In this document: positions 1 through 64,000 of the stretch, in pieces
Numbering within the stretch: position 1 is the first letter of the stretch
Layout: each line of letters begins with the position of its first letter
Assembly (NCBI GenBank): GCA_027920525.1
Contig: CP115858.1
Location: 2,046,001-2,110,000 of the forward strand
DNA length: 64,000 nucleotides
Source of the DNA: Chryseobacterium daecheongense
Lineage (GTDB): Bacteria > Bacteroidota > Bacteroidia > Flavobacteriales > Weeksellaceae
Direction: 5' to 3'
Made by a program: the position numbers and the translations under genes
Notes under the pieces: model-generated
What the model saw: only the letters and a program-made list of their open reading frames with translations
Database searches by the model: none
What the model was told of the DNA's origin: nothing

Positions 1-139
1 ATAGAGACAAAATTACGAAAAAGTTGATGTGAGACGATTGCGAATAAGCATATTATTAATTATGAATATTAATTTTTCTTATTCAGTAATCGCCGTATTA
101 TTGATGTTTAATGATAATCATAAAATACATGGTACTAAT

Positions 140-589
140 TTAAAGTACTTCAACAATTTTCTGATGAATATTATTCAAAGTAAAAGCATCTCCCGGTTTC
201 ATTCCCATCATCTTTTTAGCCATGGGGCTTTGCGGTGAAATGGCATAGAAACGATCTCCTTCAAAAAAGAATTCACCCAAAGAAACCGAAATGTAAAATC
301 TTGCTTTATTGGTTATCACCAAAGAACCCAATTGAACTTTTTCCGTGGCATTATTTAGAACTTTCGACATATTCCTTTTCAGGTCATTAAGTGCTCCAAG
401 CTGCTTCTGCATCTGATAAATCTCTTCCTGCATTTCTTCGCGCATGCTGTCATATTTTGGAGTCTTCTTAATGTCTCGGCTCGCATCCAAAGTGAATTCT
501 ATAAAATTCTTTAGCTTCTCAATCTTTTCGGCGATCACGTTTTTAACATAATTTCTTATGTCACTTTTCTCAAATACGATCTTCTCCAT
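140..589 (-). CDS. GreA/GreB-like transcription factor
   Basis: This 149-residue protein has the layout of the GreA/GreB cleavage factors: an N-terminal charged, helical coiled-coil half (about residues 1-75) and a C-terminal FKBP-like half containing VQLGSLVIT and the end motif SPMAKKMMGMKPGD. Gre factors enter the RNA polymerase secondary channel and rescue backtracked complexes. In GreA the coiled-coil tip reads GDLKENAEY and carries an Asp and a Glu. Here the matching segment reads RDIKKTPKY, so the Asp is kept but the Glu position is Lys. It is therefore probably a paralogue rather than the main GreA, and its cleavage activity is uncertain. It is monocistronic as far as seen. Confidence 0.75.
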   Translation of the reverse strand: MEKIVFEKSDIRNYVKNVIAEKIEKLKNFIEFTLDASRDIKKTPKYDSMREEMQEEIYQMQKQLGALNDLKRNMSKVLNNATEKVQLGSLVITNKARFYISVSLGEFFFEGDRFYAISPQSPMAKKMMGMKPGDAFTLNNIHQKIVEVL

Positions 590-663
590 AAATCTAATCT
601 TTACATAAAGATAATATTTTTTTAAATAAATATATTTATCTCCGAAAAATTAAAAATCAGGTT

Positions 664-690
664 TAAAAAGCCCTGTCTGCTCACAAGGCT
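664..690 (-). terminator. Intrinsic terminator of the SRPBCC gene
   Basis: On the minus strand the arms agccttgt and acagggct pair with one G-U pair and are followed by a run of five T. The hairpin lies just past the stop codon of the gene at 700-1230. Confidence 0.6.
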
Positions 691-699
691 TTTCTTATT

Positions 700-1230
700 T
701 TACCGCTCTGTTAATTTCTTAAGTTCCCCGAGCCCCTGATCAAAAGTCTTTCCCATCTGGCTATCCATCATAGGCTTCATAGGTTTCATCATAGTGCTGA
801 GCTCATCATCCATAGTCCAGGTTACTTTAGTTCCGTTTCCTTCCGGAGTCAGGATAAAATTTGCAACTGCTTCACCTTCGAAAGGTCTGATAAAGTGAAG
901 TTTACTGGTTATTTTTTCATTGGGGGTTACTGCAGTAACGGTTTGTACTCCTTCTCCAACATCGTTATTCCCCTTCCATTTGTAAGAATCTCCTACTTCA
1001 CCACTGGTACCGGAATAGCTGATTGCAATGTTTTTATCCGGTTTAATGAAAGGATTCCAGGTATTAAAAGCTTTTGTAGATCCAACATGTTCCCATACTT
1101 TTTCCTTCGGAGCATTGATAACTACTGATCTTTCGAAATGATACTTGTTGCCGAAAGCCACCATAGCAAATACGGCATACAAAATAGCTAAAACAATGAG
1201 TATCCCTAAGATTTTCAAAATTGTTTTCAT
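700..1230 (-). CDS. SRPBCC (polyketide cyclase/START-like) family protein
   Basis: This 176-residue protein starts with one hydrophobic helix (about residues 5-26), which is a membrane anchor or uncleaved signal. An SRPBCC domain follows, with the usual opening ERSVVINAPKEKVWEHV, a central WNPF segment and the closing GTKVTWTMDDE strand before a last helix. SRPBCC domains form a deep hydrophobic ligand pocket. The ligand cannot be told from sequence. The helix suggests that the domain is held at the membrane. Confidence 0.8.
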   Translation of the reverse strand: MKTILKILGILIVLAILYAVFAMVAFGNKYHFERSVVINAPKEKVWEHVGSTKAFNTWNPFIKPDKNIAISYSGTSGEVGDSYKWKGNNDVGEGVQTVTAVTPNEKITSKLHFIRPFEGEAVANFILTPEGNGTKVTWTMDDELSTMMKPMKPMMDSQMGKTFDQGLGELKKLTER

Positions 1231-1394
1231 AGTTTTTAGATTTTAATGTTAAGCCAAAATTACGCATTCCTGTTATAACACTGCTTTTCTTATGACAAGA
1301 TTATGCTGATCGCTACTTTTTGTCATAACCGATAATTAAGGCATTATTTTTGACGAATTCAAAAATCAAGTTTACATCAATAAAAAATAAAATA

Positions 1395-3413
1395 ATGAAT
1401 ATTTTAACAGAAAACTTCAAAACACCTTACCATACTGCTCCTTTTGATCAAATTAGAAATGAAGATTATCTTCCCGCTTTTAAAGAACTTATACAGAGAT
1501 CTGAGGAAGAAATCAACGCTATTGTTGATAATAATGAAGCTCCCACATTTGAGAATGTTATTGAAGCACTCGCCTACTCCGGTGAAAAATTAGATATTCT
1601 TTCCAATATTTTTTTCAATGTAAATTCTGCAGAAACAAACGATGAATTACAACAAATCGCAGAAGAAGTTTCACCTATTTTAAGTGAATATTCTTCAAAA
1701 ATTTCGCAAAACGAAGCACTCTTCAGCAAAATCAAAAAAGTGTATGAAGAGAAGGAGAAATATAACCTTAACGAAGAGCAGCAAATGCTTTTGGAGGAAA
1801 CCTATAAAGGTTTTGTACGAAGCGGTGCACTACTGAATGATGAGGACAAAGAGAAGTTAAAGAAGATCAACATGGATTTATCTTTGAAATCCCTGAAATT
1901 CGGCCAAAATGTACTGGCATCAACCAACGCCTATTTTAAGCATATTACCAACAAAGAAGATTTGGCAGGTATTCCTGAAGCCATCATAGAACAATATGCT
2001 GAAGAAGCAAAAGAAAGAAACCTAGAAGGCTGGGTCCTTACATTACAATATCCAAGCTATGTACCATTCATTACGTATGCTGAAAACCGTGAACTAAGAA
2101 AAGAACTGGCTTTGGCCAATGGTAAAAAATCTTTTGATGGCGGAGAATTTGACAATCAAAACCTTATCAAAGAAATTATTAATCTGAAACAGAAAAAAGC
2201 AGAATTGCTCGGATATAAAAATTATGCTGACTTTGTATTAGAAGAAAGAATGGCCAAATCTCCAGCTAAAGTTTTGGATTTTTTAAATGAATTACTGACC
2301 AAAGCAAAACCTTATGCAGGAAAAGAAATTGACGAATTAAAAGGATTGGCAAAAGAAGATGGTATTGAAGAAATGCAAGGTTATGATCATCCTTTCTACG
2401 CTGAAAAACTTCGCAAAGAAAAATTTGATCTTAATGATGAAGAGCTTAAGCCTTATTTTCCTTTAAATCAGGTTCAGGATGCGGTGTTTGGATTAGCCAA
2501 CAAGCTATTTGGATTATCTTTTGAGGAAAGAAACGATATTCCTAAATATCATGACGACGTAAAAACCTATGAAGTAAAAGAAAACGGAGAGTACAAATCA
2601 TTGCTGTATGTCGACTACTTCCCCAGAAAAGGTAAGAGAGCAGGTGCCTGGATGACCAGCTATAAAAGTCAGTATAAAAAGAATGGTGAGAACTCACGCC
2701 CACATATTTCAATCGTCTGCAATTTCAGCAAACCTACCAAAGATACTCCAAGCTTATTAACATTTCAGGAGGTAACCACGTTATTCCATGAATTTGGCCA
2801 TGCTTTACATGGTATGCTTGCCAATACCCAGTATCCAGGATTATCCGGAACTTCGGTAAAGTGGGATTTTGTGGAACTGCCGTCCCAATTCCTGGAAAAT
2901 TTCTGTTATGAGCCGGAATTTTTAAAAACCTTTGCTAAGCATTATAAAACAGGTGAAGTTCTTCCTGATGATAAGATTCAGAAAATTGAACAATCTAAAA
3001 ACTTCATGGAGGGATATCAGACGATGAGACAGTTAGGTTTTGGAATACTTGACATGATGTACCACACCAATGCAGGTGAATTAGAGAGTGAAAGCGTAAA
3101 GAACTTTGAAGATAAATACACCAAAGCAACCCAACTCTATCCCACGAATCCGGAAACAGCTATGAGTCCGAGTTTCTCTCATATCTTCCAGGGGGGATAT
3201 TCTGCCGGATATTATTCTTATAAATGGGCGGAAGTTCTGGATGCGGACGCATTCCAATATTTTAAAGAAAATGGAATCTTTAATCCGGAAATTGCTGCCA
3301 AATATAAAATCCTTCTGTCTTCAGGTGGAACAAAAGATCCCATGGAATTATATAAAAACTTCAGAGGAAGTGAACCGAAAGTAGAAAGTTTATTAAAAAG
3401 AGCATTTGGATAA
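1395..3413 (+). CDS. M3 family zinc metallopeptidase (dipeptidyl carboxypeptidase/oligopeptidase A type)
   Basis: This 672-residue protein spans the full M3 family length. The zinc site HEFGHALH lies near residue 465, and the downstream segment with WDFVELPSQFLENF supplies the third ligand region. The C-terminal FSHIFQGGYSAGYYSYKWAEVL is the substrate-binding block typical of Dcp and OpdA. M3 enzymes degrade short peptides in the cytoplasm or periplasm. No signal peptide is seen, which favours the cytoplasm. The ATG at 1395 is chosen because MNILTENFKTPYHTAPF is the usual family N-terminus. An in-frame TTG at 1350 would add 15 unlikely residues. Confidence 0.9.
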   Translation: MNILTENFKTPYHTAPFDQIRNEDYLPAFKELIQRSEEEINAIVDNNEAPTFENVIEALAYSGEKLDILSNIFFNVNSAETNDELQQIAEEVSPILSEYSSKISQNEALFSKIKKVYEEKEKYNLNEEQQMLLEETYKGFVRSGALLNDEDKEKLKKINMDLSLKSLKFGQNVLASTNAYFKHITNKEDLAGIPEAIIEQYAEEAKERNLEGWVLTLQYPSYVPFITYAENRELRKELALANGKKSFDGGEFDNQNLIKEIINLKQKKAELLGYKNYADFVLEERMAKSPAKVLDFLNELLTKAKPYAGKEIDELKGLAKEDGIEEMQGYDHPFYAEKLRKEKFDLNDEELKPYFPLNQVQDAVFGLANKLFGLSFEERNDIPKYHDDVKTYEVKENGEYKSLLYVDYFPRKGKRAGAWMTSYKSQYKKNGENSRPHISIVCNFSKPTKDTPSLLTFQEVTTLFHEFGHALHGMLANTQYPGLSGTSVKWDFVELPSQFLENFCYEPEFLKTFAKHYKTGEVLPDDKIQKIEQSKNFMEGYQTMRQLGFGILDMMYHTNAGELESESVKNFEDKYTKATQLYPTNPETAMSPSFSHIFQGGYSAGYYSYKWAEVLDADAFQYFKENGIFNPEIAAKYKILLSSGGTKDPMELYKNFRGSEPKVESLLKRAFG

Positions 3414-3482
3414 TTACCATTTCTAATTATGAGGCATTAAGACCGCTAATCTATACAACAGATTCACAAGTACATTTTTATT

Positions 3483-4214
3483 ATGAAAGAAAACAAATAC
3501 GATGATCCTTCTTTTTTCAGACAATATGAAAAAATGCTTCGCTCTCAACTTGGATTGGAGGGAGCCGGAGAATGGTATGTTTTAAAGGATATGCTACCCG
3601 ATTTTACAGAAAAGAATGTACTTGATCTCGGTTGTGGTTTTGGCTGGCACTGCCGATATGCTATAGAGCAAGGGGCAAAATCAGTAATTGGAATTGATCT
3701 CTCTGAAAAAATGCTTGAAAAAGCCAGAGAGATCAATAACCTAAAAGGTATTGAGTACTTTCGGAGTGCTCTTGAAGAGGTAACTTATCCAAATCAAACC
3801 TTTGATGTAATTTTAAGTTCTCTTACCTTACATTATGTAGAATCATTTGATACCATTGCTCAAAATATCTACAAATGGTTAAAACCCGGAGGTCAGTTTG
3901 TATTTTCTGTAGAACATCCTGTTTTTACTGCCGAAGGCACTCAGGACTGGAGTTATGATACCCATGGAGAAAAGCAACATTGGCCGGTGGATAACTATTT
4001 TATCGAAGGAAGGAGAAACACTACATTTCTTGGTGAAAATGTTGTTAAATACCACAGAACATTAACGACATACCTTAGCTGTTTATTAAACCAAGGATTC
4101 AAATTAAAGGAAGTTGTAGAAGCCCAACCAAGTGAGGAAATGCTCAAACAATTTTCAGAAATGAAAGATGAATTGCGAAGGCCGATGATACTCATAATGA
4201 GCTATGAAAAGTGA
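3483..4214 (+). CDS. Class I SAM-dependent methyltransferase
   Basis: The protein has 243 residues. Motif I is VLDLGCGFGWHCRYA (about residues 44-58), followed by the acidic strand VIGIDLSEKML, a FDVILSSLTLHYV strand and the post-motif WLKPGGQFVFSVEHP. This is the methyltransferase type 11 fold, which binds S-adenosylmethionine. The C-terminal half carries an extra region (DWSYDTHGEKQHWPVDNYF) that probably forms the acceptor site. The substrate is unknown. It stands alone after the M3 peptidase with a 69-nt gap. Confidence 0.9.
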   Translation: MKENKYDDPSFFRQYEKMLRSQLGLEGAGEWYVLKDMLPDFTEKNVLDLGCGFGWHCRYAIEQGAKSVIGIDLSEKMLEKAREINNLKGIEYFRSALEEVTYPNQTFDVILSSLTLHYVESFDTIAQNIYKWLKPGGQFVFSVEHPVFTAEGTQDWSYDTHGEKQHWPVDNYFIEGRRNTTFLGENVVKYHRTLTTYLSCLLNQGFKLKEVVEAQPSEEMLKQFSEMKDELRRPMILIMSYEK

Positions 4215-4296
4215 AATTAATTTTTAATGAAATTTTAATCTTAAGTCATTCTAAAAAAAATTATTTTTACTGCCTAAAATAAAAACACAAACAGTA

Positions 4297-5727
4297 ATGA
4301 TCAAAAAAATTAGCTTAATAGTTATCTATTTTGCGCAATACCTTCTTATTCATGCACAGGTAGGCATAGGAACAGTTTCACCAAAAGGCATTTTACACCT
4401 ACAAAACACAGACAAAGAATTGGGAATCGTTATTCCAAGAGTTTCCACTGCGGAATCTGTAACAGGAGTTACTGTAAGCCAGCCTTTAGAAGGCACTCTT
4501 GTTTATGACAACAGTAAGAATTGTTTAAGGGTCAGAAATTCAGCAACAAGCTGGTCGGATTGTCTTGCAGACGAAAATGATGTAACTCCGGAAATAAGAT
4601 TAGGCCGTAAAGGAAGAAAAATTGGTGTCGTTAGGGATAATGCGATGGTGTATATTAATCCTATTGATAATGATGCAGTCTATGGTCTAGGAGCAAATAC
4701 CGGTGGACAAATTCCTAGCTCAAATTCCTCCAATTATTCAATACCCGTTATTAAAAACAACTCTTTCAAAGATGTTTCTATGGGACAAACTTATGGACTA
4801 GCAGTTGCTAAAGATGGAACTTTATGGGGTTGGGGAACGAATACTTATGGAAGAATCGGTGATGGAAACACCGGAAATGTTTTTGCCCCAAAAGTTATTC
4901 CGTTACCTGGTGGAGTTCTTGCAGAGCGTGTTACAGCCGGATATTTTAATGCCCTCGTTTTGGGGGTGGATAAAAAGTTATACGTTTCAGGATACTATGC
5001 TTATTCTGTAACAGGAGGTGGAGAAACAGCTGATGTGAGACCTTTTAAGAAAATAGCCTTTTTTGATGACAAGGAAGTCGTTGATATGGAGGTTGGAATG
5101 CAGCAGGCAGTAGCCGTTACCAGTGATGGAAATATTTACGTATGGGGACTAAACGGTGGATATGTAAAACGTATCGGGCTTCCTGATGGAAATGTTTATC
5201 TTCCAACTCTACTCGACACATCTTCTATATTCAATTCTGGAGAAAAAGTCTCTCAAATTACCATGGATAATACAACCAACGGTGGTGGATTTATTACCAA
5301 TCAGGGAAGATATTTTACTTTTGGATACGTGTACGATTATGGAATACAAGGTGTAACCAATACTACACCCATCGAAGTTACTTCAGAACTACTCGCTGCT
5401 GATGAAAAATTTGTTGGATTTGATTTAGATTACTACGGTGTTGCCTTAATTACCAATAAAAACAGACTTTTTGTGGCAGGGCGAAACACCAATGGAAGAC
5501 TTTCCACAGGTGGCACCACACATCTTAAAACTTTAACATTAGCTGATACAAGTAATATTGACGGTCAGATGATTGATGTTGCCTTTGGAGTTAGCAATAT
5601 GTATATTCATGTAAAAGATAAAAATGGGAATTTCAAACTGTATGGAGCAGGAAGCGGCTCTAATAACCAATTAGGCAAAGCCGGAAATTCTGGTAACAAT
5701 CCATTACTCATAGATGTTTTACAATAA
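4297..5727 (+). CDS. Secreted RCC1-like repeat protein
   Basis: This 476-residue protein has a signal peptide ending at HAQ (about residues 1-20). It is followed by a module of about 80 residues that opens VGIGTVSPKGILHLQN and contains a Cys pair in CLRVRNSATSWSDC. After residue 95 the chain holds RCC1-type blades, seen as repeated GxxxxGQxP, LWGWGTNTYGRIGDG, IYVWGLNGG and LYGAGSGSNNQLG segments, probably one seven-bladed propeller. RCC1 propellers bind proteins or DNA. In secreted bacterial forms the partner is unknown. No type IX secretion C-terminal signal is visible. Two short relatives of the N-terminal module follow immediately. Confidence 0.8.
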   Translation: MIKKISLIVIYFAQYLLIHAQVGIGTVSPKGILHLQNTDKELGIVIPRVSTAESVTGVTVSQPLEGTLVYDNSKNCLRVRNSATSWSDCLADENDVTPEIRLGRKGRKIGVVRDNAMVYINPIDNDAVYGLGANTGGQIPSSNSSNYSIPVIKNNSFKDVSMGQTYGLAVAKDGTLWGWGTNTYGRIGDGNTGNVFAPKVIPLPGGVLAERVTAGYFNALVLGVDKKLYVSGYYAYSVTGGGETADVRPFKKIAFFDDKEVVDMEVGMQQAVAVTSDGNIYVWGLNGGYVKRIGLPDGNVYLPTLLDTSSIFNSGEKVSQITMDNTTNGGGFITNQGRYFTFGYVYDYGIQGVTNTTPIEVTSELLAADEKFVGFDLDYYGVALITNKNRLFVAGRNTNGRLSTGGTTHLKTLTLADTSNIDGQMIDVAFGVSNMYIHVKDKNGNFKLYGAGSGSNNQLGKAGNSGNNPLLIDVLQ

Positions 5728-5747
5728 CACTCATAAAAAATAAACTT

Positions 5748-6107
5748 ATGATAAAACAATTGATAATACTATTAATATTTTTCAGCCTGTGTCCATTATT
5801 TTACGCTCAGGTAGGAATAGAAACAGAAACACCAGAAGGTATCCTTCATATAAAGAACAAAGACAATAAGAATTTAGGACTTGTACTGCCTACAGTACAG
5901 AATGTAGATTCTGTAACTACACCCGATAATATGACTCCTGTGGAAGCAACCTTAGTATATGATATGAGTAAACATTGTTTACGAATTAAAAACTCAGAGA
6001 CAAACTGGTCAGATTGCCTGCTGGACAAAACGCAACTTAGCCAAATGTCTGCTGGTAAAAGTTTTAACAATCCTAAAAATAATATTGAAACAAATACAAA
6101 TAAATAA
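5748..6107 (+). CDS. Secreted single-module protein, paralogue of the RCC1 protein N-terminus
   Basis: This 119-residue protein has a signal peptide ending at YAQ. It then repeats the N-terminal module of the preceding gene almost motif for motif: VGIETETPEGILHIKN, LGLVLPTV, LVYDMSKHCLRIKNSETNW and SDC. It then stops where that gene continues into RCC1 blades, ending in an Asn-rich tail. The stop codon shares one base with the ATG of the next gene (TAATG), so the two are translationally coupled. Function is unknown. It is either an independent small secreted protein or the remnant of a larger one. Confidence 0.7.
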   Translation: MIKQLIILLIFFSLCPLFYAQVGIETETPEGILHIKNKDNKNLGLVLPTVQNVDSVTTPDNMTPVEATLVYDMSKHCLRIKNSETNWSDCLLDKTQLSQMSAGKSFNNPKNNIETNTNK

Positions 6108-6415
6108 TGGCTAATAAAGTTATATTATCAGTATTTCTATTTTGTTGTGCATTAGGAAAGGCACAAGTGGCTATCGGAACGAATAAACCAGAAGGTATAC
6201 TCCACCTCCAAAATAGGGATAAAGAAATGGGTCTTGTTATTCCACGTGTAACCTCTGCTGAATCAACAACAGGATTAACAAGTCTGATTCCTGTTAAAGC
6301 TACGCTAGTGTATGATAATGATAAAAAGTGCCTACGGATTAAAACCTCTGAAAACACTTGGTCTAGTTGCTTAATAGACGCTAGCAAACTAAAAAAAATT
6401 TCAGCTAAAAACTGA
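6107..6415 (+). CDS. Secreted single-module protein, second paralogue
   Basis: This 102-residue protein has a signal peptide ending at KAQ and then the same module: VAIGTNKPEGILHLQN, MGLVIPRVTSAEST, LVYDNDKKCLRIKTSENTW and SSC. It ends 15 residues after the second Cys. The start overlaps the previous stop codon by one base. A strong terminator 32 nt after its stop closes the three-gene unit. Function is unknown. Confidence 0.7.
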   Translation: MANKVILSVFLFCCALGKAQVAIGTNKPEGILHLQNRDKEMGLVIPRVTSAESTTGLTSLIPVKATLVYDNDKKCLRIKTSENTWSSCLIDASKLKKISAKN

Positions 6416-6446
6416 TCTAAGAATTAATAAAAAATGAAATCATATC

Positions 6447-6474
6447 AGGCTACCAAATGGGTAGCCTATTTTTA
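6447..6474 (+). terminator. Intrinsic terminator of the RCC1-module operon
   Basis: Arms aggctacc (6447-6454) and ggtagcct (6460-6467) pair perfectly around a 5-nt loop and are followed by atttttat. Confidence 0.85.
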
Positions 6475-6569
6475 TCTCTATATACACCGTCTATTCCATT
6501 CATTTTATTCTAATAGCAATCCAAGTTACCAATACCTATAATTAATACAAAAGAAATAACTATATTGTA

Positions 6570-6601
6570 TTGCATAGTAATGAAATTAAATTATATCTTT
6601 G
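6570..6601 (+). promoter_or_regulatory. Bacteroidota promoter of the serine hydrolase gene
   Basis: TTG at 6570-6572 and TATCTTTG at 6594-6601 are separated by 21 nt. This fits the Bacteroidota -33/-7 consensus TTG and TAnnTTTG. The ATG follows 19 nt after the -7 box. Confidence 0.7.
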
Positions 6602-6620
6602 CATAACACAATAGATTATT

Positions 6621-7703
6621 ATGAACTCAAATAAAACTTTTAACCGATTCATTTTGTTATTCTTCTTTTCTTCAAGTCTTATTTTTGCACAAACTCTGAA
6701 AAAAAGGATCGATGATGTAATTCTTAAAGAATTCAGTGATGCAAAAGGTCCTGGTGGTGTATTTCAGGTTACACAAAAAGGTAAAGTCTTATATCAAAAG
6801 GCTTTTGGAAAGGCGAATCTGGAACTTGGTGCTAATCTTCATGCAGATTATGTATTTGAGATCGGATCCATGACCAAGCAATTTACTGCTATAGCCACTT
6901 TAATGCTCGAACAACAAGGAAAATTAAGCGTTAATGACCCTATTTCTAAGTACATCAAAGACTATCCGAATGGTGATAAAATTACTATTCATCATTTACT
7001 GACCCATACTTCAGGAATCAAGGATTTTACGAAAATGAAATCTATCACAACGATTGCCCAAAAGGAAATGAAGCCAGAAATGATGGTTGATTTTTTCAAA
7101 AATGAGCCGGTAGATTTTGCTCCCGGAGAAAAGTTTGATTATAACAACTCAGGATATGTTGTATTGGGTCATCTGATTGAATTAATTTCAGGAGATTCCT
7201 ATGAAAATTTCATCCAGAAAAATATTTTTGATAAAGCCGGCATGAACCATTCTTATTATGCATCGGACAGAAAAATAGTTCTCAAGAGAGCATCTGGATA
7301 TCATAAGAAAGAATCCGGTTACGTAAACAAGACCCTTATCAGTTTCAGTGTTCCTTTTTCCTCAGGCTCACTGATGTCCACGCTTGAAGATATGCTGAAA
7401 TGGCAAAATGCATTAAATAAAAATATTTTACTAAATTCACAGGAGACCGAAAAAGCATTTCAAAAATACAGGCTTAATAATGGTGAAGAATTTACCTATG
7501 GTTATGGCTGGCACCTTAAAGACATTAATGGAGTTGCTTCCAGAGAACATGGAGGCAGTATTTTTGGATTTAAATCAATGGGGGTATATATTCCGTCAGA
7601 AGACCTGTATGTAGTAGGATTCAGTAATTGTGATTGCCATTCACCTACTGAAACGGTAAGGAATATGACCAGACTTGCACTTGAAAATATCAACAGAAAT
7701 TAA
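6621..7703 (+). CDS. Serine hydrolase of the beta-lactamase class C / PBP4* family
   Basis: This 360-residue protein has a signal peptide ending at IFAQ. It shows the three family motifs: SMTK (the nucleophile Ser in GSMTKQFTA, near residue 86), YNNSGY (the Tyr-x-Asn motif, near residue 174), and HGGS (the KTG-equivalent, near residue 313). It also has the conserved ITIHHLLTHTSG segment. Members are D-alanyl peptidases, esterases or aminopeptidases. The true substrate cannot be read from the sequence and beta-lactamase activity should not be assumed. It is expected in the periplasm. Confidence 0.88.
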   Translation: MNSNKTFNRFILLFFFSSSLIFAQTLKKRIDDVILKEFSDAKGPGGVFQVTQKGKVLYQKAFGKANLELGANLHADYVFEIGSMTKQFTAIATLMLEQQGKLSVNDPISKYIKDYPNGDKITIHHLLTHTSGIKDFTKMKSITTIAQKEMKPEMMVDFFKNEPVDFAPGEKFDYNNSGYVVLGHLIELISGDSYENFIQKNIFDKAGMNHSYYASDRKIVLKRASGYHKKESGYVNKTLISFSVPFSSGSLMSTLEDMLKWQNALNKNILLNSQETEKAFQKYRLNNGEEFTYGYGWHLKDINGVASREHGGSIFGFKSMGVYIPSEDLYVVGFSNCDCHSPTETVRNMTRLALENINRN

Positions 7704-7740
7704 TTAAAAGAAAAGTATCACTATTTAAAATCTTACGATC

Positions 7741-7941
7741 ATGTTACTAGCAATTTTATTACCCTTTTTATCTTTTATCGTTCGTGGAAAAGTCCTAACC
7801 GGAATATTATGCCTGATTTTACAGATCACTGTAATCGGCTGGGTCCCTGCTGCAATTTGGGCAGCTCTCTCCCTGAATAATGAAAGAGCAGATAAGCGAA
7901 ACCGTGACCTCATCAAAGCAGTAAAAGAAAGCCAGAGATAA
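7741..7941 (+). CDS. YqaE/Pmp3-type small membrane protein
   Basis: This 66-residue protein has two transmembrane helices (about residues 2-14 and 18-43) with the Pmp3/YqaE pattern ILLPFLSF, GILCLILQITVIGWVPAAIWA, followed by a charged tail. Related proteins are small proteolipids linked to membrane potential and stress. It lies 37 nt after the serine hydrolase. Confidence 0.7.
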   Translation: MLLAILLPFLSFIVRGKVLTGILCLILQITVIGWVPAAIWAALSLNNERADKRNRDLIKAVKESQR

Positions 7942-8034
7942 TTATTCTAAGCTTATGATGTTTGGAAAGAAGATCAATTACTGAAATGAAGGCAACTAAA
8001 TTGCTATTGATTATTCATAAAAACACACTTTACT

Positions 8035-8187
8035 ATGCTGAGTTTTTATTGTATTTATGATGATCAGCCCACTCCTGTCTACCCTGAAAAGATTGATCTG
8101 GAACTAGCCGTAGATCTTTTTACACCTCTTCAAAATAAAGGAAGATTAAGCAGAAAACCAAACACAGAAAAAGTCAATGCAGACTAG
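8035..8187 (+). CDS. Possible small protein, unknown
   Basis: An ATG-to-TAG frame encodes 50 residues beginning MLSFYCIYDDQPTPVYPE and containing IDLELAVDLFTPL. Its stop overlaps the 3' end of the convergent AraC gene by 4 nt. No family is recognised. The composition is protein-like rather than AT-noise, but a remnant of a longer gene is equally possible. Confidence 0.35.
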   Translation: MLSFYCIYDDQPTPVYPEKIDLELAVDLFTPLQNKGRLSRKPNTEKVNAD

Positions 8188-8996
8188 AAAATAATATCTT
8201 TTTTGGCTTTCGGTGCTTCCTTCATAATGGAAGCATAAGAAGAGGTAAAAGCAGAAAGACTTTTATATCCTATTTTAAAAGCTATTTCACTTAAGGTATA
8301 TTGCCGGGTATCGATAAGCTCCACACTCTTTAAAATCCTGATCAATTGTCCGTACTTCTGAAGAGTAATTCCTGTCTGCTCTTTAAATATCCTCTGTAAA
8401 CTTCGGACAGACATTTTTGCAAGGTCTGCCATATCGCTCACATTAAAACTTTCCTGATAATGGCTGTTAATATAATCACAAACAGGAATTAAGCGATGAT
8501 CTTCAGGAACAGGAATTTCCAGAAAACGACTTTCATTACAAAAGTTAGGCAAACTATTTAACAATGCTTTTAGAAAAACGGTTTGCTCCTGATCTTCAGT
8601 ATCCAGTTGATTCCATTTTGAAGCATATAAAAGCATCTCTTTCAAAACAGGAGGTGCCGCAAAAACATGCACTTCTTTAAAAAAATCATATGGTAAAAGC
8701 TTTTTAAATAAAATGACCATCAGATTTACTGATCTTGCATCAGAAGTAGTGCGGTGCTTAACTCCGGAAGGGATCCAGATCACATGATTTTTGGGAACAA
8801 GATATATTTTCTGCTGAATATGCAGATACTGATACCCTTCTTCCACATAAGTGAGTTGGGCCCTTTCATGAATATGCTCATATTCATCATGCTTCCAGTT
8901 TTCCTCATACCACACATAGGCATCCTTCGAGATGGTATCATTGTAGAAACCCTGATTCGTTTCAATCAATCCGCATTTAAGTTTGGCGTTTTGCAT
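8184..8996 (-). CDS. AraC family transcriptional regulator with cupin sensor domain
   Basis: The protein has 270 residues. The N-terminal half holds a cupin-like fold (HIHERAQLTYVEEGYQYLHIQ, then VPKNHVIWIPSGVKHRT). The C-terminal hundred residues hold the double helix-turn-helix of AraC/XylS proteins (NVSDMADLAKMSVRSLQRIF, then YTLSEIAFKIGYKSLSAFTS). It is divergent from the flavodoxin-RidA/DapB-like pair with a 70-nt shared region, so it probably regulates that pair. The effector is unknown. Confidence 0.88.
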   Translation of the reverse strand: MQNAKLKCGLIETNQGFYNDTISKDAYVWYEENWKHDEYEHIHERAQLTYVEEGYQYLHIQQKIYLVPKNHVIWIPSGVKHRTTSDARSVNLMVILFKKLLPYDFFKEVHVFAAPPVLKEMLLYASKWNQLDTEDQEQTVFLKALLNSLPNFCNESRFLEIPVPEDHRLIPVCDYINSHYQESFNVSDMADLAKMSVRSLQRIFKEQTGITLQKYGQLIRILKSVELIDTRQYTLSEIAFKIGYKSLSAFTSSYASIMKEAPKAKKDIIF

Positions 8997-9007
8997 ATTC
9001 TTTTTGG

Positions 9008-9015
9008 CAAAGTTA
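9008..9015 (-). promoter_or_regulatory. -7 box of the araC-type gene
   Basis: On the minus strand TAACTTTG matches TAnnTTTG and lies 11 nt upstream of the ATG at 8996. It sits within the divergent region shared with the flavodoxin-RidA gene. Confidence 0.55.
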
Positions 9016-9066
9016 ATAAAAACGACATTATTAATTTTGTATCTGAATGTTAGACCTTAAAAAAAT

Positions 9067-10218
9067 ATGAAAAATATAAGCAAGATCATCACTGCTTTCT
9101 TACTTCTGATAATAACCCAATCTATGATGGCACAAGAACATAAAGCTAGAGTTCTGGTTCTGTTTTATTCGGATAATGGAGGAACTTATGAATTAGCAAA
9201 AGAAATATCAAAAGGAATTGAAACCAAAGGAAATGTACAGGCTGTAATTAAACAGGTAAAAGCGTCAACCCATCCCAAATTAAAAGATATCCCTATAGCC
9301 AGCGTCGAAGAACTCTCTTCCTACGACGGAATTGCATTTGGATCACCCGTTTATTTTGGAAATATCAGTACGGGAATGAGTGAGTTCTTATCAAAAACGG
9401 TTGGATTATGGACCACCCATGCATTAGAAGGAATGCCGGCGACCGTCTTCATGTCTGCAGGAAGTGGTGCAGGAAAGGAGCTGGCTATTCAGTCTTTTTG
9501 GAATAGCCTGGCCGTTCATGGAATGGTACTGGTATCGAATGGTATTCGTGGTGCAGAAAACATAGACAAAAATACCCCACAGGGAAACACCGTTCTTGGA
9601 GTAACCAGCCTTGCTTCAGTTAAAAATGTAGAACGCCCCAGCGAAAGTGAACGTTATATTGCCAGAATGCAAGGAGAAAACTTTGCTAAGATAGCAGCAG
9701 CATTGAAAGATATCTTTCCCCATAAGATGACATCGGAAAATGATATCCAAGAAAAAACAGCTAATATCAACACTGTCTTAAAACAAAAGCAGATCATTCT
9801 TCCACAGGTTCCTAAACCTGCAGGAAATTATCAGCCCTATGTACGTTCAGGAAATCTGGTTTTCATTAACCAGGTTGCATTAAAAGACGGGAAAATCCTT
9901 AATCCTGGAAAACTAGGACTTTCACTTACTGAAGAACAGGTAAAAGAAGCTACAAAAGTGACCATGCTTAATGTTCTTTCTGTATTAAATGAGGCCTTGG
10001 GTGGTGATTTAAACCGCGTAAAACGTTGTGTACAGCTTACGGGAATATTTAATACAAAAGACGACTATACTAAACACGCAGATCTTATGAATATAGCATC
10101 CGATCTTACTGTAGAAGTATTTGGAGAAAAAGGAAAGCATGCAAGAGCTACCTTTGGAGCATCATCGATTCCTGTTAACTCTTCTGTAGAGATTCAGGCC
10201 GTATTTGAAGTGGAGTAA
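9067..10218 (+). CDS. Secreted flavodoxin/WrbA-like domain fused to a RidA (YjgF) domain
   Basis: The protein has 383 residues. A signal peptide ends near MMAQ (residues 1-22). Residues about 28-205 are a WrbA-type flavodoxin, with the FMN phosphate loop LFYSDNGGTYELA, then AFGSPVYFGNIS and FMSAGSGAGKE. Residues about 250-383 are a RidA/YjgF domain: YVRSGNLVFINQVAL, a helix with KRCVQLTGIFN, and HARATFGASSIPVNSSVEI. This includes the Arg that binds the substrate carboxylate in RidA. RidA deaminates reactive enamine/imine intermediates, and WrbA-like proteins reduce quinones. The export signal is odd for both domains. The next gene follows after 30 nt, so they form an operon. Confidence 0.85.
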   Translation: MKNISKIITAFLLLIITQSMMAQEHKARVLVLFYSDNGGTYELAKEISKGIETKGNVQAVIKQVKASTHPKLKDIPIASVEELSSYDGIAFGSPVYFGNISTGMSEFLSKTVGLWTTHALEGMPATVFMSAGSGAGKELAIQSFWNSLAVHGMVLVSNGIRGAENIDKNTPQGNTVLGVTSLASVKNVERPSESERYIARMQGENFAKIAAALKDIFPHKMTSENDIQEKTANINTVLKQKQIILPQVPKPAGNYQPYVRSGNLVFINQVALKDGKILNPGKLGLSLTEEQVKEATKVTMLNVLSVLNEALGGDLNRVKRCVQLTGIFNTKDDYTKHADLMNIASDLTVEVFGEKGKHARATFGASSIPVNSSVEIQAVFEVE

Positions 10219-10248
10219 AAAATATTAATTAACTTAAACAAAAAAATC

Positions 10249-11049
10249 ATGATCAAAATATTCGTTGCAGGGGCTACCGGATGGGCCGGCTCTGAGCTGA
10301 GCAAAGCTATTTTTAAACAAAAGGGAATGCAGCTGGTCGGTGGATTGTCCCGTTCCGGCAGTGGAAAAAACCTCGCTGAGATCCTTGATTTAGGGAATGA
10401 AAAAATTCCGGTATTTGATACCATTGAGAAGGCTTTAGATGCCCTTGACTTCGATGTGTTATTTGACTACACAAAACCTGATGTTGCCAAAACCAATGTC
10501 CTGGCGGCCGTAAAAAGAGGTAAAAAAGTTATTGTGGGAACTTCAGGCCTTACAGGAGAAGATTATGCAGAAATAGAAAAAGCTGCCATTGAAAATGATA
10601 CTTCCGTACTGGCGGTAGGAAACTTTGCGATCACAGTTGTTCTTCTTCAAAAGTTTGCTGAAATTGCTGCAAAATATATTCCCAACTATGAAATTATAGA
10701 TTATGCACACGAGCTAAAAATCGATACCCCAAGCGGAACGGTAAGGGAACTCGCTCACCGATTAGCCCAGGTTCAAAAACCCGTTGTCCCTATTCCTACG
10801 GATCAGCTGGTTGGTGAAAAGGCAACTAGAGGAGCAGAAATGGAAGGGGTTCATGTTCATTCCGTAAGGCTTCCGGGACATGTTATTGCTGTAGAAACTA
10901 TTTTTGGGTTAAAAGATGAAAAATTAATCATCAGACACGATTCAGGAACCAGTGCAGAACCTTATGTAAAGGGTGGGTTACTTGCTATTGAAAAAATAGG
11001 CACATTCAAAGGTCTCAGAAGAGGACTGGATACAGTAATGGATTTTTAA
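10249..11049 (+). CDS. DapB-family dehydrogenase paralogue (4-hydroxy-tetrahydrodipicolinate reductase-like)
   Basis: This 266-residue protein has an N-terminal Rossmann motif VAGATGWAGSEL (residues 6-17), the GTSG loop and a DapB C-terminal domain with KIDTPSGT. In E. coli DapB the signature is EAHHRHKVDAPSGT. Here the aligned stretch is DYAHELKIDTPSGT, so the first, catalytic His is Ala153, while the second His (His154) and the Lys (Lys157) remain. DapB makes tetrahydrodipicolinate for lysine and peptidoglycan. The altered site and its position behind an AraC-controlled flavodoxin-RidA gene suggest a different substrate. A second, housekeeping dapB is expected elsewhere, which is inference. 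Confidence 0.75.
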   Translation: MIKIFVAGATGWAGSELSKAIFKQKGMQLVGGLSRSGSGKNLAEILDLGNEKIPVFDTIEKALDALDFDVLFDYTKPDVAKTNVLAAVKRGKKVIVGTSGLTGEDYAEIEKAAIENDTSVLAVGNFAITVVLLQKFAEIAAKYIPNYEIIDYAHELKIDTPSGTVRELAHRLAQVQKPVVPIPTDQLVGEKATRGAEMEGVHVHSVRLPGHVIAVETIFGLKDEKLIIRHDSGTSAEPYVKGGLLAIEKIGTFKGLRRGLDTVMDF

Positions 11050-11074
11050 ATAAAATTACAAAGGGTAAAAAAAG

Positions 11075-11099
11075 GAGACTAAATAAGTCTCTTTTTTTT
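11075..11099 (+). terminator. Intrinsic terminator of the flavodoxin-RidA/DapB-like operon
   Basis: Perfect arms gagact (11075-11080) and agtctc (11086-11091) flank a 5-nt loop and are followed by eight T. Confidence 0.85.
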
Positions 11100-11175
11100 G
11101 TGATATTTCCTGAAAACAATAACGGAAGTTACTCATAAAACAATATCTTTAATTTTTTAAAATCTCAATTTATTT

Positions 11176-12282
11176 ATGAAAAAAATTTCACAGGTCTTAC
11201 TTTTTTTATCATTCTGTACTATTTATTCCCAAACCAATTTTAAAATGGATATCAGTGCTCCGGTATTTGCTAAAGATTCCATAACCATTGCTCCTCCGAT
11301 GGGAATGGGAGAAACCCATAAACTGTACAATTTTACCATTCAACCGGAAAAAGGTGTAAGATTTATGAAGGGTTTTAATACCGCATTTATCAGGATCGAT
11401 GACTCAAAGGCAGTGACCGGACAAATAGAATATCCTCAGCCTGTTATCTTTGGATATTTTAATGCTGTAGAAAAGGGAGGATATGGTTCTGATATTTTTT
11501 TCATTGAAAAAGGGGATTACAAGATCAGTATCGTGGATAAAAATCTGAATTTTACGTCAGGTTCTGAAACGCCAACCAACGCCGAATACAAAAAACTGAA
11601 GAAGTTACTTGAGATAGCAGACAAAAAATTAAAACCTTATGAAGACAATAATCCTGGTGATATTGAAAGTAAACAAAAGCTGCTGAGAACCTATATTACT
11701 AAAAATCCAAACTCCTATGTGGCGTTCTGGGAAATCGTAAATGATTTCTCAAAATACGGTTTTAACCCAAGCTATGTGGAAAATATGCCCTTATTTTCTA
11801 AAAAGATAAAAGGGATATTCAGTTATAAAGAATTTGAGAAAATCCTGAAAATAGAAAATGCTACAAGTGTCGGTGCAAATTTCCCGAACCTGAAACTTAA
11901 TTCAACCGATCAGATAAATAAATCCAGTTTTTCTGACCACAAACTTACCTTGATAGATTATTGGGCTACAACCTGCAAACCTTGTATTAAAGATTTGCCC
12001 AAGCTGGTCACCTTATATGAAAAATATAAGGATAAAGGTGTGCAATTCATAAGTGTTGCTGACGATATTGTGAAAGACAGAATGGATCGTGCCAATACAA
12101 TACTGAACGAAAATAAAGTAAGCTGGAAAAATTATTTCGATGTGAATCAGGCATTCCTCAATAAGCTTCATGCTACCGGATATCCTCTACAAATTCTGGT
12201 AGATCAAAATGGAAAGATCATTGCCAGAAAGTTCGGCGAACTGGATCAGATTGCTGGGGAAATAGAAAAGCACATTCAATAA
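11176..12282 (+). CDS. Periplasmic TlpA-like thioredoxin-fold protein
   Basis: The protein has 368 residues. A signal peptide ends at IYSQ. About 200 residues of a Bacteroidota-specific N-terminal domain follow. The C-terminal 140 residues form a thioredoxin fold with LIDYWATTCKPCIKDLPKL (redox motif CKPC), VQFISVADD and a cis-Pro region at ATGYPLQILV. Such proteins reduce or rearrange disulfides in the periplasm. The substrate is unknown. It is flanked by terminators on both sides, so it is probably monocistronic. Confidence 0.87.
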   Translation: MKKISQVLLFLSFCTIYSQTNFKMDISAPVFAKDSITIAPPMGMGETHKLYNFTIQPEKGVRFMKGFNTAFIRIDDSKAVTGQIEYPQPVIFGYFNAVEKGGYGSDIFFIEKGDYKISIVDKNLNFTSGSETPTNAEYKKLKKLLEIADKKLKPYEDNNPGDIESKQKLLRTYITKNPNSYVAFWEIVNDFSKYGFNPSYVENMPLFSKKIKGIFSYKEFEKILKIENATSVGANFPNLKLNSTDQINKSSFSDHKLTLIDYWATTCKPCIKDLPKLVTLYEKYKDKGVQFISVADDIVKDRMDRANTILNENKVSWKNYFDVNQAFLNKLHATGYPLQILVDQNGKIIARKFGELDQIAGEIEKHIQ

Positions 12283-12284
12283 TA

Positions 12285-12316
12285 AAAAAATGACAGCCAA
12301 ACAGTTGTCATTTTTT
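12285..12316 (+). terminator. Intrinsic terminator of the TlpA-like gene
   Basis: Arms aaaaaatgaca (12285-12295) and tgtcatttttt (12306-12316) pair perfectly around a 10-nt loop and end in T6. Confidence 0.85.
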
Positions 12317-12475
12317 CGGCCATCAGTAAAATCAGAATTGAACTTTATCCGACTTTGAAAAGACAGAAGAAAGCATTGCATACAAAACCAAAAAATATAT
12401 TCAACTTATATCACCGCATATTTGTATCTTTAAATACATCTAAAGGTTTTATTGTTAATTTTTTGATACAAAATT

Positions 12476-13144
12476 ATGGCAGAAAAAATTTATTTCATAA
12501 AAACTAACCCTACTATTGCCAAGATCAATTTGTACAATAAGCTTTGCCGTGAGGAAAATTCAGCACTCAGATATCTGGATGATGACAAAAAAACCAGCCT
12601 GGAAATTATTAAGGCTAAAGTAAAAGACAGTGTCGAAAATCTTACACCTGATGAACTATGCAGTATTTTTCACTGGTTTCAGGGTGAATATCATGATACA
12701 AGTGCAGATCCATCAAATTCAAAGGAAGAAGTAATTAATCAGCTTTTTATTAATGGGATTGATCAGTTTTACGAAATTTCTCCTCCTGACGTTACTCCAT
12801 TCAACCAGATTATTTCCGATTATCAGAAATATTCTCAAAGCACTTTACCCTATAAGTTCAATACAGAAGAATTCAGTCCTTTTCTTATCTATGGAATATT
12901 TTTTACCGGACTACTCAGCCGGTTCCATAAAAAAGAAAACAGCCATATTCTTTTAATGGACTTTTTAAAGCCGGATCATAAGGATTTATATTCCTTCGCT
13001 GAAGACAAATTCAATGCTGTTCAAACCAATCCTGAAACAGGATCACTCTTTGACAGTGGTGTTCAACTTTCAACATACTTCGGTGAACTCTATGACCTTA
13101 CCCGATTTTACAAAGACCCTATTATCAAACTTCACGACTCTTAA
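12476..13144 (+). CDS. Hypothetical protein, 222 residues
   Basis: No family is recognised. The protein has no signal peptide or membrane segment. The N-terminal half is helical and charged (KTSLEIIKAKVKDSVENLTPDELCSIFHWFQGEYHDT), and aromatic-rich stretches follow (PFLIYGIFFTGLLSRFHKK). It is a cytoplasmic soluble protein by appearance. It stands alone between the TlpA-like terminator and an outer-membrane barrel gene. Confidence 0.7.
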   Translation: MAEKIYFIKTNPTIAKINLYNKLCREENSALRYLDDDKKTSLEIIKAKVKDSVENLTPDELCSIFHWFQGEYHDTSADPSNSKEEVINQLFINGIDQFYEISPPDVTPFNQIISDYQKYSQSTLPYKFNTEEFSPFLIYGIFFTGLLSRFHKKENSHILLMDFLKPDHKDLYSFAEDKFNAVQTNPETGSLFDSGVQLSTYFGELYDLTRFYKDPIIKLHDS

Positions 13145-13252
13145 AATATAGATTTATCTATAAGGATACCATATTTTTTTATAAAATTCACTATCAAATG
13201 AATAATGATGTAACATTATTTTCTTAAATTGCCCCTGTCAGTAAATAATGAT

Positions 13253-15631
13253 ATGGTTCGAAAGATATTTACCTTCATATTTTTCTTATTTTCTCTTTTC
13301 AGCTATGCTCAAAGCATTGAAGGAAGTATTATTGACGGACATCACAAGCCTGCGGTAGAAACTGAAGTGGTTATAACAAACGATACTGAAAAATTTTCTG
13401 CTATTACAGACCAGAACGGAATGTTTAAAATAGTTCTGAATAAAAATGGAATTTATTTATTAGAGGTTATTCATGATGGAATAAAAGTAGAAAGCGAAAA
13501 AATAACTGTTAGCGGAAATCTTACTAAAGACATCCATATAAAAGAAAATACACCTTTTGAGCAAAAGATAGAAGGAGTTTCTGTTTCCATAAAGAAAAAG
13601 CTATTTGAAAGAAAAGTCGACCGATTGGTTTTTAATGTTGAAAACTCTATTGCATCACAAGGAATAGATGTCGTGGAAGCATTAGCAAAAACTCCAATGG
13701 TACGGGCTACAGATGATGCTATTTCTATTGCAGGAAAAAGCAATGTTGCAGTGATGGTGAATGATCGGATTTTAAATTTATCCGGTCAGGAATTGATCAA
13801 TTATCTAAAAACATTACGCTCGGATGATGTCGCCAAAATTGAAGTTATCACTACACCTCCTGCCAAATACGAAGCGGAGGGGAAAAGCGGGCTGATAAAT
13901 ATTATTCTGAAAAAGAAGGCTGATATGGGATGGAATGGCTCTTTACAGACATCGGGAAGTTACTTTTATGGAAAACCTACCGTCAGTGCAAGAAGTGGAG
14001 CCGGTTTTAATTACCAGGGGAATAAATTATCTCTTACAGCCAATTTATCAGCAGGAGATAATTATTGGGACAGTTCATCTTACAATTATTTAACAGTGAC
14101 TACTAACTCAAATTACTGGAACACCGATTCCAAAGAACTGTATAATAACAAATACAAAGGAGCCAATCTGAAAGGAGAATATAAAATCAGCGATAAGCAC
14201 CTTGTAGGATTCAATTATAATTATTCTTTCGGCAACCCATTCGAAAAGGCTGAAAATTATACATCTATTTTTAATGAAACAGGGAAACTCAATGTATTCT
14301 CCGACAGTAAAAATAAAAATCACAGAAACCTTCACAATACCAATGCTTTTTACGATATAAAGCTTGACACAATTGGAAGTAAACTTAGCATATCAGGTAA
14401 TGTATTAATTAATAACGCACACGCCGATAACTTTTACAATACCGTCACCGATACCAAAGTTTCTACTCTTACCAATCCTGTCAGCAGGTACCGGATCTAT
14501 TCAGGCCAGGCTGATCTGGAAAAGAATTTTGTCAAAATAAAAACGGAATCAGGCTTGAAATACACCAAAATAAAAAACGCATCTGATTTTAATTTCTTCA
14601 ACATTGAGAATGGACAATATATTTTGAATAGAGAAAGGACCAATACATTTATCTATAATGAAGAGAACTTTGCTGCATACCTGTCTACCAGTTTTAAAAT
14701 CAATGATAAATGGAATGCAAAAGCGGGCCTTCGTTATGAGTACACTACACTGGAAGGCGTTTCATTAAATGATAATTCTTCTGCCAACATCAATTACGGA
14801 AAATTTTTCCCTACGGCTTATTTAAGTTATAAACCTAACGAAAACAATACATTTACATTAAATTATTCCAGAAGAATTTCGCGCCCCTATTTCGGAAACC
14901 TTAATCCCTTCAAATATTATACTTCAGAATATGAATACAATACCGGAAACCCATATCTTCTCCCCTCTTTTTCAGACAATTTTGAGTTGGGTTACGTGCT
15001 CAAAAATAATTTAAACATTACACTCTACTACAACTACAATAAGGATAATTGGGATAGAATACAGGTGGTAGAAGGAAATCTGAAATACAGTATTGTCAAA
15101 AATTTCTATAACCAAAATCAGGCGGGTATTAACATCAGCTACAATTATAATAAGCTTACGTGGCTGGAATCTAGTGCATTCTTAAATGGGTTTTATGCCA
15201 AATCCAAATCATATCTTCCTGAAGCGGTGGCAGCACCGGCAGGATATGGAGCCAGTATTAACCTGGATAATAACTTCTTTCTTAATAAGGAAAAAACATT
15301 GACTTTAATGCTAGGTATATGGGCAAACATTCCCAACAGAAGTGGAAATACTTATTTCAATGGAAATGGATCGGTTTATACGGGAATAAAATTAAACCTG
15401 ATGGAGAAAAAATTAATGATCAACTTATACCTGAATGATGCTTTAAATACCGACCGTAATAAGGGAACAGAATATTATCCCAATTATAATGTAGAGTATT
15501 ATTCCAAAGGAACCTCACGAAATATGTTATTTTCAGTAACCTATAAATTCGGTAATAATGATATAAAGGGAGCAACCAAACAAATGAAGTTCGAAGAATC
15601 AAACAGAGCTGGAGGAAGCAATGGTAATTAA
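13253..15631 (+). CDS. Outer-membrane beta-barrel protein with carboxypeptidase-regulatory-like N-terminus (TonB-receptor related)
   Basis: The protein has 792 residues. A signal peptide ends at SYAQ. Residues about 20-100 form a CarboxypepD-regulatory-like beta-sandwich (GSIIDGHHKPAVETEVVI). A plug domain follows (VVEALAKTPMVRATDD, VAVMVNDRILNLSGQEL, IEVITTPPAKYEAEG). The rest is a long beta-barrel rich in aromatic strand ends. The plug resembles that of TonB-dependent receptors of the outer-membrane beta-barrel family. No TonB box can be assigned safely. ATG at 13253 is chosen because it opens the signal peptide. The in-frame TTG at 13229 is unlikely. The cargo is unknown, and no SusD partner is adjacent. 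Confidence 0.87.
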   Translation: MVRKIFTFIFFLFSLFSYAQSIEGSIIDGHHKPAVETEVVITNDTEKFSAITDQNGMFKIVLNKNGIYLLEVIHDGIKVESEKITVSGNLTKDIHIKENTPFEQKIEGVSVSIKKKLFERKVDRLVFNVENSIASQGIDVVEALAKTPMVRATDDAISIAGKSNVAVMVNDRILNLSGQELINYLKTLRSDDVAKIEVITTPPAKYEAEGKSGLINIILKKKADMGWNGSLQTSGSYFYGKPTVSARSGAGFNYQGNKLSLTANLSAGDNYWDSSSYNYLTVTTNSNYWNTDSKELYNNKYKGANLKGEYKISDKHLVGFNYNYSFGNPFEKAENYTSIFNETGKLNVFSDSKNKNHRNLHNTNAFYDIKLDTIGSKLSISGNVLINNAHADNFYNTVTDTKVSTLTNPVSRYRIYSGQADLEKNFVKIKTESGLKYTKIKNASDFNFFNIENGQYILNRERTNTFIYNEENFAAYLSTSFKINDKWNAKAGLRYEYTTLEGVSLNDNSSANINYGKFFPTAYLSYKPNENNTFTLNYSRRISRPYFGNLNPFKYYTSEYEYNTGNPYLLPSFSDNFELGYVLKNNLNITLYYNYNKDNWDRIQVVEGNLKYSIVKNFYNQNQAGINISYNYNKLTWLESSAFLNGFYAKSKSYLPEAVAAPAGYGASINLDNNFFLNKEKTLTLMLGIWANIPNRSGNTYFNGNGSVYTGIKLNLMEKKLMINLYLNDALNTDRNKGTEYYPNYNVEYYSKGTSRNMLFSVTYKFGNNDIKGATKQMKFEESNRAGGSNGN

Positions 15632-15652
15632 AATAAGTAGGACAACAACAGT

Positions 15653-16012
15653 TTAGATTGGTACTTTTTTATACTGAAAAAGAAGGTATCCAATTCCTCC
15701 GATGGAATAAGCCAGTACATCAAAAAAATCTCCAACAAAGTGATCAGAAACCAATGGACAAAACCATTCAAATAAAAGAGAGAGATAAATAACCGATCTT
15801 ATGATAAACTTTAGATCGGGCTGCCACCGGAAACCCAATATTTTATTCATCCCATATTCTATCAGATAACCGTACATGGGAACTGTAATAAGATCTGTAA
15901 AATAATCATTGAACCAGGGAATAATAATTCCATTCTTTCGGAAAATGATAATGGCTGACCAGATGAATAAGCCACATAAGAATAAGACCGAGATCCTGTA
16001 TTTTCTAAGCAT
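15653..16012 (-). CDS. Small integral membrane protein, unknown
   Basis: This 119-residue protein has about four hydrophobic segments (residues 7-25, 35-55, 68-85, 92-112) and a short basic C-terminus. No catalytic motif is seen. Its ATG lies inside the last codons of the upstream 43-residue gene (8-nt overlap), so the pair is translationally coupled. The family resembles small Flavobacteriia membrane proteins of unknown role. Confidence 0.65.
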   Translation of the reverse strand: MLRKYRISVLFLCGLFIWSAIIIFRKNGIIIPWFNDYFTDLITVPMYGYLIEYGMNKILGFRWQPDLKFIIRSVIYLSLLFEWFCPLVSDHFVGDFFDVLAYSIGGIGYLLFQYKKVPI

Positions 16013-16136
16013 GTAATACCGCCATAATGATTCCTAAAATGACCTGCAGAACCTTGACCATCACTTCCTGCAAGTCTTTTTCATCTTTTCCTCTCTCTGC
16101 CGCTTTTTCGTAATCAAATTTTTGTTTCCCTTCCAT
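16005..16136 (-). CDS. 43-residue protein coupled to the membrane protein gene
   Basis: A short ORF encodes a charged N-terminus (EGKQKFDYEKAAERGKDEKD) and a hydrophobic C-terminal helix (VLQVILGIIMAVLHA). Its stop overlaps the next gene's start by 8 nt. A TATATTTG box (16157-16164, minus strand) lies 20 nt upstream. The tail-anchored layout and the coupling support a real gene. The function is unknown. Confidence 0.6.
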   Translation of the reverse strand: MEGKQKFDYEKAAERGKDEKDLQEVMVKVLQVILGIIMAVLHA

Positions 16137-16156
16137 CGCATTTTGATTTCTGAGTA

Positions 16157-16164
16157 CAAATATA
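16157..16164 (-). promoter_or_regulatory. -7 box of the small membrane-protein operon
   Basis: On the minus strand TATATTTG matches TAnnTTTG. It directly abuts the palindrome at 16165-16194, which therefore covers the matching -33 region. Confidence 0.6.
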
Positions 16165-16194
16165 TAAAAATTAGAACAAATGTTCTAATTTTTA
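16165..16194. promoter_or_regulatory. Perfect inverted repeat, likely TetR operator
   Basis: Arms taaaaattagaaca (16165-16178) and tgttctaattttta (16181-16194) are perfect reverse complements around a 2-nt spacer. The core GAACA-N2-TGTTC is typical of TetR-family operators. It lies between the divergent promoters of the 43-residue gene and tetR. Confidence 0.75.
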
Positions 16195-16215
16195 AAATAT
16201 TCAGAAAATCTCTCT

Positions 16216-16223
16216 TATATTTG
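16216..16223 (+). promoter_or_regulatory. -7 box of the tetR gene, leaderless layout
   Basis: TATATTTG matches TAnnTTTG and ends 4 nt before the ATG at 16228, so the transcript should start at or next to the start codon. Confidence 0.6.
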
Positions 16224-16227
16224 AGGC

Positions 16228-16860
16228 ATGAAAACCAGGGAAAAGATTATTTCAACAGCAATTCAGCTTTTCAACGAAAAAGGATACAATACAATCACGA
16301 CAAGACATATTGCAGCTGAACTCAATATAAGTCCGGGAAATCTGCATTATCACTTCAAACATTCTGAAGATATTATTAAAGTTGTTTTTTCCGAACTCCT
16401 ACTGGGAATGGATGAAATGATGAATACACTTCAGCAAACTGATCATAAGACCTTACAAAACTTATTTGACTTTACTTACCGTACTTACGAAATTTTCTAT
16501 TCCTATCGTTTTATCTTCCTCAATTTCGTTGATATTCTAAGAAAAATTCCCGAAATAAAAACTCAGTATGAACAAATTAATTTGCACAGGAAAACTGAGT
16601 TTGAATCTATATTTCTGGATTTTCAGAAGAACAGGATCTTCCGGGAAGATATCCCTGATTTTATTATAAACAACCTTAGCACCCAAATATTTATTATTGC
16701 TGATAATTGGGTTACCCATAATAGCCTAACACTCAATCTACCAAAAGAAGAAGCAATTAAGCATTACAGCCTTATCCAGATGAATTTGTTTTACCCTTTG
16801 TTAAATCCTGAACAGCAGAAATTATATCAAGTGAATTTTATTCAAAAACTTAAAAAATAA
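16228..16860 (+). CDS. TetR family transcriptional regulator
   Basis: The protein has 210 residues. The N-terminal helix-turn-helix is clear: AIQLFNEKGYNTITTRHIAAELNI, then SPGNLHYHFKHSEDI (residues about 9-48). The ligand-binding half is aromatic-rich (FYSYRFIFLNFVDILRKIP). The 30-bp palindrome 33 nt upstream is its probable operator, giving autoregulation and control of the divergent small membrane-protein operon. The ligand is unknown. Confidence 0.9.
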   Translation: MKTREKIISTAIQLFNEKGYNTITTRHIAAELNISPGNLHYHFKHSEDIIKVVFSELLLGMDEMMNTLQQTDHKTLQNLFDFTYRTYEIFYSYRFIFLNFVDILRKIPEIKTQYEQINLHRKTEFESIFLDFQKNRIFREDIPDFIINNLSTQIFIIADNWVTHNSLTLNLPKEEAIKHYSLIQMNLFYPLLNPEQQKLYQVNFIQKLKK

Positions 16861-16949
16861 ATCTCAATTTGTTTTTAATTTTACCATTCAGTTAAAACGA
16901 TGTAGTAATAAAAATCCTTTATTTTTACATCATAATAAATGGCTTTTAA

Positions 16950-17774
16950 ATGTCCGGATCATCAACACAATATAATGGTTACAGAATCTCAGTTCCGCCG
17001 GAATTCGAGAATATATTTTCACATTTCTATTTTGCTGAAAACAATTCCGAATTTCCGGTAACCAAGACATTGCTGCCCACGTATCAGACGATATTGCTAT
17101 TTTGCTTTGGGGAAAGTGCATCAATGGTAACCAAGGAAAAAACGATGATAACGGTAGATAAATGTATCGTTTTTGGTCCTATCAGGCACTCTTTCGACTA
17201 TACGTTGCCTTCCGGAACTTCAATTCTTGTAGCTAATTTCAAAGATGATGCTTTTTATCGTTTTTTTGGAAAAGCATGCATCTCATATCAGGCCGCGATA
17301 AATCCTGACGAGCTTCTTGAAGAAAACTGTTTTACCAATCTATGGCATCAGATTTCAAAAATTAATTCTACTCAGGAACAGGTAGATTATATTCTTGCGT
17401 TTTGTAAACCCTATTTGCAGGAGCGGGATCTCACAGGTCAGCTCTTGAGTGATTTTACAAATAAAAATTTAAACCCCATTAAAACAATTGCTGAAAAGAC
17501 CAATCAAAGTGAACGAAGTATTCAGCTAAAACAAAAAGAGCAATTTGGATATTCATCCAAAGAGATCACCCGGTATAACAGGTTTTCAAAAGCCATCCAG
17601 CTTATTGAGAAAGAAATTGCCAATCAAAACAAAGTCGAATGGTTTACCATTGTTGATGAGTGTAATTATTACGATCAAAGCCAGCTTATCCATGATTTCA
17701 AGCACTTCATACATCTTTCACCTTCACAGTTCCTGAAGTTTCAGCAGGACATCTGCAATCCAAAATCGGATTAG
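16950..17774 (+). CDS. AraC-like transcriptional regulator
   Basis: The protein has 274 residues. The N-terminal half is a cupin-like sensor region (FYFAENNSEFPVTKTLLP, then IVFGPIRHSFDYTLPSGTSILVANF). The C-terminal half is a divergent AraC double helix-turn-helix (NPIKTIAEKTNQSERSIQLKQK; YYDQSQLIHDFKHFIHLSPSQFL). It precedes the quinone reductase gene in the same direction and may control it. The effector is unknown. Confidence 0.8.
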   Translation: MSGSSTQYNGYRISVPPEFENIFSHFYFAENNSEFPVTKTLLPTYQTILLFCFGESASMVTKEKTMITVDKCIVFGPIRHSFDYTLPSGTSILVANFKDDAFYRFFGKACISYQAAINPDELLEENCFTNLWHQISKINSTQEQVDYILAFCKPYLQERDLTGQLLSDFTNKNLNPIKTIAEKTNQSERSIQLKQKEQFGYSSKEITRYNRFSKAIQLIEKEIANQNKVEWFTIVDECNYYDQSQLIHDFKHFIHLSPSQFLKFQQDICNPKSD

Positions 17775-17814
17775 GCACTTCGTTTTCTTACAATTTTTGT
17801 GTACTCAGCTATTC

Positions 17815-17822
17815 TACCTTTG
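17815..17822 (+). promoter_or_regulatory. -7 box of the quinone reductase gene
   Basis: TACCTTTG matches TAnnTTTG and lies 27 nt before the ATG at 17850. Confidence 0.5.
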
Positions 17823-17849
17823 TCCTGTAACAATAAAAAAGTAGAAAAA

Positions 17850-18500
17850 ATGAGACATCTAATTATTTACGCACATTATAACGAAAACAGTTTAAACCAC
17901 CATCTGTTAGAAACTGTTGTTGAAAGCCTGACTTCCCAAAATCATGAAGTTATTGTAAGAGATCTTTATGCAATTAACTTTGATCCTGTGTTTTCTTTAA
18001 AAGATATACAGGAACAGAGAATGGGAATTCTTGCCGATGATATCAAATATGAGCAGGAGTTCATCACATGGGCAGAGCATATTACCTTCATCTATCCTAT
18101 CTGGTGGACCGGAATGCCGGCTATTATGAAAGGATATATCGACAGGGTTTTCAGCTATGGTTACGCTTACCGTTATGACCAGGGCATTCAAAAGGGTTTA
18201 TTGGCAGGAAAACAGGCCGTAATTATCAATACGCATGGTAAATCACATGCAGAATATGAACAAATCGGAATGGATAAAGCACTTTCATTAACTTCCGATA
18301 AAGGTATATTTACATACTGCGGTTTTGAGATCAACCAACATTTTTTCTTCGATAAAGCAGACAGGGTATCTCCTGAACAAGTGGAAATATGGAAAGAGCA
18401 CATTAGAAATACATATTATGAAATCAATGATCGCTTAACGAATGCTAATGAATCTGAAATATTGAACACTCATCCATTGCAAACCCGTCAATCTTCTTAA
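17850..18500 (+). CDS. NAD(P)H-dependent quinone oxidoreductase (KefF/MdaB-type flavodoxin fold)
   Basis: The protein has 216 residues. The flavin-binding region opens LIIYAHYNENSLNHHLLE. The second motif is HITFIYPIWWTGMPAIMKGYIDRVFSYGYAY, where WW and the MP turn are typical of the Flavodoxin_2 family. The third motif is AVIINTHGKS. These soluble FMN/FAD enzymes reduce quinones by two electrons. The ATG at 17850 is chosen over one at 17799 because it follows the -7 box and begins at the first beta strand. It may be regulated by the AraC gene just upstream. Confidence 0.87.
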   Translation: MRHLIIYAHYNENSLNHHLLETVVESLTSQNHEVIVRDLYAINFDPVFSLKDIQEQRMGILADDIKYEQEFITWAEHITFIYPIWWTGMPAIMKGYIDRVFSYGYAYRYDQGIQKGLLAGKQAVIINTHGKSHAEYEQIGMDKALSLTSDKGIFTYCGFEINQHFFFDKADRVSPEQVEIWKEHIRNTYYEINDRLTNANESEILNTHPLQTRQSS

Positions 18501-18553
18501 AGAAAATAATCAGCCAGTTTCCTGATTGAATTCTTACAATAGAAAAAACTTTC

Positions 18554-18561
18554 TATCTTTG
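18554..18561 (+). promoter_or_regulatory. -7 box of the tyrS leader transcript
   Basis: TATCTTTG matches TAnnTTTG, 8 nt before the leader-peptide ATG. A TTG at 18526-18528 lies 25 nt upstream, which is longer than the usual spacing, so the -33 element is uncertain. Confidence 0.6.
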
Positions 18562-18569
18562 CTGTTCAT

Positions 18570-18668
18570 ATGAAACATTTAAACAGCATATTACGTCTTC
18601 CTTTCTTTAATAAGTATTATTACCCGATGTACTGTTCGGGAAGACTGTCTATGTGTATAATTCAATAA
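18570..18668 (+). CDS. Tyrosine-rich leader peptide of tyrS
   Basis: A 32-codon ORF carries the core PFFNKYYYPMYC: three consecutive Tyr codons (18615-18623), two Phe before them and a fourth Tyr after. It starts just downstream of a -7 box and ends 72 nt before tyrS. Its Tyr codons sit directly before three RNA pairing segments and an intrinsic terminator. The arrangement matches ribosome-mediated attenuation: a ribosome waiting for Tyr-tRNA would stop on these codons. The role is inferred from layout and not demonstrated. Confidence 0.75.
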   Translation: MKHLNSILRLPFFNKYYYPMYCSGRLSMCIIQ

Positions 18669-18720
18669 CAAAATATTAATTAATTATATAGAGCCCGAAC
18701 ATTATAGTTCGGGCTTTTTT
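18623..18720 (+). promoter_or_regulatory. Transcription attenuator of tyrS (anti-antiterminator, antiterminator, terminator)
   Basis: Segment 1, cccga (18623-18627), pairs with tcggg inside segment 2 (18636-18640). Segment 2, tgttcggg (18633-18640), pairs with all 8 bases of segment 3, cccgaaca (18694-18701). Segment 3 also forms the terminator gcccgaac (18693-18700) with gttcgggc (18707-18714), followed by T6. A ribosome stalled on the Tyr codons covers segment 1, frees segment 2 and favours the 2:3 antiterminator. A ribosome that reaches the stop codon lets 1:2 reform and the 3:4 terminator form. Confidence 0.8.
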
Positions 18721-18740
18721 AATGCAAAATTTTAAAAGAA

Positions 18741-19940
18741 ATGATTCATTTATTACAAGAAAATGTGGAAATTATTTTACCACAAAACGGTCTGGAAAAA
18801 AAATTACAACAGGCTAAAGACGAAAACAGGAAACTAAACATCAAACTGGGATTCGATCCTACTGCTCCGGACCTGCATCTCGGACACGCTGTTGTTCTAA
18901 AAAAACTCAGACAATTTCAGGATCTGGGACACCGGATTATTATTGTTGTCGGAAGTTTTACAGCAAGAATTGGGGATCCTACAGGAAAAAACAAAGCACG
19001 AAAACCGCTAAGCACCAAAGATGTTAATGACAATGCCCAAACTTATATCGATCAGCTATCTAAAATAATTGATATTAAAAAAACAAAAATTGTTTTTAAT
19101 TCCGATTGGTTGGATCATTTGAACTTTTCTGAAGCGATCGGATTGCTTTCAAAAGTAACTGTAGCCCAGTTAATGCACAGAAACGACTTCAATAAAAGAT
19201 TTTCGGAAAATACACCTATTGCGATGCATGAACTTGTATACCCTATTTTACAAGGATTTGATTCCGTAAAGATTGAATGTGATATCGAAATGGGAGGAAC
19301 TGACCAGCTTTTCAACTGCACAATGGGTAGACAATTACAGGAAGTGTATGGGCTTTCACCACAGATTGTGATGTGCCTGCCTTTATTAAAAGGACTTGAT
19401 GGAAAAGAAAAAATGAGCAAATCACTACATAATACCATTGGCCTGACAGATGAACCCAATGAGATGTTTGGAAAAACAATGTCTATTCCTGATTCTTTAA
19501 TCGAAGAGTTTATGAATCTCACCACAGACTTTTCGGCTGTTGAAAAACAGAATTTGAAATCGAGGATGGAAAACGGAGAAAATCCCATGAATATTAAAAA
19601 GTTACTTGCTAAAAATATTATTACTCAATACCATGACGAGTCTTCAGCAAAAAGAGCAGAAGATTTTTTTGCTAATCAGGTTCAAAATAAAAACTTTGAA
19701 GAAAAGACATTCAAACCTGTTGGTATTGATTCCCTGCATCTCTCGGAAAATTATGTCCTTCTTACAGATTTGTGTCACCAGCTTAAGAGTGATCTGAGTA
19801 AATCAGCTATAAGGAGATTGATTGAAAATGGAGGAGTACAGATTAATCAGGAGAAAATAACAGATATCGATCGAAGAATTGAATTGAAAGGAGGCACCAA
19901 AATCAAAATCGGAAAAAGATTTTTTTTCGAACTTTTTTAA
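18741..19940 (+). CDS. tyrS: Tyrosyl-tRNA synthetase
   Basis: This 399-residue class I synthetase charges tRNA(Tyr). The HIGH motif appears as HLGH in FDPTAPDLHLGHAVVLKKL. The KMSKS loop is seen in DGKEKMSKSLHN. The Tyr-binding region has MGGTDQLFNCTMGRQLQ, and a C-terminal S4 RNA-binding domain ends the protein (SKSAIRRLIENGGVQINQ). The PTAPDLHLGH form and the length resemble the TyrZ subclass rather than the E. coli TyrS type, so this may be a second, regulated TyrRS. That subclass call is inference. Expression is probably set by the upstream Tyr leader and attenuator. A GNAT gene follows. Confidence 0.95.
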   Translation: MIHLLQENVEIILPQNGLEKKLQQAKDENRKLNIKLGFDPTAPDLHLGHAVVLKKLRQFQDLGHRIIIVVGSFTARIGDPTGKNKARKPLSTKDVNDNAQTYIDQLSKIIDIKKTKIVFNSDWLDHLNFSEAIGLLSKVTVAQLMHRNDFNKRFSENTPIAMHELVYPILQGFDSVKIECDIEMGGTDQLFNCTMGRQLQEVYGLSPQIVMCLPLLKGLDGKEKMSKSLHNTIGLTDEPNEMFGKTMSIPDSLIEEFMNLTTDFSAVEKQNLKSRMENGENPMNIKKLLAKNIITQYHDESSAKRAEDFFANQVQNKNFEEKTFKPVGIDSLHLSENYVLLTDLCHQLKSDLSKSAIRRLIENGGVQINQEKITDIDRRIELKGGTKIKIGKRFFFELF

Positions 19941-19986
19941 ATCTTAAATTCAATATATTCGTGGTATTGAAAAGGCTGAATATACT

Positions 19987-20424
19987 ATGAACTTTGCATT
20001 GAAATACAGGAAAGCTAAGGAAAGCGATATTGAATTCCTGCTCGATCTGAGAATGAAAACGATGACTGAGCATTATGCCACTTCGAATCTGCCAACCACA
20101 AAAGAATATGCTCTTCAAAGGATCCTTTACCAATTTGAAAATGCTCATATCATCATTTTAAATGATAACCCAATGGGATTGTTAAAAATAAACAGAACTG
20201 CAGATAATATAGATATTTTACAACTTCAGATTCATCCTGACCAACAAGGTCTGGGTATTGGAAAATCTATTTTGGAAAAAATTATCCGTGAATCGGTTTC
20301 GGATCAGAAATCAGTTTCCCTTAGTGTTTTAAAAACTAATCGGGCACAGAAACTTTATTCCAGCTTAGGTTTTAAAATCATCGATGAAGATGATCATTCT
20401 TATAATATGAAATTTTTTAATTAA
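19987..20424 (+). CDS. GNAT family N-acetyltransferase
   Basis: The protein has 145 residues. The acetyl-CoA-binding motif A is seen as LQLQIHPDQQGLGIGKSILEKII, which contains the Q/R-x-x-G-x-G/A loop, followed by SVLKTNRAQKLYSSLGFKII, the usual motif B end. The acceptor substrate is unknown. It sits 46 nt after tyrS and before a shared terminator, so it may be cotranscribed with tyrS. Confidence 0.9.
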   Translation: MNFALKYRKAKESDIEFLLDLRMKTMTEHYATSNLPTTKEYALQRILYQFENAHIIILNDNPMGLLKINRTADNIDILQLQIHPDQQGLGIGKSILEKIIRESVSDQKSVSLSVLKTNRAQKLYSSLGFKIIDEDDHSYNMKFFN

Positions 20425-20452
20425 AAAAAGTATGCTTTTCAGCATACTTTTT
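20425..20452. terminator. Bidirectional terminator between the GNAT and TerD genes
   Basis: Arms aaaaagtatgc (20425-20435) and gcatacttttt (20442-20452) pair perfectly. T runs on both strands serve the convergent genes. Confidence 0.85.
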
Positions 20453-21119
20453 ATTTATACGTATAAGGCACCAGAACATCTATAAAATTATCCGTACTGT
20501 AAGGATCTCCTATTGCCCTGAATTTCCAGTCTCCATGATGGCGATATGCTTCAGCAAAAACCATCGAGCACATGCCATTCATACTGCTATCTCCGGAAAG
20601 ACTATATTTTGTAATTTCTTTTCCTCTTGCATCAACCGCTCTGATAAAAGCATTATCAATCATTCCGAAATGCTGTCTGTTGGTCCTTCCCTGATATATA
20701 GACACGACAAAAATTATCTTTTGATAACGTTCGTTTAATTGATCCAGCTTCACTATAATCTGTTCATCATCTCCATCGCCTTCCCCTGTTCTATTATCAC
20801 CCGTCAACCAGATGTGACCTGAAGGATGACGCATCGAATTAAAGTAAATAACATCACTTTCATAAAGCACAACCTGTTTTCCATTATGCCCATGAAGAGT
20901 TCTTCCCATATCAGCAACTTTCCCGTTTTTATCCAGAAGAAAAGCAACAGCATCGAGATCATATTCGGGTTCATTGCTGAATAACCTCCCAAAGAAACCT
21001 CCCTGCTTGCGAACGTCCCAACCCAATCCGATAGTGACCTGAGAAAGATCATAAACGCTTTCACCAAGATTGTTTTTCCTGAGATCTATCGTTTGGCCTT
21101 TTTGTAAATTAATTGCCAT
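20451..21119 (-). CDS. TerD family protein, longer copy
   Basis: This 222-residue protein opens MAINLQKGQTIDLRKN and shows VTIGLGWDV, the acidic strand YDLDAVAFLLDKNGKVAD and the loop DNRTGEGDGDDEQIIVKLDQL, whose Asp-rich segment is the calcium-binding site of TerD/TerE proteins. It has an insertion after GWD (RKQGGFFGRLFSNEP). TerD proteins act in tellurite, phage and stress responses, but the biochemical activity is not settled. It lies 2 nt after its paralogue, so both are in one operon. Confidence 0.9.
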   Translation of the reverse strand: MAINLQKGQTIDLRKNNLGESVYDLSQVTIGLGWDVRKQGGFFGRLFSNEPEYDLDAVAFLLDKNGKVADMGRTLHGHNGKQVVLYESDVIYFNSMRHPSGHIWLTGDNRTGEGDGDDEQIIVKLDQLNERYQKIIFVVSIYQGRTNRQHFGMIDNAFIRAVDARGKEITKYSLSGDSSMNGMCSMVFAEAYRHHGDWKFRAIGDPYSTDNFIDVLVPYTYK

Positions 21120-21121
21120 TG

Positions 21122-21697
21122 TTATTTAATGATTTGCCCTTTATAATATTTTTCAAGGAAGAAAGAAAGGTCTGCCCTGTAACCAATTCCGGAAGCCTCA
21201 AATTTCCAGCTTCCATTCCTCTTGTATAACCTGCCGAACTCGATTCCCGTTTCTATAGAAAAATCCTCATCCAGTTCATATTTGGCGATTTCCTGGTTGC
21301 TATTATTATCAATGATCCTGATATATGAATTTCTTACCTGACCAAAATTTTGTTTTCTTCTTTCAAAATCTTCGATGGTAACCACAAAGAGTATTTCTTC
21401 TACTCTTCCATCAACTTTTTCCAAATCGATAATAATAGATTCATCATCATCCCCGTCACTGTTCTTTCCACTCGGATCATCACCTGTATGAGTCAATGCG
21501 CCATCCGGAGAGCTTAGATTGTTATAAAAAACAAAATAATCTTCACTTACAAGTTTTCTTTCCGCATCGATCATAATTGCAGAAGCATCAAGATCAAAAT
21601 CATATCCTCTTCCATCATTAGGATCCCATCCTAGTCCAATCGTTAGTTTTGTTAATCCTATATCTATTCTTTGTCCTTTCTGTAGGTTAATTGCCAT
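21122..21697 (-). CDS. TerD family protein, shorter copy
   Basis: This 191-residue TerD domain has MAINLQKGQRIDIGLTKLTI, GLGWDPNDGRGYDFDLDASA and the Asp-rich loop DPSGKNSDGDDDESIIIDLEKV. It is the first gene of the two-gene terD operon. No terB, terC or vWA partner gene is found in the window, so this is a minimal ter locus or part of one scattered elsewhere. Confidence 0.9.
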   Translation of the reverse strand: MAINLQKGQRIDIGLTKLTIGLGWDPNDGRGYDFDLDASAIMIDAERKLVSEDYFVFYNNLSSPDGALTHTGDDPSGKNSDGDDDESIIIDLEKVDGRVEEILFVVTIEDFERRKQNFGQVRNSYIRIIDNNSNQEIAKYELDEDFSIETGIEFGRLYKRNGSWKFEASGIGYRADLSFFLEKYYKGQIIK

Positions 21698-21756
21698 AAT
21701 AAAATCTTAAATATCTAAGATAAATTTGATTTCCCGAATATCCAAATATTTTAATA

Positions 21757-21784
21757 GAAAAAGCCCGATCTAATTGACCGGGCT
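21757..21784 (-). terminator. Intrinsic terminator of the panD operon
   Basis: On the minus strand arms agcccg and cgggct flank an 11-nt loop and are followed by T5. It lies 23 nt after the stop of the membrane protein gene. Confidence 0.75.
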
Positions 21785-21806
21785 GTATTGTATATCAGAA
21801 TGGATA

Positions 21807-22835
21807 TTAACTTTCAAAATTATTGTGACTGACTCTGCTATTTCTTGCTTTCGCCAGCATTGGAATAGAAATCAATCCCATGACCAGCATAATTACAATT
21901 TGCAGAGGTAAGGAAATAAAAGAATAAGTAAGTCCCATTTCACCTCCTAATTCCGCACTTTTTCCCATGGATATAAATAATGCCATAAATCCGAATTTCA
22001 TAGCCAGGTTGAAGGCTCCGATACCTCCACTGGCAGGAATGATCATTCCCAATGTTCCTACTACAATAATAAAGAAACCGTCAGCAATGGTGAAGTTTGA
22101 AGTTTCCGGAAGTGCAAAACATACAAGATAGGCTGCAAAATAATAGGATATCCAGATTCCCAGCGTATACAAAATAAACTTTCCTTTCTGTTTCAGCCTG
22201 AAAATCGAAGTGATCCCCTGGAAGATTCCATCTATAAAGCCAATAATCTTTCCTAAAAGAGGAATTGTTGCAAGCTTCTTTTTGAGAACAAAAAAAAGTA
22301 TTGTTCCTACTACAAGAATTAAAAGAATGATTAAAATTTTATTTGGGTTGATATCTATTCCTGAGTTTTCGTAAAAAGAAAGAATGGCCTTGTATTTAAA
22401 GATTAAGGTTAATCCCAAGAATCCCAACATACAAATAAGATCAACTACTCTTTCCAAAATAATCGTTCCAAAAGATTTATCTACCGGAACTCCTTCCACT
22501 CCATACAATGCCGTAGCCCTTGCTACTTCTCCACTTCTGGGAATGGTAAGATTCATCAGGTAGCCAAATGAAATAGACCACAATGAATTGGAGTTAGAGA
22601 TCTGATGCCCCATAGGTTCTAATAAAAGATTCCAGCGAACAGCCCGAAACCAGTAGGCTAAAATCCCAAAAACAGAAGCAAATAAAACCCACAGGTAGTT
22701 TGCTTTTGCCAATGATTTCTGAATCACCTTAAAATCAAGTCCCTTTAAAGCAAGCCATAAAAAAAAGCCAGCAAAAGCAAGCGAAATTACGACTGTAATT
22801 ATTGACTTTATGGGATTCGTTTGTTTTTTCTCCAT
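21807..22835 (-). CDS. Lysylphosphatidylglycerol synthase TM-like / UPF0104 membrane protein
   Basis: This 342-residue protein has about eight transmembrane helices. It carries the family blocks SISFGYLMNLTIPRSGEVARATALYGVEGVPVDKS, with downstream TIILERVVDL, and IPASGGIGAFNLAMKFG. These are the flippase-like domain of MprF and related proteins, without the C-terminal aminoacyl transferase. It probably moves a lipid across the inner membrane, and its substrate is unknown. It starts 3 nt after panD, so they are cotranscribed. Confidence 0.87.
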   Translation of the reverse strand: MEKKQTNPIKSIITVVISLAFAGFFLWLALKGLDFKVIQKSLAKANYLWVLFASVFGILAYWFRAVRWNLLLEPMGHQISNSNSLWSISFGYLMNLTIPRSGEVARATALYGVEGVPVDKSFGTIILERVVDLICMLGFLGLTLIFKYKAILSFYENSGIDINPNKILIILLILVVGTILFFVLKKKLATIPLLGKIIGFIDGIFQGITSIFRLKQKGKFILYTLGIWISYYFAAYLVCFALPETSNFTIADGFFIIVVGTLGMIIPASGGIGAFNLAMKFGFMALFISMGKSAELGGEMGLTYSFISLPLQIVIMLVMGLISIPMLAKARNSRVSHNNFES

Positions 22836-22838
22836 GAA

Positions 22839-23189
22839 TCAGGTAAGAAGGTTTGTCTTTTCATCCGGGAAAACGATCTTTGGCTGGAAACTTTTTGCCT
22901 CCTCCGGCGTCATTTGTGCATAAGCTATAATAATGATGATATCATCCTTCTGAACTTTTCTTGCAGCAGGCCCGTTTAAGCATACCTCTCCGGATTTTCT
23001 CTTACCTTTTATAATGTATGTATCGAAACGCTCTCCATTGTTTACGTTTACGATATAAACTCTCTCACCTACCACCAATCCGGCAGCTTCGATAAGATCT
23101 TCGTCAATCGTTATACTCCCGATATAATTAAGGTCTGAGGCAGTAACCCGTACCCTGTGAATCTTTGACTTGAAAACTTCTATTAACAT
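22839..23189 (-). CDS. panD: Aspartate 1-decarboxylase
   Basis: The protein has 116 residues. It converts L-aspartate to beta-alanine for pantothenate and CoA synthesis. The proenzyme cleaves itself at Gly-Ser in [19 protein letters not shown] (Gly24-Ser25), turning the Ser into a pyruvoyl cofactor. The tail block [22 protein letters not shown] is conserved. Length is normal. A TAAATTTG box ends 4 nt before the ATG, so the mRNA may be leaderless. The flippase-like gene follows after 3 nt. Confidence 0.95.
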
Positions 23190-23193
23190 GCTG

Positions 23194-23201
23194 CAAATTT
23201 A
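23194..23201 (-). promoter_or_regulatory. -7 box of panD, leaderless layout
   Basis: On the minus strand TAAATTTG matches TAnnTTTG and is separated from the panD ATG by only 4 nt. Confidence 0.55.
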
Positions 23202-23439
23202 TTAATAAAAATTTATAAATTGAAGTTTATAACCATTTTAAAAGCATCAGATACACAGGTATTTATTTTTTTTTAAATTAAAATATTTGGATTTTACTTA
23301 CTAAATCTACAATCATATCACCAAATACATTAATACTTAATACAAATTCAAGATTTAATAAATACAAAAAATAATATTCCGATTTAGCTAAAGTCAATAC
23401 ACATAAGCATTTGGCATGATTTTAGTAACGGGTAACGTA

Positions 23440-23492
23440 GATTTTTGGTGAAAAACCGAATTATGATATTTTGATGTTTTTTCGCCAAAATC
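23440..23492. repeat. Imperfect long inverted repeat upstream of HU
   Basis: The arm gatttttggtgaaaaa (23440-23455) resembles the reverse complement of ttttttcgccaaaatc (23477-23492) with a few mismatches and a 21-nt loop. It lies 31 nt upstream of the HU -33 element. It could be a protein-binding site or a structured RNA end. Confidence 0.5.
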
Positions 23493-23522
23493 AAAAAAAT
23501 AACACAAAATTTAATAAAAAAA

Positions 23523-23552
23523 TTGCACAATTAGAAAATAGTATTATATTTG
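23523..23552 (+). promoter_or_regulatory. Promoter of the HU gene
   Basis: TTG (23523-23525) and TATATTTG (23545-23552) are separated by 19 nt, a full match to the Bacteroidota vegetative promoter. The HU ATG follows 34 nt later. Confidence 0.8.
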
Positions 23553-23586
23553 CTATAATTACGAACCAACTTTAATATTAAAAATT

Positions 23587-23877
23587 ATGAACAAGTCTGA
23601 ATTAATCGACGCAATCGCAAAAGATGCAGGAATTACAAAAGTTGCAGCAAAGTCTGCTCTTGAATCTTTTATTTCTAACGTAACTACTACTTTAAAGAAA
23701 AAAGACGGAAAAGTTTCTTTAGTAGGATTCGGTACTTTCTCAGTAGCTGAGAGAGCTGCTAGACAAGGTATCAACCCTGCAACTAAAAAACCAATCAAAA
23801 TTGCTGCTAAAAAAGTTGCTAAATTCAAAGCTGGAGCTGATCTATCTACAGCAGTTTCTGGAGCTAAGAAAAAATAA
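23587..23877 (+). CDS. HU family DNA-binding protein
   Basis: This 96-residue histone-like protein opens MNKSELIDAIAKDAGITKV. It has the dimer helices, the VGFGTFSV strand and the DNA arm RAARQGINPATKKPIKIAAKKVAKFKAG. HU bends DNA and compacts the nucleoid. The Lys- and Ala-rich tail ends in KKK. It is monocistronic, with a consensus promoter and a strong terminator, as expected of a highly expressed gene. Confidence 0.95.
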   Translation: MNKSELIDAIAKDAGITKVAAKSALESFISNVTTTLKKKDGKVSLVGFGTFSVAERAARQGINPATKKPIKIAAKKVAKFKAGADLSTAVSGAKKK

Positions 23878-23897
23878 TCATTCAGATTAGAAAATGC

Positions 23898-23926
23898 AAA
23901 CCTCATCTTTTGATGAGGTTTTTTTA
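23898..23926 (+). terminator. Intrinsic terminator of the HU gene
   Basis: Arms aaacctcatc (23898-23907) and gatgaggttt (23912-23921) are joined by a 4-nt loop and lead into a T run. Confidence 0.88.
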
Positions 23927-23950
23927 TGTTTATTCAGTTTGATAAAGGGA

Positions 23951-24592
23951 TTAAGGCGCTAAACGGGAAATTTTCCAGTCGAGACCTTCAAGCTGATAGA
24001 TAATCCTGTCATGTAATCTATTGGGTCTACCCTGCCAGAATTCTATCTCATAAGGTTTTGCGATATAGCCACCCCAATTCTCGGGTCTTGGAACTTCATC
24101 CGTTTCATATTGCTTCTCCAGCTCTTTTAATTTCTCTTCCAGAAACTCCCTGTTGGGAATAATCTGGCTTTGAGGCGACACTACTGCACCCAGCTGGCTG
24201 CCTTTTGGTCTGGAATGAAAATAGCCATCACTCAGATTCTCCGCTACCCGTTCCAAATTGGCTTTTATGATGATCTGCCTTTCAAGTGTTGGCCAGAAAA
24301 AATGGAGACAGGCCTTATGATTTTTTTCAATTGCCTTTCCTTTCTTGCTTGAATAATTGGTGTAAAAAATAAACCCTTCATACGTATATGCCTTTAAAAG
24401 AACCATTCTCGTCCTTGGGCATCCATCTTCCTCTACAGTTGATATAGCCATTGCATTTGCTTCGGAAACATCTGGATTCTCTGACGCTGTAAGAAACCAA
24501 TCCCTGAATTGCTCAATCGGATTTTGTTTTATCTCACTTTCAATAAGTTGGGATTTCTCATAGATTTTTCTCTTATCGTGAAGGTTTTCCAT
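23951..24592 (-). CDS. pdxH: Pyridoxamine 5'-phosphate oxidase
   Basis: This 213-residue FMN enzyme oxidises pyridoxamine or pyridoxine phosphate to pyridoxal 5'-phosphate. It has RMVLLKAYTYEGFIFYTNYSS (FMN site), WPTLERQI, FHSRPKGSQLGAVVSPQS and the C-terminal EFWQGRPNRLHDR with the final RLAP. These are the standard PdxH blocks, and the length is normal. It is divergent from the YqgE gene. Confidence 0.95.
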   Translation of the reverse strand: MENLHDKRKIYEKSQLIESEIKQNPIEQFRDWFLTASENPDVSEANAMAISTVEEDGCPRTRMVLLKAYTYEGFIFYTNYSSKKGKAIEKNHKACLHFFWPTLERQIIIKANLERVAENLSDGYFHSRPKGSQLGAVVSPQSQIIPNREFLEEKLKELEKQYETDEVPRPENWGGYIAKPYEIEFWQGRPNRLHDRIIYQLEGLDWKISRLAP

Positions 24593-24616
24593 AAATATTT
24601 TTTATTAAATTTGAGT

Positions 24617-25165
24617 ATGCATTACTCATACAAAGGTAAAATATTAATTTCCACACCTGATATTTCCGGAGATATTTTTTCCAGATCAGTAGTCCTTATC
24701 GTAGAACACAACGAAAGCGGCGCATTTGGTTTAATATTAAATAAGAAAAACAATCAGGTGAGTGGCAAGTTCAAGAACTTCTTTGATTTTAAAATCGATG
24801 TGTACGATGGTGGACCGGTGGAAAATGATAAGATATTCTTTATTGTAAAAGGCAAGAAAGTAACGGAACTATATACTGATATTGCTGATGGATTTTATCT
24901 GACAGAGGATATTGAAAACATCATTAGCTCCGTTTTAAGTGGAGACCTCCTTATAGATGATGTCAAGATCTTTTCCGGATATTCAGGATGGACAGCCAAT
25001 CAGCTGGATAGTGAGGTTCAAAGAAAAATGTGGACTGTAGTCGATATCTATAATCTGGACTATACATTACCCAATGACCAGACCTTATGGAAAACTATCA
25101 TGCAAAATCTGGGTGGTGAATATCTACTCTGGGCTAATTCCCCGGAAGATATTTCATTGAATTAA
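24617..25165 (+). CDS. YqgE/AlgH family protein (DUF179)
   Basis: This 182-residue protein has the family opening KGKILISTPDISGDIFSRSVVLIVEH, the GAFGLILNK block, YDGGPVEND and the end FSGYSGWTANQLDSEVQRKMW. The biochemical role of the family is unresolved. The ATG at 24617 is chosen because it directly precedes the family N-terminus and lies 3 nt after TAAATTTG. An upstream ATG at 24509 would overlap pdxH heavily. Confidence 0.9.
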   Translation: MHYSYKGKILISTPDISGDIFSRSVVLIVEHNESGAFGLILNKKNNQVSGKFKNFFDFKIDVYDGGPVENDKIFFIVKGKKVTELYTDIADGFYLTEDIENIISSVLSGDLLIDDVKIFSGYSGWTANQLDSEVQRKMWTVVDIYNLDYTLPNDQTLWKTIMQNLGGEYLLWANSPEDISLN

Positions 25166-25274
25166 TTCTACTTATATTGGGAATTAGAGAGAAAATATTA
25201 ACAAATTTTAAGCTTGCTTTAACCAATTTTTAAGAAAGAATTTCCGTTATTTGAATAACCAAAAAGTCGTGAAA

Positions 25275-25364
25275 ATGAAAATCTTAAAACAACTCATTTT
25301 ATTTTTCTTTCCGGAAGTATTTTTAACTCTTAAGCCTATTAAGGTGAAGCGAGGCAATAAATAA
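25275..25364 (+). CDS. Possible 29-residue peptide
   Basis: A short ORF encodes a hydrophobic stretch (LKQLILFFFPEVFLTL) and a basic tail (KVKRGNK). It is the only coding signal seen in the 327 nt between the YqgE gene and the class IV aminotransferase. No promoter match is clear. It is reported as possible only. Confidence 0.3.
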   Translation: MKILKQLILFFFPEVFLTLKPIKVKRGNK

Positions 25365-25440
25365 AAATAATATTGTAAATAAGTCTGCCAGATACATCTC
25401 AGCAGGTTTAAAAAAATACAATTTCTGATATATTCAGAAT

Positions 25441-25485
25441 AAAACCCGGTAAAGGACTTTGGAACTTTTGTTGTTTACCGGGTTT
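25441..25485 (-). terminator. Terminator hairpin after the class IV aminotransferase gene
   Basis: Arms aaacccggtaaa and tttaccgggttt pair over 12 bp around a loop of about 20 nt. It lies 8 nt beyond the stop of the minus-strand gene and is followed on that strand by a short T run. Confidence 0.65.
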
Positions 25486-25492
25486 GTCAATT

Positions 25493-26302
25493 TTAAAAAC
25501 TTTCCTTCCATTTTTCCACCAATTCGGTGAATCGGGAATTTCCAAAAGTCTTATTTCTTATCTTTCCTACAGAAAATATGCCTTTCTCATCTGAAATCAT
25601 TAAAATTTCTTCAGCTTTCTGAGATTCAAATGCAATAATTTCATGCTCCTGAATATCAGCAAGATTATTCTTATGTAAAAAAGTAACAAAATTTTCCAGT
25701 AAAGGAGAAATGTATGCACCTTCAGAATGTTTTGGAACTTTAATGATATTTCCTTCTAAAAACAGAAGGTTTCCAGAAGTAGATCTCGCAATCCTCTTAT
25801 TCGGATTAAGCAGAATCACATCATCCAGATCGTTTTCCTGAGCATAAATCCCTCCATAGATGTTTTCCGGACAATGAACCCTGATATTACTCAAAAGATT
25901 ATTATTTACATTAATTTCTTTAATAAGGTCAAGCTCAAGAAGCCTTTGATGAATGGCCAGAATATCATCCTTTTCATCGACTTCATAAAAATAGGAAATT
26001 GATGATTTGGCCAAAGTGAGTTCATCTGAATTTCTGAAAACCTGAAAATTAATAATCGCATTTTTACTATTCTTTCCTTCAATCACCTCTTTTTGAAAAA
26101 GAGTTTGAAAAAATTCAAGAGTATAAGTCAAAGGAATATTCATTCTCATTTTTCTCATTGAGGCCATTAGGAAGAAATAACACTCTTCGTCAATAATGAG
26201 CTTAGAGTTCCTAATAAAAAAAGAAACCTTTACAGCATCTCCCAGGAGAAATGCCCTGTTCTTCACATTCAATTCGTCTGATGTAAAATATTGATTTTCC
26301 AA
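25493..26302 (-). CDS. Degenerate class IV aminotransferase-like protein (probable pseudoenzyme)
   Basis: The 269-residue chain follows the BCAT/PabC (class IV) fold along its full length: FLLGDAVKVSFF near the start, LMASMRKMRMNIPLTY, LLSNIRVHCPENIYGG, VILLNPNKRIARSTSGNLLFLEGN and KVPKHSEGAYISPLL. In active relatives the middle block has a Lys that binds PLP and the next block has a Glu facing the PLP ring. Here these positions read Arg141 and Arg173. The N-terminal GDGVFE is also changed to GDAVKVS. The fold is intact but PLP chemistry looks lost. It lies 73 nt downstream of the START-like gene, probably in the same operon. Confidence 0.75.
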   Translation of the reverse strand: MENQYFTSDELNVKNRAFLLGDAVKVSFFIRNSKLIIDEECYFFLMASMRKMRMNIPLTYTLEFFQTLFQKEVIEGKNSKNAIINFQVFRNSDELTLAKSSISYFYEVDEKDDILAIHQRLLELDLIKEINVNNNLLSNIRVHCPENIYGGIYAQENDLDDVILLNPNKRIARSTSGNLLFLEGNIIKVPKHSEGAYISPLLENFVTFLHKNNLADIQEHEIIAFESQKAEEILMISDEKGIFSVGKIRNKTFGNSRFTELVEKWKESF

Positions 26303-26375
26303 TGTATGATTTATTTATAAAAAAATAATGAACGATAAATCGTTCATCAGTTTTATCATTTTGTACAGCCCACTA

Positions 26376-26762
26376 TTAAGCAGCCCCTAGTTTTATTCTT
26401 AGATTTTCTATAAGATTCTCCCAATACATCGCATTTTCTTCTTCATCTCCTTCTTCACAAAAGTCTGTGATATTTAAAGCCAAATCTTCAGTAATATCAT
26501 CAATCGTGATGGTCATTTCAAAGAAATTCTTTGTTCCCTCATCTTCTTCCCATCTGAAACGCACGAAACCTTCTGGCTTATATCTAATCAAAGTCGCCTT
26601 TTCAGCAGGGCCTCCACCCCAGCTAAAAAAGAAGTCATCTCCTTTCTCTACTACCTCATCCGCAAACCATTCAGATAATCCTTCTGCCGTCGCCAGATAC
26701 TCATATAAAATCTCTGAAAGACAATGCATTGGAAATTCGTAATGGACTTTAAGTTTCGCCAT
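26376..26762 (-). CDS. START-like (AHSA1/SRPBCC) domain protein
   Basis: This acidic protein of 128 residues opens KLKVHYEFPMHCLSEILYEYLATAEGLSEWFADEV, which is the first strand and helices of the SRPBCC fold. It continues with the strands FFFSWGGGPAEKATLI and FVRFRWEEDEG, and ends with a long helix. It is a single soluble domain with a hydrophobic pocket and no known ligand. From memory of other Flavobacteriia, it commonly neighbours a class IV aminotransferase gene, as here. Confidence 0.85.
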   Translation of the reverse strand: MAKLKVHYEFPMHCLSEILYEYLATAEGLSEWFADEVVEKGDDFFFSWGGGPAEKATLIRYKPEGFVRFRWEEDEGTKNFFEMTITIDDITEDLALNITDFCEEGDEEENAMYWENLIENLRIKLGAA

Positions 26763-26919
26763 ATAATCTTTGTTTTATCGTCCCGCAATATATAAATTAA
26801 TTTTTTTATTACACAAAAATGTATTTACTTTTTTATACAATATGCATGATATTTGTCACAGTTGTTCTGACACTATCGTGAAGGATTTTAAAAGCAAAAT
26901 TTACAGTGCTTGGCATAAA

Positions 26920-26946
26920 AAAATCTCTTCTTTGAAAGAAGAGATT
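26920..26946 (-). terminator. Intrinsic terminator of the class III aminotransferase gene
   Basis: Arms aatctcttcttt and aaagaagagatt pair on the minus strand and run into T7. It lies directly past the stop at 26952. Confidence 0.85.
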
Positions 26947-26951
26947 GATAT

Positions 26952-28133
26952 CTAATTTTCGTTTAAAACTTCAAGGATAATCTGGCATCCCTCTTTTATT
27001 TCCTCAAGAGATATGGTTAATGGTGGAGAAATTCTTAAATATTCATTCCTGTACAGTTGCCAGAACACTACAAGACCTTTTTCCATACACTTCTGAGCAA
27101 CTTTTAAAGTATATTCCGGGCTTCCTAAATTTACAGCGAGCATCAACCCTCTCCCGTTTATATTACTAATCTTGGGATGCACCAGTAATTCTCTGAATAG
27201 TTCCTCTTTCCTGTCCACCTCATTCATTAACCCACTTTCTAGCACTTCTTTTAATGTTGCATAGCTGGATGCCGCTATAAGAGGGTTCCCTCCGAATGTA
27301 GTGATATGTCCAAGCTTCGGCGAATGTGACAAACTGCTCATTATTTCCTTAGAGCTCATAAAAGCTCCAACAGGGACTCCACCTCCCATTCCTTTCCCCA
27401 TAACAAGGATATCCGGAACAATTCCATAATGCTCAAATGAAAACAGCTTACCTGTCCTTCCAAACCCCGGTTGTATCTCATCCAGGATAAGGAGAGCCCC
27501 CACCTCCTCACATCTTTTTTTTAATTTCTTCAGATAATCGTTCTGAGGAACTAAAAATCCTGCCGCACCCTGTATCGTTTCAAGGATTACACAGGCTGTC
27601 TTCTCAGTAATCTTATCCAGATCATCTTCATTATTGAATTCAATAAATGATACCATCGGTAAAAGAGGACGAAATTCCCTCTTATGATACTCATTTCCCG
27701 AAACACTTAATGCTCCATGGGTATTTCCATGATAAGAATCTTTAAAGGAAATAATTTCTTCCCTTCCGGTATATCTTTTGGCCAGCTTCAGACTTCCATC
27801 TATAGCTTCAGCTCCACTATTGACAAGATAAGTAACTTCCAGCGGATCCGGAGTAGCTTCTGCCAGCAAACGACATAATGCCACAGGTTTATCCTGCGCA
27901 TATTCACCATATACCATTACATGAAGGTACTTTTCCGCCTGTTCTTTGATTGCATTAACGATTTTAGGATGGGAATGTCCCAAAGTATTGGCAGAAACTC
28001 CTGCTACAAAATCAAGATATCTCTTTCCGTCCGTTCCAAAAATATAGCTTCCTTCTGCTTTTTCAACTTCAAAACCTGCTGCAAATTGTGTAGTTTGTGC
28101 CTGGTATGAAAAAAAATCTTTTTGCAATTCCAT
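26952..28133 (-). CDS. Class III PLP-dependent aminotransferase (acetylornithine/4-aminobutyrate type)
   Basis: The protein has 393 residues. The fold type I blocks are all present: NSGAEAIDGSLKLAKRYTGR, SYHGNTHGALSVSG, LILDEIQPGFGRTGKLFSFEHYGIVPDILVMGKGMGGGVPVGAF (the PLP Lys is in GKGMGGG) and HITTFGGNPLIAAS. It transfers amino groups from an omega-amino donor. The exact substrate (acetylornithine or another omega-amino acid) cannot be fixed. The ATG at 28133 is preferred because MELQKDFFSYQ begins the family domain. Confidence 0.85.
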   Translation of the reverse strand: MELQKDFFSYQAQTTQFAAGFEVEKAEGSYIFGTDGKRYLDFVAGVSANTLGHSHPKIVNAIKEQAEKYLHVMVYGEYAQDKPVALCRLLAEATPDPLEVTYLVNSGAEAIDGSLKLAKRYTGREEIISFKDSYHGNTHGALSVSGNEYHKREFRPLLPMVSFIEFNNEDDLDKITEKTACVILETIQGAAGFLVPQNDYLKKLKKRCEEVGALLILDEIQPGFGRTGKLFSFEHYGIVPDILVMGKGMGGGVPVGAFMSSKEIMSSLSHSPKLGHITTFGGNPLIAASSYATLKEVLESGLMNEVDRKEELFRELLVHPKISNINGRGLMLAVNLGSPEYTLKVAQKCMEKGLVVFWQLYRNEYLRISPPLTISLEEIKEGCQIILEVLNEN

Positions 28134-28192
28134 TTTAAATAAAATTTTAGCAAAGCTAAAAAACATTCATTAAATCCCGAAATTATCATTAC

Positions 28193-28220
28193 ACAAAAAA
28201 AGCCTGCTTTTTGGCAGGCC
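28193..28220 (-). terminator. Intrinsic terminator after the OstA-like gene
   Basis: On the minus strand arms gcctgc and gcaggc flank a 6-nt loop, followed by T7. It lies about 20 nt past the stop at 28239. Confidence 0.8.
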
Positions 28221-28238
28221 TTTTATATTTACAGAAAC

Positions 28239-29984
28239 TTATTTTCTGACTCTCTTAGGTTTTTTAGCTTCTTCCTTAGCTTTTTCCTTTTCAACAGCTT
28301 CTTTAGCCGCATCATAAAGTTCAGTGTCGGCTTCGTATTTTATCTCTTCATATCCAGGAGTATCTACGAGGATATCCTGCCATTTCCTGATTCTGTCTTT
28401 TGTATTCCAGTTAAAGTCCTGAAATTTCCTTCTGGCAGGTTCTATCTTACTCATAGGATATGTATCGGACGTTGCCCCGATATTACAGGATACAATCTGA
28501 AGTACTCTACTTTCAAATATAGCATCAATAATTCCACATGAGGTAAGGGTAATACCTATTCTTTCATTCTCTTTAGTCTTTTCGTTAAAGTCATCCGCAT
28601 AACTTATAGCCTGTGCATTTCCTATAACTTTGGTTTCTTTGACCTCGCTTTTTTCATAATAAACGGTCATGAGCTTTCCTTTTACCTGGTTGAACTCATC
28701 TTTCAGGTTCAAAGAATCAACTTTACTTATAGCAAATGCATTTCCTATTACTTTCAAGGAATCAAGATCCTCAGTTGCCGTATTAAAATAAGCTTCGATT
28801 TTATCTCCTGTCACCTGCTTTTCTCCACTCCATAAGATTGGTGCAGTATACATATGCATAATACCATCCGTTTCGTTAAATGCAATGGAATCTGCTCTTC
28901 CCTGTGCATTGGACTTATAAAACCTTCCTTTCCTGAATGCCCTCAAAAAACTTTTTTTCTTTGTAGCATCAGTTTCATCAGGTTTCTGATAAGAGATTAT
29001 CTTTTCAGCTGCAAAATATATAGAATCCTTTTCAAGGATCTTTACGGCATATGGATTTTTGGTAATGATCGAAGAATCTTTCTTTTGAAAAATTTCTCCA
29101 TAACCTCCTTTCACATATCTTTTTTCTTTAGGATCATCTAATGTCACATTTCCGGTAGCTGTACCAAACCCTGTGAGCTGATTAAAATACATATCATCTC
29201 CGGTCAGAATTTTATCGTTATAATGTATCCTCGAATTTTTATTAAGGTAGGATTCTTTAGAACCCATTTTATAGGTACCTCTTTCGGTGTATATATAGTT
29301 TTTCGGATTGGCCCTGTTGGTTATCGTTGTGGGACCAAAGAACTCAGCAACTTTAGTATTCTGGTTCTGTTTGATGTTGGGACCTTCGATAACATAGTCC
29401 GGAGTATCAATTTTTACATTGCCTACAAAATCGATCATCTTCGTATCCAGAAAATAGGTCGCAGATTTTGTATACATCACATTCTGTCCGTCAGAAATCG
29501 TTCCTCCTGTATTAAAATAGGCAAGATTTGAAAGTTTATCGTAATAAAGAATATCGGTTCTGATGGTTTGCTTTGGGTCGGTAAGTACTACGTTCTTACG
29601 TGCAACGCCCTTTTGGGTATTCCCATCGTATTCCATTTCCCCAGCAGTAATTACCGATCCATCTGTGTTCTGGAGCTTTGTATTACCAATCGCTTTCGCA
29701 AAGTTTTCTTCGCTATACAGCACAACTTCATCTGCCGTAAGGATAGAACCCTGATTTTCGATTTTTACATTTCCCTCAAGATATTGGTTTCCGTCATACT
29801 TTGCAGGATCTTTTTTTACAAAATCCGCATGGATGATTTTAATTTTATCTTCAGGTCTTATTTGCTTGGGTGCATTATTATTTACAGGAGCTTTTAAATA
29901 AGGATCCCTTTGCGCAGGCTTTTGTTGATCTTGCGCAAACATAAAAGTAGAAACAAAGAGTATCAGAAAAAGAATCAGTCTCAT
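28239..29984 (-). CDS. OstA-like LptA/LptD-N domain protein
   Basis: The protein has 581 residues with a signal peptide ending FAQ. The OstA_2/LptA-type beta-jellyroll repeats are long: IIHADFVKKDPAKYDGNQYLEGNVKIENQGSI, LTADEVVLYSEENFAKAIGNT and further DxxxYxxxTxxAxFxGxxTI units. This fold carries lipopolysaccharide between membranes. The length, several times that of LptA, and a charged Lys/Glu C-terminus (KEKAKEEAKKPKRVRK) are usual in Bacteroidota. It lies 3 nt after the Fur-family gene, so it is cotranscribed with it. Confidence 0.85.
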   Translation of the reverse strand: MRLILFLILFVSTFMFAQDQQKPAQRDPYLKAPVNNNAPKQIRPEDKIKIIHADFVKKDPAKYDGNQYLEGNVKIENQGSILTADEVVLYSEENFAKAIGNTKLQNTDGSVITAGEMEYDGNTQKGVARKNVVLTDPKQTIRTDILYYDKLSNLAYFNTGGTISDGQNVMYTKSATYFLDTKMIDFVGNVKIDTPDYVIEGPNIKQNQNTKVAEFFGPTTITNRANPKNYIYTERGTYKMGSKESYLNKNSRIHYNDKILTGDDMYFNQLTGFGTATGNVTLDDPKEKRYVKGGYGEIFQKKDSSIITKNPYAVKILEKDSIYFAAEKIISYQKPDETDATKKKSFLRAFRKGRFYKSNAQGRADSIAFNETDGIMHMYTAPILWSGEKQVTGDKIEAYFNTATEDLDSLKVIGNAFAISKVDSLNLKDEFNQVKGKLMTVYYEKSEVKETKVIGNAQAISYADDFNEKTKENERIGITLTSCGIIDAIFESRVLQIVSCNIGATSDTYPMSKIEPARRKFQDFNWNTKDRIRKWQDILVDTPGYEEIKYEADTELYDAAKEAVEKEKAKEEAKKPKRVRK

Positions 29985-29987
29985 TGA

Positions 29988-30461
29988 TTAGTCATTCTTA
30001 ATGCCATAAAAATACAGCGAATGAGAATCAATTTTTACGCCAAAAGCATCTTCTATAGCTTCTTTGATCCCTTGAATCCTAGGATCACAAAACTCTATAA
30101 TTTCCTCAATCTCCTTATCAGAATCTTTTTTGTAGATCACCAAGTGATCGTGTTGCTTATCAAAATAAGACTTCTCATAAGATGAAGACGTCAGTGTTTT
30201 TTCTCCAAATTGGTGTTTACGAATTAGCCCTGCATCCAGGAAGATCTCAATTGTATTGTAAATTGTTGCTTTAGAAACATGATATTTCTTCTGCATCATC
30301 AACAGATAGAGATCATCCACATTAAAATGGTGATCCATATTATAGATCTCTTCCAATATGGTGTATCTCTCAGGTGTGTTTCGGAAACCTTTTTCTAAAA
30401 GGTAGTTTCTCAAAACATCTTTGATAAGAGCTATATTTTTTTCTTTTTGTATAGTATCCAT
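29988..30461 (-). CDS. Fur family transcriptional regulator
   Basis: The protein has 157 residues. A winged helix occupies residues about 20-85 (RNTPERYTILEEIYNMDHHFNVDDLYLLMM, then VSKATIYNTIEIFLDAGLI). The dimerisation half has the metal-site block HDHLVIYKKD and EIIEFCDPRI, with a final Asp/His pair (DSHSLYFYG). The usual C-terminal CxxC zinc pair is absent. It may sense iron, zinc or peroxide. The OstA-like gene 3 nt downstream is an unusual partner. A TAAATTTG box lies at 30477-30484. Confidence 0.9.
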   Translation of the reverse strand: MDTIQKEKNIALIKDVLRNYLLEKGFRNTPERYTILEEIYNMDHHFNVDDLYLLMMQKKYHVSKATIYNTIEIFLDAGLIRKHQFGEKTLTSSSYEKSYFDKQHDHLVIYKKDSDKEIEEIIEFCDPRIQGIKEAIEDAFGVKIDSHSLYFYGIKND

Positions 30462-30476
30462 TAAAATAATTATCTA

Positions 30477-30484
30477 CAAATTTA
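30477..30484 (-). promoter_or_regulatory. -7 box of the fur-family operon
   Basis: TAAATTTG on the minus strand matches TAnnTTTG and lies 15 nt upstream of the ATG. Confidence 0.5.
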
Positions 30485-30526
30485 TTAATTTTTATTTAAA
30501 TAGATAGTATGCTTATAAAGTGGTGC

Positions 30527-32518
30527 TTAGAAGTTATGGCGTAAAAATCCCGCCTGTTCAATTTTTTTATCATATAATGTCTCCTCTGTAATCGGAGCAG
30601 ATTCTACCACTACATTGTGTGAAGTGACTCCCCAGGCCTTGAAATCGTCACTTCCGATATACTTCACAAAATTGTAAATATTAAGCGTGATTTTTTGTTT
30701 TACCGTCAAAAGTATATCATTGATATATGTATTATCTATAATCACATACTTAAGATCCGGAGGTATATTATGTGCTCTCAAAGAAGGGTGACTGCTTCTT
30801 GATGGAATAGTTCCATCAGCCATAAGATCTTTCAGAACCATACCGAAATAATCATTGATTCTGCGGTCTACTTTAAATCCTAAAAGAAAATTCACTTTAA
30901 ATACAGTTCCCGGTAATATTTCATCTACCGTATATTTAAAAGTATAGGGATCTTCCTGATTTACAATACTTAAAACAAAATAATGATCTGCCCTTTTAGG
31001 CTGTTTCTTGATGATGGAATAAATAATCTTTGACTCTACCTCGTCATTTCTTTTTGCTCTGCTTAAGTAAGCCAGATTGGTAGCATATTTAGGAATGGTC
31101 TCATCAAGTTTCATATCCTTAATAATAGACACATATTTATCGATCTTTACATATTGTATAAAGTTAGCCTTAATCAGTCTGCCGTTATACCATGCATACA
31201 TACATACTGCAATAAACCCACCTAACACCATTGTTAGCCATCCTCCATCAACAAATTTGATGACATTGGCATAGAAAAATCCTGATTCAAGGAAAAGATA
31301 AACTGCTCCGAAACCTATGATAAAGAATTTGCTTACCCGTGTTCTGCTTAACCAGAAAAGTAATAGTATGGTGGTCATCAACATGGTAATGGTAATCGTC
31401 AGACCATAAGCAGCTTCCATTCTTTCAGATTTTTGAAAAAATATAACCACAACAAAACAGAATACCATTAATCCCCAGTTTACTCCCGGGATATACATTT
31501 GTCCTTTAATACCCGAAGGATATTCAATGTGCTGATTCGGCCAGAATGAAACTGACATGGCTTCCGAGAACATAGTAAATGATCCGGTGATTACGGCCTG
31601 ACTGGCGATAATTGCAGCAGCTGTTGCAAGGATAACCCCAGGTAAAACAGCCCATTGCGGCATAATTCCAAAGAATGGATTCACTCCACTGAACACCTGA
31701 TGATAATTATCCAGCAGCCATGCTCCTTGTCCCAGATAGTTCAGGATAAGCATTAATTTTACAAACACCCAGCTGATTCTTATATTTTTAGCACCACAAT
31801 GCCCTAAATCCGAGTACAAAGCTTCAGCTCCTGTTGTACAAAGGAAAACTGCTCCCATGATAACAATAGCACTTGGAGAGTGTGTAATAAGATTGTAGGC
31901 ATATATCGGGTTGAATGCTCTTATAATTTCAATGTGATCAAAAAGGTGGATTGATCCGAAAACCCCTAAGGCCAGGAACCAGGTTACCATAACGGGTCCA
32001 AAGAATTTCCCAATAGAAGCCGTTCCAAACTGTTGTACCACAAAAACTACAAACAGGATGACCAGGGTAATGAGAACTACCGGTGTCTCGGGATTATATA
32101 TTTTTAAACCTTCAATAGCAGACATAACCGTTAGTGAAGGAGTGATTACACTATCTGCAACAAGTGTTGCCGCTCCTATAATGGCAACCACATAGAGCCA
32201 TTTCTTCTTGAGTTTCTTTACTAGTGAATAAAGTGCAAGAATTCCCCCTTCTCCTTTATTATCTGCTCTTAGAGCAATAATTACATACTTTATAGTAGTT
32301 TGAAGGGTCAATGTCCAGATAATACATGATAATGCACCTTCAATATATTCATCGAATGGCATTGCCGCACCATCTTTTCGGGCATTCACAATTGCTTTCA
32401 TTACGTACAATGGTGACGTCCCAATATCCCCAAAAACAATTCCGAGGGACACAATAACCCCTACAAATGAAAGTTTCTTTAGGTCAAAATGATGACCACC
32501 CTCTGTAACTTCTGACAT
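30527..32518 (-). CDS. kup: KUP/HAK/KT family potassium transporter
   Basis: This 663-residue protein has about twelve transmembrane helices and the KUP blocks GVIVSLGIVFGDIGTSPLYVMKAI, DNKGEGGILALYSLVKK and TGAEALYSDLGHCG. A soluble C-terminal domain of about 220 residues follows (SIIKKQPKRADHYFVLSIVNQEDP). It takes up potassium, probably with protons, in the inner membrane. The length is typical. Confidence 0.95.
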   Translation of the reverse strand: MSEVTEGGHHFDLKKLSFVGVIVSLGIVFGDIGTSPLYVMKAIVNARKDGAAMPFDEYIEGALSCIIWTLTLQTTIKYVIIALRADNKGEGGILALYSLVKKLKKKWLYVVAIIGAATLVADSVITPSLTVMSAIEGLKIYNPETPVVLITLVILFVVFVVQQFGTASIGKFFGPVMVTWFLALGVFGSIHLFDHIEIIRAFNPIYAYNLITHSPSAIVIMGAVFLCTTGAEALYSDLGHCGAKNIRISWVFVKLMLILNYLGQGAWLLDNYHQVFSGVNPFFGIMPQWAVLPGVILATAAAIIASQAVITGSFTMFSEAMSVSFWPNQHIEYPSGIKGQMYIPGVNWGLMVFCFVVVIFFQKSERMEAAYGLTITITMLMTTILLLFWLSRTRVSKFFIIGFGAVYLFLESGFFYANVIKFVDGGWLTMVLGGFIAVCMYAWYNGRLIKANFIQYVKIDKYVSIIKDMKLDETIPKYATNLAYLSRAKRNDEVESKIIYSIIKKQPKRADHYFVLSIVNQEDPYTFKYTVDEILPGTVFKVNFLLGFKVDRRINDYFGMVLKDLMADGTIPSRSSHPSLRAHNIPPDLKYVIIDNTYINDILLTVKQKITLNIYNFVKYIGSDDFKAWGVTSHNVVVESAPITEETLYDKKIEQAGFLRHNF

Positions 32519-32595
32519 ATCAGCTAATTTTAAAAGCGCAAATCTACACTAAATTTATGACCTCATGAATTATTCTTCATGAATATAATAAATGA

Positions 32596-32619
32596 AAAAA
32601 CTTCCTTTCGGAAGTTTTT
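32596..32619 (-). terminator. Intrinsic terminator of pdhB
   Basis: Perfect arms aaaaacttcc and ggaagttttt around a 4-nt loop lie just past the pdhB stop. The T run is on the minus strand. Confidence 0.85.
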
Positions 32620-32621
32620 CT

Positions 32622-33605
32622 CTATGATTTAATATACAACGCATTTTTAATCTCCTCTTTCACTTTTTCAAGTTTAGGGAACCATTCTGCAAATAAAGCT
32701 GCTGAATATGGAGCAGGAGCATCAGGAGTCGTAATTCTCTTGATTGGTGCATCCAGATAATCGAAAGCTTTTTGCTGAACCATATATGCAATTTCAGAAG
32801 AGATAGACGCAAACGGCCATGCTTCTTCCAAAATAACCAGTCTGTTTGTTTTCTTAACAGAATTTAAAATAGCATCATAATCCAAAGGACGGATTGTTCT
32901 AAGGTCGATCACCTCTACAGAAATTCCTTCTTTAGCCAAATCTTCAGCAGCCTGAATCGCTACTTTCATGATCTTACCAAAAGAAACCAGAGTTACATCC
33001 TTACCTTCTTTCTTGATATCTGCCTTTCCGATCGGTAGATAGTATTCTTCTTCAGGAATCTCCATTTTATCTCCATACATCTGCTCGGATTCCATGAAGA
33101 TTACCGGATCATTATCCTGGATTGCTGATTTCAATAATCCTTTTGCATCATAAGGATTAGAAGGTACGATCACTTTCAATCCCGGACAGTTTGCATACCA
33201 GCTTTCGAAAGCCTGAGAGTGTGTAGCTCCCAATTGGCCTGCAGAAGCAGTAGGACCACGGAAAACAATAGGACAATTCCACTGTCCTCCACTCATCTGA
33301 CGGATTTTTGCTGCATTATTGATAATCTGGTCAATTCCTACCAAAGAGAAATTGAATGTCATAAATTCTACAATGGGTCTGTTCCCATTCATCGCTGCAC
33401 CTACGGAGATTCCGGTAAAACCAAGTTCTGCGATCGGTGTATCGATTATTCTTTTAGGACCAAATTCATCCAGCATTCCTTTTGAAGCTTTATACGCACC
33501 GTTGTATTCTGCAACTTCCTCCCCCATTAAATAAATGGATTCGTCTTTACGCATTTCCTCACTCATTGCCTGTGCAATTACCTCACGAAAAGTATATTCT
33601 GCCAT
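32622..33605 (-). CDS. pdhB: Pyruvate dehydrogenase E1 component subunit beta
   Basis: The protein has 327 residues. It is the beta chain of the alpha2beta2 E1 enzyme that decarboxylates pyruvate with thiamine diphosphate. The N-terminal blocks TFREVIAQAMSEEMRKDESIYLMGEEVAEYNGAYK and RIIDTPIAELGFTGISVGAAMNG form the cofactor half. The C-terminal half has VSFGKIMKVA and VEVIDLRTIRPLDYDAI. The alpha subunit and E2 are not adjacent, so the complex is encoded at more than one locus. Confidence 0.92.
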   Translation of the reverse strand: MAEYTFREVIAQAMSEEMRKDESIYLMGEEVAEYNGAYKASKGMLDEFGPKRIIDTPIAELGFTGISVGAAMNGNRPIVEFMTFNFSLVGIDQIINNAAKIRQMSGGQWNCPIVFRGPTASAGQLGATHSQAFESWYANCPGLKVIVPSNPYDAKGLLKSAIQDNDPVIFMESEQMYGDKMEIPEEEYYLPIGKADIKKEGKDVTLVSFGKIMKVAIQAAEDLAKEGISVEVIDLRTIRPLDYDAILNSVKKTNRLVILEEAWPFASISSEIAYMVQQKAFDYLDAPIKRITTPDAPAPYSAALFAEWFPKLEKVKEEIKNALYIKS

Positions 33606-33662
33606 ATTTCTTTGAAAAATTTAGACTACAAAAATAGTGTTTTTTTATTACACACATCATAA

Positions 33663-33694
33663 AAACGGCATCTCATTTAAATGAAATGCCGTTA
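33663..33694 (-). terminator. Hairpin terminator after the DUF2147 gene
   Basis: Arms aacggcatctcattt and aaatgaaatgccgtt pair with one mismatch and are followed by a T run on the minus strand. Confidence 0.7.
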
Positions 33695-33715
33695 ATTAAT
33701 TTTATTTAAAACAGA

Positions 33716-34135
33716 TTAGTTTACTTTTTGCCAAGTCTGCGTTCTTCCTAACAGGGATAAACCTATGTATCCTCTTACATTCAACTGATCTCCGGATCTT
33801 GTAATCGTACATTTATACGTTTTCCCAGTCTTCGGATCTGTAATAGTTCCTCCGGTAAATTCGTCACCTTCTTTTTTTAATCCCCTGATAATTTCCAGTC
33901 CAAGAATAGGTTTTCCTTTTCTATCATCTTTACAATTTGTACAGTTAGGATCAGCAGGCTTTATAAGTAATTGCGATACCTTGCCATAATAAGTCCCATC
34001 TGTTTTTTTATAGATTTCAACAATAGATTTTGCCTGTTTGGTTTCATCATCTATAGTTTTCCATTTTCCTTCTATCTGTGCAAAAGATAATATACTTGCC
34101 AAAGAAAATGCCAGGGTAAATAATAATTTTCTCAT
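33716..34135 (-). CDS. Secreted DUF2147 protein
   Basis: The protein has 139 residues. A signal peptide ends at SFAQ. The remaining domain has IEGKWKTIDDETKQAKSIVEIYKK, a CTNCKDDRKGKPILGLEII segment and GKTYKCTITRSGDQLNVRGYIG, which are the marks of DUF2147, a lipocalin-like periplasmic barrel. Function is unknown in general. A CxxC is visible (CTNC), as well as a third Cys in YKC. Confidence 0.85.
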   Translation of the reverse strand: MRKLLFTLAFSLASILSFAQIEGKWKTIDDETKQAKSIVEIYKKTDGTYYGKVSQLLIKPADPNCTNCKDDRKGKPILGLEIIRGLKKEGDEFTGGTITDPKTGKTYKCTITRSGDQLNVRGYIGLSLLGRTQTWQKVN

Positions 34136-34279
34136 ATACTTGTTATTTTAATTTTGATATACTGTTCTTGTAATCTATTTAACGCTAAAAATATAAATTA
34201 ATTTTAAACAAACAAAAACATTTATTATACTAGGCATATATAACAAGACACATACCAATTTAAAAAATTAAACACCCTC

Positions 34280-36208
34280 TTAGTTCAGTTTACGGTTGAT
34301 AACCCTGTCCATATAATCCTGATACCAGGCTTTGGCAATCTCCTTTCCTTTTTCAGTCTCCGGTGTATTCAAATGATCTGTCAGATTTTTCTCCAATCCC
34401 AGATCTGATTTATCATAAATGCCTACTACATTTTTTCCGTCGAAACGATAGATATAATTCCCAATAATAAATTGTTCCACACCGCCATCTGAATTTGCTA
34501 TGATAGCAGGGTATTTTTTATCACTTACGAGACTTCTTCCCCAGCTTCTTATCCTTTTATTATATCCGATCAGATCTGCCAGTGTTGGGTAAATATCAAT
34601 CTGCTGTGCTTCTTCCGTATTTACTCCTTTCAAATGATATTCGGGATTGGGAGAATATAAAATAATCGGAACGGCAAAACGGTTCATACTTTTCTGATAT
34701 TCCGGATAATAGATTTCATTGGTATGATCTCCGGTAAACACGAAAATAGTATTATTATACCAGGGTTGTTTTTTAGCCGTTTCAAAATATTTTTTTATTG
34801 AATAATCAGTATATTGTATCGGTTCATGCATTTGATTTTTACCTTTTTTAAATTTCCCCTGGTATTTTTCAGGAATTTTAAAAGGATGGTGAGAAGAAGC
34901 GGTAAAAACAGTAGCCATAAATGGTTGCGTTTTCCCAACATTTTTAGCAAAGTATTGCAAAAACGGCTCATCCCAGATCGCCCACATTCCGTCAAAATCG
35001 GCATCATGATTATATTCGGTCTTTCCAAAATAATGTTTGAAGCCTAAAATATTTCCAAAGCCCAGGAATCCCATGGATCCATTGGGTGCTCCATGATAAA
35101 ATGAGGTATCATAACCCAGATCATTACATATAGAAACAATAGATTGTATTTTCTGATTGGAATATGGTGAACTTGTAAAAGCATCCGTAAGACTCGGAAT
35201 TCCGGCAAGCACACTGCTCATTCCATGGATAGACTGTCTTCCGTTCGCAAAGGTGTTGGGAAAAATTAAACTTTCACCAGCTAAACTATCAATAAACGGG
35301 GTGTAAGAAACATAATCTTTAATATTCTTATCCTTATTAAAAGCTCCGGAATATTCCCTGCTGAAGGATTCAACAATAAATATTACGATATTAGGACGGT
35401 TGGTTACCTGCCTGTCGTATATTTTATAAGGCTGGATATTATCCTCTATAAACTTCTGGTCTACAAAGTGAACTTCTTTAAAATTATTGGTTCCTAATGT
35501 TCTGAAGAATGAAAACGTACTGTTCAAAACCATATTCCCCTGAGATGGAATTTTCACGAAACGATTTGCGTCCACAAGATTAATAGGCCTTGTGCTGTGT
35601 CTGAAGTCTCCACGGATCCCTCCTACTACCAAAACTGTAATTCCACATAGACAAAGGACAGAAAGGATAAAATAAGGAATAAGTCTTACCGGCTTCTGTT
35701 CTGTGATCTTTACCCTTTTGTAAAGAAAAACCCACAGTGCCATAAGAACAAAAAACCATATAAGAACAAAAGGATTCTGAACAATGGAAGCACCAAACAC
35801 TTTTCCGATATTAGTTTCATGCTTGGCCACCTGAAATGCAGCCGACGTTAATCTTGTCTGGGCAAACTTATAATAAACAAAATCACCGAAGTTCATGACA
35901 TAGGCAATTCCATTTGTAATAAAGTAAAGCCAAAATAACATTTTTTGATATCCTTTTCTGGTATTGATTATAACAGGGATAAGACTCAGCAAAATAAATA
36001 AAGAATTGACATATAAAATTGCAGTAGTATCAAAGGCGATTCCATGAAAAGATAAACTAAAATAGTCTGAAACCGAATCTACCTTTATGAGCTCTCTATT
36101 AAAATACCAGAACAAAAATCTGGCAATCTGATAAAAAACATATGCCAAAAAAATCCGGTATACCAATACCAGAACTTCCTGTTTTCTAAATTCTTTAAAA
36201 AATTTCAT
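34280..36208 (-). CDS. LTA synthase-like sulfatase-family membrane enzyme
   Basis: The protein has 642 residues. Five transmembrane helices fill residues about 10-205. An alkaline phosphatase superfamily domain follows: NIVIFIVESFSREYSGAF with the first metal residues, NGRQSIHGMSSVLAGIP with the Thr/Ser nucleophile region (Ser in RQSIHG), the block YHGAPNGSMGF, and FVFTGDHTNE. Relatives transfer phosphoglycerol or phosphoethanolamine to glycans or lipids. In a Gram-negative cell the acceptor is more likely an envelope glycan than lipoteichoic acid. It is divergent from pssA. Its -7 box ends 4 nt before the ATG. Confidence 0.85.
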   Translation of the reverse strand: MKFFKEFRKQEVLVLVYRIFLAYVFYQIARFLFWYFNRELIKVDSVSDYFSLSFHGIAFDTTAILYVNSLFILLSLIPVIINTRKGYQKMLFWLYFITNGIAYVMNFGDFVYYKFAQTRLTSAAFQVAKHETNIGKVFGASIVQNPFVLIWFFVLMALWVFLYKRVKITEQKPVRLIPYFILSVLCLCGITVLVVGGIRGDFRHSTRPINLVDANRFVKIPSQGNMVLNSTFSFFRTLGTNNFKEVHFVDQKFIEDNIQPYKIYDRQVTNRPNIVIFIVESFSREYSGAFNKDKNIKDYVSYTPFIDSLAGESLIFPNTFANGRQSIHGMSSVLAGIPSLTDAFTSSPYSNQKIQSIVSICNDLGYDTSFYHGAPNGSMGFLGFGNILGFKHYFGKTEYNHDADFDGMWAIWDEPFLQYFAKNVGKTQPFMATVFTASSHHPFKIPEKYQGKFKKGKNQMHEPIQYTDYSIKKYFETAKKQPWYNNTIFVFTGDHTNEIYYPEYQKSMNRFAVPIILYSPNPEYHLKGVNTEEAQQIDIYPTLADLIGYNKRIRSWGRSLVSDKKYPAIIANSDGGVEQFIIGNYIYRFDGKNVVGIYDKSDLGLEKNLTDHLNTPETEKGKEIAKAWYQDYMDRVINRKLN

Positions 36209-36212
36209 TTGG

Positions 36213-36220
36213 CAAATTTA
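36213..36220 (-). promoter_or_regulatory. -7 box of the LTA synthase-like gene, leaderless layout
   Basis: TAAATTTG on the minus strand is separated from the ATG at 36208 by 4 nt. Confidence 0.55.
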
Positions 36221-36284
36221 CATCAATTTCAGATTAATGTATTTTTTAGTGGGGAATATTTTAACCTAGAATTCTTAAAAAATG

Positions 36285-36292
36285 TAATTTTG
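36285..36292 (+). promoter_or_regulatory. -7 box of pssA, near-leaderless layout
   Basis: TAATTTTG matches TAnnTTTG and lies 5 nt before the ATG at 36298. Confidence 0.5.
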
Positions 36293-36297
36293 TGACT

Positions 36298-36996
36298 ATG
36301 AATTTTATTAAAAACAATCTTGCGAACGTCCTAACCTTAGGAAATTTATTTTCCGGATGCATAGGGGCAGTGCATCTTATCCTTGGTGACTATAAAATAA
36401 CTGCTATTTGCCTTATCCTTTCGCTGGTTTTAGACTTTTTTGATGGCTTTGTTGCCCGCGCTTTAAAAGCTAATTCGAATCTGGGGGTTCAGCTGGATTC
36501 ACTGGCGGATATGGTAAGCTTTGGTTTTATTCCTGGATTGACCATGTTTGTTGCTCTCACAGACAATTCTTATTCTCACATTCCATGGTATGCTTATTCA
36601 GGATTTTTACTTACTGTATTTTCATGCCTGAGGTTAGCAATTTTTAATCTGGATGAAGATCAGAAGTATTACTTTAAAGGTTTAAATACACCTTCCAATA
36701 CTATTTTAATTTTTGGTTTGTATTATGCCTTTAAAAAAACTCAGAGCTATGAGCTTATATTTTCCAATCTATATCTGATGATAGCCATTACCATTGTCTT
36801 TTCGTTACTTTTGGTAAGCCCTGTTAAAATGATTGCCATGAAATTCAAATCCATGAAACTGGAAGACAATTATCCAAAACTTGCTTTATTAATAGGTTCC
36901 ATTATCATTCTGATCATATTGGGAACAGTAGGAATCCCGATGGTTATACTTTATTATATTTTAATTTCACTTATATTTCAAAAACAACTTACATAA
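36298..36996 (+). CDS. pssA: CDP-diacylglycerol-serine O-phosphatidyltransferase
   Basis: This 232-residue membrane enzyme makes phosphatidylserine, the precursor of phosphatidylethanolamine. The CDP-alcohol phosphotransferase motif is complete: DFFDGFVARALKANSNLGVQ, then LDSLAD (D-G-x2-A-R-x8-G-x3-D-x3-D). About six to eight helices follow it. The ATG at 36298 is preferred to a GTG 6 nt upstream because of the -7 box position and MNFIKNNLANVLTLGNL, the family N-terminus. Confidence 0.93.
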   Translation: MNFIKNNLANVLTLGNLFSGCIGAVHLILGDYKITAICLILSLVLDFFDGFVARALKANSNLGVQLDSLADMVSFGFIPGLTMFVALTDNSYSHIPWYAYSGFLLTVFSCLRLAIFNLDEDQKYYFKGLNTPSNTILIFGLYYAFKKTQSYELIFSNLYLMIAITIVFSLLLVSPVKMIAMKFKSMKLEDNYPKLALLIGSIIILIILGTVGIPMVILYYILISLIFQKQLT

Positions 36997-37071
36997 ATTC
37001 AGAATTTTGACTAAAATAAATTGATATATTATTACTTCAAAATTCACTATCTCAACTTATAAATCTTCAGT

Positions 37072-37836
37072 ATGAATTTAAAACTATATAAACCTCTTTG
37101 CATTTTCGACCTTGAAACAACGGGAACAAATATCGGAAAAGACAGGATTGTTGAAATCTGTATTCTAAAGGTAAATCCCGATGCATCCAGGGAAAGTAAA
37201 ACCTGGCGTATTAATCCTGAAATGCCAATTCCTTTGGAATCGAGCCAGATTCACGGCATTTATGACGAAGACGTTAAGGACGCTCCTACTTTTAAATCCA
37301 TTGCTTCGAAGGTAATGGAAATGATTTCAGGCTCAGATTTGGGAGGTTTCAACTCCAACAGGTTTGATGTTCCTCTTCTTGCAGAGGAGCTTTTGCGCGC
37401 AGGAATTGATTTTGACCTAAGCAAATTCAAGTTGGTGGATGCCCAAACCATCTTCCATAAGAAAGAACCGAGAAACCTTGGAGCCGCTTATCAGTTTTAC
37501 TGTGGTAAGACATTGGAGAATGCACACTCCGCTGAGGCTGACGTTATGGCAACCTTTGAGGTATTAGATGCCCAGGTAGGAAAATATGATGACGTGCCGA
37601 ATGAAATTGCTGCTTTGAGTGAATTTACATTTCATAATAAGAATGCGGATTTAGCGGGGTTTATTGGATTCAACGAGAAGATGGAGGAAACTTTCAGCTT
37701 CGGTAAATATAAAGGACAATGTGTAAAAGTAGTTTTCCAGAAAGACCTGGGATATTATGGTTGGTTACAGAACGCCGATTTTCCTTTGTATACAAAGAAG
37801 GTCTTTACAAAAATTCAACTATCAAGTAAATTCTAA
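37072..37836 (+). CDS. DnaQ-like 3'-5' exonuclease
   Basis: The protein has 254 residues. The DEDDh exonuclease residues are visible: FDLETTG (Exo I), GFNSNRFDVPLL (Exo II) and HSAEADVMATFEVL (Exo III). A small C-terminal domain FSFGKYKGQCVKVVFQKDLGYYGW resembles the DUF3820-type extension seen in other proteins of this family. It may serve as proofreading subunit or as a repair nuclease. The next gene starts 2 nt after its stop. Confidence 0.9.
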   Translation: MNLKLYKPLCIFDLETTGTNIGKDRIVEICILKVNPDASRESKTWRINPEMPIPLESSQIHGIYDEDVKDAPTFKSIASKVMEMISGSDLGGFNSNRFDVPLLAEELLRAGIDFDLSKFKLVDAQTIFHKKEPRNLGAAYQFYCGKTLENAHSAEADVMATFEVLDAQVGKYDDVPNEIAALSEFTFHNKNADLAGFIGFNEKMEETFSFGKYKGQCVKVVFQKDLGYYGWLQNADFPLYTKKVFTKIQLSSKF

Positions 37837-37838
37837 GG

Positions 37839-38237
37839 ATGTCAAAACTTGTTCGTTTTAAATTTTACGAAACGGCTCTTGAAGCCAATAGGGATAAACA
37901 GATATTGGCAGAAAAAGGCCTTAACAGCTTCATAGCTAATGAGCAGCTCATTCAGTCGGACTGGCTATTGTCTCAGGCAGTGGGAGGAATTCAGCTTCAG
38001 GTTTTTGAAGACGACCTGGGTAAAGCAACGGAAATTTTGAAAGATTACAAAGAAAACGAGAATATGGCTCTTGAAGTGGAGCATACCATCGAAGATCCCG
38101 AATTCGATTTTGTATGTCCAAAATGTGGCTCCAATCATATTTACAGAGATGATAGTGCTACAAGTTTTTTCGGAGTTTCTATCTTAACAAGTCATAAGTT
38201 CATCTGCTATTACTGTGAGAATGAATTTACCCATTAA
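37839..38237 (+). CDS. DUF2007 domain protein with C-terminal zinc ribbon
   Basis: The protein has 132 residues. Residues 1-70 match the DUF2007 signal-transducing fold (RFKFYETALEANRDKQILAEKGLNSFIANE, then LLSQAVGGIQLQVFEDDLGKA). Residues about 90-132 hold two Cys pairs (CPKCGSNHI and CYYCENEF), a zinc ribbon. It is probably cotranscribed with the exonuclease (2-nt gap). Its partner is unknown. Confidence 0.85.
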   Translation: MSKLVRFKFYETALEANRDKQILAEKGLNSFIANEQLIQSDWLLSQAVGGIQLQVFEDDLGKATEILKDYKENENMALEVEHTIEDPEFDFVCPKCGSNHIYRDDSATSFFGVSILTSHKFICYYCENEFTH

Positions 38238-38306
38238 CAATTAAATAATTTTTGCAAGGTATCATCGTCAATGATTTCATACCATGCAATAAAAAAATAT
38301 AAGCAT

Positions 38307-38912
38307 ATGAAAATTATCTGCATAGGAAGAAATTATAGTGAGCATGCGAAAGAATTAGGAAATGAAATTCCTGAAAAACCTGTAATCTTTATCAAACCTG
38401 ATACTGCTGTCCTGAAGAGTAATGATTTTTACCTACCCGAATTTTCTAAAGATATTCATTATGAACTTGAGGTGGTATTGAAAATCTCAAAAGGAGGAAA
38501 ATACATCCAAAAAGATTCCGCCCATAAACATTATGAAGAAATCGGTTTGGGGATAGATTTTACAGCAAGGGACCTGCAGACAGAGTTAAAATCAAAAGGC
38601 CTGCCTTGGGAATTAGCTAAGGGGTTTGATGGTTCAGCTGTAGTAGGAAACTTCTTTAATAAAGAAAATTATAATCTGGAAAGTTTAGGCTTTTCATTAC
38701 TGCAAAATAAAGAAAAGGTACAGGACGGAAACACAAAGGATATGATATTCAGTTTTGATGATATCATCGCGTTCGTTTCCCAGTATTTCACATTAAGAGT
38801 GGGAGACCTTATCTTTACGGGAACTCCAAAAGGAGTTGGGAAAGTTGAAGAAAATGATATTCTGGAAGCATTCCTTGAGGATGAAAAAATTCTGGATATC
38901 CGAATATTATAA
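38307..38912 (+). CDS. Fumarylacetoacetate hydrolase family protein
   Basis: The protein has 201 residues. It shows CIGRNYSEHAKELGNEIPEKPVIF, the metal-site strand HYELEVVLKIS, FTARDLQTELKSKGLPWELAKGFDG and the end ifTGTPKGVGKV. These are the single-domain FAH marks, as in oxaloacetate tautomerases, acylpyruvases or 2-keto acid hydrolases. The substrate is not determined. The ATG at 38307 is taken because MKIICIGRNY is the family start, and an upstream ATG at 38271 would add 12 unlikely residues. Confidence 0.9.
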   Translation: MKIICIGRNYSEHAKELGNEIPEKPVIFIKPDTAVLKSNDFYLPEFSKDIHYELEVVLKISKGGKYIQKDSAHKHYEEIGLGIDFTARDLQTELKSKGLPWELAKGFDGSAVVGNFFNKENYNLESLGFSLLQNKEKVQDGNTKDMIFSFDDIIAFVSQYFTLRVGDLIFTGTPKGVGKVEENDILEAFLEDEKILDIRIL

Positions 38913-38971
38913 GTATTTAACAGCGTATTTCATATTTTTTTCACTATCTTTAGTTAACAAAATTAAAGGTT

Positions 38972-39409
38972 ATGATAAACATTATATTGCCCGTGGATTT
39001 TGGGGATAAAACAGAACAACTCGTAGATGGTGCGATCAAATTTGCCAAAGAGATAAATGGCAAGATTCATCTGATCCATGTAGCACCTACAGACATTGGA
39101 TTTGCTATTGGTGATATGGGATTTCAGTATTTTCCTGAAGTTGAAGAAAATGAGATCAGAGAAGAACTGGTACAGCTGAATAGGCTTGAACAGAGAATTA
39201 TTTCTCACGATGTAGAATGCGAGCATCTTTTAAAACAAGGTATTGCCAAAGATATTATCCTGGAATACGCTAAATCAAAAAATGCCAGCTATATCGTAAT
39301 GGGCTCTCACGGAAGAAGTGGAATTTATGATGTTTTTGTAGGCAGCCTGACTAAAGGTTTAACGAAAAGCTCTACAATTCCGGTTTTGGTACTTCCTATT
39401 CACGAATAA
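38972..39409 (+). CDS. Universal stress protein (UspA family)
   Basis: This single UspA domain has 145 residues. It opens INIILPVDFGDKTEQLVDGAIKFA and has the nucleotide-binding block VMGSHGRSGIYDVFVGSLTKGL with the G-x2-G-x9-G spacing, so it is the ATP-binding form. UspA proteins respond to starvation and stress. It is closed by a strong terminator. Confidence 0.9.
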   Translation: MINIILPVDFGDKTEQLVDGAIKFAKEINGKIHLIHVAPTDIGFAIGDMGFQYFPEVEENEIREELVQLNRLEQRIISHDVECEHLLKQGIAKDIILEYAKSKNASYIVMGSHGRSGIYDVFVGSLTKGLTKSSTIPVLVLPIHE

Positions 39410-39432
39410 AAAAGTAAATTTTAACCGTTATA

Positions 39433-39469
39433 AAAAAGCCGATCAAATAAATTATTTGATCGGCTTTTT
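39433..39469. terminator. Bidirectional terminator between uspA and the DUF6341 gene
   Basis: Two perfect 18-nt arms (39433-39450 and 39452-39469) with the core gccgatcaaat pair and have A/T runs on both ends. It serves both convergent genes. Confidence 0.9.
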
Positions 39470-39486
39470 ACTATATAACCAATTAA

Positions 39487-39720
39487 TTAACCTTCTTTTT
39501 TGTAGATACTTGGATCATAATAAGGGTGTTTTCCCTCTGTTGGAGAATAGTAGTCTTTATCTTTATCACCTCCCAGTGTAACCACCAGAACGTAACACCA
39601 ATAGGTGAACAACACACAGCAAACAATAAATAGGATCCAGTTTAAAACATTTCCAAAGGAATCAAAAAAACCGAAAGACCATTTGAAAACTTTGCTTAAG
39701 AATAGAAAGAAAGACGTCAT
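39487..39720 (-). CDS. Small DUF6341-type membrane protein
   Basis: The protein has 77 residues. An amphipathic N-terminus (FFLFLSKVFKWSFGFFDSF) and one strong transmembrane helix (LNWILFIVCCVLFTYWCYVLVV) are followed by a soluble tail with YYSPTEGKHPYYDPSIYK. It matches the small Flavobacteriia family recalled as DUF6341. It is divergent, with a 42-nt gap, from the DUF6427 gene. Confidence 0.7.
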   Translation of the reverse strand: MTSFFLFLSKVFKWSFGFFDSFGNVLNWILFIVCCVLFTYWCYVLVVTLGGDKDKDYYSPTEGKHPYYDPSIYKKEG

Positions 39721-39762
39721 TATTTTCCTTTTTTAAATTAACTTTGTACAAATTTATAAAAA

Positions 39763-40668
39763 ATGTTTAAATTACTTTCAAAAGAAAGCAATATTTTTTC
39801 AATTCCTGTTTATATTGGTTTTCTTCTTTTAATAGTAATAATATTTAACATCCTGAATTTCAATACTTATGAAGCAATTGTTGCCGGAATAACATTTCTG
39901 GGAATTGCTTTGGGATATTTCTGTTTTCACAGTATTGCACTTAATCACCAGACTCATCTTCCCTTATTTTTATATTCATTTTTCATTTTCGGTCTCTATC
40001 CCGGAAATCTTGATATCGGAATTGCCGTATCATTACTTACCAATTCCTTTCTTTTGCTTCTTCTGACGAGCGCTAATGAAGATACCCGGAAAAAATCATA
40101 TGTCCTGGTAGGTGCCATCGTTGCATTGAATTTTATTTTTTTACCTACCACATGGCCAATGGCCGTTTTTGTAGTTATACACGTTATTGCAACCTCTGAA
40201 AAAATAAGTTTAAATATATTCAGATTTTTACTTGGAATTATCCTGATCGTGTTCAGTTATTTTTCTGTCATGTTCTTTATGGACTTTACCACCTGGAACC
40301 TTGATTATTTCCCATTTGGAAAGATGAAACTGATTACAGATTACAGAGGAATTATCCCTTTAATCCCGGTTGCATTAATGCTGATCTATGCGGTATATGA
40401 TCACTTTAAAAATTACAACAAAAAAAGCCCGATAAGCAGATATAAATATACCTTCCTATTGGTTTTCTCTTTAGCTCAGCTGGTTACTATTATCCTGTAT
40501 ATGAATAAGAGCTATGAATATTTACTGCTCCTCGCATTTCCTTCCAGTATCATACTGAGCCGGATGATGCGTTTTTTGCCCAAATACTGGATGCAGGAAG
40601 TCAGCCTTTGGCTGATTATTTTGAGTTTGGTTACCTTTAAAATAGGTACGTATTTTAATTTATTTTAA
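39763..40668 (+). CDS. DUF6427-type polytopic membrane protein
   Basis: The protein has 301 residues. About eight to ten hydrophobic helices cover the whole chain. Visible landmarks are ANEDTRKKSYVLVGAIVALNFIFLP and the loop DFTTWNLDYFPFGKMKLITDYRGIIPL. Function is unknown. The family recalled here is DUF6427, found in Flavobacteriia. A TAACTTTG box lies 16 nt before the ATG. The DUF3109 gene follows after 7 nt. Confidence 0.75.
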   Translation: MFKLLSKESNIFSIPVYIGFLLLIVIIFNILNFNTYEAIVAGITFLGIALGYFCFHSIALNHQTHLPLFLYSFFIFGLYPGNLDIGIAVSLLTNSFLLLLLTSANEDTRKKSYVLVGAIVALNFIFLPTTWPMAVFVVIHVIATSEKISLNIFRFLLGIILIVFSYFSVMFFMDFTTWNLDYFPFGKMKLITDYRGIIPLIPVALMLIYAVYDHFKNYNKKSPISRYKYTFLLVFSLAQLVTIILYMNKSYEYLLLLAFPSSIILSRMMRFLPKYWMQEVSLWLIILSLVTFKIGTYFNLF

Positions 40669-40675
40669 AAAGATT

Positions 40676-41260
40676 ATGATTCAGATAGACGATAAATTAA
40701 TCTCCGAGGAAATATTTTCCGAGGAGTTTGTTTGCAACCTTACCAAATGTAAGGGAGCATGTTGTGTGGAGGGAGATGTTGGAGCTCCTTTAGATAAAAA
40801 CGAGCTTGAAATTTTAGATAATATCTTTGATAAAATCAAACCTTATCTGACGAAAGAAGGTGTAAAAGCTCTTGAAGAACAGGGAACATGGACAACCGAT
40901 CCCTCTGACGGAATGTATGTAACGCCCATGGTAGAAGACCGCGAGTGTGCCTATGTAACATTCGATGAAAAAGGTATTACAAAATGCGGAATTGAAAAAG
41001 CGTATGAAGACGGTGCTATTGACTGGCAAAAGCCGATTTCATGTCATCTGTATCCAATACGAATTACGGAATACTCTTCTTTTACTGCTTTAAATTACCA
41101 TGAATGGTCTGTGTGCAGCGATGCATGTACATTGGGAAGAGAATTGCAGGTTCCTGTTTATAAATTCCTGAAAACACCCCTTATCAGGAAATACGGTGAT
41201 GAATTCTATACCGTTCTAAGTGAAGCTGCTGAAGAATGGAAAAAAGAATATGGAAATTAA
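40676..41260 (+). CDS. DUF3109 cysteine-rich protein (YkgJ-like)
   Basis: The protein has 194 residues. Conserved Cys residues appear in FVCNLTKCKGACCVEGD, CAYVTFDEKGITKCGIEKAY, ISCHLYPIRI and SVCSDACTLG, a pattern like the YkgJ zinc- or iron-cluster proteins. It is cytoplasmic, and the function is not known. It is probably cotranscribed with the DUF6427 gene (7-nt gap). Confidence 0.87.
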   Translation: MIQIDDKLISEEIFSEEFVCNLTKCKGACCVEGDVGAPLDKNELEILDNIFDKIKPYLTKEGVKALEEQGTWTTDPSDGMYVTPMVEDRECAYVTFDEKGITKCGIEKAYEDGAIDWQKPISCHLYPIRITEYSSFTALNYHEWSVCSDACTLGRELQVPVYKFLKTPLIRKYGDEFYTVLSEAAEEWKKEYGN

Positions 41261-41266
41261 AAAAAT

Positions 41267-41291
41267 AAAAACCGCAGATTTTGCGGTTTTT
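41267..41291. terminator. Bidirectional terminator between the DUF3109 and secreted-protein genes
   Basis: Arms aaaaaccgca (41267-41276) and tgcggttttt (41282-41291) are perfect, with a 5-nt loop, and serve the convergent genes. Confidence 0.85.
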
Positions 41292-41320
41292 ATTTTTTAT
41301 AAGCTGTAGGTTTTACCTTA

Positions 41321-42007
41321 TTATAATTTAAAATCAGCGTCCGTAACACCGGAATTCAGAACAATTTTAGTGGTTTTAATAACTACCTTCTGTCCATTTC
41401 CTTCGGCATCTACTTCTCCAGGGAACTTCAATCCGTCTACAGTCATGTAATCTTTTACAATCGCTGTACCTTCTTTTGATTCGGACTTGTATAACAATCC
41501 TGTAGTTGCATCAAAGAAGTATTTTCCTTTATCTGAAGTTAGCACATTATAATCTTTACCATCTATCTTCTCTACATTTACGGATTGGAAAGAAGCAGGA
41601 TCATATCCCAATGCATCAACTGTTTTGCTTTTTTTAAGGTCAGCAATTTTATCCGCAGGAATATCCATTTTTTGTCCCATCTGGTCAAAAGTTCCTTTTT
41701 CGCCATCGAAAACCTGAGTCATTTGTTGCCCCATTACGCTTTGTACGGACTTGAATTTATTTCCCATCTTTTTAGTCGTCATAGCAATTTCCATCCCTTG
41801 TACAGTAACGGTATTTTCTATAACGGTTGTTTTTATAGCTTCTAATTTATCTCTTCCCCCCAAAGCTTTAAGATAATTATCTATTACTTCTTTAGGTGTC
41901 AGTTTCGATTTTACTGCTTCTGTTTTAGCAGCGGTTGTTTTTTGCTGTGCTGCTACTGAAGTGGAAAAAAGCACTGCACAGAAAAACGGAATGATTATCT
42001 TTTTCAT
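41321..42007 (-). CDS. Periplasmic LolA-like / outer-membrane lipoprotein-sorting-like protein
   Basis: The protein has 228 residues with a signal peptide ending VAAQ and a Lys/Ala/Thr linker. The fold begins VIDNYLKALGGRDKLEAIKTTVIENTV, then alternates strands such as AMTTKKMGNKFKSVQSVMGQQMTQVFDGEKG and KYFFDATTGLLYKSE. This half-open barrel with an Ala-Leu-Gly-Gly helix is the LolA-related pattern found in secreted Bacteroidota proteins. Whether it carries lipid is unproven. Confidence 0.72.
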   Translation of the reverse strand: MKKIIIPFFCAVLFSTSVAAQQKTTAAKTEAVKSKLTPKEVIDNYLKALGGRDKLEAIKTTVIENTVTVQGMEIAMTTKKMGNKFKSVQSVMGQQMTQVFDGEKGTFDQMGQKMDIPADKIADLKKSKTVDALGYDPASFQSVNVEKIDGKDYNVLTSDKGKYFFDATTGLLYKSESKEGTAIVKDYMTVDGLKFPGEVDAEGNGQKVVIKTTKIVLNSGVTDADFKL

Positions 42008-42072
42008 ATAATTTATTTATTACGTAAATATAGGAATATTGCCCGATATAAAATCTATGTTTTTTACAACAA

Positions 42073-42096
42073 AAAACCACCAAAATTGGTGGTTTT
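42073..42096 (-). terminator. Intrinsic terminator of trigger factor gene
   Basis: Arms aaaaccaccaa (42073-42083) and ttggtggtttt (42086-42096) pair perfectly, with the T run on the minus strand. Confidence 0.75.
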
Positions 42097-42118
42097 AAAA
42101 TATTTATTTAAAAATAAA

Positions 42119-43453
42119 TTATTTTTTAAGTTCTTCTAAAAACTCGTCATGCGAAATTGCAGTTTCTTTTTTGCTTGCCTTTTCAAGAATTACATCTTTC
42201 AATTTAGTCATAGCTACTTCAGAAGAAATCTGTCTTACCTGCTCCTGGTCTTTCAACATTTCAACAGCATACTTTTGAATTTCTTCATCTCCTAAATGGT
42301 GAATTCCGTAGATCGCCAATTGGTTTCTTACTAATTGTTCAGCTTGTGCAAGAACATCAGCATAATCCAATTTAATATCGTTATCATTCATCAATTTACC
42401 TTCGATGATCTGATAGCTTAATTGTTTTTTCTCAGATTCAAGGATTTCTTTTGCCTGCTCTTCAGTTTGGATATTCTGGTTAGAGAATAGTAACCATTTT
42501 ACAAGGAAATTTTCAGGAAGTTTTACTTCTTCTTTTTCTGTAATTTGTTCCAATACTTTATTCACAAAGTGAACGTCAGCATTTTGCTGGAAATACTCAT
42601 CTAATTCAGCCTTAACTTTATTTTTAAGCTCTTCTTCAGACTTGATGTTTCCTTCTCCGTATACTTTATCAAAAAGATCCTGATTAAGTTCTGCTAAGTT
42701 CAGACTATAGAAATCTTTTACTTTAACTTCAACTTCAGCATGGTGTAAATGCTCAACTTCTTCTTTAGTAAACCCTAATTCTTTAGCTAATTCTTCATCA
42801 CCTGCCAATGTTTCTTTAGAAACTTTTACAGAACCGTCCATTTTTAAAGCTTTAACTAATTTGAAAGCTTCTTTGTTTTCAGCTGTAATAGTAACATTTT
42901 TCGGATGGTGGTGGTGTTCTCCTTCAGCATCTTCTTCTACAACCTGAGAAACCTCTAAAGCAACATAAGAATCCTTAGTGATCTTATCTTGAGGAACCTG
43001 CTCAGCGAAACGCTTCTGCATGTTTTCAATGCTTTTTGTGATTTCTTTATCAGAAGCTTCTACTTTATAGTGAGGCGCTTCATATTTAGCTAAATCTATA
43101 GTGAATTCAGGCTCGTATCCTACTTCAAAAGCAACTTCAAGTTGATCTGCATTATGATTGAAATCATTTACAGGTTGAGGTACAGGCTGGCCAACTAATC
43201 TTAACTTGTTTTCGTTTACATAGTTATTTAAAGCATCAGAAACTTGTTTGTTGATCTCTTCGAATGCAATACCTGCTTCATATTGTTTTCTAACCATACT
43301 TAAAGGCACTTTTCCTTTTCTGAAACCAGGAACTTGCGCATTTTTAGCATAATTAATCAACTGCTTCTCTACTTTGTCTTTGTAGTCAGATTTTTCCAAT
43401 GTTACAGTAAGTAATGCACTTACGTCATCATGGTTTTGTGCGGTAACCTTCAT
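42119..43453 (-). CDS. tig: Trigger factor (ribosome-associated chaperone)
   Basis: This 444-residue ribosome-bound chaperone helps nascent chains fold. The N-terminal ribosome-binding domain includes the signature GFRKGKVPLSMVRKQY (positions about 45-60). The middle region occupies the PPIase position but is divergent, with a His-rich insertion (EGEHHHHPKN). The C-terminal arms are Lys/Glu-rich helices. The degenerate PPIase region is common in Bacteroidota. The His run near residue 177 is worth noting as a possible metal contact. Confidence 0.9.
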   Translation of the reverse strand: MKVTAQNHDDVSALLTVTLEKSDYKDKVEKQLINYAKNAQVPGFRKGKVPLSMVRKQYEAGIAFEEINKQVSDALNNYVNENKLRLVGQPVPQPVNDFNHNADQLEVAFEVGYEPEFTIDLAKYEAPHYKVEASDKEITKSIENMQKRFAEQVPQDKITKDSYVALEVSQVVEEDAEGEHHHHPKNVTITAENKEAFKLVKALKMDGSVKVSKETLAGDEELAKELGFTKEEVEHLHHAEVEVKVKDFYSLNLAELNQDLFDKVYGEGNIKSEEELKNKVKAELDEYFQQNADVHFVNKVLEQITEKEEVKLPENFLVKWLLFSNQNIQTEEQAKEILESEKKQLSYQIIEGKLMNDNDIKLDYADVLAQAEQLVRNQLAIYGIHHLGDEEIQKYAVEMLKDQEQVRQISSEVAMTKLKDVILEKASKKETAISHDEFLEELKK

Positions 43454-43546
43454 TATTGATTAAAATTTTAGGTTGCAAAAATATGAAATTTTTATCAAAA
43501 TAAACTATTAAAGATAAATTCTTCGGCATCAAATATTTATAAATAA

Positions 43547-43573
43547 AAAACCACTGAATTTTTCAGTGGTTTT
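43547..43573 (-). terminator. Intrinsic terminator of the lipoprotein gene
   Basis: Arms aaaaccactgaa and ttcagtggtttt pair perfectly around a 3-nt loop, with T4 following on the minus strand. Confidence 0.8.
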
Positions 43574-43591
43574 ATCTATTTGCTGTTTTTT

Positions 43592-44182
43592 TTAATTTGT
43601 AATCGTATAAGTAGCCTGAGCATCGGTTTCTCCTCCTGTTTGAGCTCCATACACTATTCCGTTTCCACTTACTGAAGAAGCTTCGGAAACGGTGGCTGGT
43701 TCGTGATACAGAGTAAGAATAAGCTGGCTTTGTGCTGATGCATTTTTTACGGCCTTGGTCACTACCCATTTTGTTTTAAGTCCTACATGTTTTCCATCAC
43801 CTCTTGTAGAACTTGCATCATCGGTTCTGGTTAGTGTAAGATCGGAATTAGGGAAATTGTACACTAGAAAATGTTCATCTTTTGCATCTTTAATTTCCTG
43901 GGTTGCATCTTCATTACCATTCTTGAACTGCACTTCTACTTCATATGTCTTCCCGTTCTCTAATTTTATCGACTGTGCCCCTCCGGCACCTACACTATAA
44001 TTGTAAGGTACAGTTACCTGTGTGGCAACATCTTTTACCAATAAAATAATATTAGTAAGATCTTCCTGAGGCAGATCATCTTCTTCTGCTGAGTTATCTC
44101 TTTGACAAGATACGATAGAAACTGCGATGAATAAAATACCTATTAGTTTGATAATATTTTTAGTGTTAAATAATTTGTTCAT
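43592..44182 (-). CDS. Lipoprotein encoded with a TonB receptor
   Basis: The protein has 196 residues. The lipobox SIVSCQ places the lipidated Cys near residue 26. The mature protein is a beta-rich domain (NIILLVKDVATQVTVPYNY, LENGKTYEVEVQFKNGNEDATQEI, KWVVTKAVKNASAQSQLILTLYH) without recognised family motifs. It starts 47 nt after the TonB-receptor gene, so it is probably the surface or periplasmic partner of that transporter. The cargo is unknown. Confidence 0.75.
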   Translation of the reverse strand: MNKLFNTKNIIKLIGILFIAVSIVSCQRDNSAEEDDLPQEDLTNIILLVKDVATQVTVPYNYSVGAGGAQSIKLENGKTYEVEVQFKNGNEDATQEIKDAKDEHFLVYNFPNSDLTLTRTDDASSTRGDGKHVGLKTKWVVTKAVKNASAQSQLILTLYHEPATVSEASSVSGNGIVYGAQTGGETDAQATYTITN

Positions 44183-44229
44183 TTTTTTTAATTTAAATTT
44201 TTAAAATCTTGATTTGTAATGGTAAAATA

Positions 44230-46614
44230 TTAGAAATGATATCTAACATTAAGTATAAAATTTCTTCCTGCTTCATCTGCAAAAAATCTCATACGATTAA
44301 GATAATCTCTGTATGAAACGTTGAATAGATTATTAACGATAAGTCCTGCAGAAAGGTTTTTGCTGATATTAATACCAGTCTGAATATTCCAAAGTGAATA
44401 TTCGCTCGGGGGAGTGCTGAAATCTACTATCTTTTCTACTTCTACACCATTTTCAAAAATAGTAATGGGAGCATTATGAATAGGAAATCTATTTTGCTTT
44501 AAAAAGGTTTGATTTTCAAGGCTGAAATAGAATTGATTCCATTTTTCCATTTTAAACTGTAAGGCATTCGAAAAATTAGGTGGCATCATCAGGATTAATG
44601 GTTCGTTATTTGAATCGTCCTGCCCATTAACATAACTTCCTCTTCCTATATAGGTAAGGTTTTCTGTAAGTTTCCAGTTGACATCCACATCTATACCATA
44701 CATTTTGGCATCAATCTGTTGATAAGACCATACAGGAAAAACACCTCTTATCGTATTCTGAACCCCGGTAGGAATTTCATTAATGTAATTTTTAGTTATG
44801 AAAAAATAAGGGTTTACTGATATGTTTAATCCCTTCAGTACATTAAATTTAGCATCAGCAACTAAATTAAATTGATGTCCCTGTTCATTTTTCAAGCCCA
44901 TATCTCCAATTTCTATTACCGCTGCAGAATGGTGCAACCCATCGGAAAATAATTCAGCAATATTAGGTGTTCTTCCTACTTTAGCATAATTAAATTTCAG
45001 ATTAAAATTTGAGCTAGGATGATATTCCAGTCCGGCATTAAAAGAAATATTTTCATAATTAAGTTTCGGACGTGTTAAGACTCTGTTTTTATCTGTTTTC
45101 ACATAAAACTGAGGATAAGTCGCTTTATATAATTTATCCCAATCACTTTTGTCATACCATTTTGTTACATCATATCGGTTAAAGTCATATCTTACACCTC
45201 CCTCTGCATTCAATTCATCTGAAATTTTGTATTTAAAAACAGAGTAAACGCCCGCAGAATATTTGTCATAATTAGGGATCAGACGTCTTGCTTTTGTGGC
45301 CGGATCTGAATAATTGTTCTGAAAACTTGCGTCAATTCCAGTTTCCAACGACCATTTTTCTCTTTCTAATAAATCGTTCACATTAAACTGATGAGTCATC
45401 AATGCCAGATCCAAAGAGGGAATATCTTTTAAATCTCCCCTTCTTATATCATATTCTTGCCTATGGTTGTATTGAAAGCTATAACTTGCAGATACCTTAC
45501 CAATATTTTCAAATCTTTTAAAAGCAGAAACTTTGGCAATATGATGTTCTATAACCTGTCTTGGATTATCAATATCATAACTAAAATTCCCCGTATATAC
45601 AGGAATATTCAGCGTCATCGCATTATAAAAATCATTATTATTTCCAACATGCGAACCTCTGTAAATCCCAATATTCTGATTAGTAAGATAATAATCAAAA
45701 GAAATTCCCTGTTCATAGCTATTCTTCTGAACTGTAAAATTAAATGATGAAAAATCCATCCCGGTATTCATTAAGTTATAATCAGGAGTATGCTGATCAC
45801 CTAATTTTTTAATGGATCCTCCGGATTTTACCGCCCATCCGTTTTTCCAGATCTTGGCAACATTTACATCTAACCCAAGACCTTTCCCGTTTGAAATACC
45901 TGAAAGATTCACAGAACCTTTTAGCGTGTCTTTTTTAGGGAAAATTTCAGGTTCCATAACTATAACTCCTCCAATTGCATCGCTCCCATATTTCAGAGCA
46001 GACGCCCCCTTGATCACGTCTATATGCTGGAAATTATTAATATCCACATTAGGAGCATGCTCTACTCCCCATTCTTGTTCCGCTAGCCTTACTCCATTAT
46101 TCATAATAGCTATACGGCTTCCATATAATCCGTGAATAATGGGTTTCGAAATATTATTTCCGGTCTTCAAAGCATTAACACCTGAAATCTTGGATAGTAA
46201 ATTCCCCAAGTTATCAGTGGAATTTTTTTCTATTTCAGATTTATCAATGGTCTTAATAATCAAAGATCCGTTTGATTTATGGTTTCCATGAATAGTCACC
46301 GTCTCAATATCCTGAATATGATGTTCCAGGACGATCGTTAAATGAAGATCCTGATCCACTCCTATATTTTCAGTATAATCATGGCAATCAGGATGCTTTG
46401 CAATGAGATTATAAGATCCCGAAGGAATTTTACTGAATAAAAACTTACCCTTTTTATCCGTTTTAGCCGTAAAGTCTCCTATTTTCACGACTGCATTTTC
46501 AAGCATGCTTTTATCATGAAAATCCTGGACGGTACCTTCAACGGTATAAGTTTTTTGTGCGTTTGTTAATACCAATCCGCAAAAGATCAGTAATAAGCTA
46601 TATATCAATTTCAT
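44230..46614 (-). CDS. TonB-dependent outer-membrane receptor
   Basis: The protein has 794 residues. A signal peptide ends TNAQ, followed by a CarboxypepD-regulatory-like domain (YTVEGTVQDFHDKSMLENAVVKI). The plug is clear: LGNLLSKISGVNALKTGNNISKPIIHGLYGSRIAIMNNGVRL, HIDVIKGASALKYGSDAIGGVI. The C-terminal barrel ends FILNVRYHF, the usual final Phe. His residues are frequent in the plug entry (LEHHIQDIETVTIHGNH), and metal transport like that of ZnuD is a possibility only. The downstream lipoprotein and upstream CxxC/His protein are likely functional partners. Confidence 0.9.
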   Translation of the reverse strand: MKLIYSLLLIFCGLVLTNAQKTYTVEGTVQDFHDKSMLENAVVKIGDFTAKTDKKGKFLFSKIPSGSYNLIAKHPDCHDYTENIGVDQDLHLTIVLEHHIQDIETVTIHGNHKSNGSLIIKTIDKSEIEKNSTDNLGNLLSKISGVNALKTGNNISKPIIHGLYGSRIAIMNNGVRLAEQEWGVEHAPNVDINNFQHIDVIKGASALKYGSDAIGGVIVMEPEIFPKKDTLKGSVNLSGISNGKGLGLDVNVAKIWKNGWAVKSGGSIKKLGDQHTPDYNLMNTGMDFSSFNFTVQKNSYEQGISFDYYLTNQNIGIYRGSHVGNNNDFYNAMTLNIPVYTGNFSYDIDNPRQVIEHHIAKVSAFKRFENIGKVSASYSFQYNHRQEYDIRRGDLKDIPSLDLALMTHQFNVNDLLEREKWSLETGIDASFQNNYSDPATKARRLIPNYDKYSAGVYSVFKYKISDELNAEGGVRYDFNRYDVTKWYDKSDWDKLYKATYPQFYVKTDKNRVLTRPKLNYENISFNAGLEYHPSSNFNLKFNYAKVGRTPNIAELFSDGLHHSAAVIEIGDMGLKNEQGHQFNLVADAKFNVLKGLNISVNPYFFITKNYINEIPTGVQNTIRGVFPVWSYQQIDAKMYGIDVDVNWKLTENLTYIGRGSYVNGQDDSNNEPLILMMPPNFSNALQFKMEKWNQFYFSLENQTFLKQNRFPIHNAPITIFENGVEVEKIVDFSTPPSEYSLWNIQTGINISKNLSAGLIVNNLFNVSYRDYLNRMRFFADEAGRNFILNVRYHF

Positions 46615-46705
46615 TGTAAATAGATAGATTGCGTACTTAAAAAGTACATTTTTTCGTAAAAGTTTGTTGCTTTATTTTTTATACAATTCTAAATTGTACG
46701 AAGTA

Positions 46706-46742
46706 AAATGTATTGATGTAATGATAATTCTCCAATACATTT
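46706..46742. promoter_or_regulatory. Inverted repeat in the region upstream of the TonB receptor
   Basis: Arms aaatgtattg (46706-46715) and caatacattt (46733-46742) are perfect reverse complements with 17 nt between them. A second small inverted repeat gtactt-aaa-aagtac lies at 46633-46647, close to the ATG. Both could bind a metal-type regulator such as Fur. No -7 box is clear here. Confidence 0.45.
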
Positions 46743-46845
46743 AGTCTTATTTCTATCGTACCTCATAGTACCTACCTGATGTTTTTCTTGTCAGGCATAC
46801 ATTGAAGTCTCAGATATAAGACAAATCCGATAAAGATCTATGAAT

Positions 46846-47202
46846 TTATGAAATTGCGGGTGGTCCCCGAAGCTGAAAAGTAAATTTGGTTTGAGACCAA
46901 ATGATCTCCTGAATGGTAATAACCTGCTTTACCTCTTGTGTATACCCATCGAAAGAAAAATTAAATTCTTCGGGTACCAAAGTATGACCAGTAGCCAGGA
47001 AATGACAAGCTAAACAATCGCCTACCTTCTCTTTCGCTACATTTTTTGTAACGGTATTTTCAGATTTTTTGAGGTTAAAATTTCTAAAGTTATCCACTAC
47101 ATCATGGTGGTGAAAGCTTTGAGAAAACAGAGCAAGAAAATAGATCCCAAACAAAAGTCTGGAGATAAAATTCTTTAATTGTCTGGTTTCCTTAAAAATC
47201 AT
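46846..47202 (-). CDS. Small membrane-anchored His/Cys-rich protein
   Basis: From the ATG at 47202 the protein has 118 residues: an N-terminal hydrophobic helix (RLLFGIYFLALFSQSFHHHD) and a soluble tail with KVGDCLACHFLATGHTLVP (C-x2-C with His, near residue 66). No family is certain. HHH and CxxCH suggest metal binding, although a heme attachment motif cannot be excluded. The ATG at 47202 is chosen over 47256 because a TATTTTTG box (47207-47214) ends 4 nt before it, with a TTG 21 nt further upstream. It precedes the TonB receptor gene in the same direction. Confidence 0.65.
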   Translation of the reverse strand: MIFKETRQLKNFISRLLFGIYFLALFSQSFHHHDVVDNFRNFNLKKSENTVTKNVAKEKVGDCLACHFLATGHTLVPEEFNFSFDGYTQEVKQVITIQEIIWSQTKFTFQLRGPPAIS

Positions 47203-47206
47203 GCAC

Positions 47207-47238
47207 CAAAAATAACAATAATAATTGTAATTATTCAA
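47207..47238 (-). promoter_or_regulatory. Promoter of the His/Cys-rich protein gene
   Basis: On the minus strand TTG and TATTTTTG are spaced by 21 nt. The -7 box (47207-47214) ends 4 nt before the ATG at 47202, a leaderless layout. Confidence 0.6.
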
Positions 47239-47283
47239 TAAAAATAATAACCTCAATTAAAACATCTGATCATATTTCGAGGT

Positions 47284-49224
47284 TTACTCGAGTTGAGATG
47301 CTAAATGTTCCCACTCCTGTAAAGCCAGCTCCAGGTCTGCTTTTACTTTATTATATTTTTCCAGGCTCTCTTCTGAAGGATTTTCTTTTGCAAAAGAGGC
47401 TTCCATTTCTTCAGATTGAGTTTCCAATTCGGAAATCCTTTCTTCTACTTTCTTTATTTTGTTCTGGATATTTTTTTGCTCCTTACTTACAAATCCTGAT
47501 TTTGGCTGAGATACTGTTTCAGTTTTTTCCGGTGTTTCAACTTTTGGCTTAACCTCTTCTTTTACATCATCATTATGAAGCTTTGCCTTTTCCGCAGAAA
47601 TTTCCCTGATGGATTCTTTTTGTCTGTACTCCAGATATTCGTTGATATCTCCCAGAAATTCTTTCATTTTCCCATCACGGAATTCAAAGATCTTATCACA
47701 AAGGCCCTGCAGGAACTCCCTGTCGTGAGAGATTACGATCAATGTTCCTTCAAACTTTTGCAATGCCAGCTTGATAATCTCCTTAGACTGGATGTCAAGG
47801 TGGTTGGTAGGTTCGTCCATAATCAACGTGTTGAACGGACGCAATAACAATTTACATAACGCCAGACGGTTTCTTTCTCCCCCCGACAATACTTTGGTTT
47901 TCTTGGTAACAGCTTCCCCCTGAAATAAGAATGATCCCAGCAAATCTCTTACTCTAGGTCTGGTTTCTTCCGTAGCAGCATCTTCCGCTTCTTCCAGAAC
48001 CGTTTTATCCGGTGTTAATACTTCTTCCTGGTTTTGGGCGAAGTATCCGATATTTACATTATGTCCTAAATTCCAGGTTCCTGTGTAGTCTTTGATTTCT
48101 CCTGCAAGAATTTTTGCCAAAGTTGTTTTTCCCTGTCCATTTTGCCCTAAAAGAGCAATCCTGTCTCCACGTTGGACCATAAAGTCTACGTTATCGAATA
48201 TTTGCTTATTTCCATAAGCTTTTCCAAGATTAATGGCTTCAAAATTAACTTTCCCGGGAACAACCGATTGCACAAAACGAATATTGAATTTGGAAACATC
48301 TTCATTTTCCACCTCGATACGTTCTACTTTCTCAAGCTTTTTAATCAACGACTGGGCAAATGCGGCTTTGGAAGCACTTGCACGGAATTTATTGATCAGG
48401 TCCTCGGTGTGTTTTATTTCGGCATCCTGATTCTTTTTAGCCTGAATCAGCTTTTCTTTTCTGTCTTTTCTGAGTTCAAGATACTTGGTATAATTTGCCT
48501 TATAATCATCAACCTTTCTGTTATTAATATCAAAAGTTCTGTTACAAACAGAAGTCATAAACTGTTTATCGTGACTCACCAATACAATCGCTCCAGGATA
48601 ATCTTTAAGAAAGTTTTCCAGCCAGATGATAGATTCCATATCAAGGTGGTTGGTAGGTTCATCTAGAAGCATTACATCATTCTTTTGAAGAAGCAGTTTT
48701 GCCAGCTCTATTCTCATTCTCCATCCTCCGGAAAACTCATCCGTAATTTTCTTAAAATCATCTGCTTTAAAGCCTAACCCGAATAATACTTTTTCCATAT
48801 CGCCTTCCAGATTGTAAGCATCATGGTGCATTAAGAGGTCGTTTAACTCAGTCATTCTGTTGATCAAATCCGTATAAGAATCACTTTCATAATCTGTTCT
48901 TACCGTCATCTGATGATTCACCTCCTCAAGTTCATTTTTCCAGGCATTGATCTGTTCAAAAGCCTGCATGGTTTCATCCCAAACAGTTCTTCCTTTCACA
49001 AAATCCAGATCCTGCTTTAAGAAACCAATGGTGATATTTCCATCAGGGACTACATTTCCTTCGTAGAATGTAATTTCTCCGGAAAGCATTTTCAATAAAG
49101 TGGATTTCCCAGCTCCATTTTTACCTACTAAACCAACTTTATCATCCTTTTTAATTGTGAAATTCACATTTTGAAACAAATAGTTTCCCGAATGATGTAA
49201 CCCTAGACCTTGAACCGAAAGCAT
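47284..49224 (-). CDS. ABC-F family ATP-binding protein
   Basis: The protein has 646 residues. It has two ABC domains in one chain without transmembrane segments. Walker A sequences are GKNGAGKSTLLK (about residues 36-47) and GQNGQGKTTLAK. Signatures are SGGWRMRIELAKLLL and LSGGERNRLALCKLLL, with Walker B LLDEPTNHLD and IMDEPTNHLD. The linker region carries long charged helices. The C-terminus is a coiled coil (KVEERISELETQSEEMEASFAKE), as in Uup/YfmR-type members. ABC-F proteins act on the ribosome. Which role applies here is not known. Confidence 0.93.
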   Translation of the reverse strand: MLSVQGLGLHHSGNYLFQNVNFTIKKDDKVGLVGKNGAGKSTLLKMLSGEITFYEGNVVPDGNITIGFLKQDLDFVKGRTVWDETMQAFEQINAWKNELEEVNHQMTVRTDYESDSYTDLINRMTELNDLLMHHDAYNLEGDMEKVLFGLGFKADDFKKITDEFSGGWRMRIELAKLLLQKNDVMLLDEPTNHLDMESIIWLENFLKDYPGAIVLVSHDKQFMTSVCNRTFDINNRKVDDYKANYTKYLELRKDRKEKLIQAKKNQDAEIKHTEDLINKFRASASKAAFAQSLIKKLEKVERIEVENEDVSKFNIRFVQSVVPGKVNFEAINLGKAYGNKQIFDNVDFMVQRGDRIALLGQNGQGKTTLAKILAGEIKDYTGTWNLGHNVNIGYFAQNQEEVLTPDKTVLEEAEDAATEETRPRVRDLLGSFLFQGEAVTKKTKVLSGGERNRLALCKLLLRPFNTLIMDEPTNHLDIQSKEIIKLALQKFEGTLIVISHDREFLQGLCDKIFEFRDGKMKEFLGDINEYLEYRQKESIREISAEKAKLHNDDVKEEVKPKVETPEKTETVSQPKSGFVSKEQKNIQNKIKKVEERISELETQSEEMEASFAKENPSEESLEKYNKVKADLELALQEWEHLASQLE

Positions 49225-49382
49225 TTAATGATATAATTTAAGAATTAATACTGAATATTTTTCGGGTGCAAAAATACGGAAAAAGAAATGAATAGACCAG
49301 AAATAAAAAAAGCCTCCTGTATGCGGCGCTTTATTATATAAGTTTCAAGTAAAAAGGGCGAACATCTGATTTATCGGTTTAC

Positions 49383-50699
49383 TTAATAAATAATAGACCG
49401 TATCCAATCATCATTGTTTGGAATATTACTTTCATAAGCAAAATCTGTAATGACCATATCTTCCGGAAAAAACATTTCGGTCCGGAGAGCAGAATGAAAG
49501 TTATTATCTAAGGATTTACACGGAACATTCAGTCCATTGTTTATGATCTCCTTATACATTAAAGCTTGTGATTTTTGAAGTTGCCCTTTTTTATACAAAC
49601 CGAAATTGGCTGAAATATGAATATAGCACGCAAGCTTTTCATAATCATATAAAGGTTTCTGGCCTGATTTAAGATTAACTGCGTATTTTTCCAGTTCATT
49701 ATAAAGGGTTTCCAAATAAAAATGTTCCGGATCTAATGTAAAATCACTTTCACTAAAGTCAGTGATAAAAACCGGAGCCACGGAATTTGTCTGCATGAGC
49801 ATTAAACTCCCGTACACTTTTGAAAGATCATTATATACCATTTCTTTTTCAACATATGCCTGGGACAGGATATCCCCCTCATCAATCCGGTGATTCCTTA
49901 AAGGTATATCCCATATTTTATTTTCTTCTGTGTCTTTGGCTGTCTCTTTTACATGAGAAATATAATCATTAACATCTGAAACCTCAAAATAATTTCCTGA
50001 AATATATACCGATTGTGAGCTATTAAGATACCCTCCACCAACATCCTCATGAACACCCGGAACAAAAATTTCTTTCCAGACGCATTTGTCAGTCATAAAT
50101 TCGGAATCATTCATAGTACGGGAGTTCTCAAAAAAACCGGTCAGCGGAAAAAAATACCGGCACTCGTTCATCGCACATAAGTGAAGGGCATTTTCCACTC
50201 CTTGCGATAACTTTACGTGGTATTGGTTAAATGGAGCTGATTCTACAGTATCGAACACTCCAAGGAACTTTATTTTTATATGCCCTGAAATTGAAGGCCC
50301 CCGCTTTAACAGTTCATAGCAAAAATTCCTCGCCAGCATACCTCCTCTTCCAAATCCATAAACATAAAACTGATATTCTTTGGTTGTGTCTCTTATTTTA
50401 TCTTCAATAAAAGCATATGCTCTCCGAAGTTTATCATCCGAAGAATAGCCGGAATATCCTATAGGATTTTTACAGGTAGCCTTTGCAAAATCACTGTCTT
50501 CGGAGCCTGTTATTGTTCCTATTCCTTCTACATATAATTTTTCATTCCCGTCGAATACTTTAAAAAGTTTATATATGTTGGTTGGCAAAGCGTGATAACT
50601 TATGTGATCCGTCAATGTTTTTTTATCTGAAGTTGCATTGAGTCCGTTACTTCCTGCCCCATCAAAAAAAATTCCGACGGATATTATAGTATTCTCCAT
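49383..50699 (-). CDS. DUF2235/Tle1-like alpha-beta hydrolase fold protein lacking the nucleophile Ser
   Basis: The protein has 438 residues. The fold blocks are present: VGIFFDGAGSNGL at the start, YVYGFGRGGMLARNFCYELL, KFLGVFDTVESAPF and FVPGVHEDVGGGYLN. In active DUF2235/Tle1 phospholipases the second block is G-F-S-R-G and its Ser is the nucleophile, with Asp in VFDTV and His in VHxDVGGGY completing the triad. Here the codon is GGA (Gly117), while the Asp and His blocks remain. It may be a pseudoenzyme. No type VI secretion or immunity gene is seen nearby. The ATG at 50699 is chosen over 50717. Confidence 0.8.
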   Translation of the reverse strand: MENTIISVGIFFDGAGSNGLNATSDKKTLTDHISYHALPTNIYKLFKVFDGNEKLYVEGIGTITGSEDSDFAKATCKNPIGYSGYSSDDKLRRAYAFIEDKIRDTTKEYQFYVYGFGRGGMLARNFCYELLKRGPSISGHIKIKFLGVFDTVESAPFNQYHVKLSQGVENALHLCAMNECRYFFPLTGFFENSRTMNDSEFMTDKCVWKEIFVPGVHEDVGGGYLNSSQSVYISGNYFEVSDVNDYISHVKETAKDTEENKIWDIPLRNHRIDEGDILSQAYVEKEMVYNDLSKVYGSLMLMQTNSVAPVFITDFSESDFTLDPEHFYLETLYNELEKYAVNLKSGQKPLYDYEKLACYIHISANFGLYKKGQLQKSQALMYKEIINNGLNVPCKSLDNNFHSALRTEMFFPEDMVITDFAYESNIPNNDDWIRSIIY

Positions 50700-50833
50700 A
50701 ATAACAATTTTAAACATTTACCCTCTGCACATTTAACAGTAAGCCTTAAAAATTTTAGCTTTCAGCAGGATAAACATTTCAAATTAACCGTGAAAAAAAA
50801 TGGAATAGTAGAGTAAAAGCTACCAAATAAAAA

Positions 50834-50853
50834 ATTCCGTATTTCTACGGAAT
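50834..50853 (-). terminator. Intrinsic terminator of the two-component operon
   Basis: Arms attccgta (50834-50841) and tacggaat (50846-50853) pair perfectly around a 4-nt loop. The run of T follows on the minus strand. Confidence 0.8.
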
Positions 50854-51530
50854 CATATTTTTTCTATTGAATAAATATGATTGATGATGGCATAGATCAC
50901 AATACCAACTGTATTTTTAGCTCCTATCTTTTCAAGGACTCTTTGGCGGTGGCTTTCCACTGTTCTAGGGCTTATAAAAAGTTTTTCCGCAATTTCATTA
51001 TTGGTAAACTCCTGGCAGATGAGTTTTACAACATCTTTTTCACGCTCGGAAAGTTCATCTTCCATTTCAAATAAGGATTTCTTTTTACTGGAAGAATTCA
51101 TATATAAAAAAAGCATTTGATGATCTTCTGCCGTAAAATAAACTCCGTTTTTATGTACCATGGTAATGGCCTCAATAAATGTTTTTTTATTGGAATTCTT
51201 CGGAAGGAAAGCAGACACGCCCAGCTTTACCATATACCCCAAAATGGAACTTTTATAATGAGAGGAAAGAATAATGATCTTAAGATCAGGATATTTCTCT
51301 TTAAGAATTCCCACCAACTCAAAGCCGTTCATAGGTTGCATCTGCACATCCACGAGGGCAATATCCGGAAAACTATTCTCCGCAAGACTTTCTAAATTAT
51401 TTATAAAATCGGGACCGTTATCTGAAGTAAGGGTCACGGAAATATTCTGCTCGTTTGATAACAGTAACTTTATTCCCTCGAGAATTAACTGTTCATCATC
51501 TATCAGTGCTATTTTAATCTTGGAATTCAT
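50853..51530 (-). CDS. NarL/LuxR-type response regulator
   Basis: The protein has 225 residues. The receiver domain has ALIDDEQLILEGI, the phospho-acceptor region DIALVDVQMQPMNGFEL and IIILSSHYK with the Thr/Ser and Lys positions following. The LuxR-type helix-turn-helix is LSEREKDVVKLICQEFTNNEIAEKLF with SPRTVESHRQRVLEKIGAKN. Its start overlaps the 3' end of the kinase gene by 17 nt, so it is the cognate regulator. Confidence 0.93.
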   Translation of the reverse strand: MNSKIKIALIDDEQLILEGIKLLLSNEQNISVTLTSDNGPDFINNLESLAENSFPDIALVDVQMQPMNGFELVGILKEKYPDLKIIILSSHYKSSILGYMVKLGVSAFLPKNSNKKTFIEAITMVHKNGVYFTAEDHQMLFLYMNSSSKKKSLFEMEDELSEREKDVVKLICQEFTNNEIAEKLFISPRTVESHRQRVLEKIGAKNTVGIVIYAIINHIYSIEKI

Positions 51531-52269
51531 TGTTGCATGGAATTTTAATAATTAGACGACTTCTTTTACCCGGTACATTCTTCCACTTATGGATGGCATT
51601 AATGGATTTGATCCTGGATTCAATATTTTTGATGCCCATCCCTTTTTTTACCAGGTTATAATCAAACCCTTGTCCGTTATCTGAAACCACAAGTGCTGTA
51701 ATTTTCGAATAATCTTTAAGATAAATCCAAATCTTCGTGGCTTCTGAATGCTTGATAACATTGGTCGTAAACTCCTGTATAATCCGGTAAAGCTGAACCT
51801 CAATAAATATATCTTTCTTTTTATAATGAGATGCCACATGTAATGAAATATTAACCCTGTTGGATAGATTTGCGATTAATTCTTCGATGTATAAGACAAG
51901 TCCTACCGATTCCAGATTCACAGGATAAAGGGAATGAGATATTGTCCTTGCTGAATCGATAAGGGCAGACATTTGCCCATTGATGTTCTTTTTGATCAGT
52001 TCATCGCCTTTTGTATCGAGATTATTCAGCCACAAAGAGAGAATATTGAGTCTGTTTCCCATATCATCATGAATCATCACGGCAATCCTTTTCCGTTCTT
52101 CCTCCTGGGCCTTAATATTTTCCAGTACAAGCTTTTTCTGATGAAGGACTTCAGCTTCATGCTGTACATTCTTTTCTTTGATGATCCTGTCGACAAAAGT
52201 TTTGTATGCCAACAAAATAAATACTACGATAATTGCTATGGTAACAATTATAAGTATTAAAAAATCAAT
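51514..52269 (-). CDS. HisKA_3-type sensor histidine kinase, probable ATT start
   Basis: The catalytic part has RKRIAVMIHDDMGNRLNILSLWLN (H-box His in IHDDMG), the N-box EFTTNVIKHSEA, G1 VSDNGQGFD and GMGIKNIESRI. From the stop at 51514 the frame stays open upstream for a hydrophobic helix (DFLILIIVTIAIIVVF) that is a natural membrane anchor. No ATG or GTG precedes this helix in frame. The best start is ATT at 52267-52269, 8 nt after the preceding stop. Starting at the later TTG (52215) would remove the helix and leave a soluble protein. The sensed signal is unknown. Confidence 0.7.
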   Translation of the reverse strand: MDFLILIIVTIAIIVVFILLAYKTFVDRIIKEKNVQHEAEVLHQKKLVLENIKAQEEERKRIAVMIHDDMGNRLNILSLWLNNLDTKGDELIKKNINGQMSALIDSARTISHSLYPVNLESVGLVLYIEELIANLSNRVNISLHVASHYKKKDIFIEVQLYRIIQEFTTNVIKHSEATKIWIYLKDYSKITALVVSDNGQGFDYNLVKKGMGIKNIESRIKSINAIHKWKNVPGKRSRLIIKIPCNNEFQD

Positions 52270-52277
52270 ATGTAAGG

Positions 52278-52901
52278 TTATTTCTTTAATTTGATAAAAG
52301 TATATATAAACGAACCATACAAAATGCTTGACAGTATATTATTGGTTCCTAAAATTGTATAATAATCATCTTCTGACAAGGTGGCTATCTGATGTTGAAC
52401 GATAAAAATAAAGACCGAAACAGAGTAATAGAAAAAAATACAGGCATCTACCAAGATAAACCTGTTGATGGCTTTATTATTTTTAATTTGTTGCAGTAAA
52501 GTAGATCCTGCAAAGCAAATAATGATGATGTTGGAAGTTACTTTTACAACATCATCATTAAAGTAAATCTTAAACGTTTTATTCATCAGTAAAAAACCGA
52601 GAGAAAGAACTGCTACCGGAATCCATCCGTATTTAGATATTCCCAGCTTTCTAATGAATAAACTTGTCAAAAGGAAAAATTCGCCAGCTATATAAATAGG
52701 GTACAAAAATGAAGTGTCCTTGTAATGCAGAACAACCGTTAAAAAATTAGTGGCCGCTTCAATGAAAAAAAGAAATCCGATATAAAAAACATATTGTTTT
52801 TCTTCCTTTTTAAGAACGGAATACTTTGCTATCCCAAAAATAAGGGAAACAAGAAGTAAAAAATTAGTGATACCCCACGTAGTAATAAAATAGCTATGCA
52901 T
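52278..52901 (-). CDS. Polytopic membrane protein, unknown
   Basis: The protein has 207 residues. About six to seven transmembrane helices are spread over the whole chain (FLLLVSLIFGIAKY, YVFYIGFLFFIEAAT, YIAGEFFLLTSLFI, WIPVAVLSLGFLLM). There are no catalytic motifs. It precedes the kinase gene with 8 nt between the stop and the proposed ATT. It may be the sensory partner of the two-component system. Confidence 0.75.
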   Translation of the reverse strand: MHSYFITTWGITNFLLLVSLIFGIAKYSVLKKEEKQYVFYIGFLFFIEAATNFLTVVLHYKDTSFLYPIYIAGEFFLLTSLFIRKLGISKYGWIPVAVLSLGFLLMNKTFKIYFNDDVVKVTSNIIIICFAGSTLLQQIKNNKAINRFILVDACIFFYYSVSVFIFIVQHQIATLSEDDYYTILGTNNILSSILYGSFIYTFIKLKK

Positions 52902-52909
52902 TTATTGTT

Positions 52910-53638
52910 CTATAATTGACAAATTGGAGGACATGGTCTGGACCAGTCGTAGGTATTGGAAATAACTTCTACACTTCCTGTATTTTGCAGATCTTTATAA
53001 AATGAAATAAAGATGAGTGTTACCAATGGTCTCTGATAAATTTCAGAAAATTTGATTCCGAAAGAGCATATGATATAGCTCAATCCTTCTTTGGATGGAC
53101 ACAAATCTTCAACAGGCACATAGAATCTCTTAAAAATCCTTGCTCCTTTGAATTCATCACATTCCCTGTAAAACCAGGTAGATCCTTCATCTCTCCAGAG
53201 CTCAATAGCAGCAACAGCTTTATCCTGCTCCATTATCGGCATATTAGCTACCGGTAAATACATATCCGCTGTTTTATCTACCTGCTGAAGTTCCTTGGAA
53301 AGAACGGCGTTTTTTACTAATGTATATTCTTTGGTTTCTACTAAAGTAAGATTCGATGTAAGTTCTGCAAGAACACTGTATGGATATTCATTAACAGCAA
53401 TTTTTTGTCCGTTGACATCAAGAGGGCAAAGGATCAGTACAAGCTGATTTTTGTATACCCCTATTTCAGAACAAAAATCATCACATTTATTGTTCTTTTT
53501 TAACCAATCAATCTGATCAAAGGAAAGGGTAAAAACATAATTGGGGGGAATAAGTTTTTTTATCGTTGAGTAATCTTTAGAACTGGTATCCCATGCGGCG
53601 ATTGCAGCGGCATACTCTTCTCTGTTGAAAATTATCAT
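52910..53638 (-). CDS. Hypothetical protein, 242 residues, first gene of the two-component operon
   Basis: No family is recognised. The protein is soluble by appearance, with no signal peptide. Visible features are the repeat-like start NREEYAAAIAAWDTSSKDY, the segment LYDxxKKLIPPNYVF-like KKLIPPNYVFTLSFDQIDW, four to five Cys residues and the end SRPCPPICQL. It lies 8 nt upstream of the membrane protein gene. It may be a partner or target of the system. Confidence 0.65.
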   Translation of the reverse strand: MIIFNREEYAAAIAAWDTSSKDYSTIKKLIPPNYVFTLSFDQIDWLKKNNKCDDFCSEIGVYKNQLVLILCPLDVNGQKIAVNEYPYSVLAELTSNLTLVETKEYTLVKNAVLSKELQQVDKTADMYLPVANMPIMEQDKAVAAIELWRDEGSTWFYRECDEFKGARIFKRFYVPVEDLCPSKEGLSYIICSFGIKFSEIYQRPLVTLIFISFYKDLQNTGSVEVISNTYDWSRPCPPICQL

Positions 53639-53794
53639 ATTTACATGGTTTTAGTGGCATAAAATTATGTAAACTAAACTACCTATGCAAATATACCATC
53701 TATAATTGAAGATTTATTAATATTTTTAAATATATAAGAATAGCCTATTCAAAGGCCTTTCCAAAGGAAGTGCTATCGTTTCTTTCAAGCAGAC

Positions 53795-54415
53795 TTAATA
53801 GTTCCTCACTGTAATATGGTAACAGCTCTGTTGTTTTTCTTTGATGTAATAAATCCTCCCGGCACTCGCATAAAATTTCAACACCTTTTCAAGGGCAATT
53901 TCCATTTTAGGATTATACTTCAGGACATCATTAAACCGTATATAGGAGATATCAAAAGAGTTACCGTAGTTGTGGGAGCTGATTCCGAGGGAAGCATTGG
54001 AGTTTACTCGTCTTAGCCTGCATTGATCCTCAAGCGTTCTTGTCATGGATGAAACCGTAAAAGTATGTCCTTTTGTTTCTTTACTGAACCTGGCTCCCAT
54101 TTTCTCGAGTGTTGTTTTTGCCTTGGAAACCATATACGGCCTACTATAATCCAGTTTTTGAACCCGATAACCTTTTCCTAACTTTTTTATTTTATGAAAT
54201 TTTCCACTGTTGATGTATTTCTGAACCGTTTTACTATTTGTTAATAATTTTACACCAAAGCTCCTTGAAGCATCGAGATGCGGCTTATAAAGCGGAGTCG
54301 GCTCTACCTTTAAAACCTCTGCAAGATCGTAACAGATCCCTATTTTTTTTGAAGATTGCCCATAATGAAAACATCCTATAAAACATCCAAAAATCAAACA
54401 AAGAATTTTTTTCAT
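53795..54415 (-). CDS. DUF5715-type secreted protein, peptidase M15-like
   Basis: The protein has 206 residues with a signal peptide ending FHYGQ. The segment SSMTRTLEDQCRLRRVNSNAS leads to SLGISSHNYGNSFDISY, the S-H-x2-G-x2-x-D motif of VanY/M15 zinc peptidases, and the final CYHITVRNY supplies the third zinc His. It may cleave peptidoglycan peptides (D-alanine carboxypeptidase or similar). The activity is inferred from motif layout only. Confidence 0.75.
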   Translation of the reverse strand: MKKILCLIFGCFIGCFHYGQSSKKIGICYDLAEVLKVEPTPLYKPHLDASRSFGVKLLTNSKTVQKYINSGKFHKIKKLGKGYRVQKLDYSRPYMVSKAKTTLEKMGARFSKETKGHTFTVSSMTRTLEDQCRLRRVNSNASLGISSHNYGNSFDISYIRFNDVLKYNPKMEIALEKVLKFYASAGRIYYIKEKQQSCYHITVRNY

Positions 54416-54577
54416 TCGCCGTTTTTTTTAATTAAAAAAATGAAAAATAAACATTTATGCAATGTAGTTCAACCATAAGAGATGTATATTTAAAATATAT
54501 ACTTCAATAAATCCTATATTACATTATCATATTCACACTCGTTAATCAATTTAATTTAATTCTTTTTAAAAATTAAT

Positions 54578-54608
54578 TTGAAAATCTGAAATTTAAACTA
54601 TAAATTTG
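54578..54608 (+). promoter_or_regulatory. Promoter of aqpZ
   Basis: TTG (54578-54580) and TAAATTTG (54601-54608) are separated by 20 nt, a good match to the Bacteroidota consensus. The ATG follows 23 nt later. Confidence 0.7.
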
Positions 54609-54631
54609 GTTTCAATATAAAAATAAACATT

Positions 54632-55351
54632 ATGATAAAAAAACTTTTTGCTGAATTTTTCGGCACATTTTGGCTTGTTTTTGGCGGTTGCGGTAGCGCA
54701 GTCTTTGCCGCCGGAGTTCCCGATATCGGTATAGGTCTTTTAGGTGTTGCTTTAGCATTTGGTCTTACAGTGCTTACCATGGCATACGCTGTAGGTCATA
54801 TATCAGGTGGACATTTTAATCCTGCAGTTACTTTCGGCCTTTTAGCCGGAGGAAGATTTCCTTTCAAGGATCTGATTTCATATGTTGTCGCACAATGTCT
54901 CGGAGCAATTGCAGCAGCAGGATGTCTTTACATTATACTGAATGGAGCCGGAGCTTTCAGCGCCGAAGGGCCCGGAGCCTTTGCAACGAATTTCTATGAT
55001 ATGCCAGGTTATAACAACAGAAGCTATTCAATGGGGGCAGCTTTCTTAGCAGAATTTCTGTTAACAGCTTTCTTCCTTATCGTTATTATGGGCGCAACGG
55101 ATAAATGGGCTAATGGGAAGTTTGCAGGAATCGCTATTGGTCTTGCTTTAACCCTGATCCATCTGATCTCCATCCCAATTACAAATACTTCTGTAAATCC
55201 TGCAAGATCTTTGTCTCAGGCATTATTCGTAGGAGGAGCTGCCATGTCCCAATTATGGTTGTTCTGGGTCGCACCTATCCTTGGTGGAGTTGCCGGTGGG
55301 ATAATTTATAAGTTTTTACTTCAGCGGTCAGACAATGAGGTCGCTGCTTAA
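54632..55351 (+). CDS. aqpZ: Aquaporin Z
   Basis: The protein has 239 residues. Six transmembrane helices and the two half-helices with NPA boxes ([10 protein letters not shown] and [10 protein letters not shown]) define an aquaporin. The Arg after the second NPA is present. The full-length chain has a long periplasmic loop ([25 protein letters not shown]). It conducts water in the inner membrane. It is monocistronic with its own promoter and terminator. Confidence 0.95.
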
Positions 55352-55355
55352 TCAT

Positions 55356-55387
55356 AAAAAAATCCTGTCGATCTGACAGGATTTTTT
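55356..55387. terminator. Bidirectional terminator after aqpZ
   Basis: Perfect arms aatcctgtc and gacaggatt around a 5-nt loop, with A/T runs on both strands, serve aqpZ and the convergent 55386-55931 gene. Confidence 0.85.
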
Positions 55388-55931
55388 ATTTTCTTTTTTT
55401 AATATCGAACGGGTTTTTAAAAATCAGTTCTTCATGTTTTCCTTTAACTTCCATTTTTTTCTGAAGTAAATTCAAAGCCATTTTTCGGATAAAAAGGTCT
55501 TTATCATTAAGCTTCCAGTAAGAATCCATATGTACCTGTACCGGTTTTTTAATGTGATAAAATTCCGTTTCCCATGTATCCTCATTATGATAAAACTCAA
55601 TAAGCCCACAATGTTCCGGAATCTGTTCATGATCGACCATTCCCATAGGAAGGAGAAAGCTGAATGCGTTACAAATATAATCACCACATGAAATTTTGTC
55701 GTGTTTTAAAAATTTTTCTCCTGTAGATGCATTCTGATAAGATTTTTTGAAATCATTCTTAAAATCACTTTTAGAGAGTTTAATCTCTATTTCATGGCTT
55801 AGCCCCATAGCATCAATAATCAAAATATCAGCTTCCCAATCTGAATGAAAATGATTGGTTAAAACAAGTTCTTTCTCAAAGTCACAATGAGAATGAATGA
55901 ATGCATGAACAAGTTCTTCAATTTTTAACAT
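55386..55931 (-). CDS. PD-(D/E)xK nuclease-like protein
   Basis: The protein has 181 residues. The segment WEADILIIDAMGLSHEIEIK contains Asp35 and, 13 residues later, Glu49-Ile-Lys51, the D...ExK arrangement of restriction-endonuclease-like nucleases. A charged KSDFKNDFKKSY helix follows, as in MmcB-like repair nucleases. The C-terminal half is less conserved. The substrate is unknown, and a DNA repair role is inference. Confidence 0.65.
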   Translation of the reverse strand: MLKIEELVHAFIHSHCDFEKELVLTNHFHSDWEADILIIDAMGLSHEIEIKLSKSDFKNDFKKSYQNASTGEKFLKHDKISCGDYICNAFSFLLPMGMVDHEQIPEHCGLIEFYHNEDTWETEFYHIKKPVQVHMDSYWKLNDKDLFIRKMALNLLQKKMEVKGKHEELIFKNPFDIKKRK

Positions 55932-56026
55932 ATTTCTTTTGGGCTTAAGGTTGGGAACGAGAGATTTAAGAGGGTAAGCTCTGGAAACTTTGAGATGAAA
56001 TCTAAGGCTTGCACATTACGCATACC

Positions 56027-57016
56027 TCAGCTCACCAATAAACTGCATCCCCTGATATCTGAATGATCTATCCTTCCGAGGATCTGAAATTTATTTTTCG
56101 GAAGCATCTTACCCAGATCCTGAGTCGCAATAAAGGAGCAGGAATGAAAATTCGCCAAATCGATAATATTCACAGCACCTGTTCTTCCTTCTTTTTCATA
56201 GGTTAAAGGGTCTTCAGCATTTCTCACCAACACCCGCATCCATTTCGGACATTCATACTCGTTATTTCCTAAAGAGTACGCCTGTGATAAAAGTTCTGTC
56301 ATAGAATACTCGGAATATATGGCATTGGTGTTAAAACCTTTTTGTAAAATCACCAACAGTTCATCTTTTGTCATTTCTTCTTTACGTCCCTTCATTCCTC
56401 CTGTCTCAATTATTATAAGATTTTTAGAAAAACCAATCGGCTCATCACCTCTTTGGGAGGCACAAAAATCCAAAAAATCTAAAAGCGCGAAAGAAACCCC
56501 GAAAAGAATTACTTTTTTACCCTTCAAAATTTTTAAAAGTTCAAATAAGTCAGCATGATTGTATAAAAAATATCCGTTTTCAGACTGGGCAGAAACATTC
56601 ATTAAGTAATCCACCATATAAATCAGAGAAGAATTTTTCTTTTCCAGGTAGCTCGGAAGAAGGCCAAGAAATATAAAATCCTCAGGTTTTCCGATAAACT
56701 GTTCAAAACTCTTATAAATACTTTCCCTATACAGATTTTCATTGGCAATGAAATGTTTTGACAAATTCATCTGCGTGGTTCCGGAGCTTTGAAAATATAG
56801 GTCAGCGACTACTCTTTTGTCAAGGATTTGATGATTTTTAAACATCTCAATGGGTAAAAATGGAATTTTTGTCACTGTGTCAACAGTGTCAGGATCAATT
56901 TTCAGATAATCTACAAATTTCCTGTATACATCAACATTTTCATATTGATAGCGAAATGTTTTTAATGAAGCATTTAAAAAATCCTGTTCAGTTCGTATGT
57001 TGAATATATTTTCCAA
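56027..57016 (-). CDS. LuxE-like acyl-protein synthetase family protein
   Basis: The protein has 329 residues. The fold is that of LuxE/adenylate-forming acyl-protein synthetases: KIPFLPIEMFKNHQIL, the phosphate loop YFQSSGTTQ (about residues 94-102), LIIIETGGMKGR and AIYSEYSMTELLSQAYS. LuxE activates a fatty acid for the bioluminescence reductase complex. Luminescence is not implied here, and related proteins act in cell-surface or lipid pathways. No luxC homologue is in the window. The acyl acceptor is unknown. Confidence 0.83.
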   Translation of the reverse strand: MENIFNIRTEQDFLNASLKTFRYQYENVDVYRKFVDYLKIDPDTVDTVTKIPFLPIEMFKNHQILDKRVVADLYFQSSGTTQMNLSKHFIANENLYRESIYKSFEQFIGKPEDFIFLGLLPSYLEKKNSSLIYMVDYLMNVSAQSENGYFLYNHADLFELLKILKGKKVILFGVSFALLDFLDFCASQRGDEPIGFSKNLIIIETGGMKGRKEEMTKDELLVILQKGFNTNAIYSEYSMTELLSQAYSLGNNEYECPKWMRVLVRNAEDPLTYEKEGRTGAVNIIDLANFHSCSFIATQDLGKMLPKNKFQILGRIDHSDIRGCSLLVS

Positions 57017-57110
57017 TTTTCTAAATTTTTAACATTCTTTTGATCTCATTTTTAACCGGTTATCCTTACAACATTCTTTTTTAATATTTTTTTAATATAA
57101 ATTGAAATTT

Positions 57111-57208
57111 TTGGTCAAATTCTTGCAATACTATTTTCGGAATATGGATTAAAAACAGAGTGAATTTATTCATTCGAAGATTACCTCTTTTAGAGGTAAT
57201 TTTTTTTT
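57111..57208 (+). ncRNA. Candidate small RNA with promoter and terminator, antisense to the end of lpxH
   Basis: TTG (57111-57113) and TATTTTCG (57132-57139, one mismatch to TAnnTTTG) are spaced 18 nt. About 40 nt later the perfect arms attacctct (57180-57188) and agaggtaat (57192-57200) are followed by T9. A transcript of roughly 66 nt would result, and no ORF is present. The terminator overlaps the lpxH stop codon on the other strand. The evidence is motif-based only. Confidence 0.4.
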
Positions 57209-57981
57209 GCCTTATCATCAAAAGTTTTTAATTCAAAATCTTTTTCAAAGACCCCGTAGGTAAAGTAAGAAATCCAATCTCCGAGATTGATGTATTTAGC
57301 TTTATGTTCGAGCTCTAAAACCATGGGAAGGTGACGATGTCCATAAATGAAATAATCAATTTTCTCTGTTTTCAATTTTTCTTTTGAATAGATGATCAGA
57401 AACTCTTTATCCTCTCCTAAAAATGCTTTATCCTCTTCACCGGAAATCATTTTATTTTTCTGAGAAAGATATAACGCAATCTTCATGGCAATATCCGGAT
57501 GAAGCCATTTAAAAGCCCATTGTGCAATAGGATTAGTGAATAACTTTTTCATTCTTTTATATCCCTTATCCCCCGGGCCCAAACCATCTCCATGGGCAAG
57601 AAGGAACTGCTTGCCACCCATTTCAAAATATTGCCTCTTATAGAATACAGTACATCCGATTTCCTCTTCCAGATAATCTTTCATCCATAAATCATGATTT
57701 CCCACAAAGAAATAAACATGAATCCCACGATCCTTCAGTTCAGCAATTTTTCCTAATACACGAACGTATCCTTTGGGAATAACATATTTCCATTCATGCC
57801 AGAAGTCAAAAAGGTCACCCATTAAAAATAAAACCTGAGCATCTTCCTTTATCTCATCCATCCAGCGTATAAACTTCTCCTCACGAACCTTGCTTTGTTT
57901 AGGATCAGGAGCGCCAAAATGCTGGTCGGATGCAAAATATACTTTTTTTCCAGGTTGTAAATTGATGGTTGTCTTTAGCAC
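57190..57981 (-). CDS. lpxH: UDP-2,3-diacylglucosamine diphosphatase-type metallophosphoesterase
   Basis: The protein has 263 residues. It shows FASDQHFGAPD, FLMGDLFDFWHEW, FFVGNHDLWM, LAHGDGLGPGDKGYK and YGHRHLP, the calcineurin-type metal ligands of LpxH. LpxH makes lipid X from UDP-2,3-diacylglucosamine in lipid A synthesis. The start codon is GTG (57981); no in-frame ATG precedes the first catalytic motif, and a TAA stops the frame just upstream. The spacing to queD (25 nt) suggests cotranscription. Confidence 0.88.
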   Translation of the reverse strand: MLKTTINLQPGKKVYFASDQHFGAPDPKQSKVREEKFIRWMDEIKEDAQVLFLMGDLFDFWHEWKYVIPKGYVRVLGKIAELKDRGIHVYFFVGNHDLWMKDYLEEEIGCTVFYKRQYFEMGGKQFLLAHGDGLGPGDKGYKRMKKLFTNPIAQWAFKWLHPDIAMKIALYLSQKNKMISGEEDKAFLGEDKEFLIIYSKEKLKTEKIDYFIYGHRHLPMVLELEHKAKYINLGDWISYFTYGVFEKDFELKTFDDKAKKNYL

Positions 57982-58006
57982 TGGTTGAGTTTTTTATTGA
58001 ATACAA

Positions 58007-58453
58007 TTATACATTATCTTCTGCAAACCATTCCCCGTAAGAGTTTTCAGTTTCATGAAGTTTAAGATAAGCTAAAGAAACCTCAGCAGGAAGCTTAGAT
58101 TTTATTTTAGCAGCGATAGCATACAGCATATTTTCGCATGTAGGCTGGAAATTACAATAGATTACTTTATGCCCTCTTTCTTCAAGATCTTCACCCAGTT
58201 CCTTATGCGGCGATAATCCGTTGATCAATACTGCATGATCCCAAACATCTACAATTTCAGATTTTACGATACTTTTAATATCACCAAAATCCACTACCAT
58301 CCCATTTTTAGGGTTTTCCAAATCATTAATAGGCTTTCCTTTCACTGTTACAAACAGCTTATAGGAATGTCCATGCATATTTTTACACTTTCCATCGTAA
58401 TTATACAGCACATGTGCTGTTTCGAATGTAAAAATTTTTGTAATACGTATCAT
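58007..58453 (-). CDS. queD: 6-carboxytetrahydropterin synthase / QueD family protein
   Basis: The protein has 148 residues. It shows FETAHVLYNYDGKCKNMHGHSYKLFV, with the zinc His residues (His and HGH) and Cys in the loop, MVVDFGDIKSIVKSEIVD and PTCENMLYAIAAKI. It converts dihydroneopterin triphosphate to 6-carboxytetrahydropterin for queuosine or a related pterin. The ATG at 58453 is preferred: MIRITKIFTFETAH begins the first strand, and a TATCTTTG box (58458-58465) ends 4 nt before it. The upstream in-frame ATG at 58507 is rejected. Confidence 0.88.
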   Translation of the reverse strand: MIRITKIFTFETAHVLYNYDGKCKNMHGHSYKLFVTVKGKPINDLENPKNGMVVDFGDIKSIVKSEIVDVWDHAVLINGLSPHKELGEDLEERGHKVIYCNFQPTCENMLYAIAAKIKSKLPAEVSLAYLKLHETENSYGEWFAEDNV

Positions 58454-58457
58454 GATG

Positions 58458-58465
58458 CAAAGATA
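58458..58465 (-). promoter_or_regulatory. -7 box of queD, leaderless layout
   Basis: TATCTTTG on the minus strand lies 4 nt before the ATG at 58453. Confidence 0.5.
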
Positions 58466-58525
58466 AGGAATTTGGGCTGAGTATGGGCCACATGCCAAGG
58501 AGTACAATCAAATGAACGGTGATAT

Positions 58526-58909
58526 TTAAATCTTCTCCAGCCAATCACTTTTCAGCCTTTGAATCCTTTGTGTTTTAGAATCAATAAGAACCCAAAGTGT
58601 TAATGAATCTACCACAAGCTCTCCATTACAATAAAATTCAACTTTCCTGGGTTGCCTGATTCCTTCAGGATTTTTAGGATATGTTTTTACTGTAATAATA
58701 TCATTCAGATAGACTTGCTTTTTGTATTGGATATGATGATCAAGCAGCATCCAGATATCTTCAGGGTATTCAGTTAAATGCTTTACAGAATCCCAATGTT
58801 CGGTTGCAATTTCCTCTACCCAACTCACATATTGTACATTATTGACATGCTTATTCTGATCTATATTTTCTTCTGTTACCTTGATCTGCTTTTCATACAC
58901 TAGACTCAT
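58526..58909 (-). CDS. Acyl-CoA thioesterase (hotdog fold)
   Basis: The protein has 127 residues. The 4HBT hotdog layout is clear: an opening YEKQIKVTEENIDQNKHVNNVQYVSWVEEIATEHW with the catalytic Asp region (DQNKHVNN), then IWMLLDHHIQYKKQVYLNDIITVKTYP and the paired strands VEFYCNGELVVDSLTLWVLID. It hydrolyses acyl-CoA thioesters, but the chain length is unknown. It probably acts in the cytoplasm. Confidence 0.85.
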   Translation of the reverse strand: MSLVYEKQIKVTEENIDQNKHVNNVQYVSWVEEIATEHWDSVKHLTEYPEDIWMLLDHHIQYKKQVYLNDIITVKTYPKNPEGIRQPRKVEFYCNGELVVDSLTLWVLIDSKTQRIQRLKSDWLEKI

Positions 58910-58958
58910 CTCTCTTCAAAATTTATCCAAAAATAAGGCATAAAAAATAAAATCTGCC

Positions 58959-58984
58959 AAAACAGGAAATACCTTTCCTGTTTT
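58959..58984. terminator. Hairpin between the thioesterase and ompH genes
   Basis: Arms aaaacaggaa (58959-58968) and ttcctgtttt (58975-58984) pair perfectly around a 6-nt loop and may act as a second terminator of ompH. Confidence 0.6.
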
Positions 58985-59001
58985 ATTATTTTAATTTGAT
59001 C

Positions 59002-59032
59002 AAAAAAAACAGAATCGAATAAATCCGATTCT
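59002..59032 (-). terminator. Intrinsic terminator of the ompH-like gene
   Basis: On the minus strand arms cagaatcg and cgattctg are followed by T8, 27 nt past the stop at 59059. Confidence 0.8.
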
Positions 59033-59058
59033 GCTTTTATATCATAACTTAAAAGTTT

Positions 59059-59634
59059 TCACTTAGTTTTTGCAGCGGGTTTAGTGGCTGTTGCAGTAGC
59101 TCCCAGTTTGGTTTTTACAGCCGGTGTAATATCCTCGCTTCCGTCTGTATATACCAGATTGTTGGCTCCCTGCGCTGATGAAGTATCAAATACATAGCTC
59201 AGATTTCTTTCTTTTGCTACAGCAGAAATCGCATTTTGGATTTTTTGCTGTACCGGAGTAAATAACTCGGTCTGTTTAGCAGAAACCTCCTTCGCCGCCT
59301 GACCTCTGGCATCTTCTATCTTTTTACCTAATGTCTGTAATTCTGTTTGTGCAGCCATCAGCTCTTTGGTAACAGCCTCTTTATTGGCTTCACTCAATGT
59401 CTTCTCTTTATCTTGAGCTGCCTTAAGTCTGGTTTGATATTCTGTGATCAACTTCTCAATTTCAGCCTGCTTGGTTTTAGTCAGGTTATCAATAGTAGAA
59501 GTTACCGTTTTCACCTCAGACATACTTGCAAAAATATCATCAGAGTTTACATGGCCAATCTTCTGTTGGGCGTGAGCAGCGTTAGCCGTTAGCGTAAGTC
59601 CTGCTGCAATAAAAAGTACCTTAATTAACTTCAT
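59059..59634 (-). CDS. OmpH/Skp-like periplasmic chaperone
   Basis: The protein has 191 residues. A signal peptide ends at AHAQQ, followed by KIGHVNSDDIFASMSEVKTV, the Skp opening. A long charged helical tentacle follows (LTKTKQAEIEKLITEYQTRLKAAQDKEKTLSEANK). The end segment SAVAKERNLSYVFDTSS is typical of OmpH. It escorts unfolded outer-membrane proteins through the periplasm. The ATG at 59634 is chosen as the start of the signal peptide; the one at 59661 is rejected. A Lys/Thr/Ala tail follows. Confidence 0.87.
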   Translation of the reverse strand: MKLIKVLFIAAGLTLTANAAHAQQKIGHVNSDDIFASMSEVKTVTSTIDNLTKTKQAEIEKLITEYQTRLKAAQDKEKTLSEANKEAVTKELMAAQTELQTLGKKIEDARGQAAKEVSAKQTELFTPVQQKIQNAISAVAKERNLSYVFDTSSAQGANNLVYTDGSEDITPAVKTKLGATATATKPAAKTK

Positions 59635-59829
59635 TTTTTTATTAAATTGTTTAAAAAACACTATTTTTTAGTTTTCAAATATAATACAAATTTTCATTAG
59701 TTTTTTAAACCTTTATTCCCGTCCAAAAGCCTGCAGACCTGAGAATATTTAATTTCTTCATCGCAAAAATCCTTCCCAACATGGAGAAGGATTTCAAACA
59801 ATATGTATAATGTGGAAAAAACTTACTTT

Positions 59830-61110
59830 TTAATGAAACTGTGCTATTTCAGTAGAGTCTTTCATGGCGACAGTTGCTGAAGAACCACTTGTTACCACAT
59901 TCTGAATCTCATCAAAATATCCGGTTCCTACAAAAGACTGGTGTTTCACAGCCCTGAACCCTTTTTGCTGTAAAGCAAACTCACGTTCCTGTAACTCGGA
60001 ATATCCAGCCATTCCTTTTTCTTTATATGCTAATGCCAGCTCAAACATTGCTGTATTGAGTGCATGGAAACCAGCCAACGTGATAAACTGGAATTTATAT
60101 CCCATTTTGGCAAGCTCCTCACGGAAAGTAGTCATTTCCTCAACACTTAATTTGGCAGCCCAATTGAATGAAGGTGAACAGTTATACGCTAACATTTTTC
60201 CAGGAAATCTGGCATGGATTCCCTCAGCAAATCTTCTTGCCTGTTCCAGATCAGGATTAGACGTTTCCATCCAGATCAGATCAGCATAGGGCGCATACGA
60301 TAAACCACGGTCAATTCCTTGCTCCACTCCGTTCTTCACAACATAAAATCCTTCTGAAGTCCTCTCTCCGGTCACAAATTTCTTATCTCTTTCATCAATA
60401 TCTGAAGTCAGCAGGTCTGCGGCGTCAGCATCTGTTCTTGCAATAATGACACTCGGAACCCCTGCTACATCGGCAGCTAAACGGGCAGCTATTAATTTAT
60501 TGATGGCTTCCTGAGTAGGTACCAATACCTTACCTCCCAAATGCCCGCATTTCTTTGCAGAAGACAGCTGGTCTTCAAAATGAACCGCAGCAGCTCCGGC
60601 CTCGATCATCTGTTTCATCAGTTCAAACGCATTCAGATTACCTCCAAAGCCAGCCTCTGCATCAGCAATAATAGGAACAAGGTATTCTTTATCGCCACCT
60701 CCGTTTACAGACTGGATCTGATCCGCTCTTAACAGAGCATTATTGATTTTCTTAACTACAGAAGGAACGGAGTTCGCTGGATACAAAGATTGATCAGGAT
60801 ACATTTCTCCTGATAAATTCGCATCAGCAGCCACCTGCCAGCCCGAAAGGTAAATAGCCTCCAACCCGGCATCTACTTCCTGTACTGCCTGATTTCCTGT
60901 TAATGCGCCCAATCCTGCTACAAAATCCTGAGTCGTAAGCTTCTCCCAGAATTTTTTAGACATTTCAGTGGCGATCGTGTAATCGATCGTATAAGATCCT
61001 CTGAGCTTTAAAACCTCTTCAGCTGTATAAGGTCTTTGTACTCCCTTCCAACGTGGATTGTTCAGCCAATCCTGCTCTAAAGCCTGAATTTTTTCTTGTT
61101 TCGTTTTCAT
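59830..61110 (-). CDS. aceA: Isocitrate lyase
   Basis: This 426-residue tetrameric enzyme of the glyoxylate shunt splits isocitrate to succinate and glyoxylate. The [10 protein letters not shown] active-site motif (catalytic Cys) is in residues about 185-195. Other blocks are [58 protein letters not shown] and [20 protein letters not shown]. The chain is full-length. It lies downstream of aceB in the same direction with a 195-nt gap that may hold its own promoter. Confidence 0.96.
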
Positions 61111-61305
61111 AATATTTTGATTTGTATTTAGTTATAAATTATTTTTATAAAATTCGGAATACGAGTTCTACAGGTTTATCATTGGAATTCCATCAGCTTG
61201 ACCAAAAAGAACATATCGCTCATAGATTCAATGATTTCAAAAACCAACTCGAAAAACTATATCGGATTCTTACCCACAACTTTTCATTCTCAAACGCGTT
61301 GATAC

Positions 61306-62880
61306 CTAAATAAAAGGATACGCTTTCAAAGTGAGGAATTCTTCAAATTTTTCTGAGAAGATCAATTCGTTAAAAAGCTCTTTAGCCAGATTAAATTTCC
61401 CGTTTTTAAAGCGCTCTTCACCTACATATTTTTCAATGGTATCCATCTCTTCTCTTTCCCACTGAAGAACCATTTCTCTGGTAAGAATCCGGTCATCAAT
61501 TAAAACAGCCTCATTCTTCAGCCATTGCCAGATCTGTGTCCGTGAAATTTCTGCGGTAGCTGCATCCTCCATAAGATTATAAATAGCCGCTGCACCTATA
61601 CCCATCAACCAACTTTCGAGATAAAGAATTCCTACATTAATATTTTTACGAACACCTCTTTCACTAATCTCTCCCTTAGGAATTTCCAGCAGATCACTTT
61701 CCTTGATTTGATAATCCACTTTCTTGTCAATTTGGTTTTTTGAAGGCATATATTCGTCAAAAATATCTTTAGCCAAAGAAACCAAAGCAGGATGGGCTAC
61801 CCAGGTGCCATCATGCCCATTTTTTACTTCACGCTCCTTATCTGCTTTTACTTTTTCAAAGGCAATATGATTCGCCTGATCATCATTTTTTATAGGAATC
61901 TGAGCAGCCATTCCTCCGATGGCATGTACATTTCGTTTGTGGCAAATTTCAATCACCCTTTTAGAATAGGCAGTCATAAAGGGGGAGGTCATAGTTACCT
62001 GATCACGATCCGGTATTATAAATTCAGGAAGGTTTCTGAATTTTTTAATAAATGAGAAAATATAATCCCATCGTCCGCAGTTCAATCCTGCGCTGTGTTC
62101 TTTTAGTTCGTATAAAATTTCATCGATCTGAAACGATGCGGTGATCGTCTCTATTAAAACCGTAGCCTTAATCGTACCTCTTGGAATCTGAAGGTAATTT
62201 TGGGCAAAATCAAAAACTTCATTCCACCATCTGGCTTCTTTATAGTGTTCCAGTTTGGGAAGATAAAAGTAAGGACCACTCCCCTTTTCAAGAAGCCTTT
62301 GTGCATTCCTGAAAAAATAAATCCCAAAATCAACCAATGAACCGGAAGCCTCTTCACCATTGATCTCGATATGCTTTTCATGAAGATGTAATCCTCTTGG
62401 ACGAACCAGTAATACGGCGGTCTTTTCCTGCAATTGATATGCTTTCCCTTCTCGGGTTTTAAAATCTATACTTCTGCTAATAGCATCTGAAAGATTAATC
62501 TGCCCTTCCATGCAGTTTTTCCATGTAGGAGCATTGCTGTCCTCGAAATCTGCCATAAATGTGGATGCTCCAGAATTAAGCGCATTGATGATCATTTTAC
62601 GATCTACCGGACCCGTAATTTCAACTCTCCGGTCAAGTAAATCTTCAGGCAATGGCGAACATACCCAATCTCCATTTCTTATTTCTTCTGTCTGAGGTAA
62701 AAACCTGGGAAGATTTCTGCGATCAAAATCAAGCTGAGTTTCTTTTCTTTCTTCTAAAAGATCAAGCCTTTTAGCATTAAAGTTCTGGTGAAGTTCAATC
62801 AGAAACTCTATCAATTCGGGATTGAAAATCTCTTCAAACTGGCTTTGAGCCTTTATTCTTAATTGGGTGGTTGTTTCCAT
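61306..62880 (-). CDS. aceB: Malate synthase A
   Basis: The protein has 524 residues. It condenses glyoxylate and acetyl-CoA to malate. The blocks GASTFMADFEDSNAPTWKN, RPRGLHLHEKHIEINGE and GTIKATVLIETITASFQIDEILYELKEHSAGLNCGRWDYIFS hold the metal and acetyl-CoA site, and the C-terminal region matches the malate synthase A subclass. The length is typical. It is divergent from the RamB-like regulator, with a perfect 22-bp palindrome between them. Its -7 box is at 62909-62916. Confidence 0.96.
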   Translation of the reverse strand: METTTQLRIKAQSQFEEIFNPELIEFLIELHQNFNAKRLDLLEERKETQLDFDRRNLPRFLPQTEEIRNGDWVCSPLPEDLLDRRVEITGPVDRKMIINALNSGASTFMADFEDSNAPTWKNCMEGQINLSDAISRSIDFKTREGKAYQLQEKTAVLLVRPRGLHLHEKHIEINGEEASGSLVDFGIYFFRNAQRLLEKGSGPYFYLPKLEHYKEARWWNEVFDFAQNYLQIPRGTIKATVLIETITASFQIDEILYELKEHSAGLNCGRWDYIFSFIKKFRNLPEFIIPDRDQVTMTSPFMTAYSKRVIEICHKRNVHAIGGMAAQIPIKNDDQANHIAFEKVKADKEREVKNGHDGTWVAHPALVSLAKDIFDEYMPSKNQIDKKVDYQIKESDLLEIPKGEISERGVRKNINVGILYLESWLMGIGAAAIYNLMEDAATAEISRTQIWQWLKNEAVLIDDRILTREMVLQWEREEMDTIEKYVGEERFKNGKFNLAKELFNELIFSEKFEEFLTLKAYPFI

Positions 62881-62908
62881 AACTCATTGATTTTGTGATT
62901 TGATATTA

Positions 62909-62916
62909 CAAACATA
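62909..62916 (-). promoter_or_regulatory. -7 box of aceB
   Basis: TATGTTTG on the minus strand matches TAnnTTTG and is 28 nt from the aceB ATG. The palindrome at 62932-62953 covers the expected -33 region. Confidence 0.65.
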
Positions 62917-62931
62917 AATAAAAATTTTCAC

Positions 62932-62953
62932 AATTAGCGAACGTTCGCTAATT
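62932..62953. promoter_or_regulatory. Perfect 22-bp palindrome, likely operator of aceB and the divergent regulator
   Basis: Arms aattagcgaac (62932-62942) and gttcgctaatt (62943-62953) are exact reverse complements with no spacer. It overlaps the aceB -33 region, so a bound regulator could block or recruit RNA polymerase there. A related weaker site tgcga-N4-tcgca lies at 62971-62984, upstream of the regulator's -7 box. Confidence 0.75.
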
Positions 62954-62970
62954 ATTTTTAAAAATTATTA

Positions 62971-62984
62971 TGCGAATAATCGCA
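62971..62984. promoter_or_regulatory. Second, weaker inverted repeat near the regulator promoter
   Basis: tgcga (62971-62975) and tcgca (62980-62984) are separated by 4 nt. The half site GCGA is shared with the main palindrome, so the same regulator may bind both. Confidence 0.5.
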
Positions 62985-62994
62985 ATCAAATATC

Positions 62995-63002
62995 TATATT
63001 TG
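62995..63002 (+). promoter_or_regulatory. -7 box of the RamB-like regulator, leaderless layout
   Basis: TATATTTG matches TAnnTTTG and ends 4 nt before the ATG at 63007. Confidence 0.55.
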
Positions 63003-63006
63003 AGTA

Positions 63007-64000
63007 ATGAATGCAGAAAGTGATTTTATTAAAACGGTTTTCGGTCTTAAACTGAAGCAGCTGAGACAAAAGAAAAATTGGTCTCTGCAGGACCTTGCCG
63101 TAAAAACAGGGTTATCAAAATCTTACCTCAACGAAATTGAGAACGGAAAAAAATACCCCAAGCACGATAAGATTATCCAGCTTTCCGAATCTCTGAACTG
63201 CACATTCGATGATCTGGTTTCTACGAAACTAGACAAAAGCCTGGCTCCGTTTAATGAAATTTTACAATCGGATTTTTTTAAAGAAGTTCCCCTGGACCTT
63301 TTCGGAATAAATAAAAATAACCTCATCAGCATCATCAGTGATGCCCCCAAAAAGGTCACCGCCTTTATCAATGCACTGATTGAAATATCTCAAAACTACA
63401 ATCTGGGAAAAGAGCGTTTTTATTTTGCCGTATTGCGATCCTTCCAGGAACTTTATGATAATTATTTTCCTGATATCGAAGAAAAAGTTTTATCCTTTGC
63501 TCAGGAGCATTGTTTAGAGTTCAGTAAAAATCTGGATCCGGATATTTTACAAAATATCCTCAATGAAAAATTCAATTACACGATTCAATCCAAAGATTTC
63601 GAACCTTTTGGAACATCCGTGCATCTCCGTTCATTATTTATTCCTGAAAAAAAACTTTTACTGCTCAACAGCAAATTAGAAAAAGACCAGAAGACATTTA
63701 TTCTCGCTAAAGAAATTGGTTTTAATGTTCTTGAATTAAAAAACCGCCCCAACACCTACTCATGGCTGGATTTTGGAAGCTTCGAGGAAATCCTGAACAA
63801 TTTCTATGCGTCCTATTTCGCCGGCGCACTATTGATTTCGAAAGAGCAGATTATAGAAAATACTTCTGACTTCTTTTTACAAAATAGCTGGAAACCCAAA
63901 AGCTTCATCCATCTCATTGAAAGCTTTACGAATTCTCCGGAAACATTTTATTACAGGCTGACTAATGTCCTGTCTTCAGAATTAGGAATAAAAGATTTGT
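63007..64000 (+). CDS. XRE family regulator with ImmA/IrrE-like sensor domain (RamB/ScfR type), partial
   Basis: The N-terminal helix-turn-helix is LKQLRQKKNWSLQDLAVKTG, then LSKSYLNEIENGKKYPKHDKI (residues about 15-55). The rest (about 270 residues visible) follows the ImmA/IrrE-like sensor of short-chain fatty-acyl regulators such as RamB and MccR. It runs off the right edge (the frame is open to base 64000), so the gene is incomplete here. It is divergent from aceB with the palindromes between, so it probably controls the glyoxylate genes in response to an acyl-CoA. That role is inferred from gene position and family. Confidence 0.8.
   Translation, partial: MNAESDFIKTVFGLKLKQLRQKKNWSLQDLAVKTGLSKSYLNEIENGKKYPKHDKIIQLSESLNCTFDDLVSTKLDKSLAPFNEILQSDFFKEVPLDLFGINKNNLISIISDAPKKVTAFINALIEISQNYNLGKERFYFAVLRSFQELYDNYFPDIEEKVLSFAQEHCLEFSKNLDPDILQNILNEKFNYTIQSKDFEPFGTSVHLRSLFIPEKKLLLLNSKLEKDQKTFILAKEIGFNVLELKNRPNTYSWLDFGSFEEILNNFYASYFAGALLISKEQIIENTSDFFLQNSWKPKSFIHLIESFTNSPETFYYRLTNVLSSELGIKDL

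Follow-up and report, generated by a model that had tools for sequence, protein, structure and literature searches.

In the trp, his, phe and pheST attenuators, a leader peptide with codons for the cognate amino acid precedes RNA segments that compete to form 1:2, 2:3 and 3:4 helices, together with an intrinsic terminator. The same plan can be read upstream of a tyrosyl-tRNA synthetase (TyrRS) gene of Chryseobacterium daecheongense. It differs from those systems in its Tyr sensor, its second TyrRS as target, an N-terminus conserved at the peptide level, a transcript start that appears to be near-leaderless and a weak 1:2 helix. Chryseobacterium also possesses a His leader of the MKPNFLTVHHYHHHLC type before hisG.

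Another means of control that resembles the present one is that of the auxiliary TrpRS1 of Streptomyces, which Vecchione and Sello reportedly found in 2010 to be under leader-peptide attenuation. TrpRS1 gives resistance to indolmycin according to a passage of PMC9437257. In both systems, the amino acid of a second synthetase copy would govern that copy through ribosome-mediated attenuation; the present one differs in amino acid and phylum. Signs of attenuation before trpS and leuS of Streptomyces are also described in part of PMC1262725.

Extra TyrRS genes under tRNA-Tyr-dependent antitermination are known as well, in that tyrZ of B. subtilis is described as controlled by a T box and MarR (a section of PMC9437257) and tyrS of E. 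durans by a T box (the abstract of PMC3315439). In those genes, however, tRNA is bound by the T-box RNA, whereas in the present case the proposed sensor is a translating ribosome, and the same logic would therefore be reached by another route. Closer to home, Flavobacterium psychrophilum, of the same class of bacteria, has amino-acid operons preceded by signs of leader-peptide attenuation and synthetase genes preceded by structured 5′ UTRs, and the section of PMC9723704 devoted to them names neither an auxiliary tyrS nor a Tyr leader. Among the papers listed by literature searches, none dealt with a Tyr leader of the present kind, and little was found on such charging control in Bacteroidota; a 2010 attenuation survey by Lopatovskaya and others may include relatives.

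As far as sequence can show, an auxiliary TyrRS gene is indeed preceded by a conserved Tyr attenuator. It probably operates as a ribosome-mediated transcription attenuator that senses the charging of Tyr-tRNA and controls a reserve, TyrZ-like TyrRS. The part most worth following is the conserved nascent peptide.

A tyrosine leader and probable attenuator before an auxiliary tyrS

The window analysed here is a stretch of 64,000 nucleotides (CP115858.1, positions 2,046,001 to 2,110,000) from a genome of 4,858,345 bases in a single contig. Between an upstream ORF that we take to be quinone-reductase-like and tyrS lie, all on the plus strand, a promoter box, a 32-codon leader and an attenuator, and the presence of the latter two before tyrS is confirmed. 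The box, TATCTTTG, is of the Bacteroidota -7 type (TAnnTTTG) and occupies 18554–18561. The leader ORF, MKHLNSILRLPFFNKYYYPMYCSGRLSMCIIQ, runs over 32 codons plus a stop (18570–18668), and its codons 16–18 (TAT TAT TAC, 18615–18623) are the putative sensor codons, so that the initial annotation of a 32-residue ORF with three consecutive Tyr codons can be read directly in the sequence.

Segment 2, TGTTCGGG (18633–18640), is the 5′ arm of the antiterminator, and segment 3, CCCGAACA (18694–18701), is common to antiterminator and terminator. The intrinsic terminator spans 18692–18720, with a stem of 18692–18700 (AGCCCGAAC) and 18707–18715 (GTTCGGGCT) and a run of six T (18715–18720), as previously claimed, although nine pairs are possible rather than the eight first given. 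The 1:2 pairing had been described as a 5-bp helix between CCCGA (18623–18627) and TCGGG (18636–18640). This holds as an inner part, but not as the whole, since a longer, competing outer helix between GTCTTCC (18595–18601) and GGAAGAC (18639–18645) appears in the MFE fold.

The region as a whole (18554–18740) has a fold z-score of -4.73, with none of 200 shuffles equally stable. A simple terminator scan of the region did not list the terminator at 18692–18720, and our guess is that extension of the stem consumes Ts of the T-run. A T-box riboswitch was rejected, since no Rfam family reached its gathering score in the whole window, and NCBIfam holds no model for the leader. There are no tRNA genes in the window. 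Two neighbouring ORFs on the minus strand (20451–21697) presumably encode TerD-family stress proteins.

The product of tyrS (18741–19940, 399 aa) matched TIGR00234 at 343 bits against a cut-off of 113.8, and its translation contains HLGH and KMSKS, which we take to be the HIGH-type and KMSKS motifs of such enzymes. Its best relatives of solved structure are 6bqy, 6byq and 1h3e, presumably Acinetobacter- and Thermus-type enzymes, and the clade of the auxiliary TyrRS is assumed here to be TyrZ. While the proposed linkage of the attenuator to a Tyr-tRNA synthetase thus stands, it has to be amended, as this tyrS is a second copy and not the only TyrRS gene: the same genome has a second TyrRS match, 28% identical to the window's enzyme. 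In this genome, that other TyrRS gene has a promoter box and no such leader in the preceding 320 nt.

Within the genus, the window-type tyrS occurs in 102 of 148 genomes and is absent from 46, and every one of the 102 carriers (a number that includes one partial copy, one broken copy and one with an internal stop in the match: G021, G112 and G138, respectively) has two TyrRS matches. The same is true of genomes of the family outside the genus with a strong leader match: all 18 that were checked have both kinds of TyrRS, the second match being 28–32% identical. Carriage of tyrS on plasmids was considered and rejected, since the best plasmid match was 50% identical and none of 133 records reached at least 60%.

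Conservation and folding of the control region

Loci for comparison included those of the best 80 of 142 relatives and, from the genus, those of 30 of the best matches, one of them the window's own genome. Of 211 loci, 118 distinct upstream sequences, the window's own included, were retained after removal of those whose TyrRS was less than 55% identical to that of the window, of sequences identical to another over the 200 bases nearest the gene, and of one locus (L209) with only 136 nt of upstream sequence, in which a truncated leader is visible. The leader was found before all 118 of these window-type tyrS genes; the motif used to find it fixes some of its residues, and no upstream region failed the motif. 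Tyr16 is kept in 118/118 and Tyr17 in 117/118, as the attenuator model predicted for relatives, while Tyr18 is present in 39/118. A single Tyr codon (Y16, followed by L17) occurs in L206.

The helices were compared in 40 representatives less than 88% identical to one another. The six core pairs of the 2:3 antiterminator are formed in 240/240 cells and its two outer pairs in 19/40 and 27/40 sequences, and at one core pair U-A is replaced by C-G in 14, a change matched in the terminator. The 3:4 terminator is paired in 99.7% of cells, with two-sided change at 6/9 pairs, and in 40/40 sequences its stem is followed by 5–8 T within 8 nt. For both 2:3 and 3:4, the numbers of paired cells and of cells with two-sided change and the covariation score exceeded all 500 shuffles and the slid controls, figures to be read with the caveat that kinship among sequences can beat shuffles without any structure. 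For 2:3, neither the count of pairs with two-sided change (3 vs 2.5) nor that of further pair types rose above the shuffles, and in the test covering 3:4 and 1:2, the measure of further types was reached by 69/500 shuffles.

The 1:2 pairing is the least conserved part. Its outer helix is paired in 81.4% of cells, with two-sided change at 3/7 pairs, the two pieces of the inner helix are paired in 78.3% and 68.9% of cells, and the RNAalifold consensus contained the terminator only, with neither 1:2 helix and nothing paired within the leader codons. The check for compensatory changes in relatives bore out 2:3 and 3:4, each with changes on both sides. Two features of ribosome-mediated transcription attenuators, namely an antiterminator and a terminator that exclude each other through a shared arm and a short ORF in which codons for the regulated amino acid follow one another, are both present.

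The 30 nt that precede the leader start contain an exact TAnnTTTG in 74/118 sequences and in 34/40 representatives, as compared to 1.3% of shuffles, and in 72 of the 74 it stands 5–9 nt before the start. Among the 44 sequences without an exact box, TAnnTTTA was present in 25 of the 40 listed. Since the Bacteroidota box spans -12 to -5 (as given in a section of PMC9723704), transcription would begin near 18566, with a 5′ UTR of about 4 nt, making the transcript near-leaderless. A palindrome, CAGGAAATTCCTG, lies by the promoter box of some relatives, for example just upstream of L089:1333, and a different one, ATAGAAAAAACTTTCTAT, is found at about 18547–18556 in the window. An operator palindrome near the promoter was rejected as a general feature: arms of at least 5 occurred in 69/118 sequences against 37% of shuffles, among related sequences, and the palindromes are not common to different lineages.

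The probability of the 2:3 helix, P(2:3), was computed in 40 sequences for a transcript cut after segment 3, with a ribosome footprint moved along the leader. Mean P(2:3) was 0.99 when the A site contained codon 16, and 0.95, 0.81 and 0.19 for codons 17, 18 and 19, respectively, falling to 0.00–0.01 for codons 20–28. For a stall at codon 16, P(2:3) was at least 0.5 in 40/40 sequences with three of four footprints and in 35/40 with the fourth; the alternative footprints move the edge by one or two codons, and the smallest moves the optimum to codons 18–19. In silico, then, a stall on the control codons frees segment 2 and onward movement blocks it, the Tyr codons sitting just upstream of the point where the ribosome would itself hide segment 2. 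Stalls upstream of the Tyr codons, at codons 8–14, also free segment 2 (means 0.82–0.98, depending on the footprint). The sharp downstream edge is therefore the robust result and there is little upstream specificity, and it is conceivable from the folding that Phe shortage or a general slowing of translation could be further inducers.

When the ribosome was placed on the stop codon, P(2:3) was at least 0.5 in 19/40 sequences (0.89 in the window), and without any ribosome it ranged from 0.00 to 1.00 (0.79 in the window). In full transcripts, the terminator had a probability of at least 0.5 in 40/40, with a mean of 0.99. Because 2:3 continues to prevail in 19/40 when the ribosome has reached the stop codon, 1:2 alone would leave the switch unshut at equilibrium in about half of the sequences, and the OFF state must come from cover of segment 2 by the ribosome, from the order of events during transcription, or from displacement by segment 4. 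The ribosome-constrained folding suggested at the outset thus gave the ON state at codons 16–17 and a blocked 2:3 once segment 2 was covered, but in 19/40 sequences, the window included, no OFF state brought about by 1:2 at the stop codon. The overall plan of a trp/his/phe-type attenuator, as first proposed, is supported by the kept Tyr codons, the covarying 2:3 and 3:4 helices and the footprint folding.

In the mechanism that we favour, a near-leaderless transcript would begin a few bases upstream of the ATG of the leader. With ample Tyr-tRNA, the ribosome would pass codons 16–17 and either cover segment 2 while segment 3 is made or end translation, letting 1:2 form; segment 3 would then pair with segment 4, and transcription would stop short of tyrS. 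A shortage of Tyr-tRNA, as might follow from inhibition or starvation of the housekeeping TyrRS, would halt the ribosome while codon 16 or 17 occupies the A site, leaving segment 2 free, whereupon 2:3 would form, the terminator would be pre-empted and the spare TyrRS would be made. At such a stall, the exit tunnel would contain LNxILRLPFF, which may prolong the pause or fix its position.

The leader peptide and the rival explanations

The attenuator model, while supported by sequence and folding, leaves one feature unexplained, which is the conservation of the leader as a peptide. The start codon stands exactly 15 codons before Tyr16 and exactly 7 codons before the LRLPFF motif in all 118 sequences (116 ATG, 2 GTG). 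Leu8, Pro11 and Phe13 are found in 118/118, Arg9 in 117/118 and Phe12 in 115/118, the other three having Tyr. In the 40 representatives, pN/pS was 0.170 for codons 4–13 (LNSILRLPFF in the window, 18579–18608), 0.080 for codons 7–13 and 0.069 for codons 8–13, as compared to 0.207 for the whole of tyrS, 38/133 of whose seven-codon windows are as low; with pS near saturation, all such figures serve for comparison only. Third positions are the most variable, even within segment 1, and the distinct codon variants of codons 7–13 comprise 14 synonymous against 6 nonsynonymous, where 24% synonymous would be expected (p 1.6e-5). Downstream of the Tyr codons, pN/pS rises to 0.88 at codons 18–21 and 2.07 at codons 22–26 (18 Chryseobacterium-type leaders), and in codons 22–26 RNA pairing dominates.

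The His leader before hisG offers a comparison within the genus. A short peptide of this kind, MKPNFLTLHHYHHHLC, is found in the window's own genome (L219) and likewise at other Chryseobacterium hisG loci, and from 30 loci, 16 leaders could be aligned, 13 having none by pattern and one being not alignable. In this set, pN/pS was 0.466 for codons 2–8 (0.211 for codons 2–5 and 0.751 for codons 5–8), against 0.090 for codons 2–13 of the Tyr leaders of the genus. The low pN/pS, the synonymous excess and the comparison with the His leader together indicate that it is the protein sequence of the leader N-terminus that is conserved, a fixed number of codons ahead of the presumed stall codons. Judged from its sequence, this part is conserved far beyond the normal need of such switches. 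Conservation at the amino-acid level at a fixed distance from the stall site is expected of nascent-chain arrest leaders and is seen here, and, with Tyr16 in the A site, residues 4–13 would by ribosome geometry occupy the upper exit tunnel. A contribution of the nascent chain is plausible but unproven.

How the peptide and the codons are to be reconciled admits several answers. We tentatively entertain a hybrid of attenuator and arrest peptide, in which LNxILRLPFF would prime the ribosome such that a slight loss of Tyr-tRNA charging produces a long stall at codons 16–17, forming a portable and self-contained alarm through which a spare TyrRS that tolerates poisons or is more selective would be turned on. 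If true, this would parallel the T-box control of Firmicutes tyrZ, with the ribosome as the reader. It is also possible, though rather doubtful, that the switch is a plain trp/his-type attenuator whose N-terminus is conserved through constraints on RNA or initiation and not through the nascent chain. Codons 9–11 indeed double as segment 1 of the outer 1:2 helix, and a near-leaderless start could restrict the early codons, those at positions 2–5 of the His leader being fairly constrained too. The pattern of substitution points the other way, however, since third positions are the most variable ones even inside segment 1 and, at codons 7–13, synonymous variants prevail over nonsynonymous ones, while RNAalifold pairs nothing within the leader codons and codons 2–8 of the His leader are less constrained. 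Selection on the peptide could, conversely, be taken to mean that the leader is an arrest peptide proper, in which LNxILRLPFF stalls the ribosome on a small molecule such as a translation or TyrRS inhibitor and the Tyr codons do no more than mark the stall site. The constraint on the N-terminus, comparable to that of the enzyme's more conserved stretches, and its invariant distance from Tyr16 would suit this explanation, which we nonetheless consider unlikely, since with the Tyr codons nearly invariant and the gene a TyrRS, Tyr-tRNA charging is the simplest signal.

Less likely still is a leader that senses aromatic amino acids or the speed of translation generally, through Phe12-Phe13 together with Tyr16-Tyr17. 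The two Phe residues are as good as fixed, and stalls at codons 12–14 free segment 2 too, but Leu8, Arg9 and Pro11 are equally invariant and the regulated gene acts on Tyr only. That a chance ORF happens to precede an ordinary intergenic terminator has a negligible probability: the simple scan of the region found promoter- and terminator-like sites to be in no excess, yet the arrangement is conserved over several families with changing neighbours, and its helices covary. The attenuator with its conserved peptide provides a testable case of a leader in which codons and peptide are both apparently selected, bringing together two mechanisms that are mostly considered separately. A further suggestion is that the spare synthetases of different phyla share a charging logic through different sensors, and the attenuator offers a natural reporter of Tyr-tRNA charging for Bacteroidota.

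Distribution and linkage of the leader-tyrS unit

The leader and tyrS are conserved together across several families, Chitinophagaceae among them, and the gene was found in Flavobacterium, Arenibacter, Gelidibacter, Vaginella, Weeksella, Faecalibacter and Gynurincola among the best 80 of 142 relatives. In the family, tyrS adjoins the leader at 45/45 matches with E up to 1.6e-9. Of 395 genomes of the order, 22 carry the window-type tyrS, all of them from the genus, and these account for 22 of the 23 genomes with a leader. Beyond the genus the gene is rare, and of 296 genomes of the class only the window's own has it.

A search of 295 genomes of the class with a profile of the leader gave seven at E up to 0.01, which are the window's own genome, G365 and five at 0.002–0.01. 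In G365, which has no auxiliary tyrS, two identical ILRLPFFSKYY frames (L242, L248; E 1.1e-6) follow CACTTC repeats. They were rejected as leaders, having no start codon and preceding an ORF that we take to be four-helix-bundle-like. Control of other genes of the window's genome by a shared leader was similarly rejected, as the LRLPFF-type codon pattern occurs there at six places and only that of the window is leader-like.

The genes around the unit differ between genera. A gene that we assume to be acetyltransferase-like lies downstream of tyrS in 44 of the 77 loci compared, and conserved operon partners were rejected, since 11 of the 14 listed neighbour clusters had none of the 16 non-Chryseobacterium loci checked, the other three having Flavobacterium loci. 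In C. tagetis, gene and leader are of the Flavobacteriaceae type (tree support modest, 91/92). Because the neighbours differ between genera and C. tagetis has a unit of the Flavobacteriaceae type, leader and tyrS seem to move together as a cassette.

The leader and the gene can also be found in decay. The 23rd leader genome of the order, G109, has a decayed leader, MKTLNNILLLTFSPYYYRVIFARRRCAYL, with a truncated terminator arm on the minus strand (G109:C1:540409-540495, in L207) and no window-type tyrS, apparently a remnant from a unit that lost its gene. Conversely, in G112, a strain of the window's own species, the leader is intact (from about position 496 of L208) and the auxiliary tyrS is broken, with a match to residues 1–116 only and four TAA codons inside, and the auxiliary tyrS is therefore dispensable in some strains.
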